Shown here in pieces: positions 1 to 64,000 of a stretch of 64,000 bases of DNA. This DNA comes from Polytrichum commune (Eukaryota; Streptophyta; Polytrichopsida; Polytrichales; Polytrichaceae), in contig OX485807.1 of assembly GCA_950295325.1 (NCBI GenBank), positions 28,307,666-28,371,665 of the forward strand. Direction: 5' to 3'. The translations under genes and the position numbers were made by a program. The first letter of the stretch is position 1. The number at the start of each line of letters is the position of its first letter. Below the pieces are notes generated by a model that worked only from the letters and a program-made list of their open reading frames with translations, had not been told where the DNA came from and did no database searches.

Positions 1-1076
1 CTTGGAAATAATTTGATAAAGATTCATTATCATCAAGTATAACAAGAGAAATGCAAAATGAACATGAAGGTGCTAAAAAAAACACAAGGCCTCCAAAAAT
101 AATGTTCCCTTTTTGTCACTTAAGTTTCTAGACGGTCAATGAAGAGGGTTGAATGGCGGATGGATCATGATTGATTTGAGCTTGTTTTGGTACCTATGTA
201 CATAGTTGCTCTCACATCACACGACTTCCCCTCCATGCATTGTGGATACAAAAGGGCTTACGTACCCGTATACTCCTCACTAGGGTCATACTTCTTAACA
301 ACCTAGATGGTGACATTCCTTACAAATTTCTAGAAAATATGTTTACATAGTAAGGTCATCTATCTATCTATATATCCACATTATTCTATCATTATTAAAC
401 AAAAGGCCAAAAGCCATTGCAAAACGAATTGGAATCCAAGAAAATATATTTTGCAACTTCACTCATTCACAAGGGGGAGACCGGTTTAACATTTATAGGA
501 GTGAAGGTTCTCTATGAGTCCCACGTGACTTAAAAGAAAATGAGATTCCCTTTGATAAAGTATCATAAGATGTTGATAAAGAATTATTCCATAATGGCGT
601 GTTTGAAGCTCCCCACTATATCCGTTACATGTTTCAAGCGTGGGAGGATTTGAAGGGGACATATATACCACCTCTAATCTAATGAGCATGAGAACGCGTG
701 GGAGACGGGTATGTTAAATGTCATCTTTAAATTGGTGGCCCATGAGGTTAGCGAAATCGGGAATGGTCGTTTTTCACACCACACAATCTATTGTTATGTT
801 GAAAGTTTTAATGCAATATGAAATCTCATAGGTCCCATCATTCCATTCAAGGTCCGTTGCAGGTTGTTTGAAAAGTACGAAATGAACTAGGAAGCAGGAA
901 GTTACAAGCTATTATATTCATAAAATTCCGGCCCATTGATGATGTATGACAGCCTTGATAGGACAAAGGGAATCATCGCATAGAAGCGTACCTCTCCCTC
1001 ATCTAAACATATGAAAACACCTTGAATTAATATGCATATGCTCTTAATATTATTTTTATGATTTTTGTACGTATAA
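1..1076. other. Intergenic AT-rich DNA, nothing recognised
   Basis: No reading frame here resembles a known protein. I see no RNA gene and no clear repeat boundary. Only short low-complexity stretches are visible, such as the TATC-rich tract near 358-375. Confidence 0.5.
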
Positions 1077-1085
1077 TGTTCCATG

Positions 1086-1437
1086 GGCCTGGGCTAGATC
1101 ACATCTTCATTCGGGTGGGCCCCACCTCCCCTCCCACGTCTCCTTCGCTGTTCCTGCCCGCATCTACGTGGGAACTATTCCCTGTTGGGAATCAATGTGA
1201 CAGTACCCGGTCACTTAAGCCATTAAGCTCCTTTGACATGTGAAGGAACTCCTTTAATTAACTTGAGAATAATAAAAGTGATGTCAATTTGAATTTTTGT
1301 AATTTAATTGGGTATTGTCACATTGGTTCCCAATGGGAAAGAGTTCCCACGCAGGTGCGGGGAGGAAGACCGGGAAGTGAAGGAGGCGTGGGAAGGGCGG
1401 GGCCCACCCGAATGAAGACGTGATCTTAGCCTAGGGT
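1086..1437. mobile_element. Foldback MITE, GC-rich, Mutator-like 9-bp target duplication
   Basis: Two long inverted arms (about 1086-1212 and 1310-1437) pair over roughly 125 bp. The shared core is GATCACRTCTTCATTCGGGT, followed by GGGCCCC and later TGGGAACT...GGGAA. The flanks are TGTTCCATG (1077-1085) and TGTTTCATG (1438-1446), a 9-bp duplication with one mismatch. Long terminal inverted repeats with 9-bp duplications are typical of Mutator-like elements. No transposase is present, so the element is non-autonomous. The arms are much more GC-rich than their surroundings. Confidence 0.75.
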
Positions 1438-1446
1438 TGTTTCATG

Positions 1447-4400
1447 TAGTAGGTTTTGTGTACAATGTTGAGTTCAGAAACATCTTGAGATTTTTTACAG
1501 AGTTTAGGGTGCCTACATTTAGGTGCAAGGAGTATTTGGCAAATGCAAATAACCTATGTCTCAATTTGGGTGGCCACTTCAAATTGTTCATGGAAAATGT
1601 CCAAGGTTACATGTATGTTTTGGTTAGGGGAGCAATGACCCCACATATGAAATAGTAAGTGAATAAGTAGCTCCAAATTTATATTTGCATTCTCGACATG
1701 TGGCACACACACCATAAACTAAGAGGGAGGTTCGCTATGTATTGAAATTGAACAAGCCCATTAAAGTTGGCTACACAAATGCACCAACCCCTCAAACCTT
1801 TGGAGGCTTCCAAATTCAACTAGTTTGCAAAAATGTATGAGAGATCAACATGCACATATCAGACATTTCAAGCATTTAGCAACATCCTAAGCCAAGTGTT
1901 GCACCCTCTAAAACACCAACATGCACCCAATTTGCACACATTTAAATAATTTGAAGAGGATCAACATTGAAACATCATACACTTGAAGTACCTAATGCAC
2001 TTCTACACCCATTTTTTTAATTTTTTTTGTACTAGCGTACTTAAACAAGAGAATACACCCAAAATGAACATCATTGCTTGCATCCACTCATAAATTCACA
2101 TATACAAGTATAAATACAGAGAGTGCTATCATGTGAGGAGTGAGCGATAAGCAGTAACTTGTGAGTAGTGAGGGAGGCAAAATATTTGGAGATACACCCA
2201 CTAGTACTTTATATCCGTGGTCCTTTGGCATAGATAGTATAGTCTTTGTGTATAATAATATGAGTGAGGAGTTCACACAAAGTGCAATCAACCTAATGAA
2301 AGCCTTACTTTACTTTTAAAATCAACAACCGTAAGCTTGGCATAGGAAATTGATTTAAAATATGTATTTTTAGATTCAACATTACTTCAACACTTATTTC
2401 TTTCAAAAAAAATGCAAGCACATTCCAAGTATTGAGCATGCTCTAAACTATATTTTTAGAATTCACATAGTTTTGAGAAATGAATTGATGGAAGCATTGC
2501 AAAAAATTTATTAACTATAGTTTTGGGGCATAGATGGAAGTATAATATGAAATTGCTCATTTCAATGTCCACAAAGTAATGAGTGCATTCCCCACAAAGT
2601 AATGAGTAATGGTTATACATGATAGTATAACCATGTATAGTAGCTCTATAACTTCTCCCAATCGTCTTCCATTCCCTCCTCCTCCTCTTTGTCACTAACA
2701 AGTTCAATACACTTCTTTGTCATGACATCTACAAATGGCAGGATGCAATGGTGTTGAGGTTGCAACCCCACCTTTGTGACCGCCTTTGCATGTAATGGAA
2801 GAATTATGCAATTGGGAAGGACCACCACATTTTTCATATTCATAAGAAATGCTCAGAATGGTTAGCACCCATTCCTGGAAATTAACAATTGAATGAATTC
2901 AAATCGAACAAATAGCAAACTTACGTACTCAATCATGACTTTATGAGGACATGATGAATATGATCTTCATCATGATTGAGGGAGATCACCTTCGCCATTG
3001 AGCCACCACCATGAGGTGAGGGTGTAGTATTGTATGATGGTGCCAAGATGACATTAAATATGACAAAGTCTCTCTCAAATGCAACGAAGTAGCACTACTA
3101 CACCAACAAGCATGAAAAATGCAAGTGCAATCCACATAGACGTAGAGATTCCACTTAGTGTATGAAATCCATAGTTACATTAAGAAACAAATTCACATGT
3201 AGATGCATAAGCATCAATAATTGATCGGGGCTTAGTCAACATCTATATCAAAAATTGCAAAGACTTTGAATTCGTCATCCACCGCTCCATGACACATCTA
3301 TTTTCATAATTTGGGTTTACGTAGTAGTTCAATTGCAAAAGGTCAGTAACTCAACCAAAATTCTCTCTATTACCCATAATAACTTGCCCTCCTAGTCTAC
3401 ACTACCCTACTGCCTAGACCTTATTACTATCATGTTAGTAGTCATAATATGCTTGAAGGTTGTACTGGTACTGCCCACCCCTCAATATTGACGAGACTCA
3501 TAGGTCCCACTTGAATTTCATTTCCCAATATGTACCACCATGGGTTTGTAAAAATCTGCCCTTTTAAAGTTTTATTGTTGGTGCATACTAAATTAATTTC
3601 AACATAGTGTTTCTGGGTATGCCCCTGGATTGAAGTGTTGATGATTTGACTAATATTAGACGTCATTGGGGTCTACTCAGTCAACATTTTCACCCTCCCC
3701 AATGGTAGGTGTTGTGAACATATACCCATGCATATCGTACACTACCATCATCTAGGACACAATGCCTTTGGTGGCGCAACCAGGCTACGTTACTTATTTC
3801 CAACATCGGTGGACATCTGAAAAGCTGTGGAAAGGCGCAGGAGGACTCTCTGAAGCCCGCCTCAAAGTAAAGGTAGTTGCATCAATGAAACAATCAACAT
3901 GTACTCCAAGCTACGTCATAGTCCAAGTTTCGAGCATGGCGAGACTCGATCGGAAAAGGGCTTTGTGTTTGGATGGATTGGGCTGTGACACACTTCACCC
4001 TTGACCCGTAAAAGGCTTGGGAGGTTCATCCGAAACCAACATATGTGTTATACATAGACAATGAGTTAATCCTTAACTTTGTGAGAGGCCAATTTTGGGC
4101 TCATGAATGACTCTTGCAGGAGACTTCATCTAAAAGGGAGGTGCTACGAAGGTCACAATAGGTGTCATTGTGTTCCTCATGAAATTTTCATGTCGATGGA
4201 GATGATCCCATTTCGTTACAAAAAGATGGTTGTTCAAAAGACATTTTTAAATTTAAGATTTTTCCCCTGGTTGATACGTTACTGTACACAATGACTTCAT
4301 ATGCTTTTGATTGAGAATTGCCAGTTTTTCTATGGATTCTTTCTCTTACCTCAAAGTGTATGTCTGCTCTTAATATAATCTTGAAATTTTAGATTGTAAT

Positions 4401-5600
4401 TTATTGCAATATTTATCATGATTTCTTGTAGTATAATGATTCTAAATTGATCAAAATTGTTTTTTAATGAAAAGCACCAAATATTGCAGCCGTGTTGTTA
4501 TGACCTTAAAATCATTAGAAACAACTTTTTCTTTTATATGAAATAAAAATTGAGCTCTAGAAAAAGCTTATTTTTCAAATGATCGAATGAAATCACAATA
4601 TGCTCTAGGAAGGTAAGGGTTGAAGAAATATATTGGGAGGTTGCATATGAGAGATGATTTTAGAGAGTAGATTTTAGATCACCTCTATATGGAGGATCAT
4701 TCTTCTTGGTCTTCATTTTAAAAACAACATGATGCCTAAATTGATGACACCAAGATGTACTTTCTTACATGTGCATGTGCATGTGCATAAAGTAAAATAA
4801 CATCGGTATTTTGATTACACTGATGTGAATGGGAGCATGTTCTTCCTTGCCTTCATCATGTTTTACCGAGCTTCAAGGTACAATTACTTCCTTCCTTTCA
4901 AAAGGTGTGGTCCTTCATGTAACATGTTTAGTTCCAGAGGGGTTACCCTCCTATGGTGATTCCATTGGGTTTTGTTTGTTGTTTAATTTTGTTGTTGTTT
5001 AGATTTACGTGCATTTGTTTAGTTTTTTCTTTGGTGGCAGCAGTGGGGAATCTCTCATGGCAACAAGTGAACTTTATGAATTGTATGGAATTTGGCAGGG
5101 TTGAGGTTAGTGAGGGGGGGGTGTTAGTTATCATTTGGGGGCTTCTAACACACATAGAATGTCTAGCCTTAGTCTCCCCATGCATATGTATGGGGAGGAG
5201 TCACATGTATATTGAAGATGTCAATATTGGATTGTGATGTCTTAAGGTCTAGAGTTTTGGTCTTCCGCATCGATGAGGGTGTAACATCTTGTGTATTTGT
5301 TGGATTAAAGTGTGTGGGCTATTTGGTGGATTGCATTGTTATGTTGGGCTATTCAAAGACCTTTTATGTGTTGGTTTGAGCATAGGATAGTAAGGTTGTT
5401 AGTTTTTAGGAATGGTTGTGAACGCGCTTTCATAATTAATCCGAGTAACAAATAACCCATCCAAGGCTCACATGGCCTTAATGACTCACTGAATATCATT
5501 TATAGGATGAAGACCGCGTACATGCCTTCAATGGGTCATTTGTTGTTGTGATTGCTTACAAACTAGTGTCAGCAACCACTTGCATATACTAATGGCCCAT
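1447..5600. other. Intergenic DNA, no gene recognised
   Basis: Several short open frames occur, none longer than about 95 codons and none with a recognisable motif. A short TGTGCA/ATGTGC repeat lies near 4770-4788 and a run of eight G at 5114-5121. The segment near 3690-3720 resembles a phrase found again near 48210-48250, so at least part of this interval is old repeat. Confidence 0.45.
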
Positions 5601-5689
5601 GGCAAGCTCACAATTGGCCTAAAGGGCCTTTGTGCAAGTTCTTAATGTCGTTTAGACGTGAGTTTTTCATGGGTGCAAGATTACGTGGC

Positions 5690-5940
5690 TTATTTACGGG
5701 CGCACGTCCGCAAACAATCTCCGTTAGTATATACTGATTCATGTTCTCTTCCTCATATTCCATGTGAGGAACTACCTGGTCAAGTAGGAGGAGGTTGTTT
5801 GTGGGTGTCTGTCTGGAATTAGGCTCTCTCATTACCGAGGTGTTGTTTATAGGCATGCGTCTGTAACAAATTTCATCGAGATGAATTGGTTCATGCTCTC
5901 TTTCTTCCTCCACCGAGGTAGAGAATTATCACAAGGTGCC
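5690..5940. repeat. Imperfect tandem duplication, period about 153 bp
   Basis: The stretch beginning near 5693 is repeated at about 5846 with roughly 60-65% identity. Both copies share TTTA..GGC..CGTC.G, a middle ATT(G)GTTCATG(C/T)TCTCTT and a downstream GAG element. Read on the minus strand it gives an open frame (5913-5608) whose protein repeats E-rich blocks ending in a [CY][GR]R.P[IV]N pattern. The frame is probably a by-product of the duplication. No function is assigned. Confidence 0.45.
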
Positions 5941-5949
5941 TACATGCCA

Positions 5950-6799
5950 TGTGGGTGTTCTCTAGGAGATTGGAACTCCTAGTCGTGGATGTGTGCTTAT
6001 AACTAGCTCATTGGTCTACAAATGCACTTCTATAAACTTGCAATGCCACCTTTCATTGTGGGTGTCTTGGTGTCCACTTTTTGGTATTTCTTTGTTAATT
6101 CGGCTTTCGTGTAGTATGCATGTAGATTGATGAAGGCGATAGGGCATTTGAGTTGTCCTCGAATCCTTCAATCTCTAGTGATAAATTTTGAAGATGCCCT
6201 TGACAATGGATATGGAATTGGTGTCAACAATGTTGTGGAGGGTGTTGCTCCCATTCCAAACTCGCCCACTTATGAGGTTTGTGATGATTGTAACAAAGAC
6301 AAATATCTTCCATCATGTCAACGTTATTTATGAGAGCAATGGATTAGTGTTGACAATGTTCTTCTCAATGACCATGACACTCATGGCCGGTATCACAAAC
6401 CATAACAATTGTGTTGATGCTAACCCCCTTGATGATGAAGACATTGGGGTGTGCATTTTGAATTCTTTGGCGCCTACAGAGTTTCTTCCATGTCGGCGGT
6501 TCTTTCTTTAGCATTGGCCATATTGCATAACAAAGTAAGCTTATAGAACCATGTCCATCATCATAACCACATTCAACATGCTTCATTGGCCTTATTGCGT
6601 TTTCAACAGGTATCCATAAATATGACCCTGGAAGTGTGCATGGTGAAATGATGCAACATTGTCGAGACCATATATTGGGAGATGGTCCTCTATTAGATCA
6701 GTGGTGATGGAGGACTGTTGCAGAAAGAAGCATGGTCAATTGTCTTCTTCTGACAAAATAAAATCTATGAAGCAAGAAATGGGGCTTGCAAACTTCTGA
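5950..6799 (+). other. Possible decayed 5' part of the DUF7869-like gene
   Basis: Open frames at 6127-6333 and 6188-6511 overlap in different frames and contain phrases such as VVEGVAPIPNSP and NPLDDEDIG. This is what a frameshifted N-terminal exon of the downstream gene could look like. I cannot match the segment to a domain, so the link rests only on position, strand and the frame-shifting pattern. Confidence 0.25.
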
Positions 6800-8804
6800 A
6801 TGTGGTCAACAAAGAAGCTTGAGGTTCATTGTAACATACACATGGATGGTCAAGGTCGTAAGATGGTGACCCTAGAAAATGTAGAAGTATGTTGTAAGGC
6901 GTGGTACATCATCCGTGTAGTATCAAGCCTGGCTTTTATAGGTTTCAATATTATTTTTCCCAAGGACAATGTTCTCGTTTCCATGGGAGCTTCAACACAA
7001 AGAAAGTTAAAGAGGCTACATGCCAAGCTGCTACGACATAATCAACCATTATTTTTCCCTTCATTGATGTGATGTCACACAAGACAATAATGCTTCCTTC
7101 AAAGGAGAAGTTTCTTCAAATGGTTTTGCCCACATGCACAAAATGGAAGAATATATTGGTGGACGTTAATGTTGTTGGCCATAAAGTAAGTTATGGACCC
7201 ATTTTTTAACTTTTTTTTTTGTCTTAGTTGAGTATCATCAAGAATCAACAATTTACGGAGTATATTATGAAGAGACATGGCAACAAATTTTCACGTTGTA
7301 TTGCATGTGAAAAATAAAAAGGCTTTCGAGACACTCATTTGATTGGCACGGAGTCACATAGTAGATATCAAAGGAAATACATCGAGCATGTCAACAACCA
7401 AGAGGCACACCATCAAGAATCTCGCACTTTTTATGATGAGGCCAAACAAGGTTTTGACGATCATTCATGACAAGATGGACCATGGCAAGATTGCTTGCCT
7501 TTGTTATGCTCGGAAAATCGAGGCCATGGATGGTTTTTTCAAGCTCCCAATTGCAGACATAAGTTCTTAAATATTTGCAATGCCTTGGCAATTTGTTTAC
7601 GATTAAAATGCACAACTTTATTTCCATATGCTAGGTAGGTAATCTGGTTTTGTTGGCATGCACAACTTAAAAATCTTAGACATGGTTTTCATTTGATGTT
7701 GTTATTCTTAACGCATTTGCCCCCACGTATTATCACACATGGACATGTGGATGTGAAGTATGCGCATTATGGGTTGAACTTCTACAATGGTGATGCCAAC
7801 CACATCATGGAATCTTTTGCAAAACTTCTACAAGATCTTGAAAAAACCACCAACATCTTTTTCTCGTGCTTTATTCGACGTTCCGGAACAACATCTCTTT
7901 ATGAGGTAGTACTTGATGGGAAGGAGGTGTGTTTGACTTCATTGGAAAAATGCTCTCAACAACTTGTTCATGGTAAAGTAGTACCACCAACTCTATATGA
8001 ACAACTTGGTAATTGTGCAAATAACAACAAAATTTGATACGTATTCTACTTTTGGTCATTGCTTGCCTAGGGTTGCACCTTTCATAATACGTATGAGTAT
8101 ATTTGAGTGCACAATAGGGGTATTAATTTGAAATTTTTGTATTACATATACATATGCTACACAAATTACAACTCATAGTTATGTAAACATATGGAGGACA
8201 TTTAGAAAATAAACAATTTTTGTACTTGAAAATTGGGGTCCCTATACTCTATGGGATACCAATTTAAATTTTAGAGAAAGAAACTCTAATTGAGGTTTGG
8301 TTTGTTGGGAGGGTTTATGGATTGTGTAGAAATTCTGGTAATTGTTGGATGGGGTATAGGGATCCAATTGACTTGATGGACCGTCCATCACACATGGAAA
8401 TTGATTTACATTGGTATCAAAAAGGAGCCAACAATAAGTGGACTTACAATCTTACACATCATTTGATGGTGGATTTAGAAATAATAAATGCATTAGTTTC
8501 TATGACAAATATTATAGACTTAGATGCTTATGAGTTATTTTTGGGGATGAAAAAGTCTTGAAAAACTTTGTAATGAATGCTAGGGTTTTATATTATACAT
8601 ATGATAGGGATTCATCACTATTAAAACAAAATTGTATATGTATCTTAATGACTATATATGAATGTACATTATTTTACATATACATATTGTCACTTGTATT
8701 TTTTTCATTGAAATTGTACATGTATTGCTTGATTTTACCCAAAAAAACACTTGTACATAGGGGGTTCTAACCCCCTAGGGTGGCTCTTTATTGGAAACCT
8801 AAAT

Positions 8805-9070
8805 GACATGGGGGGGGGGGGGTCACTATGAAATCAAATCCTCTATATACGAGAAAGATATAGAGAAAAATAAATGTATGCGTACTAACAACATGCTAAA
8901 AATGGACTCATGTATTTAAACTAAGTTTTCTAATTTAATATGATAAATGCCTCCACTACATATACAAACTATACATCAAGAATTAAATAACCCTTTACTA
9001 CATATAAAATCCACTTTCACTTCCAAAGAGAAAGTCATTGAATGCTTTATATTTATAGCATGTACCTCAA
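8805..9070 (+). repeat. Dispersed repeat, copy 1 (partner at 12288-12550)
   Basis: It aligns in the same orientation with 12288-12550. Shared landmarks include GATAAATGCCTCC.CTACATA, CCACTTTCACTTCC and AAATAAATG..T. Identity is moderate (perhaps 65-70%), so the copies are old. No protein is encoded. The two copies are 3.5 kb apart. They could be diverged LTR remnants, but I find no LTR ends. Confidence 0.5.
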
Positions 9071-9552
9071 CTATTGTATTAAACAAACACAAGAGAAGAG
9101 CACAAAAACTTAGCCACAATTTAAAGAGAAAAACTAAAAGAAGCCCATGAGAGCTGCAAAATCCTCTAGTTTGTAAAAACCTAAAACCCAATGCAAACCC
9201 TAACAAGAAGACCCATTGTAGTCATTGAGGACTATGACCATATGAAAACAATGAATGAAAAAGCAATGTGGATGAAACTAACACATCTATTGTCAATTTT
9301 ACTCTAAACCTTAGGGGCCCCTTTTGTACATCTACTCTTACTTCATGAAGTTTAATAGCCTTTTTAGATGTACACTAGAGAAACATAATACCTCTTCCTT
9401 GTGTATACTATGTACACTAATGCCTCAAAGAATACCCCTTCTTACACTCACGTTAGTTTGTACATGGTATGAGAGTCCACCCCCCGGAGGGCTTTTAGAG
9501 TATGTTGCGAATGCATGTGGTTCTTGGTATTTAATGAAAGGTGCACCTCCAG

Positions 9553-9778
9553 CAGTGATCGGGGAGATTTTTGGGCATAACCGGCTAAGATCCTAGCGTT
9601 TGCAAGTCCAACTGGTTACATGTAGACATCCTCTGGATTTCCTTGATTAAATTGGGGTATATTCTATAGATTCCTCTAAAATGACCGGTAATTTTCCTGC
9701 AGTCTTGAACATCAACCGATTATTTCTCCAACTCATCTGGTTCATTTGTAACTAATTGCCAATTCTCCCCGATCACAG
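9553..9778 (+). mobile_element. hAT-type MITE family H, copy 1
   Basis: Terminal inverted repeats are CAGTGATCGGGGAGA on the left and its partner TCTCCCCGATCACAG on the right. The interior has the family phrases GATCCTAGCGTTTGCAAG, ACTGGTTACATG and ACTCATCTGGTTCATTTG. The flanking 8-mers ACCTCCAG and ACCCGTAG agree at 5 of 8 positions. This copy has the clearest intact termini and defines the family length of about 225 bp. Confidence 0.7.
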
Positions 9779-10304
9779 ACCCGTAGGGCTATTCATGTCC
9801 AAATTAATTTTCAAGGAGGCGTTTGTCTCTTTCATGATGGTTGGGTATACACAATACAAAATTGATGTTTTATTTGGGCGTTGGAGAATAAAGTTGCACA
9901 CACAGGATTTTCCAACGATTCCATTTCTCATGAAATTCCACTTGATCTGGATAGTATGTTGGTTGTTGTGTGTCATATTAAAGTAGTATATGATGTCAAG
10001 GCGTTCATCAAACCATCACTTCTTAAAGAAGGTGACCGCTTACTTGGCCATACCAAAGCTCAATAATTCCATTGATGTATGTGTGACGATGGTATACCGG
10101 TCATTCAAGTCAAGATTTTGTGCACTTTACCGAAATGGGGCCCAAACAAAGGGACACTCATTTGGTGCCAAGATGAAGATGGCAAATGTATGTTGTTGGA
10201 TGGGGAGCCAAAGCCCTACGCACTAACCCATGAAAAATGGGGCGAAAACTATTAAAGGTACATTCGGATTCATTGAATACTATAAATTTCGGCCACAAAG
10301 TTGA

Positions 10305-11300
10305 GTGATAGTCTTGGAGGCCAACAACATGCTCTTCAGTGTTAAAGAATATTTTATCCTACCCCTAATAAAATTGAGCATTCTTTCCCTATACTACTGT
10401 GCCATATCATGGTAGTTACAATCTTGCTTCACTGAATTATATGTCCGTTATGGTTATACATACTATTGGTATTACCCTTACTACTAGCAAATGGAGTTGT
10501 TTACTTGACCTTGCTAGTAGCAAACATCATACTTCAACCATGTTCCTAATCCAAATACTTATACAATGGATATTGATACGGTTTCTTCATTTCTAGCCCT
10601 TCTTTGGTAGCACCTAAACTACCAATTTTGGACACCTAGCCTTACTAGATTGAGGATCTTACCAATTAGAGGTTACAAAATAATTCCCAGTCACTTTCCT
10701 CATTAAAACTCAACACTTAGAATCCCTACATGTCCTTTGGCTACCGTCAAGGATGAGCAAATGGACATGATGCAACCCCTAGCCATCACATCTTCTCATG
10801 TTGGGACATGATGCATGTTGACATGGTAGTGTTTTTAACTAGAGCAATGTTTTGTAAAACAAATTACTTGTTTGATCGCTTACTCTAGTTGAGTGCTATT
10901 TGCAATCAAGTTCTTGAATGTCTCCTTAAAAAGTAGATCAATTATGGACCGTCAAACACTATTGGATGCAAGGTCTACTAGACCAAATTTTTGTATTTTG
11001 GGGATTTTTATTTGGTTTTCCTAGAAGTCAGTTGCTAGTAGCAGTTGACCGACTAGCTGACTGCTCTAAGCCAACCACTCTTGGTCAACTATAGCAATCA
11101 ATTTGGAACAATCAATTTTTCATGGTCAACAACAACAATTGACTTAAAGCAGTTGACTAGCTATATTGATTATCCCAATTAGTGAGGGAGGGCTAATGAT
11201 GAGTGTGGGAAATTAGTGAAAATGATACTACATTTTTGTGCTCTACGAAATTAGTGTCACCAAAAGATCTTGGAAGCATTGTTCATCCCAACACCATTCA
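10305..11300. other. Intergenic DNA, nothing assigned
   Basis: No coding evidence is visible after the decayed gene ends. The 11030-11170 part is rich in CAGTTGACTAG-like words in both orientations. It looks like scrambled repeat but has no clean boundaries. Confidence 0.4.
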
Positions 11301-11306
11301 CGGAAA

Positions 11307-11430
11307 ATACTATTCATAGTAGCACTATTCGCTGCAAGTATTGGCACTTGGCAATATTTATTGAAAGTATCGATACTTGGCACTATTCACTGTAAGTATT
11401 GGAACTTGACACAATTCACTGAAAAGCATG
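11307..11430. repeat. 29-bp minisatellite, about four units
   Basis: The word AAGTAT recurs at 11336, 11365 and 11394, exactly 29 bp apart. It is accompanied by ACTTGGCA and ATTCACTG in each unit. Units are imperfect, and an additional degenerate unit lies upstream from about 11307. Confidence 0.65.
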
Positions 11431-11602
11431 TGTTACCATATTAATTTCTTTCTTATCACTCTACAAACACCTTAGGTTGGCTGCCTTCAACTACTAGTGC
11501 ATATGAATGGGCTAGAGCATGCTCAATATTTCCCCCCTTAAGGGTGGATATGCCTTTTAAAAGTATGACGGAGGTAGGGTTGAGGGCATGTTTCCTTTTT
11601 TT

Positions 11603-11619
11603 GGGGGGGGGGGGGGGGG
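11603..11619 (+). repeat. Homopolymer run of 17 G
   Basis: An uninterrupted run of 17 G follows a T-rich stretch. It is one of eight G or C runs of at least 10 bases in the window. Confidence 0.9.
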
Positions 11620-11920
11620 AGGGCTCATGAGGTATGCTAATTTTTCATTGCTCGAGATCAAGGGCCAAGATTTCTTTCTTTCTTTGGGTTCCCAATTGTG
11701 GTTCTAAATGTGTTGGAGGCATGCTCAAATCTATAGCAGGTGCCTCCTATGGATTTCCAAATGCTTTTGGGAGTTGATGGATCAACTAAAGGTACACTAA
11801 AAGGATTTGGGTCAAAACCTGGCCTCTTTCTTATGAGTTGCAAGTTGTTGTTGTAGTTGGATTGAAGGCATGCTTAAATTGACAACATGTGCCTTGCTAT
11901 AGATTTTCAAGTTTTCCAAG

Positions 11921-12150
11921 TAGTGTCCCGGGAGAGCTTTGGGCATGGTTGGTCAAAATCCTAGTGTTTCCAAGTTCAACTGGTTACGTGTTGTGATCTT
12001 TCGGTTTTTTTTCTTCTTTCGATTTGAGGTATATCTCATAGATTCTTTTATAGTGATCGGTAATTATCTTGAACTCTTGAACTTCAACCAATTATTTCTC
12101 AAATTCAACCGGTTCATTTGCAACTAGCAGTCAGTTCCGCCTGATCGTTG
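11921..12150 (+). mobile_element. hAT-type MITE family H, copy 2
   Basis: The left end reads TAGTGTCCCGGGAGAG and the right end, reverse-complemented, CAACGATCAGGCGG. The flanks TTTCCAAG (11913-11920) and TTTTTAAG (12151-12158) match at 6 of 8 positions, the two differences both C-to-T. The interior matches copy 1 along its whole length, with a CTAGCAGTCAGTTCC segment that is absent or altered in copy 1. Confidence 0.7.
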
Positions 12151-12287
12151 TTTTTAAGGATTAATGACTGTATCAGAGCGTTGGCCTCAAGAATCAATAC
12201 CTTCTTTGTTTAACAAATGGGATGCAAATTGTTGTTCCAAACGTGTTGGAGCTTGGGGGGGGGATTCTTCATTAGAATTTTAAATGA

Positions 12288-12550
12288 CGTGCATGGGTGA
12301 CTACGGAATAAAATTCCCTATGCACAATAAATTTATGGAGACAAATAAATGCATATGAACTAATGGTATGCTAGATAATAGAGATGTATTCTTACTAAGA
12401 TTCTCAATTTCAGCTGATAAATGCCTCCGCTACATACACAAAACATAAATCATGACACAAATATACCTTTATTATACATACACAATCCACTTTCACTTCC
12501 CAATGAAAAAAGTTATAGAGGATGTGTGTTATACATAGGATGTAACTTAT
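12288..12550 (+). repeat. Dispersed repeat, copy 2 (partner at 8805-9070)
   Basis: This is the same-orientation relative of the 8.8-kb repeat, and it too follows a G run (12255-12263). It ends around a GTTATACATAGGATGTA segment comparable to the ATATTTATAGCATGTAC of the other copy. No terminal structure was found. Confidence 0.5.
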
Positions 12551-12636
12551 AGTAATTTGAACCTAGGACATCACGTCATGAAAGCAGGATAATGACAGCA
12601 TCAAGCTTTTAGCATCATATGATTAGCTAAGTCATA

Positions 12637-12800
12637 AGTCCACTTTGACCTCTTAGAATTTTTACATCTCAACTCCGATTGGGCTCCGATTTTAATACTT
12701 GAAACGACAATCTTCATGTTTCACAATCGCTCACTAGTTAAGACACTTCACAATACCATGTTTCCAATGGCCAAAGGTGTACGTGGAGTTGGAATTACCC
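12637..12800 (+). repeat. Dispersed repeat family T, copy 1
   Basis: It carries the family core CACTTTGACCTCTTA, ATCTCAACTCCGAT and GAAACGACAATCTT. The most complete copy is at 42590-42760. A GTGGAGTTGGAA phrase follows at about 12785. Confidence 0.5.
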
Positions 12801-13634
12801 GTTTACAGGCCCACACATAACCACCTTACGCCAACCAGTAGCCGAGAAGTGGAGAAGTGAAGATGACCATCGACAGCATAGCAATACGCACTTAACTGGC
12901 TTGAAACTATCATGGTGTTTCAATCAACACACATCTACATTAGTGACTGAGTTCACACAAGTAATGGCAATTGAAGAGCTCATTGACGTCGAGTCACAAA
13001 CTATAGTATAGAATACAGTCCCACTTTAATACGCATGAGTATACTTCAAACGCACAGTAGCTATTACTACGCTTATGCATGACTTATATTACCCACCCAC
13101 ACAGCAAGCTTATCACATAAACTTCTAACAAACCCTGCACCGATTGTAATGAAGTGGCTTGAATACGGGGGTCCATGGGGAGGCAAGTAAGGTATATAAA
13201 GATGGGATAACAAAGGTCGCAGCCATGGCAGCTCGGGTCAGAGCGGGTTGATAAATAAATATGGAAGTCTTGCGATTTATTGCTAAATAATTGCTGTTGT
13301 CACACATGGATGGATTGATGGAGATCAGGGCGGGCTGCAGCAGCAGGCATCCCATAAGTGACTTGCCGCTACCACAGTGGGTTGCAGTAAGTACTAAGTA
13401 CTCCTCCTTCTTATAAGTGTGCCTCGGTCCTATGCCGTATTGAATTCTTTTGGAATAATGTACCTTTTGGGAGAGGACCGTATTGGCTTACAACCGACAT
13501 GCCCATGTCCATAGCTCTTCAAGTTGAAGCTCCTTTATCGGCCCTAGCTAGCTTAGGTTAGCTTGCTGCCGGCTATTGTACGTGACGTTTCAAGCTTCTT
13601 CCTAGCTACCAAGTGGAGGTCGGCCGGTGGCTAG
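12801..13634. other. Intergenic DNA, compositionally mixed
   Basis: No coding evidence is visible. The 13380-13630 part is less AT-rich and contains TACGTGACG and GCCGGC words, but no gene start can be supported. Confidence 0.35.
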
Positions 13635-15150
13635 GGCCAGCTACCGTATCAATTGTCAACAAACAAAACACCCTACTCGTGAACTTCCCTTAAGTAATAG
13701 GGTTTGTATTGCTGCCATGCCTCTTCTACACTCCCGGCCGACCAGAATTAAACTCCCTCGTAAAAGCAAACTAAGTATGAGCCATGGTGTTGTAAGGAAA
13801 AAGAGTACATGAGCATGTGTGTGTTTCCATGCATTTGAATTCATGTCCATTGGCTCTACTCTATTCAAGAGTCCCTTTGTTACATAGCTACGGTTTGCTA
13901 CCTATGCTTGTGGTACGTGGGTTCGATTTGAGGTGTTAGATAGTTTTGAGGCCAACTACCATACAATTGTCAACAAACAAAACACCCAACTAAACTTCCC
14001 TTAATAGGATTTGTATTGATGCCATGCCTCTTCTACACTCCCGGCCGACCATAGTTAAATTCCCCGTAAAAGCAAACTATGTATGAGCTTGTTGTTGTTG
14101 TAAGGAAAAAGAATATATGAGCATATGTATGTTTTCATGCATGTGAATTTGTGAGTCCATTGGCTCTACTCTATTCATTGGCTCCACTCTATAATTGATA
14201 TGGTAGGGCCAACTACCATATCAATTGTCAAGAAACAAAACACCCAAATGAACTTCCTTTAATAGGGTTTGTATTGATGCCATGCCTCTTCTACACTCTT
14301 GGCCAACCATAATTAAATTCCCCCCGTAAAAGCAAACTATGTATGAGCCATGTTGTTGTAAGGAAAAAGAATATATGAGCATGTGTATGTTTCCATGCAT
14401 GTGAATTCGAGTCCATTGGCTCTACTTTATTCAAGAGTCCCTTTGTTACATAGCTACGGTTTGCTACCTATGCTTGCAGTACGTGGGCTTGCTTTGAGGT
14501 GTTAGATAGCTTTAGGGCTAGCTACCATATCAATTGTCAACAAACAAAACACCCAACTAAACTTTCCTTAATAGGGTTTGTATTGATGCCATGCCTCTTC
14601 TACACTCTTGGCCAACCATAATTAAATTCCCCCCGTAAAAACAAACTATGTATGAGCCATGTTGTTGTAAGGAAAAAGAATACATGAGCATGTGTATGTT
14701 TCCATGCATGTGAATTCGAGTCCATTGGCTCTACTTTATTCAAGAGTCCCTTTGTTACATAGCTACGGTTTGCTACCTATGCTTGTGGTATGTGGGCTCG
14801 CTTTGAGGTGTTAGATAGTTTTAAGGCCAACTGCCATATCAATTGTCAACAAACAAAACACCCAACTGAACTTCCCTTAATAGGGTTTATATTCATGCCA
14901 TGCCTCTTCTACACTCCCTGCCGACCATAACTAAATTTCCCTCTAAAAGCAAACTATGTTTGAGCCATGTTGTTGTTATTGACCAAGGATTCGTAAGGAA
15001 AAGGAATATATGAACATATATATGTTTCCATGCATGTGAATTTGAGTCCATTGGATCTACTCTTTTCAAAAGTCCCTTTGTTACATAGCTACAGTTTGCT
15101 ACCTATGCTTGTGGTACGTGGGCTTGCTTTGAGGTGTTAGATAGTTTTAG
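13635..15150 (+). repeat. Tandem array of about 310 bp, five units
   Basis: Units begin with GGCC(A/T)(A/G)CT(A/G)CC and ATCAATTGTCAACAAACAAA at about 13635, 13950, 14207, 14516 and 14825. The lengths are therefore 315, 257, 309, 309 and about 326 bp. Each unit contains ATGCCTCTTCTACACTC, TCCATGCAT and TGCTACCTATGCTTG in the same order. The second unit lacks part of its 3' end. The fifth has a short insertion (TTGACCAAGGATTCG). Units 3 and 4 are the most alike. No protein is encoded. Confidence 0.85.
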
Positions 15151-15414
15151 GAATATGGCTCTCATGCATACAGTTGTACACGTGCTTGTTTTCTTGTCCG
15201 AATCAAACTCGTATGATACACCTCGATGACATGAACATCACCTTTTAGGTTGTCATTGAGTGTTTGCCTGGGTTTTTGTTTATTCAAATGATGAACTACA
15301 TGATGCGAGCTCTTAGAATAGCCAAGGTAAATTAAAGGTGGAGTTCGGTGGTGCCCTGAGCTGGTAAGTTGAGACACTCTTGGGTTTAGCACAAAGAAAT
15401 TCATGAACCAAGCA

Positions 15415-17440
15415 CGGTCAAGTATATGGAAAAATGGTTCTGGTATACTAAAACAATGTGGTTTTTGGTCAAACGGCTAAAAGTAGTAGCAAAGTGTTGT
15501 CTTTTTCATGACGACCTTTATTGTTGTGCTAGATACTGAAATATAGAATATCAAGATGAGATCTTCAAACCACATCATGAGAAGTGATGCTCATAAGATG
15601 ATGGTTGTATCTAGTTTGGGACGTAGATTTCATGACCTCAATTATTTTGAAGTTGGATCTTCTTTTTCACATTCTTTGAATTCATTATAAAATTAAGGGC
15701 ACTATTACAAACTTTCACAAAAAATCTATTTAATGGAATTATATCAAAATTTTGACATATTTCATACAATTACTTGTTCAAGATCACCTACTTGCACACT
15801 ACTTGCACCATCTTCTGAAAATTGTGGACTTTTCTTGAAATTGTATTTGTGAATGTAAATTGCTTGGCTTTGTAGATCAATGTGTCTTTTACAAGTTTGT
15901 GATATTCTCCTTCACAAAATTCAAATTTCGTAATAAGTATATAGTCTTGAATCATTTTTACTCAAACCTATGCATAACTTTGGAGTTGTGTACTTGATTG
16001 TGCTTGCACCCACAAACATGAAATTATCTCATGTTATTTAAGATTTAGATCGACAATTCATCCATTTATGCAAGCAAAAAGGTATGGAAAATCTATCAAC
16101 CTTTAGGACATGGATTTGTGATTGTCACACACCTCACACTAGTTACATGATCAATAATACGGCAATTTAGTTCATTTTGATTGGACCTTATGTGGTGCGC
16201 ACATATAAGCACAACCATTGACAATTATCTTGCAAAAAGTGTCCAATTTTGTTTCTTTACCAAACCCAAGGGTACTTCGGTGTTGTCAATTCTCTCATAT
16301 TAATTAATCATTTTTAATGTAACTTGAAATGGCAGTTACAATCCCTACTCAAGGTTGCATTATTATTTAAGCAATCATTTCTTAGTGTGAATTTGACATC
16401 AAGTTTTAGTCTATTGTGGCCTTGCATCCACAACATTCACACTTATTCCAAGAATCACTATAATCTCACACACCACAAAGTTAAAAGACGATGGATTTTT
16501 CCTTGGCATTTTTTCTTATTAATTCTCCAACACACACTATAATCTCATTTTGTATATTTATTAATTCCACACACAAATGTACAATTCATTTCCCATGATC
16601 AGGTCATCTACTTCTAGAAGTAGCTATCCATTCAAGTCTAGTAAAACTCGTTACCTCGGATAGATTATATAGAAACATTTGTTGAAATGTATCAGAGTTT
16701 CAAACATTAGCCCTTAGGCAATTAGCTAGCTGCAAGTACCAATACTAGTCTATCTCTTTAGGTTTTCATTCTATTCACTTACTTCTTATCCTCTTTGGCA
16801 ATCGCATGTCTTTTTAATTTTAACCTTTGGATGCAAGTATGGTAAAGTGGACCAAAAAACGCTTCAATATCTCAAAATTATAGTTGTTTTGGTGAAATGC
16901 CTAAAAATGATAGAAAAATGTTGTTTAAGTTGAATACCTCTATTGTTATGTTAAGTACATAAATGTAGAATACCATAATGAGATCTTCAAAACTTATCAT
17001 TTAAAAGTAATTCTTACCAGCAAATGGCTAGATCCAGTTTTGGACATAAATTTCATGACATTAACTATTTTGAGCTTGTTTTTTTTTTCATGTTTCTTAG
17101 ATTCATTACACACTTGAGGTCTTCATTAATATTTTCTGTAGAAAACCATCAATTCTATGTAGATTTACCATATTTTAAACAAAACTTTGACAATTACTTG
17201 TTCAATATCACCACTTGGACACCCACTTGCACTATCTCCTAAAATTTGTAGACTTTTTTGAGATTGGACATGTCAACATAAATTGTTGAGCTTTGTAGAT
17301 CAATATGTTTTAAAGATGTTTGTAATTTTTTTCTTCATAAAACTCAAAGTTAGTATATTTTTTTGAATCACTTCACTTAAACATGTGCAAGGATCTAGAG
17401 TTGTCCAGTATATTATGCTTGCACCCCTTTCATCTCCCAA
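15415..17440 (+). repeat. Tandem duplication of about 1.4 kb
   Basis: 15415-15940 aligns with about 16836-17355 in the same orientation. Shared phrases include GAGATCTTCAAA, TTTCATGAC, ACAATTACTTGTTCAA, CTTTGTAGATCAAT and ATTGTTATG/ATTGTTGTG. The alignment appears to continue through a GTGCTTGCACCC / ATGCTTGCACCC segment, so the unit is about 1420 bp, with the second copy incomplete. Identity is roughly 65-70%. No recognisable protein is encoded in either copy. Confidence 0.65.
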
Positions 17441-18636
17441 TCATACCAAGGGTTGCATATCCCAACAGGGCTTACCTTTTTTTTAGATAAGATTATGACA
17501 TGTTCAACTTCAGCCTTCTGCTTCTAAAGTTCTACAAACATGTACTCAACTTGAATCTTTATATACTACAACGACATATCCTCTCTTTTTATGTCAATTT
17601 CTTTTGAGGCCGTTTCTTCTTATATTTTTGAAGGCCATAGACTTCACATGATTCTACAAATCCTTTACACCAACTAATAAACAACCCATGCTCATTAGTT
17701 CACAAGGAGGAATAAAGTTTAATTCCTCACTCAACCAAGGTCATGCTCCATTCTTTCTACTTGATTAAATTCTTCAACTCACTGAGATTTCATCCCACTC
17801 ATCAGCACCATCCATCCTCATGGACAAAATTAAGTATATTCTTTAGTCAATCATTTAATTCACTCACAATATTGATGAGAAGATTGTCAAGCCAACACAA
17901 CCACTTTAGTTGTTGAGTGCTTAATCACTCTACTAACCATCACCATTTGGGATAGCTATCTTTATGAATATTTCTCTCATGTCTCTCACAAGATCTTTCA
18001 CATGCAGTAGATTGGGATGGGGTGGTTGATAACCCAACCCACATCAAGGCTTAGTTCACAAACGTTCTACTGAACAGTCGATGGCCTTCCAATTCAATTC
18101 TCATGCAAGTATGAATCTATACATGGACATATAAATAAGAATAATTTCACCCCAACTTAATTTGCAATTAAACTTGTGACCGATACAAAGCCTCTGGTTC
18201 TACACAATGTAGGATTGCAATCTCTTATCCAATCCTCTTTGCTTTCAAGATGAACGTGTTTACAAAGAGGTTCCAAGGCTATTGACTTCGAGTGTAGATC
18301 TTGATTTGTAGACATAATTAGACTTAATCATGGTTCATCCTCACAAGCACATACAAATGGACACCTAGACAATGGTATGAGAAATCACTCCTCAACCATA
18401 TCTTTAAAAATACTTGATCCTACATCAATGTCAAAAAAACTGACTTCCAAGTCTACCGTTTCTCCATTGCCCTTGCCACCAAGAAGTGCCCAAGATTTCC
18501 ATGCAATTCCCGTGCCTCTACCATTTGCCAATACAAAAGCAAAAGACGTTCAAGGTGAAGAAAACAAGGATTGACTCCCCCCTTCTCTAAGAAATGTAGA
18601 CTATATATTTACAAGAGAATATGTGCTAACACTTAA
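17441..18636. other. Intergenic DNA, nothing recognised
   Basis: AT-rich sequence with no gene, RNA or repeat boundary that I can support. Confidence 0.4.
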
Positions 18637-19127
18637 GGGGCTAATCGTCCCGAGACCACTTTGGTTTACACCAAGGAAAAAAATGTAAGAGTGACCATGA
18701 ATTTCGAGGTTCCCAAAAGACATATTTCAAGGCCTACATTATCCACTGACATGGCCCAATAGGTTTTGCAGTGGGAGAGGCAAAAGAGGTGCTTTGGTAT
18801 AAAAAGGCAAAGGCCCATGGGAGAAAAATAATGTTATAATAAATTTTTAAACGAATTTCTTTTCGGGAAGAGAAGATGAAGACAAGAGAAGACAAAAGAA
18901 TGATCAAACTTCATTTGATTTTATTTTCAAAACTGCCTTTTTGGACATATATTAAAAAATCAGCACATTCACCTTTTGGTGCATGCTCATTCCTCTTGGC
19001 CCACATTCAGTTTACACCTAGTGAGGGGCCCAAAGGCTTTGTAAATTGTTTTTTTTAAAGATATCGGACCATGGAAGTTGGACCATTTCCATGGTCCGAT
19101 TTCATAGTCCATGGTGTAAACTAGTCC
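18637..19127 (+). mobile_element. Harbinger-type MITE family P, copy 1 (left end deleted)
   Basis: The right end carries the inverted pair CCATGGAAGTTGGACCAT..ATGGTCC and ends GGTGTAAACTAGTCC. The left end reads GGGGCTAAT after TAA (18634-18636) and lacks the terminal GTTTACACC segment and most of the first 90 bp seen in the 61.4-kb copy. The interior (GGAGAGGCAAAAGAGGTG, GAAGAGAAGATGAAGACA) matches the other two copies. The right flank is TTA. It is non-coding and about 490 bp. Confidence 0.75.
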
Positions 19128-19421
19128 TTACGCTACACCTTCTCTAATCTTTTTCTCTCTTTTTTTGGCACAAATTGAAAATTCAATGCAAGAAAGGACC
19201 CAAAATACAATCAACCCAAAAGAACACACCTTCTCTAATCAAAGCATAGTCTCCTCATATCTTCTCATTCTCACAACTCCTAGACTATGACCTTAATTAG
19301 CGCATGTCAATAAAATTTCTAATCCTAACTAAGCCTCTTTCACACTATTTTCGCATTCCTCTTTCGATTTGGAAAATTTGAAGATACAATGCCATAAGGC
19401 ACCTTTGCCTCACGCCTCACT

Positions 19422-19679
19422 TCACTTCAAAACGTTCCCCGGGCTCTCATTCAAATTGACGGTTGGTGTGGCATTGCCAAAAATGAGATACCGAAAAGGA
19501 GTTGACTCAATGAATTGCCTGCTAATGCCCACTTTATCAAGAGCTTGGAACAATAAATCATAAGAGACCTTTTCGTAGGCTTTCAAAATAGAAAATTTCA
19601 GAAAGGCCGATGGTTGTCTAGTTACCTTAGCCCGATAAAATATTTTGGCACTAGAATAGTGTTGTCTAAGATGAACCAA
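19422..19679 (-). pseudogene. LINE reverse-transcriptase fragment
   Basis: The minus-strand frame reads through LKAYEKVSYDLLFQALDKVG and then FGNATPTVNLNESPG. This resembles the segment of plant L1-type LINE reverse transcriptase that contains the first conserved Asp block (usually ...SKAYD.V.W.FL...) and continues to the ...V..NG.....F block. In this copy the usual Asp of KAYD is replaced by Glu. Only about 70 residues survive, and the catalytic YxDD block, endonuclease and RNase H are absent. It is a dead remnant. A Mutator-type MITE lies 115 bp away, at 19794. Confidence 0.6.
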
Positions 19680-19793
19680 AGAGGAAGATATGCCATATGC
19701 TATGGACCAATGACTTTGATAAGGAGAGGTTGGAGTTTGAAATGTATGATTTTAACAAAAAAATCTTATGGATTATTGTAAGGGAGTGATGAG

Positions 19794-20074
19794 GGGTGGG
19801 TCTAAATACCCCCATCGAGCGTGGCTCGGAGGCCAGGTTCGGTGGGGTTCATTTTTTTGGCCCTCCCCGTTTTGGCCCCTTGGGGACTTTTTTTGGATTT
19901 TTTTTGGCTAAATTTGGGTCCTGCAACCCCAAATTACTCTAGGAAGCCCCCTATGAGATTAGGTAAGGCCCCACCCAATTAAAAAAAATAGGGGGCAGGT
20001 TTTACCCCACCCCTGCCACCCCCTCCCGAACCTGGCCTCCGAGCCACGCTCGATGGGGGTATTTAGATAGATCC
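19794..20074 (+). mobile_element. Mutator-type MITE family M, copy 1
   Basis: Terminal inverted repeats of about 40 bp share TCTAAATACCCCCATCGAGC and GTGGCTCGGAGGCCAGGTTC. The 9-bp flanks are perfect direct repeats, AGTGATGAG at 19785-19793 and 20075-20083. The interior is GC-rich with T and A tracts and encodes no protein. Long inverted repeats plus 9-bp duplications point to a Mutator-like origin. Confidence 0.88.
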
Positions 20075-20099
20075 AGTGATGAGTCTCCAATTTTGGGAC

Positions 20100-20535
20100 G
20101 TTCTTCGTGTCACTCTTCATCATAGTCAAATTGAGTGCTAGATCACACGGAATCCCAAGTCTTAAGTCCCAAGTCACTTGAGGTCAATCTGTACAATCTT
20201 AGCCGTTGAGAGCATGGAAGTTGGGACTAACCACTTCACACGGGGTCCCAAGTCCTAAGTCTTAAGTATGACACAAATGCCCACATGGGAACACTTTTGG
20301 AGGTGAGGCTCGGGACTTGTGTTGAGAGTTGGGTCGAGCAAAAAGCTAGACCCAACTCTCAACACAAGTCACGTGAATGTTTTTGCATAAAGTAATCAAG
20401 ATCCGATTGTAATGATAATTAACCATATATTAATGGTTTCTTGAGGCTCGAAAGTTGGGACTTTGCCTCCATGTTGGGACTCGCTAACATGAGTGGGACT
20501 TGGGACTTGGGACCCCATGCAAACCGGCCCTAATG
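20100..20535. repeat. Palindrome-bearing segment with CCCAAGTC repeats
   Basis: The motif TCCCAAGTC with TTAAGTC/CTAAGTC occurs twice on the plus strand (about 20151-20176 and 20243-20268) and inverted near 20490-20512. The centre is a perfect 21-bp-arm palindrome at 20315-20369 (ACTTGTGTTGAGAGTTGGGT, 13-base loop, then its complement). The whole may be one foldback element, but I cannot define its target duplication. Confidence 0.55.
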
Positions 20536-20741
20536 AGATCCTTTGTAACTCCATCATGGAATTTTCCACTGCCTATTGGTTAATAGCGTGTAAATCATCT
20601 AATGAATTAAATTACCGCCTGGTGCGTTCCCTGACACCATACCCTCAATAGCCTTGAACAACTCATTCGTTTACATCACCTTGATGAGCTTGTCGTTCAT
20701 CTCCTTTGTGTAAGTAGCTTGGATTCCTAAATGCACACTAA

Positions 20742-21243
20742 GGGTGACTTCACACACGAGCCAAGAGCCGTGACCAAGAGATTGTGAGAGCCCAAAAGAA
20801 AGTGTCCAAAGGCCGTTACAACACACCTCCAACATCATGTAGTGTGGTCACGGATCCTCAAGTGTAGTGTGAAGCCATACGTAACTGGGCCCTTAACCAA
20901 ATGATATTTCAATGAATTTCTATTCATGCAGGTCCTCACACATGATAAAGTAGAATAAATCAACGGTTGTGAACGTTCAGAGTGCCATGGTCTCCTGGTT
21001 TTGTGTTAGGCCTACCTCCAAGAGATGGTTTTTGAAAATAATCCAAGTGACCATGAAACATGATCCATTGGATGCCATGTAGGAATCCATGTGGACTTTA
21101 CATCCATCTTGCATTCACTTAGTCCGTTGGTCCCTCAAGCGTAGTGTGAAGTAGCGAACTTGGACTGGCTCCGCCTTTTCCACCAATGAGAGTGCTTGAA
21201 GTGTAATGGTCCCGAGCTCTCAGCCTCATGTGTGAAGTGACCC
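20742..21243 (+). mobile_element. Harbinger-type MITE family S, copy 1
   Basis: The ends are GGGTGACTTCACACACGAGC and the inverted GGGTCACTTCACACATGAGG. Both sides are flanked by TAA (20739-20741 and 21244-21246). A 3-bp TAA/TTA duplication with a GG-starting terminal repeat is the PIF/Harbinger (Tourist) pattern. Length is about 500 bp, with no coding capacity. Related partial copies lie at 25430-25705 and 39140-39350. Confidence 0.8.
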
Positions 21244-21246
21244 TAA

Positions 21247-22555
21247 GAGCATATGAAGAGTGACATGATCTTCCACACACACATGATTTTTTATTCATTT
21301 TTTAAAATAAAAAATTTATGGGCTGAAGTTTTCTGGTTCCACCTACTGTACTATAGTGTGTTATTTAAATTGGAACTTTTAATACAGTATTCATTATGAT
21401 TTACTGTGGGTCAGACAAATTATCAAAAGTGTAAGAGAAGAGCCTTTGAACATTGCTAAGTGCAGTTAAGTATTTATAAACTATAATTCCTAGTGGAAGC
21501 AACACACCTAGTTTGAAGAATCAGAAATTATAGAAAATAGTATATAAAGTACTCTAAACATGCAATGTACTTCACAACTTATCTTGGATCCCCTACCTCA
21601 CAAGTCACACAAATGTCCAAGGCTCCATGCTAATGAACCAGTTCAAAGTCAATGTGGTCGGTATGATTGGGTTGAATGAGGTATAGCAAACGCTTGTTAG
21701 TATATATAATACGTAAACTATATACACATGATTTATGTCAATATAAAATCAAGAGTTAAGGGCGTGAGAGCGACATTATTTGGTGTTGTCACGAGGATCA
21801 AAGAAGTTTTTGGGCAATGGGGCTACACTACCTACACACCAAGGAATCGTTTTCCCTATGGAGACCTACTCTAGGCTACCTTTTGCATCCCTCCCGATTA
21901 CCATTGCAGTATTTTAAGGACTATGATTGATCAAGGCACTTTGGATCCTTTTTGCGACTTAACCTGAAGGTTACGTATTTTGATAGAGTCTATCTCCTCC
22001 CACCCCCAATGAGAAAAGGCTAGGGATTCATGGTGTCTATGTAAACTCACCCGTTGCGAAGGTGAAAACACATTGAATAATATTATGTTTCAAAATGATT
22101 ATATTTAGATGATTCGACATAGAGTTAGTCTAGTGGTGTCGAGTTGGAATGAATCAATGTTGAATTTTGTGGGGGATTTTTACACGAGAGCCCCATCATC
22201 CACAATGGATGAGGTTACGCAAACGCCGCAAATCCCAGGCACAAGAAATATTAAAATATATGCTATGCATACCCGACAGAGTTCAATATAGTTGGGAGTT
22301 GGGTGGGCCATGAGCCCCATAGCGAAGATGCCAAGAATGTAATGCAGTATAATGGAACAAATAAAGAGTGCCAATATGATCTCATGCGCTGTGAAGGGTA
22401 AGAAAATTCCATGTGTTATTAGGTTGGAAGTGAGCCATGGCATTGACTAATGTTATGTGCATACTCCTCTTGGGGTAAAGTTTCATGACACATATTGGGA
22501 GAGAGGGATTCAACACAACTGAGCAAATCTCACTCATTTAACATAATAACTTGAC
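21247..22555. other. Intergenic DNA, nothing recognised
   Basis: AT-rich; no supported gene or repeat boundary. Confidence 0.4.
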
Positions 22556-22559
22556 CACT

Positions 22560-22870
22560 TATAGGTTTTGTGGTCAATTCATCTCAAATGGCTTGCACTA
22601 GACTAAATCGGGGTCTTTACACTAATTCCGGTGTCAAAGTAACTAAAAAAATAACATTGGGGTTGCATAATATTTTAGGGTTTCTACGTTGGATGAATGA
22701 GAGGCATGCTCCTATGCAATATTTTTCTCTCTCTCTCTCTCTCTCACAGGGAGGAGACCAAGAAGGAATTGTTGTGTACAAGTGTGCCTCTCATCCATCA
22801 AGCATAAAAATTTGATTCCCTATAGGTTGTGGTTGATTCATCCCAATGACTTTAATTTACACCAATATGT
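22560..22870 (+). repeat. Dispersed repeat family R, copy 1
   Basis: It shares GGATGAATGAGAG, a GGGTCTTT..AC...GTGTCAA phrase and GTGGTTGATTCATCCCAA with segments at 45160-45290 and 47560-48480. A CT-dinucleotide run sits at about 22727-22745. Boundaries are not defined. Confidence 0.45.
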
Positions 22871-22879
22871 GCAATTAGG

Positions 22880-24260
22880 TTTCCGCACAATAATTTATCA
22901 ATATTCCACACCATTTTAAATATGTGTTATGACAATAATGTTTTTTCTTTATAATTTTGACTTAAGTTCCTAGGCGGATGAGTAAACAAAGTTAAAAGTC
23001 TTGAAATATGATTATGAACCAAGATAATTTCATGGGTGAAGAGGCAACCTATTTGCAAAAGCGACCTAATTGCACATATCAATGTAGACCAATTCTGATG
23101 CCAATTTTTTTTATTTTTTTTAAACTCCATATTTCGTATCATTTCAATGTATGATGAATTTTAACAGCACTCACATGCAATAATTCTCTCTCGCACTGGG
23201 GTAGATTAGAGCGCACAGAAACATTGTACACTTTGATAAATTAAACCTTAATTTGGGGTATGAGATCCCATGCTTGTGTAGTTGGACCAATTGGAATGGA
23301 TTGCAAACAAGCTTGAGAGTAACACAATTTTACCGCACCCTAACCTCCAGTAAGTGACATCAATCCCTTCACCTGGTCCAGTCCACAAATTATATGGCAT
23401 AAGGTGAATGGTCCTTATTTGGTTACTCTATGTTGTTTGTTACCTTATACTACTAATGATCACATGGATGAAATTTTTGTGTGTCCGTAAGTGCATTTGA
23501 AGAAGCCATGATCAATTCCATAATTTTTTTGGACCTATTCGTGAACATTGAGCCATAAGAAACACACATAGATACCCCGCCCCCCCCCCACCTATGCTGA
23601 CTATTGAATTTAGAATGCTTAGCAATTATTCTATACCTAATCTAGTCTCTTTTAAGAAACATGTCTTATGATGTTCATTTTTTAGATTTGCACCTAACCA
23701 CCCACCACTCAAATACATGTGTCTAATTGAGATAGGTAACTAAATTTGGCTCATTGATCTTACCATAAGAGGCGTATACACGACTAAGACTAGACGCCCA
23801 CCGTTTTGTGCTAGGCCTCACCAATATTACCCAAGGTGAAATCGGAGTCTATAATCCTTCTGTTTCTTTCTTTGAATACTTTGACCCTAGAAGTTGCATC
23901 TGAGGTCTTGAATTAGACTAGAGGTTCCTACTTAAGATGATTAGCCACAAACATGTGGAGTCAAGTTTTTTGTGGAGATAAAAGACTATGCCAATTATTG
24001 CTTGAAAATGCAGTTGAAAATAAGCACACTTTGTGTTAGAGTGTCCCCTTTACAACGTCATTAGAGATAGCTTCCTTTTCCTATTTTGGAATGTAGAACT
24101 AGGAAGTCTCAACTCTTTCTACTAAATGGACCATCAAGATGATATATTATTGTGGCTACTGCACTCCGTTCCTCTAGGAGATTAGCTTTTTTAACACGGT
24201 CGTGATGAAGTCTTAATCCCATAAGCCATTTGACTTCTTGGATTTGAAAATCAATTTCAT
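22880..24260. other. Intergenic DNA, nothing recognised
   Basis: No coding or RNA evidence. A run of 10 C lies at 23580-23589. Confidence 0.4.
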
Positions 24261-24267
24261 TTCATCT

Positions 24268-24495
24268 CACTAAACTAAAAATTGTATTTAGTATCACTTA
24301 CTACTTTAAATTACACAATGCTATAACTATGTATTGTACATCTCATATTTTACCAGCAAATGTCAAACTGGTTTTTTAAACATTATAGGACATTACCAAT
24401 TATACTTGCTAGAAAATCTACTTCAATAATATTATATTAAAATATATCATTTTGAATCTCCAAATAGTAAGTGACACTAAACATCATATTTAGTG
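24268..24495. mobile_element. TA-target MITE family C, copy 1
   Basis: The left arm contains TTTAGTATCACTTACTA and the right arm, reversed, CACTAAATATGATGTTTAGT followed by GTCACTTACTATTTGG. Right of the element is TA (24496-24497); the left flank is CT, so that duplication has decayed or the boundary is slightly different. About 228 bp, no coding capacity. Confidence 0.6.
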
Positions 24496-24710
24496 TAGAC
24501 CCCCTTTTACCTCAATAATAGGGGTGGGTGTCTAGCCTTGGCTGGTAAACGCTCACCAAGTCATGAACACCAAGCTACTCCATAAAAGGCTTGATTGTGA
24601 ACATCCATGGGTAGCGCATAATAATATCATTAATAGTAAGATTGTCAGTAACAACACCAAACATGAATAGCAATGTAAAATATATATATAGATAGATAGA
24701 TAGATTGTGT

Positions 24711-24726
24711 GGGGGGGAGGGGGGGG
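24711..24726 (+). repeat. Interrupted G run next to a GATA microsatellite
   Basis: TATATATAT and (GATA)n at about 24681-24705 are followed by a 15-of-16 G tract with one A. It is low-complexity DNA. Confidence 0.7.
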
Positions 24727-24769
24727 TTAAGATGTAGACTTTACCATTGGACTTGCCATGGTCTCCATG

Positions 24770-24895
24770 GACTAAAAAAGAAAAAATAACGCCCGTATCC
24801 AGGTACCGGCATGAATGTGAGCCTGTTAACCTAATGTTGATCACGGTTATCCGTGATTCCATAGACCACATAGGAATAGATACTGGATCCAAAGA
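24770..24895 (-). repeat. Dispersed repeat family U, copy 1
   Basis: On the minus strand it matches 34420-34510 in the words ATCACGGATA, GTGATCA, AGGCTCACATTCA and GGTACCT, then a CTTTTT-rich tract. It contains the near-palindrome ATCACGGATAACCGTGAT. An hAT-type MITE begins 14 bp away. Confidence 0.55.
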
Positions 24896-24908
24896 TTCGT
24901 CATTGTTT

Positions 24909-25130
24909 CAATGAACGGAAGAACCGGATGTTAGTTACAGATGAACTGGTTTAGTTTGAGAAATAAACGGTCGAAGGCCAAGAAAATTACCCATCCATTT
25001 ATAGAGGAATTTATGGACTATACCCAGTTTAATAAAGACAACCCGAAAGATGGCAACATGTAAGTGGTTGGACTCGGAAAACACTAGGAGTATATTGACC
25101 GATTATCCCCAAAAATCTCCCCGGACACTG
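24909..25130 (-). mobile_element. hAT-type MITE family H, copy 3 (inverted)
   Basis: Reading the minus strand it starts CAGTGTCCGGGGAGATTTTT and ends in the complement of CAATGAACGG. The flanking 8-mers are CATTGTTT (24901-24908) and CATTGTTG (25131-25138), identical at 7 of 8. This gives the best-preserved target duplication in the family and is the main reason to call it hAT-type. Confidence 0.82.
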
Positions 25131-25279
25131 CATTGTTGGGCTAAATATAACCAACAGGAGTTCACTCTCCTTCATTTTTATCAAGTTGTTTGAGGGCTGC
25201 TTTACACATGGACAAGAGCGCCGTGACTTTGAAAATCTGAAGGCTCTTGAAAATCTCCCCAAGGCCGTACCGTGGGAGA

Positions 25280-25705
25280 TAGAAATCTATGGCAATTGAT
25301 GGGCCCCCAAGCTTTGTGTAAAGTGAAAGTGGACCATGGTGAGGAATCGCAACATATGTTATAGGGACAATCCAAAATTTTAGGCAACATGGGATCCCAC
25401 CATGGCACTTTATAGTATTCAAAAAGCCAATGGCAATTTAGTTGCTTGTCAGAGTCTCTAGCTTTGCGTTAGATTCACCTCTTTTTGATGAAGCGAATGC
25501 AAGGTCGGATGGACTTTGAAACATCATCCACTTGATGCTATGTAGGGCGTCATGTAAATTTTTCATTCATTCAAATGCCTTTGGTCTTTCATGTCCTCGT
25601 AGTCTAGTATAAAGTGAACTTGGACTGTCTCCGGCTTCTCGACCAATCACATAATTTGTATATCATGGGTCAAGGACCCGCAAGCTCTAGTGTAAAGTGG
25701 CATGA
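25280..25705 (+). repeat. Harbinger-type family S, partial copy 2
   Basis: It shares GTGAACTTGGACTG.CTCCG, TCTAGT.TAAAGTG and GACCAATCA with the 20.7-kb copy, and ends near CAAGCTCTAGTGTAAAGTG. The left side contains the related CCCCAAGCTTTGTGTAAAGT near 25302, which may be the inverted start. No clean TAA pair was found. Confidence 0.45.
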
Positions 25706-26029
25706 GGATGGTATATGGTAACATAGATAGTCGACATGGAACAAACTCAATCACATAGAGATTAAGAACAAATAGTTATTGAGAGACTTCATTTTTTTTG
25801 GTAGCATCACAACCCCTAAGCTTTGTGGGCCTTATATGGTCACTCTTGATGCATAATTGGATAGCTACATTTGAGTTGTATGTGGCAAGGCTTGGAGTGG
25901 AAGAATGGGCACTAAATTGACATGAGTTATGGTGAAATTGAACCATGTGCTTAATATATACAACACCATTCTAGTTCGTTTGGATTGCCTATATAATCAC
26001 TTCAAGAGAAGAGAAGGAGGATAATTTAA

Positions 26030-26150
26030 TTTTCTCATAACTTTTGCATCAATCTTTGTTGTTTGCAATTGTTAGTTACATGACACGTTCTCTAATTGAT
26101 CCAACAACAAAATAAAAATTTGTGGAGTTGGAAGTGCCCACAATAGAACT
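26030..26150 (+). repeat. Dispersed repeat family T, copy 2
   Basis: It contains TGATCCAACAACAAAATAAA followed by GTGGAGTTGGAAGTGCCCAC, the latter identical to the 42.7-kb copy apart from the preceding base. Confidence 0.5.
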
Positions 26151-26229
26151 ACATATCTCATAGAAATATGTTAAACTTTGCAAATTAAAAGGTTTGAGTT
26201 TCAGTGCAAACCATGGAGTGCCTATCAAT

Positions 26230-26243
26230 CACTACAAGAAAAA
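26230..26243 (+). mobile_element. Lone CACTA-type terminus
   Basis: CACTACAAGAAAA is the 13-bp terminal repeat known for En/Spm CACTA transposons. It is followed by several TGACA/TGTCA words. No matching opposite end is seen nearby, so this is either a solo end of a truncated element or one end of a larger, rearranged copy. Confidence 0.5.
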
Positions 26244-26452
26244 GGAGAGGTAAGATGACACCTCCCAATTTACAAATGACAAAAGGTATTGTCACTAGTG
26301 CCATTTTTTGTTGTCAATAAATCCACTTTGGCATAAACAACATAAACAATTGATTGTTTATTTTGTGCTATCATGTTCCTTAAAGGGTTGTTTACACTAC
26401 AAAGGTAGTCATGGTTGTGGTTGTGGTTAATCACCCTAATTGACCTCAACAA

Positions 26453-26818
26453 GATAGATAGAAACTCCGGTCCCTTTTTAGCAAGGGGCCGGCGTGAATA
26501 AAGTGTCTGTTCGTAATGTCAATGACCCGATGCCCATTGGACAAGGGGACATTGGGGCAATACTACTCTCCCCTTTCGAGGATGGACACTATAGTGACAC
26601 ACTATACTAGTTCCTAGCTAGCCACTAGTGTCTTGAAGATACCGGACATGGTATCCCCCAAAAGGGCTTTGAGGTACCCACACAACAAGGTCCAAGGACC
26701 CCCCACCATAGTTGGGTGGACTAAGGTGGTGAGCACCATGCTGGGATGGGGAATAGAACCCACAACCTCCTCATTGGGGGCCATGAGCCCTAACCACCAA
26801 GCCAAGGCCTGTGGTGCC
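26453..26818 (-). mobile_element. tRNA-derived SINE, full length
   Basis: On the minus strand the element begins GGCACCACAGGCC and has pol III promoter boxes at the expected spacing: A box TGGCTTGGTGG (plus-strand 26794-26804) and B box GGTTCTATTCC (26750-26760). The 366-bp body ends in TTTCTATCTATC rather than poly(A). It is bounded by perfect 12-bp direct repeats TGACCTCAACAA (26441-26452 and 26819-26830). SINEs encode no protein, are transcribed by RNA polymerase III and are copied by a partner LINE, here presumably one recognising the 3' tail. A second, truncated copy with the same 3' end is at 57927-58009. Confidence 0.9.
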
Positions 26819-27422
26819 TGACCTCAACAACAATTTTATTCATTCACACTTGTCATGTGTAAATCCTTGTGGTTGTGGTTGATGGTGAGGTTGGTCTTTT
26901 AAATTGCAATCAACCGTTGCTCTAGGTATTGGACTTGAGAGTAATTCAAATTGTATATTACCCTTGTTGGCTTTGGATCGTAATGTTAAAGTGCTTGCCT
27001 CCTCGACTTTCTCCTGGGACCTTGGCCTTGGAGCTCTCTAATGACACAACGTGAGCATGGACAACTACCCCAAGGGTGCTTATACCATGCCCACACTACG
27101 ACTAGCGACCGGCCCACACCAATGGGAGAGTTTTCATCTTGATAAGAGTTTTGCATTGGCGAAATTGCAGTGTGTCACATCTAGTAAGGCTATTGTGAGT
27201 AGGACAAGAAATACTTAGTGGTAGCAATAAAATTTGGAAAGAGATGCACTCCTATATCAAGAGGGACTCCGCCTATTGCCCAGGACAAGCAACTAGCTCT
27301 AGTGTGGTAAAGGTATTAACCACATTGAGCAAGTGGTTTGATGGGGTAAGGGGTGATTGTGGAAGTCGTTAGTATTTATTATGCATTGTCTATGGAATAG
27401 AATCAAAGAAAGTTAACCACTA

Positions 27423-27500
27423 CACCATTTATGGTATTTAGTGTCACTGACCCTATTTTGAAGTGTATGCTAGGTTACATTGATGACTAACAACTTCACC
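27423..27500 (+). mobile_element. TA-target MITE family C, left end only
   Basis: After TA (27421-27422) the sequence CACCATTTATGGTATTTAGT and then GTCACT is nearly identical to the ends of the 39.8-kb element. The matching right end was not found with confidence. A TAGTG-TA at about 27892-27898 is a weak candidate. Confidence 0.45.
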
Positions 27501-27642
27501 ATAAGTGCCGTCTCACGACACTTGGTGTTCAAGTGCACTTTCTAATATCTTAGCATGAGTATGCTCAATAGTGTCATGAGCTGGATGTCTATGTTCCACA
27601 ATGGTCTACAAGTTGACTGATGTGTACACAAATGACAATTCT

Positions 27643-27751
27643 CATTAGTAAGCTTAAAATTATCTTCCCCTTGCATACTAAAATGTAAGCGCATTGACAC
27701 TTGACATTAGTATGCTCAAGAATATCTTCCCCTTGCATACTAACACGCAAG
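27643..27751 (+). repeat. Short tandem duplication, period 62 bp
   Basis: CATTAGTA.GCT.AA.A.TATC followed by TTCCCCTTGCATACTAA starts at 27643 and again at 27705. Two units only. Confidence 0.7.
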
Positions 27752-27947
27752 ACTATCATCTAACGTATCCCAATGTGCTACTCTAAATATCATCATAATG
27801 AAGATTATTTTTCACTGTCAACGACATCATATTGGCAATTAACAAACGTGACACTTCGCATCTAGGCATCTAGTTTAGGCCGTTCGCAAATAGTGTAGTT
27901 TAGACCACTATCTCGACCACTCCCACTATGAACGACCCTTAAGTAGG

Positions 27948-28226
27948 GGATCTGTCTAAATACCCCCATCGAGCGTGGCTCGGAGGCCAGGTTCGGGAGG
28001 GGGTGGCAGGGGTGGGGTAAAACATGCCCCCTATTTTTTTAATTGGGTGGGGCCTTAACTTGATCTCATATGGGGCTTCCTAGAGTAATTTGGGGCCGCA
28101 AGACCCAAATTTAGCAAAAAAAAACCAAAAAAAGTTCCCAAGAGGCCAAAACGGAGAGGGCCATAAAAATGAACCCCATTGAACTTGGCCTCCGAGCCAC
28201 GCTCGATGGGGGTATTAGACCCACCC
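27948..28226 (-). mobile_element. Mutator-type MITE family M, copy 2 (inverted)
   Basis: Reverse complement of the 19.8-kb element, with the same terminal repeats and interior apart from scattered substitutions. The flanks CTTAAGTAGG (27938-27947) and CTTAAGAGG (28227-28235) differ by one indel, consistent with a 9-bp duplication. The element ends 51 bp before the pogo-type element. Confidence 0.85.
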
Positions 28227-28276
28227 CTTAAGAGGTATCATCCACTTAGGTATTTTTGACCTCCCTTTTCCTTGTA

Positions 28277-29615
28277 CAGTCTAACCTTGATAATGTCACA
28301 CCATCCGTTTCACCAAAAAGAGTGATATAAACAAGGTGTGACATATTTGATAATGTCACATTTTGAAGATTTGTGCATAATGTGATATTATCAAAAAACT
28401 AGGTAGAAAATCAAGATAAAATTACAATGTAAAAAAGAAAATAACAAATACGAGACTTCAATGTTTTTGAATGTAAAATCTAATTCAAAATTGTGAATAA
28501 CAACAAGAGCACATCATAATGTGTCATTGAGATCAGGTAAAGACCTCTCACTAGAGACAAAGAAGCTTCTAATGTCACATTGTTTTGTTGATGTTAAATG
28601 TGCAACACCAATTCTAATGAGTTTGTCATGGATTTTTCCCATTCCTAACAACTCCAGAGTGTTGAAAATCTGAGAACCTTGGCTAGCCATAAAATTCAAA
28701 ACATCTTTAGCATATTTTTGTGCATCGCTTAGCTTCACTACTTTAGACTCATCATCATTGCTATCAACAATCAATGGGTCTACTTCCATGGAATCAAGAA
28801 CCTATTCGCCATCTTGCACTAATTGCACAAGCTCCTCAGTAGAATATTCCACCTCAAAATCATCTTCACCTTCCATGTTTATGTACTCCAAAGGACAAAG
28901 CTTTTCTACAGGCTTGCCTTCGACATCCAAACCCAAATTCAATGCGGCAATGAGATTGCCCAATTCCAAAGTTGCTTCCTCCATTTTGGATGTCATACGT
29001 TCATCAAAATTGTTGATATTTGCATTCCACTTTGTAGGCAATATGGCGGACTTTCTCCAACAATTCTAATGGTTTGATCATCTAGTTCATGCCATGCCGC
29101 CACACACCATAGCATAGCTTGAAATAGATCAACATTCAGTTTCCCCAAATCTTCATTTGAGTTGTTATCAATTTGTTGCAAAGTCCAGACAACAAGCTTG
29201 CGCTTATAGCACATTTTGAATGCTGCAATCACAGTGACTCCTTGATCCAAAGGCTGAACAACTGAAGTCACATTTGGTGGAAAGAACAAGATAGTGATAT
29301 GGGAGAGTACAAAAGCATTAAACCCATCTATAACTTTCTTGACCTCACCATGAATATCAAGGTTAGACTGTATCACAGGGGCGGCGCATGACCCTTTCGG
29401 CTACTACAATCTGTCCATCCAACCATCACATACAATCCATCCATACTTGGTATTATCACATTTACACTACGGATTTTGGAAAAAAATAGTGACATTACCA
29501 AGGGTGATAGGGATAATAACGAGGGAGTTTTACACTATGAAAATCGGTTTCAAACTTCTAGGTGACAATATCAAGGTGTTCTATTAACAAGGGTGACATT
29601 ATCAAGGTTAGACTG
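28277..29615 (-). mobile_element. Deleted pogo/Tigger-type DNA transposon
   Basis: Perfect terminal inverted repeats of 23 bp start CAGTCTAACCTTGATAATGT on both sides. The element is flanked by TA (28275-28276 and 29616-29617), the target duplication of the Tc1/mariner-pogo superfamily. Subterminal copies of TGATAATGTCACA (near 28349) and of GTGACA.TATCAAGG (near 29561) repeat the terminal word. The 1339-bp body carries only the 3' part of a transposase on the minus strand, so it is a non-autonomous deletion derivative. Confidence 0.92.
28514..29376 (-). pseudogene. Pogo/Tigger transposase, C-terminal remnant
   Basis: The minus-strand frame carries ILFFPPNVTSVVQPLDQGV followed by FK..YKRKLV and AMLWCVAAWHEL. 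This is the signature end of the DDE domain in the pogo/Tigger/CENP-B-like family, with the QPLDQG block. A frameshift near 29065 then moves the expected NCWRKSAILPTKW into the next frame. That frame continues as an acidic Leu-rich region (EGEDDFEVEY), is broken by a stop near 28803 and resumes to 28514. The CENP-B-like DNA-binding N terminus and the first catalytic Asp blocks are missing because the 5' two thirds are deleted. In intact relatives the enzyme cuts and pastes DNA at TA sites. This copy cannot. Confidence 0.85.
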
Positions 29616-29619
29616 TAGT

Positions 29620-30630
29620 GGGCACTTGACAATCATTCATTCAATGCCACACATGTATCTCGTAACAACTTTGTTGCGTATTCACTTTGCCTCTTCACGC
29701 ATGCAACCCAGGTGACAACTTTGATGCATATAACCGATATTCAGTCATCAATCTGGTGTACCTTTGTGTGACTTTTGAGCTTTAAGGGACCAATCGAGCT
29801 TCCGATTGGGTGCGAAAAGCTAGATAACTGAATGATTAACTTGTTGGTTTGACATTCATGATCCAAGTTATTGGTAAACACCCATGCATGGACCTACTTA
29901 TAATCCGGGTGGCCGGTTTAACACTAGGGTACTACTCCAAGGCCAACAAAACTCCACATCGAGCTAGTGACCCTTTTGGTTGCAAAGAAGTTCTCGGACC
30001 CATGAGGCGCAAGTCCAAAGTTCCACCTTTCTCACACGAAGTGGAGGTACCTAACGTGGCACCTAGCCTGCAAGGTAACGAAAGAGCTGGGAGAGAACTA
30101 GCAAAGATCTTAGATTTTTCCAAAGCGAATTTGTTGTAAAGAGTACACAAATATGCAAATTTCTTATGAAATCTATGTGGGCTTGCAGAATGGTTCAATA
30201 GTCCGGTGATGTTGTCACTTCGAATTAGCAACATACATCTTACTGAGCTTCTTTGATATAGCATAAAATTTCACTAGGTTTGTGAGAGTAAACTGTAATG
30301 GGTTGTCCATTAAAAAATGTCACTAATAATTGAGCATGATGTTGAGCATCTACCAATTTCACAATAGGTGGAGGTCTCCCATCAACACCTAAAGAGTCCA
30401 AGGGCTTTGCATTGAGGTCAAAACTACTTCAAAGGAGACAAAAGCTAACGAGTTTCTTGATTAGGTTTTGAGATAAAGAACGTGGTTCCCTTAGTTCCCA
30501 TGTTTTAACATCATTTTACATTAAAATTTCTTTTATCCACATTTTATATCTGAAAGTTACATATGTTTAATATGAACTATGTACTTATACATGTGCGGGA
30601 CCTATCATGTATGCATTCGTTACCTCTATA
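29620..30630. other. Intergenic DNA, no gene supported
   Basis: A 96-codon plus-strand frame (29849-30139) and an antisense partner overlap in a GC-richer patch near 29940-30100, but neither has a recognisable motif. I treat them as chance frames. Confidence 0.4.
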
Positions 30631-30639
30631 ACATGACAT

Positions 30640-30775
30640 TTTGGATGTCCAGGAGTGTCGTATTAACAATGTCGCAGTTATATCATAGAGATAGGTTTTA
30701 CCTAGAAAGTTTGGTTTACAAAAATTGTGACATTATATCGAGGTTGTTGTATTATCGAGTGTCGTATTGAAGAGG
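30640..30775. mobile_element. Probable relic of a second pogo-type element end
   Basis: The words TGTCGTATTAACAATGTCG, TGTGACATTATATCGAGGTT and TTATCGAGTGTCGTATT echo the subterminal TGACATTATCAAGG and TATTAACAAGGGTGACA of the 28.3-29.6 kb element. No terminal CAGTCTAACC or TA-bounded end can be fixed. Confidence 0.35.
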
Positions 30776-30779
30776 TAGG

Positions 30780-32425
30780 GTTGCATGCTCATATGCAATA
30801 ATGCCATGTCGCCCTTTTGAAAGACGAAGTCCCACACAGCATCGACCTTCAAACCGGTTGAAACATTCATGCTGGCAATTAGCATGTGTGGAGAGGGCTG
30901 ATGATCGAGGGTGGGCTCCAAAGTATCCAAGGGAAGGGAAAGTGAAACGCTCTTAAAATACAAACAAATTGTGAGTCCCTTTGACTCTCCTCGCCCTTCT
31001 TCTTTGGGTGTCTAAAAGCAAAGCAAGAAAGTTTGAGTTGAGGGGAAGTTTGAACACCCTCATGAGACCCCGCAATAACGTGTGTGGCCCTACACGGTCA
31101 CACTTGTGGACTAGACGCCTATATTTGAGAGGTGTATGACAAGGTTAGTAGTTAAAAACAACGTCCGAAAAGTTTTTGAAGTTATTAAGGTTAATTGCCT
31201 ACCTCTTTAAAAGGGCATAGGCTATTTCCCTCATGGCATAGGTTGCATCCTGTAATATCAAATTTTTGTAAGTTGGAAACCTTTTGAGTTTTTAAGTTAC
31301 CCACCAATTGCCTTCAAAACTAATTTTTAGTAGGTTAAAATCCTTCATATCTTTTAATGTTGTAGGCTTTAAATTCAAAATTTGAGTACTAAGTGGTATC
31401 CTTGGCATGAATTGAACCTGGCTAAGCCCTTCACCACGTTTGAAGGCCAAGGATTAACCAACTCTCCCCCAAAAAGTTGATTATAAGTTATGAAAGGTTG
31501 CTAAAATTCAAATGAGTTTAAGGGTGAAAGTCCTCACCATCTTCTGATTCAACCTCTACTCTTCCTGCAAGATATAGCCTAAAGATATGTACATGGCCAA
31601 CTAATTTCCCAATTTGAAGAAGGATGAATGGCTAAAATCCTCTCTTTAAAAAAATTTGTAGGCAAAATTTCCTACATGTTTTTTATCACATAGGTTGATA
31701 TCCTATGCTTTTAAATTGTCCATAGGCTCTTTGTCCTACACTTTCAAAATTTTATTGGCTAAGTCACAAATTTTGTAGGCCGCATTTGTATTAGCCTTAG
31801 GCTCTTGCCGGACGCTAGTTAAAAATGTACACCAAAAAGACACATGTTACGATGAGATCAGATTATATGTTTTAAAACTGGACATCGTAGTAGGTTCAAT
31901 TGTTAGCATAAGTGAAAAGAAAAATGAAACTTTGGTAATCATCTACTGACATGATTATGAGCTCGTTCGTCGTACTGTGATCACCATCCATCGTGATGCA
32001 TGGTAAGTGTGGGTTGTGTGTACCAAATGCAGTTATGCCAACAATGGGAAGGGGCTGGGGGGAGGGTGGGGTTGGTATGGTTGGGGTGTCATTGGTGCTT
32101 GTCTTTGGTCTAATTTCCTTTTGTTTAAGACTAAGTATGTGAGGTGTTTTATGGCATGATGGTGCATGGATTTCATTCGAGTTTTTAACGTTAGGCATTA
32201 GGATTTTGAGGCTTTTAAAATTTGCAATGGAATGTGAGGGTCATTAGGGGGTTGACTTTCCACCTTTTTTGTTTGAGGATGTCTATTAGGGGGCCATATA
32301 CCATTTTTTTTTGATTGTTGGTTGTGGGTATCATCATGGCAATATGTGAATTCTAATAGTTGTTTTGTGAGTGTCGGGGATGGTGTGATAATTTCAAGGT
32401 AAATGGATTTCTTTTCTTTGACCTA
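30780..32425. other. Intergenic DNA, nothing recognised
   Basis: The stretch near 31200-31780 repeats words such as GTAGGC, ATCCT and TTTAAA with irregular spacing. It reads like a decayed short-unit repeat. No gene is supported. Confidence 0.35.
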
Positions 32426-32429
32426 TAAT

Positions 32430-32560
32430 TCCTTTGTCTCTCAACTAAAATTTTGAAACTTAAAACAACAATATGTGGGATTCACAATTACAAATTATAC
32501 GGGATAATCCTTGACCCGGTCCAATGGTGAACTATGTATGTGGAGTTTTTTGAAGGACCT
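32430..32560 (+). repeat. Dispersed repeat family T, copy 3
   Basis: It aligns along the family core: TTTGACCTATAATT, TCTCAACTAAAATTTTGAAA, then GACCCGGTCCAATGGTG and TGTGGAGTT. It is more diverged than the 42.6-kb copy. Confidence 0.45.
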
Positions 32561-32713
32561 TTGAGATGGAGGCGAAAAATTTCCAACATGAATGTCTTGA
32601 AATAGTATGTGCCCATAGATGACTATTGTAATTTGGTTTGACAATGGAGATAGATTGAAAGATATCAAATTATTCCACTCCAATTTTGGCCAATTCATCT
32701 CAAATTACATCTA

Positions 32714-32750
32714 ATTTAGTGTGGTTCACACTATTCATCATTGACCCATG
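32714..32750 (+). repeat. Fragment related to TA-target MITE family C
   Basis: TTTAGTGTGGTTCACACTAT followed by TCATCATTGACCCA matches the left arm of the 43.3-kb element with two changes. The rest of the element is not recognisable. Confidence 0.5.
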
Positions 32751-32973
32751 TAAATGATACTTGTAAAAGTTAGGCAACAACTAGAGTGGTGGCATGTGAC
32801 CCTTTTGATGCATGACAAGTCATGGAGCCCACTATAACTCAGAATGAAAAATAATTTCAATGCCATTCTAAATCAAATATATAAAGTGGAGAACTTGCTA
32901 TCTTAAAATCATATCAAATACATTGATAAATTTACAGCATCTCCTGTATGAAAATTACCAACCTCTCCATAAT

Positions 32974-33001
32974 AGAGAGAGAGAGAGAGAGAGAGAGAGA
33001 G
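32974..33001 (+). repeat. GA microsatellite
   Basis: Fourteen uninterrupted AG dinucleotides, ending 11 bp before a Harbinger-type MITE. Confidence 0.95.
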
Positions 33002-33012
33002 CTCTGTATTAT

Positions 33013-33562
33013 GGGTTGGTTTACACCATGGACCATGAAGTTGGACCATGGAAGATGGCCTCTTCCATGGTCCAACTTCCATGGTCTGATTTCTTAAAAA
33101 TTAATTTACAAAGCCTTCGGGCCCCTCACTAGGTGTAAATTGAATGTGGACCAAGATGAATGACCATGCACCAAAGAATGAATGTGCTGATTTGTTTTTA
33201 ATATATATGCCCCCCCCCCCAAAAAAAATCCAAGTTTGATCGTTCTCTTGTCCTCTCTTGTCTTCATCTTCTCTACCCCCAAAAAAAATCATTAAAATAT
33301 TATAACAACATTTCTCTGCCATGGGCCCTTGCTTTTTTCTACTAGACCATCTCTTTTACCTCTCCCACTGCAAAATCCGTTGGACCATGTCAGTGAATAA
33401 TGTAGGCCTTAAAATATGTCTTTTGGAGACTTCGAATTCCATGGTCACTCAGACATTTGTTCCTTAGTGTAAACCAAAGTGGTCCTGAGACAAGTTCAAC
33501 AACCAATCACAAATTTTACAGCACCTTGGGACGACTTCATGGTCCATGGTGTAAACAACCCC
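33013..33562 (-). mobile_element. Harbinger-type MITE family P, copy 2 (inverted)
   Basis: The ends are GGGTTGGTTTACACC on the left and GGTGTAAACAACCCC on the right. The right flank is TAA (33563-33565) and the left flank TAT, a one-base decay of the same triplet. The interior is the reverse complement of the 61.4-kb copy, including a terminal hairpin GGACCATGGAAG..CTTCCATGGTCC. An 11-base C run followed by eight A interrupts the centre at 33210-33228. Confidence 0.85.
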
Positions 33563-33565
33563 TAA

Positions 33566-34323
33566 GTCTTGACAGTGCTCTTGCTCTTTCCATGTGTCTG
33601 ACACCCCATCATCATGGGTCCAGTTAGCGATAGCTCATATGTATTTTTATACTCACTCTCATCGCCTTACTTCATCTCAAAACACCTCTCTCGTACTCCC
33701 TTACCATAAGACTTATCACCACTGTTGGCTCTTACGACCACATCTAAGCCATCGAATCACCAAGTCCAAAATGTCCAATATCACAAGTCCTGTAACATAG
33801 ATCCAGGTTACAGATCTTGTCCCTCCTTAAACAGGAGGTATAGCCAACTATTTGGTCATGACTTAGTCTCAATATCTCATTCATACTCACAAACCCACAC
33901 CAACAAACAAGAGTGGCACTAGGCATTCATCAGGAACCACAATTGCCAATGGAAATGCACTATACTTTTGGCCTGGGTCTTATGCATTTCACCCCTCCCC
34001 CACACTCACTATCCAACTCATTGAATTTACATATTGTCACAATAGATACCCTGATTAAGTCCTCCTCACACACAAACACAATAAATGCAATCCCCTAATC
34101 AGTCTCTTACAAAACAATGGATGGAAATTCAACCCCCTCATTACCATCACATCGGGAGTTAGGGGCGCCATACATGAACACTCTATCAACAAACTCGCCA
34201 ATTTAAAACTCCCAAAACCGACCATTAAAACCCTCATGAAAAAACGTACACGAGAACACCATCAAATACCTCACATACCTCGTCCTAAACAAAAAAAAAA
34301 CTCAAAAACAAACAAGCACCCAT
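33566..34323. other. Intergenic DNA, CA-rich, no gene
   Basis: The segment is rich in CAC/ACA words and ends in a 21-base C run. No gene is supported. Confidence 0.35.
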
Positions 34324-34344
34324 CCCCCCCCCCCCCCCCCCCCC
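34324..34344 (+). repeat. Homopolymer run of 21 C
   Basis: Longest single-base run in the window, followed by CACACACA. Confidence 0.9.
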
Positions 34345-34419
34345 AAACACACACACATATTGAAATGGGAAAACATATACAAACACCTGAGTCCACCTCT
34401 CAAGAGGCATAACATCTAT

Positions 34420-34510
34420 GTTGCATCACGGATACCTGTGATCATCACTAGGCTAACGGGCTCACATTCACGCTGGTACCTAACTACGGACATTACTTTT
34501 TCTTTCTTTC
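34420..34510 (+). repeat. Dispersed repeat family U, copy 2
   Basis: Plus-strand match to the 24.8-kb copy: ATCACGGATACCTGTGATCA, then GGGCTCACATTCACGCTGGT and a CTTT-rich tail. Confidence 0.55.
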
Positions 34511-36500
34511 TTTCTTTCACCCCACGACTTTTTCAATATATGTCATTACCCATACATATTTGATATGTGCAATCATGATTATATGTATTGAGATTATTGT
34601 TTTTTAAAATGTGTAAACACTTTATTTGCTTAGAACCACAATGTATGCGGTTTTCCATGAACTGTACTTACAACCATAGTGCTTTTGCCAATAAGCTTGG
34701 CTTATTCCAACATCCCCATGTGATCAAGCCCCGTTCTATAATAAGTTCATATGTCCAAAGTAGAATGTCCCCGGAGCTATTTGTGGGAAAACCAAACAAA
34801 AACCAACCATCCCCGCAAAAGTATAACTGTGGAATTTTTATTTTTATTTTCCCTCTAAGGCAAAAATTATTAGTATGTAGAACTTGAAGTAGAATAACTC
34901 CTTGAAGAATCTTGCTATAAATGTGGCCCTCACATGTGCCCATATTCCCACGCCATTACAATGAGTATTAGTGGAATGTACACAAGGTGTCCACAAATGC
35001 ACATACTTGTTATTGATGTCAATAGGAGATAAACCATATAGTAGTTAATATAATGAAAGTATACATACTAATAATATAAAATATAAGGAATATTATTTTG
35101 TTTCCATAGACATCTTTGTCATCATTGAAGCCAATATGACCCTCGAACTCCTCCCTTTGGTAACTTCACTGGATTGCCCAACGATTCACCACCTTATGGT
35201 ATTTGGCAAACCTCATGTCAATGTGTACACTACAATTGTGCACAATTGGTCACCTTTTCTCACTAAGTGTAGTTGCGGCAGTAGAACCAATTTTATTTAT
35301 TAGTTTGGTTTGTACACATTGCATCACATGCAATTCAACTTGGTTGTGTTATTTTGAGTCATATTATGTTGCAAAGTTCTTGTGTAATTTTGGAAAATTG
35401 AGTTACCTTTTGGCTGCTAGTCTACAAGTGTATCTTTCAATAGGTTGGTAACCAATGGGAGTGCGATATGAAATTATTCTCGCATGTAGGGATTTGTGTA
35501 GACGGGCACCTCATGGAGAGGTCTAGGCTTTGCCGATCATACATGTTAATTAATCCTTGAGGCCACAAGGATGTGCCACTCCACCCTCCCAAGACAACAT
35601 CAAGGGGAGCCCCTCCACTGCTACCCATCTAAATTGACAAGTTGATCCATGGAGCTCAAACCATGCCCAAAAGAAAAGATAAAAGGAAAATGTTGATTTT
35701 TTTTTACAATTGGACCTTAGAGACTTTGGAGCACGTAATCTCAACGATAGATGCATGGAATAAAATATTGGCAACTAGTTCAAAATTTGGAATTCATGTA
35801 ACCACCCTACAATGCCATTCTGAACTTTAAGTTGAGAACGGTTATGGTCGGAGGCCCTTTGTTATGTACCCTCCACAATACAAATTATTGTGTCTACACA
35901 AGTCATGAAGGATGTAAGGTTTTAACCTCAATGCATTAGCAAGTGACTTCAAAGCTTGATAACAATGTTATGGTTTCTCATAAACTCAAACCACCCGACC
36001 ATAGGAGAGAGACATAAATTTACTCTCTCCTCTTCCAAACTTCAATTTAATAAGATAATAAAAGGCTTCTATCCATAATTTTGTTATGACTAGAAAATTT
36101 CTACAACTAGTCATTTTGAGTCTTATCATCTTCGCTCCCCATCTATCAGTGTATATGGCTAATGTAGTTCCACTACTAATTACTACAAGTAATTGCATCA
36201 ATGCCACGAGCCATTCCATCTCCAATTTCTACATCTTCTAGGAAACAAATGAAGATTACTACATTCACAAGTGTGAAGTGGAGGTATGTACAACATTGCA
36301 ACCTACAATGTGAGTGAGGCCTTCTTGTTTAACAAAGTGGTTTTCCCACTTTGTGAAGTGTACTCAAGCTAGTGGATGGAGAATGTCTTATGCGACCCAC
36401 ACTTTCCCATCCTTGACAATCAAAATTCGCATGTGAACTATGAATGTTGAAAGATTAGTGATGAAATTGGACTAAATCTCATCACCTTGCCTTCCCACGC
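34511..36500. other. Intergenic DNA, nothing recognised
   Basis: Only short, motif-free frames are present (up to 99 codons at 34588-34887). No repeat boundary was found. Confidence 0.4.
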
Positions 36501-37520
36501 ATCCTATGCACTCAAACCTCTTGACATCTCTTGCTTCAAGAGTTTCAAGAGCGCATTCTGCCATTGCCATGACAAATGATTGTTGACAAACAAGAGGAGC
36601 AATGTAATGATGGAGGATTTAACACATTGGATCTCTATTGCTTTGAAGAGGTTTAATGATGTCTTACAACTTTTTTTCTTGAGGTTTAAGGCCTTTGGAA
36701 TATGGTCATTTGAGAACACCAAGTTGGACAACAAGATGGCTTCAAATGAGTGTTGGCCCAATTCCATGGCCAATATGCATGGAAGATAACTGGATTTGGA
36801 AGCAATGGAATTTGCAGTAATGGAGACTAAAGAGGAGATGATTGGAGTGTAGATATCATCCAAATAATTCAACACTACCCCTTATTACGTTGACCTTGAA
36901 GGGGATGGTCGCCCCACATGACATTGAATGTAGATGGTGAGAGTCCTTCACCACCTTCAATATCAAATGACATTGATGTCGATGTAATTCAAAAAGGAAA
37001 CCATGCAAAAGTACACATCAACATTGGAAGGCGAACATGTATTTTATTAGAAGGGGAAACAAATATAAAAATACAAAGGCTTCAAAAGTTGTGTCCAAAC
37101 TCCTGGACCTCATCCCCCCTAATGGGGATGTACAAAGGGACACAAATGGTGTCCGTTGACGACATTGATTCACAAATGACCCATTAATATGTGTCAACAC
37201 TTTTCAAGCACACAATGCAAGGAGTTTCCAACCATTTCAATTTTTGCAACATCCCACCCCTGGTTGATTTTTTATTTTACCTACTCTTTTAACATGAATA
37301 GTTGGAGAAGGAATAGAAACAAACCCATAATTAACTATAACAAGGTTATTTTGGTAACATATGATGCGTACATCATGCAATTAGAGCAAAAGTTGTTGAT
37401 GAAGATAGAAGTGGAGAAGTCAAGGAAAAGAAGCATGAAGAAATGTCACTCAACAAAGTGAAACGTCAAGCGTAGGAGGTAGAAAAGACATGTGATGCAT
37501 TGAAAGAGCATAATAGGGCA
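36501..37520. other. Possible decayed coding region, unassigned
   Basis: The density of medium-length frames is higher here, for example minus 36875-36504 and plus 36918-37187, the latter with VHINIGRRTCILLEGETNIK. I cannot match either to a domain. It could be the worn remains of a transposon protein, or chance. Confidence 0.25.
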
Positions 37521-38520
37521 TTGGAGGTGTTATGAAATGATGTGTGCGTGGGCATGAGAAACTCTTCATAAAGAATTAAGAACAATGTTTCCATATGGCC
37601 TAGGAGCTACACTATACGCTATCGCTATTGTTGTAGATCCATGCTCAGAATGAGGAGTTGCATTTTGAAAATAGATGGGTGCTCTAGCGAAAGGCATGCT
37701 CAATGATGGAGGACAATTTAGAGAGGAGGCGAGAAGAAAACATTAATTATTTTGGAACTTTTAGAAGTCCCAAATTTGGAATTTTTTTTGGGAAATGTAA
37801 ATCATTGTGAATTTGGGAATAATAAAACACTCCATTTGGAATGTGGGAATGAACCAATGGGAACATATGGACTAGGAACATGGGAACATACCATTGGGCA
37901 TCACTGGTAAATCTAAACACTTTATGATTAAATATGTGATTGGGAATGTGGGAAACACCTATTGGGAATATAGAACATGGGAACCAAGTTGAGAAAGTTT
38001 CAAGCATGATATATTTGAATATTAGGTTTCAATGTATTTCAAGATGTATTTCAAGTAAATGTAGGGCATAAAAAAAGTTGCTAGGGATAAGCATATATAT
38101 AGACATGATCAAGTCTTCACTATTTCACAATACAACTACACCCAATATTAATCTGCATGTCTACCACATGGTCTACCACATGGTCTATACAATGCACTAC
38201 AACAAACACAAGAAAGATTGTGTCTTGCCATGGGAGGGGCATTCGATGTATTGCCTACAAGGGTGTTATGGTTGCCAAATGGTGGTTTGGGTAGAAAGGG
38301 CTAGTTGTTTGTAACATTATGAGTAGCAAAATTTGGGACGTCCATCTAGGAACATAACCACATTGCAACTCTCATTTAACCAAAAAAAAAAGGTTTCTAT
38401 TTCATGAGCATGCTCATGTCAAACCCACCTAACTCTTGATTATAGGGGGTTATATTGGTTGGGGCAAGGTTGCCAACATTTAAAGAGGAGGTTGAAATGT
38501 GGAAGCCATTTGATCCTACA
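37521..38520. other. Intergenic DNA with short duplications
   Basis: GGGAACAT/GGGAATGTGGGAA words recur irregularly at 37800-37990. CTACCACATGGT is duplicated in tandem at about 38160-38185. No gene is supported. Confidence 0.4.
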
Positions 38521-38529
38521 AAACCCAAA

Positions 38530-39135
38530 TGCATGTTAACTTCAATTTATGTATTATTGAAATTTTCTCCTTCATAAGCCTTTGAAATCAAAACTTCTAG
38601 AAAGGTACTATGCCATACACCCCTAGAACTTCCACCTTCACCTAGGGCCCGCCACAAAAAAAATTTAAAAAATATCAACTCGGTAACCATAACTATTTAT
38701 TTCAATTTCGACAATATTATCTCCTTTACAAGCCTTTACAAATTAAACCCAGGGGGGGTTGTGTTGTACCTTCCTAGAACTTTCACCTTCACCTAGGCCC
38801 CACCACATAAATTTCCTAACGAATGTATATGAACTATGATTTCAAACCTTCTTTTTTTTGGTGTTGATAGACTCTCCCCTCTACATGGCTTTGAAAACAA
38901 AAAGTTAAGGGAGATTTTGTGCTACAATCCCCTCACCCTCCCACACAAGACTTCCATTTTCACCTAGGTCCCAACGTGTAAATTACATAACACATGCATA
39001 TCAACTTGATATTCATTGCTTTTTTTTCTTCCAATATCAATGAAATGACCTCCTCTACATTCCCTTGAAATAGGAAAGAGATTTGGTATTGTGTCCCCTA
39101 GAACATCCACCTTCGCATAGGCCCCACCACAATCT
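38530..39135 (+). repeat. Tandem array, 150-170 bp units, four copies
   Basis: A phrase of the form TAGAACTTCCACCTTCACCTAG(G)CCC..CCACA recurs with its CTTCC position at 38629, 38780, 38951 and 39104. That gives periods of 151, 171 and 153 bp. Each unit also has a TCTCC..(T)ACA(A/T)..CTTTGAAA stretch. Units are diverged (perhaps 65-75% identity). Confidence 0.7.
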
Positions 39136-39139
39136 TATG

Positions 39140-39350
39140 ATAATAAGTATATTGAATCAAAGGTTGTGACCATGCACACATTATCCATTGCATACTCCAT
39201 ACAATTTGCATCCATACAAATTCCATGGTCCCATATAGCCTCTCAAGCTAAGTGTAAAGTGAAGTGGGTTGGTCCTAGCCTATTCCACCAATGAGAGATT
39301 TAGATTTCAATGGGCACGACCCCCAAGCTCTAGTGTAAGGTACCCCTCAT
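39140..39350 (+). repeat. Harbinger-type family S, partial copy 3
   Basis: Shares GGTTGTGACC..GCACACA, TAAAGTGAAGTGGGTTGG, TTCCACCAATGAGAG and ACCCCCAAGCTCTAGTGTAA with the 20.7- and 25.4-kb members. The right end is at TAAGGTACCCC. The left end was not found. Confidence 0.45.
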
Positions 39351-39785
39351 TGAACACTTCAGGGAATGGAGCTATGGACTTTGGCCAACACGGGCAAGGC
39401 TTAAGCAAGGCCCAAGCAAGGGCAAAGAAGTTGGAAGTTCACAAAGAACGTTAAATGCCAAAAGAAGCTTACGAGATCATTTGTGTGTAAAAGTGAGGGT
39501 GAAATCATCTCCTCATTTTCAGTTTCAGAGTAGTCATGAATTTCAAGGAAGGTAGTCATGAAGTCCAAGGAAGACGTTGCTTACCAGTTACGAATGATAA
39601 CGGTGACTTGGTGAGAGTGAATACCAAATTTTGTGCACACTTTTCCAACTACATAGCTACTTAGGTATAAGATGGTGCAAAAACCAATGTACTCCACCTA
39701 AAATCAACACCCTAAAATCTTACACAATAAATGCACATTGACTTCAATACCACAACATCATACTCACATGTTGGATCACGTACTA

Positions 39786-40230
39786 CAATGAACGGGGGGA
39801 ACTAACTGCTGCACCGTTTATGGTATTTAGTGTCACTTACTATTCAAAGTTATGCAATGCAAAAACTTCTTACTACAGACTCCAATTTTTGCTTTCAAAG
39901 GTTATACAGGTTGTCCATATATTAGAGAACATAAATGACTTTGCTTGGGAAAACATTACATTCTCAATAAATAGTTATACCATTGTGTAACTTTGAATAG
40001 TGAGTGACACTAAATACCATAAATGGTGTAGTTATATATGAAGTAGTCGAGTTTGAGAAATAAGTTGTTGAAGTTCAAGACTTTAGAAAAATCACCGATC
40101 TTTGTAGAGGAATCCATGGAATCTATCTCAAATTAATAAAGAAAAATCAAAAGATCACAACATGGAACTGGTTGGACTTGGCAACATTAGGAATTGGACC
40201 GATTATGCCCCAAAATCTCCATGGACATTG
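39786..40230 (-). mobile_element. hAT-type MITE family H, copy 4 (inverted, split by a MITE)
   Basis: The element reads on the minus strand from CAATGTCCATGGAGATTTTG to a right end CCCCCCGTTCATTG. The 8-bp flanks ACGTACTA (39778-39785) and ATGTACTA (40231-40238) match at 7 of 8. The body is interrupted by a 217-bp TA-target MITE at 39812-40028. After removing that, the halves join into a normal family member. Confidence 0.82.
39812..40028. mobile_element. TA-target MITE family C, nested in hAT copy 4
   Basis: Terminal inverted repeats extend about 50 bp with few mismatches. They start CACC(G/A)TTTATGGTATTTAGTG and continue TCACT(T/C)ACTATTCAAAGTTA. The right flank is TA (40029-40030); the left is TG, a decayed TA. 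The interior is AT-rich and non-coding. Confidence 0.82.
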
Positions 40231-40446
40231 ATGTACTAATAAAAAATTCAACATTCAATTTTTTTTTGCATGCATAATGGAAATAAGACATATTTTGATG
40301 CATTGGAATCCCTTGTCATTTTGCAACAAGGATCATTCAATATAATCTAATTTACTAAAACTATATGTCTCTGCTTTGTGCTTAAATTGATGATTTTAGC
40401 ATCAGCTACCTTCGAAATTTGGTGTTGACATTTCTGCAACGTGGAG

Positions 40447-41047
40447 CAATGTCAGGGGAGATTTTTGGGCATAATCAATTGAGATCCTAGTGTTTCCAAG
40501 TACAACCGGTTACATGTTCACATCTTTCGGTTTTCTTTATTAACTGGGGTATATTCTATAAATTCTTCTGAAATGATCGGTACTTTTCTTGAAGTCTTGA
40601 ACTTCAACATGTTATTTCTCAAATTCAACCGGTTCATCTATAACTACACTAAAAATGATATGTAGTATCATATGGTATTTTATGTCATTGTGGTATCTTT
40701 TCAGATGACGATTCTTATGAACAAGTGAACAAAATACTATCATGGATGATGGATGAGTTCATCAATCGGCCAAAAACCCTACCTTCTCTTGTCAGCAACT
40801 TGTGATGAAATATAATCATGGATGATTGAAATTTCGTCGGAAAAATCACTTGATAAGCGATCGTGATTGCAACACCATAAATCTATAAGTCCCCCAAACA
40901 TTTACAAGGAATGACAAATAATGGTTGGGCTAACATTAGTGCTGGTGACACTATACTGCGGTTTACAATTAGTATGGAGCAAGACAATTAGAACCGGTGA
41001 CACTGAATATCATATTTAGTGTAGCAGTGAGCTCTCCCTGTTCATCG
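40447..41047 (+). mobile_element. hAT-type MITE family H, copy 5 (split by a MITE)
   Basis: It starts CAATGTCAGGGGAGATTTTT. The body runs to ATCTATAAC, is interrupted at TA by a 375-bp element, and resumes GCAGTGAGCTCTCCCTGTTC before ending at ATCG (41047). That resumed end aligns with the right end of copy 2. The flanks ACGTGGAG (40439-40446) and GTGTGGAG (41048-41055) agree at 6 of 8. Confidence 0.8.
40647..41021. mobile_element. TA-target MITE, nested in hAT copy 5
   Basis: The ends are CACTAAAAATGATATGTAGT and, inverted, CACTAAATATGATATTCAGT. Intact TA lies on both sides (40645-40646 and 41022-41023). It shares terminal words with the 39.8-kb element, but its 300-bp interior is different, so the two are separate subfamilies rather than copies of one insertion. 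Confidence 0.75.
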
Positions 41048-41049
41048 GT

Positions 41050-42589
41050 GTGGAGGAGAAGATCCTGATGCTATTGTGATTATTCCTCGGCTCAAGGACA
41101 ACAGTCACTGTGAGGCATTTCCATTGTCATAAGAGGATGGGGCTTTCTTTTCTTTTTGTGAAGACTTGAAAGGCAGGCACTTCAATGGCAGACAAATGGG
41201 TGGTGTTCTTGTCTCCACTTATACAACCCCCCCCCCCCTCTTCCTCTTTCACTGTTAAGCTTTTAGGTGCACAGGAATTGTCCTTACTTGACCCCCTTAA
41301 ATGCAGTTTTCTTGAATCTGGGCGGCCCATGAAATCTATGAGAAAAGTGAGCTAGTTCAACCGGCATTTTGGCAAAACTATATATAAGTAGCCCATCTGA
41401 AACTAGTGCCCAGATCTCCCATTCATTGTACCATTTCCTAGTACTACATTGTGAACATTTGACATGCGAGAATTTTTACAAGACAACTATGACCCACTCA
41501 TCAGTGTATTGTGTCGCCCTTCGAAGCTTTAGTGCATGTGTCATGATCGAACGCTCGAAGGTAAAAGGCTTGTTGCCGTGGAGTTGCATAGTTCCTTCTA
41601 GTGCACTAGTGTCGGGCCGAGGATGGTGGGAATTGTACTGGGTAAGGTTTGTGGACCATGTGAGATCACTCTTCTTAACCCTCAAAGGACCACGGGGCCC
41701 AATGTATGGCCCTACACATCATTCTACGAGTCTTACTTAGCCTTAAATTATGTTTCTCATACTTTGAATATAACTTATACATTGTCTTTTGTGAATGAGG
41801 AAATCAAATGCATGCGCGTGTGATATTGTTGGTCAAAATATGAAGTATGCATTTGCATCCAAGGGCACCCATATCATGTATTTCAATTTAAATGTTTAGT
41901 AATATAGAGGTAGACAACCATTTGAAAGTGCACAAGAAAAATAAGTTCATTTAAGGTAGGGTCACTTTTGACACAATTGGGTAATGAAAGTATGTAATCC
42001 AAATACACGTCTTTGTGCATAGAGAGGCTTGGATAGAGCTTCTTGGGTGTTGAGAAGTAAACATAAAACCCCTATTTGAGCAGTATTTGGGAAGATTTGC
42101 AATCAAGAATGGACACCTAAAAGAAATGTATTGATGATGCTCAAAAATATAGCCACCATTCTAGATTTCATTGTTGACTCAAATTGGGAGGACATGTGTG
42201 CTCCATAACATTGCACAACCCATATTGTAAGTTTCTTTTCTTGGGGGGGGGGGGGGGGGGCTTGCAACATGCTTAGTAGCTGGCCCCACTTTTCTTGATC
42301 ATCTATTTTGTGTCACCTAGTCCAGTCGGTGTGAGGCCCCACAATGAGGCACGCATGCTCACATGTTGTTGGAGTTTTTAATCATTAGTTTCAGTCATCC
42401 AAGTCTAAGGTAGGCCCAATTGCACGTCCACCTTCACATAGTGAGTGATTCATAGGTTGGTCATTGTTCATTTTGTGAAGGTGGCCCATTATAAATGGAA
42501 CACGGTGCTCCCAAAACCATCGATACTAGGGTGCATCGTGCAACACCCTAGTACTGAGTAATGTTATGTCTTCTAAAGATAGAAGCTAA
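41050..42589. other. Intergenic DNA, no gene supported
   Basis: A 123-codon plus-strand frame (41369-41740) overlaps an antisense frame and has no recognisable motif. Runs of 12 C (41227-41238) and 18 G (42243-42260) are present. Confidence 0.4.
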
Positions 42590-42760
42590 ATCTTCACTTT
42601 GATCTCTTATCACTCTTGGCTCTCAACTCCGATCTTGAAACCTGAAATGACAATCTTTGCGACTCCTAATTGCTGATTGGGTGAGACAATTCCTGATCCG
42701 ATCCAACGGTGCAAATTTCCTATGGAGTTGGAAGTGCCCACAAACAACACCACCAAGTTA
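42590..42760 (+). repeat. Dispersed repeat family T, copy 4 (best preserved)
   Basis: Contains CACTTTGATCTCTTATCACT, CTCAACTCCGATCTTGAAAC, GACAATCTTTGCG, GATCCGATCCAACGGTGC and ATGGAGTTGGAAGTGCCCAC in order. These words define the core used to recognise the other copies. Confidence 0.6.
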
Positions 42761-43296
42761 CACACTTCCCATGCCACCTTGGGGGAACATTAAGATGCAG
42801 GCCCCATTGGGACAATGGGATGATCTACAATGGTCACTGGTGTGGAATCATATTCATGAGTTGAATCTGTGCCTCAAAGTGTAATAGGAGACCATGTTTC
42901 GATGTGCAAGAACAAGTGATCATGGGGTTCATTTACCTAGATTTGGGGAAGATGTAAAAGTCAGGTAACCCTCATAACATGCAGAGCACACTCATCAAAC
43001 ACGTGGAATCTTTACATGTTCCAGGTATGTGTGTGTGTGAGTAAAATGTGGGGACCTATGATACAGTTGTTTAGAAGACCTTGGTTGTTCACATGGTTAA
43101 CTGTTGGTGAAAATCTCGATGGAATCGAAATCATCTACATTACGGTTTACTGCATATATATATATATTGAAAATAGATTGAGTATGACTACATGTATAGT
43201 AGGTCTACTGATGGATCGTGAACGCGGGCAACCAAATGACATGTCAAATAATGGATTCAAATTATGCAAAATAACTACACCTTGGTGATGTAACTA

Positions 43297-43452
43297 CACG
43301 AAACATATGACTTAGTGTGGCTCACACTATTCATGATTGACCCACACTATTATTCTGCGATCATTGGATGGCAATTAGAGAGGGTGTCGCATGACCATTC
43401 TAAATAGTAAGCCACACTAATATTCATGTCATACCAAATCAAATGTTTAGTG
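43297..43452. mobile_element. TA-target MITE family C, short copy
   Basis: Perfect TA lies on both sides (43295-43296 and 43453-43454). The left arm CACGAAACATATGACTTAGT and GTGGCTCACACTATTC pairs with the right arm, inverted CACTAAACATTTGATTTGGT and TTAGTGTGGCTTACTATT. At 156 bp it is nearly all terminal repeat. Confidence 0.75.
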
Positions 43453-43459
43453 TAGTGTT

Positions 43460-44880
43460 ATTTTTCATTTCTCGCACTAACTCTTCATTGATATGTGCCA
43501 TCAAGTTGCCTTTGCAAATAGGCTTCCTCTTTACCATGCAAATTAGTGGGTAAAAATCAAACCACAACGCTTATGATTGGTTATTCATATGTATAACAAC
43601 CATAGTATATAAAGAATTATTGCAATAATAAATACTCAAAATAGTGTGGAATGTCAATAAATTGGTGTGAGGCAACCTAATTGCACATATGTATCAATGT
43701 AGATTCTGAAATGTGTCATGTGTGACGTAGACTGTCAAAGTTAGACACCGCATGCCCGTATCCCATTACAATCTTAAATACACTTGACTGGTGTGGCCCC
43801 CATTGGCTGGGCTCTCTGCAACTAAAACTATTGTGGGTGAAAACAAAATGTAAAAATGTGAGAAATGCAAGGATTGGCACCTTTAACTGCCATACTGTGG
43901 GCCACACTATTTGGAGTGTCTGTATATAGAATGCCATGTGCACTACATGGTAGTAAACCGCATTTTTTCCCAGCTACAAAAAACACATGTCTCTGCTAAA
44001 ATAAGACTAAAAAGCTTGCAATATGACTTACATTTGTTTCATTTGAGGATGGATAATAACATGACTTGAATACCTGCAGAGAGCTCTTCAGTATGAGTGA
44101 GTGCCTCCAACCAACTACAATGTAAGCTGCTGCCTGCAATCCAAATTACCCACAAACACAAACACACCTCTAAAACTCTCACAATTTTGCCCTTGCTCAA
44201 AAAACAGCACCAACACACATCCAAGTCTCCAATAACTTGAACCAGCCTTATGCAATCTATCGTCTTAATTGGACGGCTATAAGATAGAAAATACAAAAAT
44301 GGTGAATGATCACTACTAGTGCACTAGACTAGAGGTAGAATGATTCTTGTGTGGACCCAAAATGACTAATTATAAAAGTGGTGACATGAAGAGATGCAAT
44401 GATAGGTGGGATGCAGTGATTAGCCGGATATGTGTTGTTTCACACCATTTGTGCTCACTTTTGGGTGTCATTGAGTTAATTGTTTTGAATGCATTCATAT
44501 GCATAGTAAGATATTTGATGCTCAAATTAGGGAGGCTCTACTATACAAGTAGGGGGTTTGACTTACTTGCCTATTTGAAAAAATATAAGACATTTATTAC
44601 ATGGAATAAGATTATAAAACAACTTGCATTCCTCATCATTTCCTCTACTCCATCTTTGAAAATTATTGCACAAATTTCAAGCCACTCTTTATTGCCGAAT
44701 CAACTTACTTTCACCGTTTTCCGTGTATCTACCTTATTTGAGTGGCCTATTGCAAGGCTTGTATTTAAGAATGGAAACCACAAGAACTTTAGCTATGGTG
44801 AGATTGGAAACTAGGCCTTCAAAATATGCTAACCTTTCTAGGTTTAGTAGTTAATACAACCAGGAGGGCCCCATGTGATC
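43460..44880. other. Intergenic DNA with one long unassigned frame
   Basis: A plus-strand frame of 155 codons (44347-44814) is the longest outside the AHL locus that is not its antisense. It is Leu/Ile/Ser-rich, lies in AT-rich DNA and matches nothing I recognise. I do not call it a gene. Confidence 0.35.
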
Positions 44881-44884
44881 TTTA

Positions 44885-45010
44885 TAGAAAAAATAAAAAT
44901 CTTCACTTGACCTCTCATAACTATTATGTCTCACAATTGTTAACTGTATGAGACAACTCATGATCCAATTCAATGGAAAATTTGTATGCGGAGTCAGAAG
45001 TGCAAACAGT
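44885..45010 (+). repeat. Dispersed repeat family T, copy 5
   Basis: TCTTCACTTGACCTCTCATA, TGAGACAACTCATGATCCAA and GCGGAGTCAGAAGTGC align with the 42.6-kb copy, with about 70% identity. Confidence 0.5.
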
Positions 45011-45159
45011 AAAGGTACACACCTCACACGTATTTTGTACACGTCCAAGGGTTTGACTTTGACACATCTATTTGTATTATGAACACGAATGAAACATGTT
45101 AGATCGGCAAACAATTCGTGTCACTCAAGTAAAGGAGTCTAGTAGAACTTACTCCCTTC

Positions 45160-45290
45160 AAACTTTAAGTTTGTGGTTGATTCATCCCAACATACTTTCA
45201 TAAGATCAATTCCGGGTATCTTATGCTAATTCTGGAGTCAACTATTCTAATAAAAGACACATATTTGACTATAAGGGGTTCCCGGCGTTT
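45160..45290 (+). repeat. Dispersed repeat family R, copy 2
   Basis: GTTTGTGGTTGATTCATCCC, then GGGTATCTTATGCTAATTCT and GGAGTCAACTATTCTAATAA, parallel the 22.6-kb copy. Confidence 0.4.
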
Positions 45291-45984
45291 TCACCTTCAA
45301 CGTACTTGAGCAGCACGAATCTTTTGGCCTAGTTTTTGAACAAGCTGCCTGCACACAGGAGTTTGTTGTGGTATACAAACATATGGACGACGATGTACTC
45401 TGGGTGTTCATCGTCATCATAATATTCGACTTGTATACGTTGGCTGTATAAACAATACAAATTTTGTACAGTTGCCGGTTGGTTGTATATGGACACTAGA
45501 CCTTAAGCCGACACTAACTGCCAAACGAGCTATTGCTAAGTACACGGAACCAAAATAAACTAAGTTACTGATATCTCCGGTAACGCACCTGCTTGCAACC
45601 GACTGATCTCATGTCTGTCCCGGTGGTCGTTGCCTTGACATGAAGTTGATGGGTTGCTTCTTTTTTCTCAAAAATAATTGATAATGTAAACATCTGGTAG
45701 ATAAATGAAGTTGACGGAATCATAGCAGCCGGTGAGAAAGCAAGCAAGCTACACGTGAACATGCTATCGCGACCGTTGAGCAGGGCCAGCAACTGCACTA
45801 AGTTACGATGGTGTAAAAGTGGTGTAGGTGAAAGCCAGTCCTCCTGCTTGCCACAGCAGAAACTTTCAAAGCAGACTGTAGAAGTGTTTAAATATATATA
45901 TATATTCGATTCAAAAGTTAAAGAAGAAGAAGCAGAGTCCCCCAGTGGGCCTCGTGGAACCCATAAGGCATGTGGCCTCATCGA
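45291..45984. other. Unassigned DNA, GC-richer patch
   Basis: Composition is closer to genic DNA than its neighbours. A minus-strand frame (45990-45565) contains HHRNLVQLLALL, which resembles the subdomain IV region of plant receptor-like kinases over nine residues only. Nothing else of a kinase is present. I judge this insufficient to call a pseudogene. Confidence 0.3.
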
Positions 45985-46135
45985 GGGCACTTCCTACTCG
46001 TGGACAATTCTGGCCGTTGGATCGCAATGGAAATTGTTTCATTCAGTTAACAATGGCAAATCACGAAGATTGCCAATTTAAGGTTCAAAATCGGAGTTGA
46101 GATGTAAAAGTTAGAAAAGGGTCAAAGTGATTTGT
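45985..46135 (-). repeat. Dispersed repeat family T, copy 6 (inverted)
   Basis: On the minus strand it reads CACTTTGACCC, CATCTCAACTCCGATTTTGA, GGCAATCTTCGTGA, GCGATCCAACGGCC and AGGAAGTGCCC, matching the whole core in order. This is one of the better copies. Confidence 0.6.
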
Positions 46136-46559
46136 TGTAAAAGAGAGATCGTATAGTTGACCCTCCCGATTGCGTGAACTACTTACACTAAATAGGTTCA
46201 TCGGTGCCTCCTTCGAATAGCGTGACTAATTGTGTTGACTTGCGATTAGAAGTTGTGGAGATAATTTCACTTATTGACACGTTAAGGCACATGGAGTTTG
46301 TGCGAGTGTGTGCCCTTTGTTTCTCTAACATAGAAACCTCGTTGATACAATAGAGTTGGTCCATAATACATATCATGTTTTCTATTGAAGTAGAAGAAAA
46401 TATCTTGGATATTTACAACATGTCATCATATTAGTGTTATTCACGCTAACAAGCCTATTTTGTGCAGCAGGGTTAACACATTTTAAGCACCTAGTCCAAT
46501 CTCATTGTAACATAGTGTGACACGTATCAACTTGGTGATTGTTCTTTTCAACAACCCTT

Positions 46560-46665
46560 GCAATTGTGAGATCACTGAAATTATCTTTTCAAGTTAGAAT
46601 GATCATAATTGAGATGGGAAAGTTACCAAGTTGAGGTCAAAGTGATCTCTCTCTCTAACATATCT
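46560..46665 (-). repeat. Dispersed repeat family T, copy 7 (inverted)
   Basis: The minus strand gives GATCACTTTGACCTCAACTT, then CATCTCAATTATGATCATTC. It is a partial, diverged copy. Confidence 0.4.
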
Positions 46666-46669
46666 TTAT

Positions 46670-47540
46670 GGTGTCACTTTTCTTATAATAAAAAAATTCA
46701 AAACCTGGACCGTTTGGTTACCTCAATACTATGGGCGGACATGTCGATGCACTTTCAACACAATTAAAATTAAAGGAAGATACATGAATTCTTTGTGATT
46801 ATTATAATCTTATGATACTAATTATATTATATTTTCACTATATATAGTAAATGAATGACTAATAAAAATAATAATCAAAGGTATGGTCACAATGCCATCA
46901 TAACCGTTTATGTACATAGAATATCAAAAGGCCTCGCTACACAATTCTATAGGAGGATCTACCACATAATTCATCATTTCAAAAAAATGGATTGGGACTT
47001 GGTCCAAATTATACATGAATACCAATTGTGTCATTTCTTAACTGCAAGCCTTGTCATATATCACCCAAGCATGGGTGTCCAATTAAGAAGAGTTGCTACG
47101 TAAGGCCCACGTACCTTACATTTGAAACTATTCAAATTTAGTTTTTTTAATAGAATGGAATACAATTGGTGTGGGCCACAAAATTACAATGTATCATGAA
47201 TAGTATCATGTTCAAAACTTGGGCAAGTTGAGCAATACTTCAGTTGGTCAACCATCACTCCTCTCTTATCAATCGTTAGTTGTAACTGAGATGTGCGGGC
47301 ATGTGATTCGTTAGCTAGCATATTAGTAGGTTGATTATCGGTAACTCATCCTTTTATGTAGCTAATTCTCCTAACTAGATTGTGTGGCTGATTTGACCGT
47401 GATTTTAGTTAGCTATAATTTTGGTTAGCTAATCTTCACTAACTCCTAGATTAGCTAATTCCCTTAACTAGGTGGAGTGGGGTGGACCCTAAGAAGAGTA
47501 ACCACATAACCCAAACGCACTTGACAAGAGGAATTTATTC
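46670..47540. other. Intergenic DNA, AT-rich with TTAGCTA repeats
   Basis: TTAGCTA/TAGCTAA words recur at least five times between 47310 and 47470 in both orientations. No boundaries or gene were found. Confidence 0.35.
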
Positions 47541-47559
47541 CAATACAAGTGTACCTCTC

Positions 47560-48480
47560 TTTCATCTATGTTGATGCCTTTGAAGAACATGTAGGTGATG
47601 TGTGTCTTATTTAGATGTTTTGATCCCAACAATACCTTGAAAGGCACCGAATTAGTCTAGTGATCTGCCTTTAGATTAATCAACCACAAACCTATGGGGG
47701 GTAGGTTTTTAACATGGATGAATGAGAGGAAGTTTGATCGTTTGCAACAATTCCCTCTTGCCCACGTACCTTACCACTCAAATAAGGTGAGGGGGAATTG
47801 CCCCATTATGCATATTGGTGTACCCCTCATCAATCCAACATAAAACTTTGGACCCCTATAGGTTTGTGGCTAAATGACTTTGTCTCAACTAATTTAGGGT
47901 CTTTGAGGTGAATAATGGTGTCAAATCAACTAAAACATCAACCTTTGGACTACATTCTATATCATGGTTAAATTTATGTTGGATGAATGAAAGGGTTGCT
48001 CATATGTGATAATTCCCTCTTGCCCTCAAATAACATGTGCGCAATTAAGAAGAAGGATATCCTTTCACAACACATAATGTTGGGGGTGTAGTAAACATCA
48101 ACCCCTACATGCTTATTGTTGTATCATGCAAAATGAACTTGAGTAGGCTGATTTGACCTTGATTTAGATGTTAATCTGTCTTAAAATCATAACCCACAGG
48201 TTCTACACAAGAATCAAAATTTCACCCTCCCCAAGGATAGGTGTTGTAGACATGTACTACCCTACAAAAAGAGCCATTTGGTTCTTGAACACCCAATACG
48301 TTGGGGATACTTGTAGGTTGGTCGATGATTCATCCCAATCTAAACTCACTAAACAAGTTTAGGGTCTTTGACCCCAACATACAAATTGATTCAAGCTAAA
48401 AAGGACAAGATCCGGGTTTTAAAATAGCAATCAACGTTTTCACCATCCCCTCTGTAGGTGTTGTGAGCATTCACCCAAAG
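47560..48480 (+). repeat. Dispersed repeat family R, copies in series
   Basis: ATGGATGAATGAGAG..., CAATTCCCTCTTGCCC and GGGTCTTTGAGGTGAATAAT with TGGTGTCAAAT repeat across this stretch, at about 47715, 47895 and 47985. A GATTCATCCCAAT phrase appears at about 48327. It looks like two or three joined or rearranged copies. Confidence 0.4.
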
Positions 48481-48484
48481 AGAG

Positions 48485-49882
48485 TGACCACATAGAACCC
48501 AGTAAGCTAATAGCCTAGCCACACATGCTGGCGGAGGGACCACTGGACGCCTCCCACCAGCATGGGGCCACTTCGGACAAGCTTTTCCGCTAGCAACAAC
48601 GACTGGATGTAATGGACGACCATCACACCTGTTGAGTGGGTTTGCTTCTAGTTTGCTGCCACTTTTGCTCCCAACGAGAGAATTCCTGCGCTCACACTTA
48701 CTTACTGGTGGCAGTGAATGGAGTTGGCCTCGTCACTGGTAGCCAGCAGCGGTAAGAAAGAGTGGGCAGCCCTATAAGCGCAGGAAGGAAGAGGCAGGGA
48801 GGCAGGGAGGGGGTGGGTGACAGGACTGGTGAAGAAGGTGAGAACAGAAGGGGAGGGAGTCACGAGCGGCCTCCTCCGACAGGATACGGCTATCAGAGTG
48901 GTGGCAGTGGCAGGCAGGCAGGCAGCAGCAGCAGCAGGCGCAGGAAGGATTCAGGAAGCTGGCTGCAGGCTTAGGCTAGGGATGAACTATATTATGTTAA
49001 CTTAACTTAGCTAGAGGCCGAGAGGTGATGAACATTGACGAGGAAGCAGTACATACAGTAGTCTGCTAGAGCGACTTGCAGGCAGCAGCAAGCATGTGAT
49101 GACCTTAGAGGAGAGCTATGTGTTTTATGTATGTAAGTAAGTTATAGGTAGGCCCGGGAGCTGATGAGATAGGGTGGAGAGCATGAGAGAGAGAGAGAGA
49201 GAGGGGGGGAGAGAGGGAGGGAGAGAGCGAGCGACCGAGCGAGCCTAGAATAGGAGGAGTCCGACCGGAAGCCCGGGCTGTTGGCGACATTAGTTACACA
49301 GCTGAATCGCCTTGAAGGCTTGCGAATTCCCCACCCCACTCGCACGCGTGTGCAGACACACGGCCCCAGCACCAGCAAGTGCGCCGCTTGCCCTGCGCAC
49401 GTGCGGGAGACATGAGGTGAGCCTGCTAGGCTGCCCCCTCTTGCTCCTCCCCCAGGAATGAAGGCAACTTCTTCCATCCTCTTTGACTGGAGGGTGAGCT
49501 CTCACTCTCGCTCTCACTTTCACTCGTAACTCCTATATTCAAGAGGGGCAACAAGAAGCAGAAGAAGGAGAAGGCCGGGAGAAGGAAAATAAATGAGTGA
49601 TTGAGAGGTTGACGAACAGGTTGGTTTTTGTTGCTGCTGCTGCGGCGGTGGGTAGGGTGGAAACGGGTGGGAAGGATGCGAGGCAGGGAAAGGGGGGAGA
49701 AAGGCCACAAGGAAACGCAAGGAGGAGCACAAGAATGTGGGGGTGGAGGTAATCGTAGGGTGGTGGAATTGTGGCGTGCGGATGCAGTAGGAGGGGAAGG
49801 GTGCAGGATTTGAGAAGGATTTGGGAGGGAGGGGGGGGGGGGGAAGAGGGAAGGGAAGGTGGTGGTGGTCGGGTATGTGTGC
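48485..49882 (+). promoter_or_regulatory. AHL promoter and purine-rich 5' leader (approximate)
   Basis: Base composition turns GC-rich here and stays so through the AHL gene. TATAAG at 48773-48778 is a possible TATA box. Beyond it the plus strand is strongly purine-rich: (GA)n at about 49187-49202, GAGCGAGCGACCGAGC at about 49226, and a 13-base G run at 49831-49843, 40 bp before the start codon. AAGGTGAGA near 48836 could be a 5' splice site for a leader intron, but no acceptor can be chosen. A stop codon in frame with the AHL start lies at 49811-49813. Transcription start is inferred, not seen. Confidence 0.35.
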
Positions 49883-50737
49883 ATGGCTGGGGTGGAAGAA
49901 GTGGGAGCTCGGCCCGCGGGCGCCACTTCTGACGACGAGCAGAGTGGGAGCAGCGGGCGAGCGGAAAAGCGAGCGAAACAACCTGGGGAGGCCGGAGGGA
50001 GTGGGGGAGGAGGACAAGGAGGTTCGCATATTCCGCAAGGGGAAGGTGGGAGCAGGAAACCGCGAGGTCGACCCCCGGGGTCGAAGAACAAACCGAAGCC
50101 ACCGATCATCATCACGCGCGACAACGGCAACGCGATGCGCCCCCACGTGCTGGAGGTCGCGGGCGGCTGCGACGTCGGCGAGTCGGTGGCCTCGTTCGCG
50201 CGACGGCGGCAGCGCGGCGTGTGCGTGATGGGAGCCAGCGGCACCGTGTCGAACGTGACCCTCAGGCAACCCACAACGCCCGGTGCCACCGTCACCTTCC
50301 ACGGCCGCTTTGAGATCATCTCCCTTTCCGGTGCATTCCTGCCACCGCCGTCGCCGTCGCCAACCACTGGGCTCACGGTCTCGCTCGCAGGCACCGCAGG
50401 CCAGGTGCTGGGCGGCAGCGTCGTGGGGACACTCCTTGCTGCGGGTCCTGTGCTTGTGATCGCAGCCTCCTTCCTGGGGGCTACTTATGAGCGCTTGCCC
50501 CTTGACGACGATGACCAAGGTCTTACCATCGGTGGAGGCGCGGGCTCCAGCTCGCAGGCACCTCTCGCCTTGCAGCCAGGTGTAACGGAGCTTGCTTATC
50601 CTGGCCCGCTGCAATCTCTTACGTACATTCCCAACCTGGGGAACCAAACGCAATTGACGCAGGATGTGTTAGCCCAATGGGCCCAGGGCCACCCGCACAG
50701 TCATGGGCACAATCAACGTCCCCCGCAATACCAATGA
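49883..50737 (+). CDS. AT-hook motif nuclear-localized (AHL) protein, type I
   Basis: Predicted 284-residue chromatin protein. AHL proteins bind the minor groove of AT-rich DNA through the AT-hook and form trimers through the PPC/DUF296 domain. They regulate growth and development genes in the nucleus. Residues 61-74 are the type-I AT-hook [14 protein letters not shown]. The PPC domain spans about 86-211, with [37 protein letters not shown] (141-156, the conserved six-residue core being GRFEII where GRFEIL is usual), [11 protein letters not shown] and YERLPL. The N terminus is Gly/Ser/Glu-rich and the C terminus Gln/His/Pro-rich. The start is the first in-frame ATG after the stop at 49811-49813. 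The frame is uninterrupted, fitting the intronless clade A of the family. It is far more GC-rich than the surrounding repeats. The member identity within the family cannot be fixed here. Confidence 0.95.
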
Positions 50738-51480
50738 AGGTGGTTACTTATGATGCTGGGTACTGTGCAGCAGCCACATGATGCAACCTGACTGACTGAC
50801 TCTCCCCGCGATATTGATACTCATGGTGGACTTGCTGATGATGAGTCGACGAAGGTTACGAATGTTACGGTTTCTGATCCCTGTTGCAACGGGACGTTGC
50901 TGCAATATGCGCACTGGAGATGGAATTAGTTGCGACTGAGTACCCTTGACTGAGATCAGAATAACCCGTACTCATGATGCGTATGGGACCTAATTGCATG
51001 TTGACAATTGATCATCAAAACGACCACATGATGTTGGCTGTAATCCATTCTTTCTTCCATGGAGAAAGCCCATAAGTTTAGGGCCGCCGGCCCAGGAGGA
51101 GCGAAGCGAAGATTCGATGACATTCTATACACCCTGATGAGCCCCACCTGTTAACCCTATGCAAAACTATTTCTTTGCATCGGCTGTGCATTGATGTTCG
51201 AATCTCAGTACTCCACCTATCTCTATTCTGTAGCAATAGACGTTGACGTGGAGCTGAATTAGTTGTCGCCTGCTGGCGGATGAGAGAGACGCATCAATGG
51301 GACCAGTTTGGAAGTGGCGAGTAGTGGCGTGCAGGTGTAATAAATGAGAGTGAGTGGGAGGGAGGAAGGGAGGAAGCAATCTCATGTGTCTGGAAACCTA
51401 CCATCCCCCTGGGAACGTCGGCAGCAGGCAGCCCATGTGGATATGTTGACGAGGAGCAAGACGTGAGTGTTACCTGGCTT
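50738..51480 (+). other. AHL 3' flank, probable 3' UTR
   Basis: No further coding sequence follows the stop. AATAAA at 51339-51344 is a candidate polyadenylation signal about 600 bp after the stop codon. Composition is intermediate between the gene and the AT-rich background. Confidence 0.4.
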
Positions 51481-54400
51481 AGAGGTTCTAGGTCATCATC
51501 ATCTTCATTGACGCAATTTTGCTAGCCTGTGTAGGCACGGTTGTCATGTTGCCATACTTTCCTGTGCAGTAAAGGACAAAGTTCAGGCGCAGACTGAAAC
51601 TTGTCTCCATTATGGGACTGATGAAGGTACAAGTAATGTAAAACAATAATTGTTTTCTGAGCCCACCTCTTTTCACCTCCAGATCTTGGTGCCACTCATC
51701 TTCAAGGTGGTCAACACCTGTTCTGAGCCCATTGCTTGCTTTCCTGCAGCTGGTTACAGTCTCTAGGTCTTCTGCGAGTCTTCCATGTGGCGCTAGTAAG
51801 CAAGTGTTCCACACTGATGAAGCTCATAGAGCATTTTGGAAAACTGTAAAATCTTTGTTAGGAAAGGATGTTATCCCTAGCTAACACACTGAGCAGGTTG
51901 CAGAGAACTACATCTATAACATTGATATCGCAATTGCCACATTAGGAAATCATGACAATTTGCACAGTTCCATCGAGTTCGAATCAACCGTCTGCTAAGT
52001 GATTGCCAGCTACTTGGTGACAGTACCCTACTTGAGCTGAATGATCATGTCTTGCCAAGTCTTCGACCGCACACAATTGCACAAGCGAGGTGAAGGTATT
52101 GCATCTTCTGTTCAGTTGATACATTAAAATAGGCCTCTTTGTATCTATAATTATTCTCGTTTAGATAAACCCCTAAACAAGACTAATGTGTTGGCGTCAT
52201 CAGATAGAGCTCAGCTGGTATCTTTCTATAATCTGGGAACCAAATTCTGCTTTGTATTTTCCATTTGACAAGACAGGTGGTTACTAGACGCTGGTGTTTA
52301 CTAGTGTTGAAACTCCAAAGTGATGATAAATACTTAAGTCTCCTCTCACCAGGTTTGGGAAAAATTGTGTGTGCCTTTCAAATTATTCGCGCACGGTCAC
52401 CCCCTGGACCCACTTTGGTGACACGATGACCATGCTAGGTTTCGACCTGTGATGCCGCAAGTTCATGAAGTGGTCACCCGCTTTTAAGAACGTGCTTGTG
52501 TTCTGGAAAGTCAGCTGTTTTGACGTGCTTGATTCTTTTGGTATGTCATGCTAGTGAAGTCATTTCTGTGGACAACGTATTTAATGGTTCCACTTCCTGG
52601 GTAAGGAAACTGAGAGATTTCATGTGCTCGACATCAGTTACCGAGGGTTCCTGTGTTCAGCTTCGGCAGCAGATTCTGTCCTTCTAATGAGTGCTTCAAG
52701 AATACTCCTTGATGAAAGTGAACACATCAGCAGGGTGCAGTCCTAGTGTAATTAGCCTGACTCTTAATCTTGTCACGACATATTGAAGCATTTGTTGGAG
52801 CTTCTGCAAGTGCAGTGGTAGTCATCACGTGTTGTAGAAGTATGCAGGTTAGGGATATCTATCATGTCCCCATCATCTGCTATAAATTCTCCATGTCTCT
52901 ATATATCAAACTGATAGAAATCTGTCAGGGACTCTATAATCATCAGGTTCGAACTCACTCCAATTCGGTGCATCTTGCGCTCAGCTTTTCGATCCTCTGG
53001 AGTTTAATTGCCCCCCTGCAGTGATTCGTGTGCTTCGGGATCAGGGTATATCATATACCAACTGTCTCAATCATACAAGAACATTGTGTCATTTGCGCAA
53101 GTAGCTAGCGATTGTAGATAGTTTCCTGGTGATGAAGCTAGTATCGTTCGATGTAATTTATAGATGGTCATAGATCACAGTCTGCAGCATTGCGGGGTCT
53201 TGAGCAGGAAATGTCCCAAGGTGGAAGGACAGGTTATACCCGTGATTAGTTTGCAGCCCAATCATTTCACTATGTACTATGCGAAGGACTACACTTCAGG
53301 AGTCGATCGGTATCCACCTGGGGTCGCAGTGATTTTCAACCTTCTTCAGCAGTTCGGAGTGCCAATTGTAATCAAGTACCAACTTGCTGCCTCTTCCTGA
53401 CTGGTGAGTTTACGAAGATCGATCAGTCGCCTAGTTTTCCACAGAAATATCAGATGCAAGTTTATGGCTACTCATCAGTGGTGATGAGTAGTTAATTGAC
53501 AAGGTTTTGGCCGGATCTCCTGTGTCCATGTCTCCAAGTCCATTCCTAGTTGGCAAGCAGTACGATAGCAACACACAAGTGAGAAGCCACTAGTAAAGGA
53601 TTACGCAATACGAAGATGATACCTAATCCTGATGTAGTGGTAATATTATGAAAACTTTGAGCTCCGAGGAAAGAAGTTGTTGTAGCAAGTTGCCATGAAC
53701 TTATGTTGAACGAGGTTTCTAGAGAACGTTACAGTTCTCCAGGACACAATTCAGCACCTTGAGTCGTAATTCATGGATCCAATGTAACCTGCTCACTCAA
53801 TGTACATGACCTTGCGATCTAGCTACATCATAGGCATGCGGTATGAGCAATATGCCGTATTATGAGAGAGAGATCCCGAAGAGCGATCTTTGAGCCGATG
53901 AGTCTCCTTGCACAACGAAACTTAAATTCATTGACTCCTTGGTATAAGGCTCAAGGCTTGACAGGTTTTCTCGTTCCAGGAGGTGGCCAAGTGGATGTTT
54001 GTTGCCCATGGTTGCAGCAACTTAGAAAAATAAATTTGAAAGATCTTGTCATACTACACCTGGCACTAAGTAGAGGAAATAATGAGGTTTATATTCCGCT
54101 AGCCAACTCTCCCGGATGTGATTCGCTCCTGCAAACTGGGGTTGGGATCAGAAATATTGTGATGATGCAGAGTATTCCCGACCACTCCAAATGATTTGTC
54201 AGACACCCGAGTTCGTTGTGGTTACATCACCTTATCTTTTGTACCAAATAGAAAAACGGATCTACAAGAGCAGCGCAAGAGGTAGCGGCTGCTTTTGACA
54301 AGGCAAACATCCCCCAAGCTGTCGCCACTCCAACTTTAGCGCCGAATATATATATTTGTTTATTTTATGCATCAAATAGAAGATTCCAGTGAAGAAGTAA

Positions 54401-57400
54401 AATTAACCCCCCGGCAACCAGTAATTACTTCAAGCCAGCCGGGTTTGGGAGGGGGAGAGACGGCCAGGAGGAAGACTCTAAAACTAACTCAGAAATGAGT
54501 GAAACCAAGAGCCACAAACCAACCAGTAATGGAAATGACCACCAGCTGATCCCACACAAGTCGAATGTCTGATGATCAAAAGAGGGGACACCACACTACC
54601 ACGCCTCAATTACAGGCGGTTTAACATTCCAAGTGACACCATAGCTATCCCTTCTACATTTGGTACATAGATGTGACGCCCATGTTTTGTGGAAACGCTC
54701 AAGATACAATTATCAGCTGCAATACAATAGCTGGGAGCACCTTGGGGTTTTTTTTTTATTTTTTTTATTTTTTTTTATTTTTTTTTATTTTTTTTTATTT
54801 TTTTTGGAGACAGAAGGCAACAAGCCAACGCCAGATGAATAAGAAAAAAGAGAACACGCGCCCTCACCGAGGGGAGGCGAGGGAGCACCTTGCATTCAAC
54901 GATCAATATCGTTTGATGCCAAGCAATCCGGCCATATAGTTATTAGCGCCAACTTTACACCTAGCAATTACGAAATACGAATCCATCCAGTTTTAGATTA
55001 TCCTGGTGGTTTTTACATCATTACAAGGCTGGGTCACTCCCTTCGAATTAATCAGGGCCCAGCTGCAATTAATTTTATCGCAGATGCGTGTCCTCAGCTG
55101 GCACCTCTTCTTAGTAACGAACTTTCTAAAGAGAGCGGTTCATTGTTTATCGTGCGCAATTGGATGGATAATGTCGCAACTAACCCTTACAAGTCATGCC
55201 TATTGTGGAATTGTTTGTCACTTGGGGCCCCACAGTTTTATTAACATAGGTTCTACAGTCAAGTAGAAGGCTTCCTTGACAATTCTTCACCTCAACGGTC
55301 AAACGAGCACCCCTAGCTTTTTCCACCCAGTTTGTTGAAGGATTCCCAGGAAAGCCTGAGTACCTATGCATGCAGCATGCCCACGCTCTTCACGCCAGTC
55401 GGTTTGTAAAGGACCTCTTGCAAAAGTAATTAGCAGCTCTGGAGTCTGGCCTGTGCACAAGGTTGAACAGATCACTTGGATGAGGTGGTGTTGTTGGTTT
55501 GATCACACGAATTAGCTTAGCCCACCAATTTGCCTGATTTGATTCCAAACTCGAAAATATGATCTACAGGTGGTCATTACTCTCAAATCGATCGGCTACT
55601 TTTCATTACTTATTGATTATAGAATATATGAAGCTTAAAGCTGGGAGGATTTTGCTGCTGCTCCCAGACTTGGCGTAATCAATGATTTTGTTTGAGAGTA
55701 GCTTCCCTTTCCAAAATATTAGAAGTTACACTCAAGAAATGAAGAGCACTCGAAGCTTCATCTTCCGATCTGTAGCTTAGTGACTGGGTATTTGCACTGC
55801 AAGCCGGGTGCAACTGGGTCATGCCACCTTATTCCCATGGTTTTGAACCTTGAAATTCAGCATCTAATGATGATGTATTGTGGATTTTAGAAAGGTTCAA
55901 CAGCACGCGGATACATTATATTAATATGGGAACTTTTTTTAGGAGTATCTATTAACTCGATTCGTAATCCCTGATTATTAGCATTCCGTTACTTCCTTCA
56001 TTACAGCCAGCTGCCGTGATCTTAATTAGTCCATTGCTAAGTTTGAGTAAGTAAGCTGATTCTAAAGCTCACATTATTAGGCGTGGCATGCAAGAGTTGC
56101 GGTGTCATTCTCAGATTAGCTCTCCTCTAGCACTAGCGCCTCATCGACGAACCCAGCTCCATGGAAGAGGGCCTGAAGGAAGGCCCTTAAACAGACATAC
56201 CGTTTGCATCTTGTTCTTTGAATGGGAAGACATGTTCACACTAAGAGATATTGCTAAGGAATCGTATAGGAGAGGATTAATTATGCATATTATCTCCAGT
56301 AACTTCTTAAAAGCAGAGTTTGGAGAAATTATCTTGTGTATTTTCCCTCCCTCCCAGATTTTCATGTACTATCCTACTAGCCCAGAAAGGTCATGATATC
56401 GGTATTCAAATTGTGGGAAAGAAAAAATGAAAGAAAGAAAAGGTGATCTACAATCAACGTCACTGCAAATTCTTGCCTAATCATATAATTGCTTTCTTAA
56501 GTGAAATTAAAACACAGAGCTTGTTAAGCTCTCTAGTGATTTAGTGTGTCGAGTGGAGATCATGAGACCATGATCAGGATATAGTCACAAAATATATATC
56601 TTCGGATTTCGACAGTGTTATTGATCCCATTTGTGACTCAATCTTATTGTATACGATCAAGATTATATGGTAGCAAATCTAATTAGCTGCAGTAAGTTAG
56701 GTACCATTAGTTCATGGAAGGAATCCATCTCCACCCTCACATCTATTGCAACAGTGGGAGCTACCATTTCATTAAAAGCATGCTCAATGGCACTCTTCCA
56801 GCCCTGTGGTGAAGCAGTGACTATATAGATGTGTACTCTAACCATGGAGGCTAAGCCTTCTAACGTAACAGGTTCTCATGAAAGTTAACAGGACAGGGAT
56901 AGTGTTGGAGGCTCCTGTCCGTGACAGGTTTGAAGAGAATCCATTATGGTATCTCGGAACAGTTTCAGCAGCACAACCAAAAACCAAAACCCTTGCAGAG
57001 GTGATCCTGTATTAATAATCTTAGAATATTGGATCTTCAACACACTAATTACTTACTATATACCGATGATCCCTTATAGTTACCAAGGGCTGGGTTGCAA
57101 GATAAAATTCACGTGCACACATCTTTGCAGTTGATGTCTCATTCTACCATCTTAGTTTGAGAAGTATAACTGTAAAGTTTGTAGAATTTACAGGGAAGGC
57201 TCTCAGGAAAGAGTGAGTTCAAAAGTCTAGAATAATTAGTCAAGTTATACCTAAACAGTATGCAGTTTCTTGGAGACGAGTCATTGATTGAGGATTATGC
57301 AACAATCTATTTGCATTACACAACCGTAGAGTCTACATGTGTGGGCTGCCAAAAGGCCCATTTATATGAGAAACGTCGTACTTTGATGAGGTCAATTCAT

Positions 57401-57926
57401 GTGCCGAACCAATCAGACGTGGAGAATCCACCCACTGTATACTTTCAGCTTGACTGTGACAAAAAGGGAACTTGTGTGAAGCATCTGGGCTAGTTACCTA
57501 CTTATGATGCCATGGTGAAACAGCGGGTTAGAGCATTTAAAAAATCCATAGTCCTTGGCCCCGAAGTCAACATAAGATATTTTAATGTGCAGGCATCATA
57601 ATGGAGGATACTTTAAAATAAAACTGTATAAACAAATGAATATTCCAGTGCAGTCTTTTTGATGAAACATTCAATGACTAATAAACCAACATGAGTACTG
57701 TTTGATCATTTGCAGCATTTGCAGGAGAGATTGTAACAAGAAGCTGTCTCAGCCTGCAGAGTATGTCAATACAATACTATACGGAAATGATGGTCATGTA
57801 TTTGACACCTAAACCTCAGTAATCTGACATTGAACATTCTTGAGAAGGTGGGTTACATCGACATGGTTTAAAAGTATATGGAGGCTTTGGGACCGTACTT
57901 TCTAGATACATAAACCCTTTGAAAGA
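51481..57926. other. Long stretch with few recognisable repeats, no gene identified
   Basis: Frames of 60-110 codons occur on both strands (for example 51814-51488 minus, 53862-54194 plus, 56088-56396 plus), without recognisable motifs. Base composition is less AT-biased than the repeat-rich parts, and the families seen elsewhere in the window are absent. It could be a long non-coding transcript, an extended 3' region or simply unique spacer DNA. A T/A minisatellite lies at 54748-54805. Confidence 0.45.
54748..54805 (+). repeat. T9-10A minisatellite
   Basis: Runs of eight to ten T separated by single A, five times in a row, then a final T run. The regular period is 9-11 bp. Confidence 0.9.
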
Positions 57927-58009
57927 GATAGATAGAAACTCCAACCCCTTTCAAGCAAGGGGCCGGTGTGAATAAAGTGTCTGTTCGTAATGCCAATGAC
58001 CCGATGCCC
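57927..58009 (-). mobile_element. 5'-truncated SINE copy
   Basis: Eighty-three bp match the 3' end of the 26.4-kb SINE with about 90% identity, including the tail TTTCTATCTATC on the minus strand. It has its own perfect 14-bp target duplication AACCCTTTGAAAGA (57913-57926 and 58010-58023). The pol III promoter boxes are missing, so it is dead on arrival. Confidence 0.9.
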
Positions 58010-58023
58010 AACCCTTTGAAAGA

Positions 58024-58226
58024 CATTAAAATCTACACATATAAAGCAAGTTTTGTTATATATACAAATCAACGAAGAACTTTAGGGACCTGCAATGACC
58101 TATGGGCAATAAACTGTGGGTTGTCCACTACAACACCAGTCTTTTGATTCACTAGATGGTAGTAGAAAGCAATGAACATGTCCAAACAATTGGTTTCAAA
58201 CAACATCCTTGTAAATTGGCACAAAC
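58024..58226. other. Spacer before foldback element
   Basis: No gene. It contains CACTAGATGGTAGTAG near 58150, faintly mirrored beyond the foldback by CTACTAGAATCTAGTGG near 58450, so the element may extend further out than its clear arms. Confidence 0.3.
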
Positions 58227-58444
58227 AATCTACAAGGACTCTATATTGGGCATGACGTCATAACAAAGCAATTATTTGGAACAATGTTGTTTGGGATCAT
58301 GTATTTAACTATAATTTTTGTGAAAAATTTGTGTAGAATAGAGATCATTCTACTAGTAGTCTAGTAGAAACATGGTCCCAAGCAATAGGTTCCAAACAAT
58401 TGCTTTGTTAAGTCAACATGCCCAACTTAGAACCCTCATAGATT
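58227..58444. mobile_element. Foldback element with arms of about 75 bp
   Basis: The left arm (58227-58302) and right arm (58370-58444) are inverted copies sharing TTGGGCATG, TAACAAAGCAATT.TTTGGAA and GGGA(T/C)CATGT. The loop contains a second, perfect hairpin, TTCTACTAG-TAGT-CTAGTAGAA at about 58348-58369. It is non-coding and target duplications were not found. Confidence 0.65.
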
Positions 58445-60519
58445 GGTCCACTACTAGAATCTAGTGGTTGTAATGTCATATTCATTTATCAACTTTATGA
58501 CATTTTTAGTTTCTATTGAGAGAAAGTGTCATATTTGTGACATGATTGTGCTCAATAAGTTGGCATTAACGCAATCAGAACACATTAGTGGTCATGCTTC
58601 TTGTTGGGGCGTGAGTTGTTTCCTCTAGTTAACAATTGAGAATCATGAAAAAATTACCATTTCAAGTCTCAAGATTAGGGTTGAGACACAAACTTATAAA
58701 AGGTCATTTAAGTGAAGATTTCATTTCTCTTTAAGTAATCCCAAAAGCCCTCCCAATTCTATTAGCTATCATTTAACCTGAAGTGGTTAACACATAGTCC
58801 AATCTCATCATTATTTTATTTTATCATGTTTATTTATTATTTGGTGTCCATTTAGCTCCAAGCCTGCTTCTTTGCCATGAATCACACAAATGTAGGTGTA
58901 CAATGAAGAAGAGTGACTGAATAATTAGCCCACATACCATACTGCATGAGTCTCCTCAATCATCAGCATTAAACATTTTTCTCCTACGGAGGCACATGGG
59001 ATATTCAAATATTCTTTTCTAGGGAGAACCCAACTTATGACCTCATCATGTGGCAAAGGTGGCACCCCTCTTGAAATATGCTCCCCTCTTAAATATATGC
59101 TCTAACAACATATTCATGTGATTTGCCTTTGAATATAAGGAGAACGAACCTCTAATATGTGGGTGGAGCATGTAGGAGGTCACTGAGACTTACTGTTGGA
59201 GACAAGCTTGCTTGCATGTTGTCATTTCCCATTATGAAAATGTAAAATTTATAGCATTTGGGGTAGCACCCCTAACGAAAATGCCCTGCTCCAACATGAC
59301 ACTCAAACCCAACATGGTAGACACCACCACCTAGTCAAGAACTTTGACCCCCTCTAGAATATGCGTATGAACTCCAGCTTTAGAAATTGAAATATGCACA
59401 ATGTTGTATTCCAACGGGTGAACAAAAGGACACTCCATACGATCATCCAAAATCGACAAAAACCTTAGTTTCTCTAGATGCCTCTACATGAATACTTCCA
59501 CTTTGCAGCCGTTGGATATTCTCTGTTTTTTATTTTATTTATTCATTTCCAAAGGTGTTTATTGAAGTCAGCTTCAATGTGTGGATGACTAATCAAAAAA
59601 CATATAGTAGCAAGTGGGATGCAAGGCCCTCAATTTTCAATGATGGTCTAAAATTTCCCTTCTCAATAGAGTTATGCATAAAGTCTTGAGCAAAGAGGGA
59701 CCAAATCTTCAAGATGATCCCTCTTTGAGCAATCCTTACTATTAGGAGGACTTTCTATGCTACATTGTCAATCTTTATTTGTGATCTTGGGATAAATCTC
59801 AAGTAGATTTTTGTTTCTTAGGATAGGAACTTTGGCTACCATTTTCGGTGCCAAATATGGCTTGGCCACTCGAGAGGTGCTTTGCAAATGGGGCAAGTCC
59901 CAGCGTAACCCAATTTAACGGGTCCGCCTCCACCATGTAAACTATATTGAGGCAACGGCATAGTAAGGGAACCCAAGGTTCCACTTTGTGTTTAGTACAC
60001 TAGTGTTGGTCTAGTATTGTTTTTTTTTAAATTAATTTTTTGAATAAAATCATTCAAACATATATACTAAGGATTTGTATACTAGTCCGATATTTTTGTT
60101 TCTAATATCATTCAGATCTATAAACCATCCAATCACCTTCATAGCTAGACAAAATTGCCCTAATATTAGTATGGTTTAGAACAGTAGTGACCCAAATAAT
60201 AACTCGAGTAGACAAAGATATAATTAGACAAAGATTCTCATATCCTTACATACCCATCAAATATCAATATTTAACTGATACTAAAAATTTGATACCCACC
60301 CGGGTAAGTTCTTTGATACAATTATTGACATTCCTTATCGATGATACATGCATTTACCTATGTACCATACCAACACTGGTTCATACTCAAAAACTCAGGG
60401 TTTAAGGTTTAGGTCCTTAGAATTGAGGGGGTGCTTTATGCATAACTCCAATGACAAGCACATGTATGAGAAAAAAGGTTCACCAGCAATGCACGATGAG
60501 CACGGCAGGGGAGGGGGGT
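58445..60519. other. Intergenic DNA, no gene supported
   Basis: Contains a family T fragment at 58625-58740. The rest shows no recognisable protein, RNA or repeat boundary. Confidence 0.4.
58625..58740 (-). repeat. Dispersed repeat family T, copy 8 (inverted)
   Basis: The minus strand gives AATCTTCACTTAAATGACC, GTGTCTCAACCCTAATCTTG and CTCAATTGTTAACT, in the family order. Confidence 0.45.
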
Positions 60520-60753
60520 CAGTGTTCAGGGAGTCCTAAACCATTATCGGTCGAGATCCTAGTGTTTCCAAGACCAACAGGTTACAGGTTAACATTCCTT
60601 TCATGTTTGTTTATTAAATTAGAATCACTCTATAATGTAATAATCTTAACATATTGGTAGTTTTCCCTGAAGTCTTGAATTTGAACCGGTCATTTCTCAA
60701 ACTCAACCAATTCATCTTTAACTAACTCGGGGCTCGGTTTTCCTCGATCATTG
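60520..60753 (+). mobile_element. hAT-type MITE family H, copy 6
   Basis: The left end is CAGTGTTCAGGGAGTC, then CATTATCGGTCGAGATCCTA. The right end, inverted, is CAATGATCGAGGAAAACC. The interior matches the family. The flanks AGGGGGGT and AAGGGGTA agree at 5 of 8 positions, so the target duplication is weak. Confidence 0.68.
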
Positions 60754-60884
60754 AAGGGGTAATGGCCCGAGATGATCCTAAACTACCGGGTGATAGTGGA
60801 GAAGTACTCATTTTCAAATAAGGTGGTTGGCAGTCCGACTCCCGCTGTGTAATCTTCTCTCTATTTGACGGATAATAAACTTGC

Positions 60885-60915
60885 TAGGTAGGTAGGTAGG
60901 TAGGTAGGTAGGTAG
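60885..60915 (+). repeat. TAGG microsatellite
   Basis: Seven to eight uninterrupted TAGG units. Confidence 0.95.
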
Positions 60916-61129
60916 CCAAGAGCCCACCCACTACAAAGGTATGCAGTAAACACCACCCTGCATCGAGAGGGTTCTTGAGGATTTGGGGGAACCAACCAAT
61001 ACACTCGTTCCTTGTTGGATGCCTAAATCCTTGCCTTCAAGAAACCAGTGACTAGGTTGGTTTGCCCCAGCCGTTCTTGAGCAGAGTAGGGCCAACGGGC
61101 TGAAGTTCACGTCGGATTGGCCGACATTG

Positions 61130-61153
61130 ATTATTTATTTATTTATTTATTTG
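61130..61153 (+). repeat. TTTA microsatellite
   Basis: About six TTTA units immediately before a GC-richer patch. Confidence 0.9.
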
Positions 61154-61199
61154 AAGGGGTGGTGTAGTGGCAGAGAGGCATGGATTGGGTGGGTCCGGG

Positions 61200-61430
61200 A
61201 ATAATGTTTTTCACGTGGGTCCACATGTATGGGAATGTGGGCCGGCCTTCCTTCCACGTCATCCTTCCCTCCCATAGGTTTAAAGCACTGGCAGGGTAGG
61301 GCAGGGCAGGGCATAAAGAGTAGCTAGCCTACCTACCGTACCCGGCACACCCTCCGACCTCTTCACAGCCGAAAGAGGAAAGAAACAAGGCATTGGAGTT
61401 GTTGTAATGTAATGGAGATCAAACAATGGG
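61200..61430 (+). promoter_or_regulatory. GC-richer, promoter-like patch
   Basis: It contains TTCACGTGGGTCC (a CACGTG G-box at about 61211), GGCAGGGTAGGGCAGGGC repeats followed by a TATA-like GCATAAAGAG at 61311-61320, then a CT-rich stretch with CCTCTTCACAGCC. The layout resembles a plant core promoter and leader. No coding sequence follows: a Harbinger-type MITE begins at 61436. It may be a promoter relic or chance. Confidence 0.25.
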
Positions 61431-61435
61431 TTTAA

Positions 61436-61995
61436 GGGTCTGTTTACACCATGGACCATGAAGTCATCCCAAGGCTTTGTAACATTTGTGATTGGTTGTT
61501 GAACTCATTCCATAATCACTTCGGTTTACACCAAGGAACAAATGTCAGAGTGATCATGGAGTTCGAGGGTCCCATTTTAAGGCCTATATTATCCACGGAC
61601 ATGGTCCAATGGGTTTTGCGGTAGGAGAGGCAAAAGAGGTGTTCTGGTAGAAAAAGGCAAGGGTCATGGCAGAGAAAAACTGTTATTATGAATTTTTTGG
61701 GGGAAGAGAAGATGAAGACAAAAGAAGACAAAAGAATGGCCAAACTTGAATTTGACCAAAACTTCCCTTTTTGGGCATATATTATTAAACAATGAACACA
61801 TTCACTTTTTGGTGCATGGTCATTTCTCTTGGTTCACATTCAGTTTACACCTAGTGAGAGGCCCATAGGCTTTGTTAATTGATTTTTTTTATTTTTTTAT
61901 AAAATCAGACCATGGAAGTTGGACCGTGAAGTCAGACCATGGACAAAGGCCATCTTCGATGGTCTGACTTCATGGTCCATGGTGTAAACCGGGCC
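61436..61995 (+). mobile_element. Harbinger-type MITE family P, copy 3 (complete)
   Basis: The left end is GGGTCTGTTTACACCATGG and the inverted right end GGCCCGGTTTACACCATGG, continuing ACCATGAAGTC on both. Perfect TAA duplications sit at 61433-61435 and 61996-61998. The 560-bp body is non-coding and has an internal GACCATGGA/TCGATGGTCTGA hairpin near the right end. This is the reference copy for the family. Confidence 0.92.
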
Positions 61996-61998
61996 TAA

Positions 61999-62755
61999 GT
62001 CCCCAACCAAGAGTTTATGAGAATGAACACAAAGTCGCCCAAGTTTTTTTAATGCTTACATCACCATACACAAAGAGTGGTGTCCGGCTATTAATAACTA
62101 GGTTTATAGGTTGTTCCACTATATTAGGATGGGTGGGCCAAGCTAGCCTGGCGTAGGTTGATCCATGATTTAGGATGATGGGTCCCATGCATATATTCTT
62201 TTTTATATCTTTTTTTCCTCTCAAGAACTTTGTAATAGAATTTTTTCTCAAAGAAGGATCATACCCATGGTTTCATCCCTCTTTGAGAGACTGTACGGAT
62301 AACTCTATTGTGTGAAAGAAATTAAGCTTAGATTCCTCCGGCACTACCCCCAAAGTCCTTGCCTCCATGTATTCAATGTGTATGTTTGACAAAGTTTTTG
62401 CAAGTTTTTCACTTTTGGCACGCAAAAACTTGCACAAAACAAAAGTGCACGTCAATTGACACACACAATTTAGAAGTTGACACGTACTATGACTTGTGAA
62501 GGAAAAAAAACACATCAATTGACATGCTAGAAATTGAAATGACATGTATTACTAGGCAACTTAAGTACTATAAATTATAGCTCAAGTATCCGGAAAACGT
62601 AACCCATAATAATAGGAGAGCTTCCTACACTCACTTACATACTTAAGTTTAGCCTTGTTTTTGTAATTTCCTTTGTAACTGGGAAGGCTCTACAGTTGAG
62701 ATGGTGATTAGAGAGGTGGTGGAGGCTAAGTACAAGGCTGACAATAATACCATAT
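61999..62755. other. Intergenic DNA, nothing recognised
   Basis: A 90-codon minus-strand frame (62545-62273) has no recognisable motif. No repeat boundary is visible. Confidence 0.4.
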
Positions 62756-62759
62756 GAAT

Positions 62760-63113
62760 GTACTTGTCATATGACTACACGTAATGAAGATCATGTAGTC
62801 ATGTAAATACAAAACATGATTAATTCTAGTCAAAGAACATGACTACACATGACTAAATATAATCATATAGGTATGACTAAATATAGAGAGAAATGACGAA
62901 GGGTCAAGGAACAGCCCAAAACGAGGTCCTAAAACCCCATGGGAACGCGCCATGAAGAACGAAAGTTGTTCGATATGACCGTAGTCATTTTGTCTGGAGC
63001 GACTAGTCTGACATGACCAAGTTGAGGATTAAAAATGATGCTAGTCATCAATGCATTTTCTTGCCTATATTAGTCATAAACCCCAATCATTTTTTTGTGT
63101 TTTCCTTGTAGTG
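62760..63113 (-). mobile_element. CACTA-type terminus with subterminal repeats
   Basis: Reading the minus strand from 63113, the end is CACTACAAGGAAAACACAAA, close to the En/Spm terminal repeat. Within the next 350 bp the word ATGACTA or its complement TAGTCAT occurs eight times, in both orientations. Arrays of short transposase-binding words next to the ends are characteristic of CACTA elements. The opposite terminus is not identified. Confidence 0.6.
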
Positions 63114-64000
63114 CATTGTCTCTGGTCCATTACGGATGTATTTCCATAAGTGTTTTGTACAAGTATGTGAATGAACAATTTGCCCCAATGAATCTCGAAG
63201 AGTAATGCTTTAGCTGGTTGAAAATTGGGTTAATTATGAGGTGTCCCAGCTTGACACAGGGATGATTTGAAATATATTTTGCATAGTGCAGATGGTACAC
63301 CAGAATCTATGTATAAGGTTGGCACTGGACTATTGGAGAAAATGCATTAGATGCCTCTCAACCAAGTGTCTTTAGCCATTGATGGGGCTTCTAGTAGGGG
63401 GCATTCACGGTTGAGGTACTACTTTTGGGACAAAGGACTTAAGGACTTTGTCGCATTAATCTTGGTTTTTATCATGATTTACTATTATTTGATCAATAAA
63501 TTTTACATAAACAAGTAGATAGTTCATAAGCTTTATCAAGAAAGATTTTTATTATTATTTAATAATCACCCTAAACCCTAAACCCTAGGCCACATCAGTG
63601 GCATTTTTTTGCTATTTAGGTGTGCATTGGTGGTCAATTATTTCCTGTTATGTATCTTGGTACCTTGGTAAAAGTGTCATGTGTCCATTCATATAATTTT
63701 TTTTGTCCAATTCTAATACTAGACGTTCCTTCTATGTGTGGCCGTGAGTATATGTATATTTGGACATGTTTGGTGCCACATGTAAAGTTGGGCAATTGCT
63801 ATTCAATACATATTAGGTTCTATTGGTACACACTTGAACGATGAGTGTGAGGAAATTTTTTGGGATCGTTTCGATTGATTCTTGTTGTCCTTTTCATTCC
63901 TTGATCCTAAAGTGAACAATTAAGACAGCACTCCTGAATGTTCTTTAAGGAATCAAAAGGATATCTTAGATGACCCTATTCCTTCTAAATTATCTTTGTT
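63114..64000. other. Intergenic DNA at the window end
   Basis: No gene is supported. It contains the short telomere-like tract at 63569-63587. Confidence 0.4.
63569..63587 (+). repeat. Interstitial telomere-like repeat
   Basis: Two full CCCTAAA units and a partial third, the Arabidopsis-type plant telomere sequence. At under three units it may equally be a telo-box or chance. Confidence 0.7.

Follow-up and report, generated by a model that had tools for sequence, protein, structure and literature searches.

An internal TA in one form of a family of short dispersed elements, the CTAG form of the putative hAT-type MITE family H, is very probably a place where a group of TA-target MITEs has landed repeatedly, guided by target-sequence preference. 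This position, site S (AACTA^GCAGT), is shared by several families in both orientations, the flanks of N2-type elements show a base preference, the two forms of H contrast in their occupancy, and the nested N2 elements are younger than their hosts. In the mechanism that we propose, N1, N2 and further MITE families, whose ends mostly start with CAC, would insert at TA and would favor an 8-bp palindrome, AACTAGTT, around it. Site S (GTAACTAGCGGTC) would be the best match to this preference within H, and the insertions would be independent of one another and would postdate the dispersal of the H copies, the same nucleotide being hit many times owing to the thousands of H copies.

Two Nested MITEs in One Window

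The window, by which we mean the whole 64,000-nucleotide stretch of Polytrichum commune DNA that was analyzed (contig OX485807.1, positions 28,307,666 to 28,371,665), has six H copies, of which H4 and H5 are filled at the same internal TA (table 1). As a preliminary description of this DNA had it, the two copies are inverted relative to each other and lie 216 bp apart, and they are separate hAT-type MITE insertions. The description had drawn this from their differing 8-bp flanks, and each copy does have its own imperfect 8-bp duplication: the flanks of H4, ACGTACTA and ATGTACTA, agree at 7/8 positions, and those of H5, ACGTGGAG and GTGTGGAG, agree at 6/8 positions unshifted and at 7/8 with a 2-base shift. 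On the H strand, the interruption follows ATATAAC-TA in H4, as described there, and CTATAAC-TA in H5; H resumes after the insert with GCAGTTAG in H4 and with GCAGTGAG in H5. One border of N1 is TA and the other is a mutated TG, which reads CA on the H strand. N1 and N2 have similar ends, with their first and last bases alike, and unrelated interiors, as had also been proposed. Their full-length alignment scores 15 (shuffled mean 13.9) and that of their trimmed interiors scores 13 (shuffled mean 12.2), so that nothing aligns beyond chance.

Table 1. Coordinates of the nested elements and their target duplications in the window. The orientation given for N1 is arbitrary because the element is nearly palindromic.
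Feature	Position	Strand	Basis or remark
H4, family H hAT-type MITE, CTAG form, interrupted by N1	39786..40230	-	Alignment to the 5 other H copies of the window; terminal inverted repeats; 7/8 duplication
H4 8-bp target duplication, copy 1, ACGTACTA	39778..39785	.	
H4 8-bp target duplication, copy 2, ATGTACTA	40231..40238	.	
N1, 217-bp TA-target MITE in H4 at site S	39812..40028	-	Inverted repeat; solo copies elsewhere
TA duplication, site S of H4	40029..40030	.	Other copy, 39810-39811, is TG
H5, family H hAT-type MITE, CTAG form, interrupted by N2	40447..41047	+	Alignment; terminal inverted repeats; duplication
H5 8-bp target duplication, copy 1, ACGTGGAG	40439..40446	.	
H5 8-bp target duplication, copy 2, GTGTGGAG	41048..41055	.	
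N2, 375-bp TA-target MITE in H5 at site S	40647..41021	+	Inverted repeat; many solo copies
TA duplication, site S of H5	left 40645..40646, right 41022-41023	.	TA on both sides of N2

The other four H copies of the window (at 9561, 11924, 24932, and 60542) cross S without an insert. By form, two of the three CTAG copies in the window and none of the three CTAA copies are filled, and genome-wide the nested arrangement at S is far above chance. Elsewhere in the window are a further N-type element (24269-24498), a lone N1-type end without a partner (27419-27451), and a GC-rich open frame (49859-50737) with a PCC domain (PF03479), which we read as encoding a plant AHL-type DNA-binding protein.

Family H and Its Two Forms

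The assembly that was searched, and that contains the window, has 408 Mb in 64 contigs, of which seven exceed 42 Mb. A word of 15 fixed H bases ending at S has 2,324 exact matches in the genome, compared with 2 for the reversed control. The patterns used for this word, and for the matches with CA at S described below, do not admit G as their last letter, so a share of the H copies goes uncounted. Among the first 100 of the 2,324 matches, the word is followed by A in 63 (CTAA), by G in 28 (CTAG), by inserts in 6, and by other sequence in 3; CTAA is the commoner form of H and CTAG the rarer. The two forms tend to differ at their ends too, judging from 20 empty copies, ten of each form.

The terminal inverted repeats of H begin with CA(G), as is typical of hAT-type elements, with CAGTGTCCGGGGAG at one end and CTCCCCGTTCATTG at the other, and 8-bp target duplications are present at 7/8 in H4 and 6/8 in H5. 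Among the 20 composites that were readable (from 55 loci), 13 have a duplication of at least 6/8, for which the chance rate is 12%; the duplications are plainer by eye at empty H copies than at composites. Based on target duplication and terminal repeats, we regard H as a probable hAT-type MITE family. At S, the two forms carry the same five bases in opposite orientation, GCGGT versus ACCGC (L121-L140), as if a small inversion had happened, and variants of these bases look like parallel CpG decay. One locus (L013) has part of the H arm tandemly repeated, about 125 bp apart, and every filled-site count below was made without 20 H-arm loci (L021-L040).

Several MITE Families at One Site

A CA directly after the TA at S was found in 38 genome matches, and all 38 loci were inspected. 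This set is not an exact subset of the 2,324 matches; L107 belongs to the latter only. Insertions at S account for 27 of the 38 and small changes for 11. By family, the insertions comprise seven of A, five of B, six of N2 (including a diverged branch), three of D, and one of N1, and the remaining five are unassigned or fragments (L082 twice, L084, L086, and L089). Trimmed interiors of representatives of A, B, D, and N2 show no mutual alignment beyond 200 shuffles; the interiors of B and N1 do align beyond shuffles, and these two families are therefore related. At least four MITE families whose interiors are unrelated have inserted at S. Families A, B, N2, and D are each seen there in both orientations, which implies at least about eight independent events; family A is oriented 6 to 1. 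The target duplication of the N families is a TA, of which empty H copies have one and filled copies two. The preliminary description had suggested, from H4 and H5, a real insertion hotspot in H, and several families with unrelated interiors, in both orientations and at the same TA, bear this out.

Some of the small changes look like excision scars and suggest that the site may be emptied. TACAGTA is found at L111, L112, and L116, and TACATGTA at L115, L117, and L118. Of the last three loci, one lies on contig C2 and the other two on C5, and all have the same H copy, scar, and downstream flank; given this common flank, the TACATGTA scar was counted once, and the common scar and flank indicate that a larger unit was probably copied. 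At another locus (L099), an N1-like element seems to lie within the B-type insert at S, which makes three nesting levels.

Target-Sequence Preference and the Contrast between Forms

We examined the first 100 of 1,679 genome matches to N2-type ends and, after removal of flanks in H, built the preference from 86 distinct N2-type flanks. These flanks prefer AAC before the TA at each end (AACTA), which gives the consensus AACTAGTT, an 8-bp palindrome. Solo N1 flanks look similar and are mostly ACTA/TAGT (20 inspected of 40 N1 matches). Measured by the N2-type preference, S scores 6.15, higher than any other of the 14 TAs of the H consensus; the next best scores 2.47 and the CTAA form scores -1.43. 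A looser filter, with 84 flanks, gives 5.25 for S, 2.66 for the next best, and -2.29 for the CTAA form; this set kept two flanks in H away from S (L152) and was without four flanks that are not in H or not clearly in H. The preliminary description had named CTAGCAG as the hotspot word: it placed the site correctly, but the preference is better described as AACTAGTT.

The two forms of H differ accordingly in what they hold. Right junctions, in which the right end of a nested element meets the H tail, were counted for each: the CTAG form has 140, the CTAA form has none, and reversed-pattern controls also give 0; the 140 were not de-duplicated and include at least one evenly spaced triplet. Empty sites of both forms are present: among the first 100 of the 2,324 matches, the first eight letters of the tails give 17 to 39 such sites. 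The idea that any CTAG is a sufficient target was rejected because a second CTAG in H is empty. This second CTAG has 1,427 empty copies, and none of 88 rows has a CACT start there; most of these rows look like another repeat, and the non-CACT rows were judged by eye. Some inserts at S begin with CAAT, CAGT, or CATT, and one row at the second CTAG has CACCCTCATG. One H copy in which AACTAGTT replaces AACCGGTT (L152) holds a D-type insert there; at S, the same copy continues into CACTAATTATCC, where another insert appears to begin.

The contrast between forms would also arise if the CTAA form had spread after the N families fell quiet, so that it reflects time and not sequence. This reading agrees with the difference between the two forms at their ends and with the impression, by eye, that divergence is slightly lower in the ten CTAA copies than in the ten of the CTAG form, and differing age of the forms may add to the 140-to-0 contrast. 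As the explanation of that contrast, however, we consider it unlikely: the base preference emerges independently from flanks outside H, one CTAA copy (L116) has a CAG scar at S, and another H position becomes a target where AACTAGTT is present, as in L152.

Target-sequence preference leaves two features of S unaccounted for, namely a bias in orientation and an excess of insertions. Eight of the first 100 N2-type ends (of 1,679), corresponding to 7 elements, are at S. Flanks resembling the left side of H with at most 4 mismatches occur by chance at 4.2 per 100, and the flanks at S were therefore verified locus by locus; the seven verified elements are L005, L141, L142, L143, L144, L145, and L147, and L146 was dropped. 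The base preference predicts 0.2-0.3% of insertions per 1,000 CTAG-type sites. With 2,000-4,000 such sites, a number that is our own estimate, the excess beyond base preference is approximately 6- to 15-fold. Possible causes are shared chromatin, duplication of composites, and better survival. We give little credence to a further proposal, that S attracts MITEs beyond its sequence and that the end of the hAT-type MITE, through its structure or bound proteins, docks TA elements, which would produce a preferred orientation and a several-fold excess.

Thousands of like targets, in two forms that differ by a few bases at the TA, amount to a natural experiment in target choice, and the set of H sites is ready for tests of which surrounding bases a TA-inserting transposase recognizes. 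The case illustrates how a preference of 8 bp can lead several repeat families to insert repeatedly into another.

Independent Nesting versus Spread of Composites

The preliminary description had held that genome copies repeating the same composite intact would speak against separate nesting events. Taken literally, such copies exist, with H plus an N2-type element at S in 17 of the 20 best loci, and for this reason we weighed the recurrence against comparisons of age, distance, and tree; yet N2 is younger than the H arms around it, and N2 from composites does not cluster apart from solo N2. When 27 N2 sequences from H and 27 solo ones are placed in one tree (54 in all), the label composite or solo changes 18 times, compared with a shuffled mean of 18.4, and 262/500 shuffles are as low; given that 37/51 inner branches are unsupported, this lack of clustering is by itself weak evidence. 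Distances among N2 copies and among their host arms are uncorrelated (Mantel r -0.01, 27 composites), and the difference is larger for the arms (0.255) than for N2 (0.197) in the same 27 composites. The age comparison used 24 composites, the three diverged N2 copies (L095, L096, and L107) having been left out; divergence there is 9.3% for N2 and 15.4% for host arms, or 9.4% and 14.0% with CpG-type columns masked. The arm is farther from its own majority than N2 in 21/24 composites (Wilcoxon P = 3e-06) and in 19/24 with masking (P = 1e-04). As the arms are more diverged than N2, the nested N2 elements look younger than their hosts, although mixed H lineages could inflate the arm divergence somewhat.

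These comparisons bear on the reading in which each N family entered H a single time and the few composites so formed were multiplied as units by hAT transposase. It is consistent with the many loci that have H and N2 in the same orientation. One orientation is seen in 26/27 composites, most of which came from a query that favors it; in the samples without query bias the ratio is 10 to 1, the majority being L005, L085, L095, L096, L104, L105, L107, L145, L147, and H5 and the exception L103. The 8-bp duplications that bound 13/20 composites are likewise in agreement, but suit independent insertion equally. Three evenly spaced N-H junctions, 348 bp apart (C1:38214728, 38215076, and 38215424), which suggest a tandem array of the composite, are a further point in its favor. 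However, four families are present in both orientations, and spread as units predicts equal ages, whereas N2 is younger unless mixed H lineages raise the arm figure; moreover, H and N2 distances are uncorrelated, and N2 copies from composites intermingle with solo ones, albeit in a poorly resolved tree. On the tree, distance, and age comparisons, we judge it quite improbable that the spread of composites is the main cause.

The preliminary description had also raised replacement or recombination of an older nested insertion, leaving two different inserts, for which the coincidence of site and the short scars TACAGTA and TACATGTA, suggesting that S can be emptied, might speak, but this is hardly credible and not needed given the unrelated interiors, the TA retained at either end of many inserts, and the many separate hosts.

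Comparison with Known Systems

Jiang and Wessler reportedly used nested MITEs of maize and rice to study insertion preference in 2001. Our approach is similar in that insertions of MITEs into MITEs are used to read preference; it differs, as far as citing descriptions of that work allow a comparison, in the 8-bp word and the contrast between two forms of the host. A comparable two-form host contrast was not found in the open-licence literature that we searched.

Hotspots of this kind are already known for MITEs, from carrot. There, families of the Stowaway DcSto MITEs are described as sharing exact positions, termed "parallel insertion sites" (PMC6881990), and DcSto3 and DcSto4 as lying at exactly the same position (PMC3695323); the authors suggest a common transposase source (PMC6881990, PMC3695323). 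The carrot elements and the N families are alike in that different TA-target MITEs with similar ends occupy exactly the same position. The shared positions in carrot are corresponding places in different plants, whereas ours is one site of a dispersed MITE within one genome, and the H form without the target word serves here as an internal control. The N elements also lack the Stowaway end CTCCCTCC.

Identity of the Nested Families

Stowaway MITEs have a CTCCCTCC-type terminal repeat. The N families have other ends, CACTAAATATG, CACCATTTATGG, and similar. Membership of the CACTA elements was considered and rejected: nested and solo copies, inspected by eye, have TA only and not a 3-bp duplication. 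The TA duplication of the N families agrees with that of Tc1/mariner and pogo MITEs. We infer that one transposase, or one transposase group, with a preference for AACTAGTT moved all N families. We sought an autonomous partner through the pogo-like DDE_1 domain (PF03184), which has at least 150 matches in the genome, many with long open frames. Pogo-like elements are abundant and resemble the N families in their TA duplication, CA-starting ends, and inverted repeats of about 25 bp; however, their ends are CAGTCTAACCTTGATAATGTCAC and similar, compared with CACTAAATA in the N families. In 14 of the at least 150 loci, we looked for CACTAAAT ends and found none among the clear ends, which were present at most of the 14 (L163, L170, and L173 were among the exceptions); this search thus returned no pogo-like element with N-type ends. 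At L167, N2-type ends do bracket a pogo-like element, which we read as an N2 MITE with a pogo element inside it, the latter lying about 34 bp from the left end of the MITE. Two other pogo-like elements (L161 and L162) share 98% identity over 2 kb and have TA duplications and 25-bp ends.
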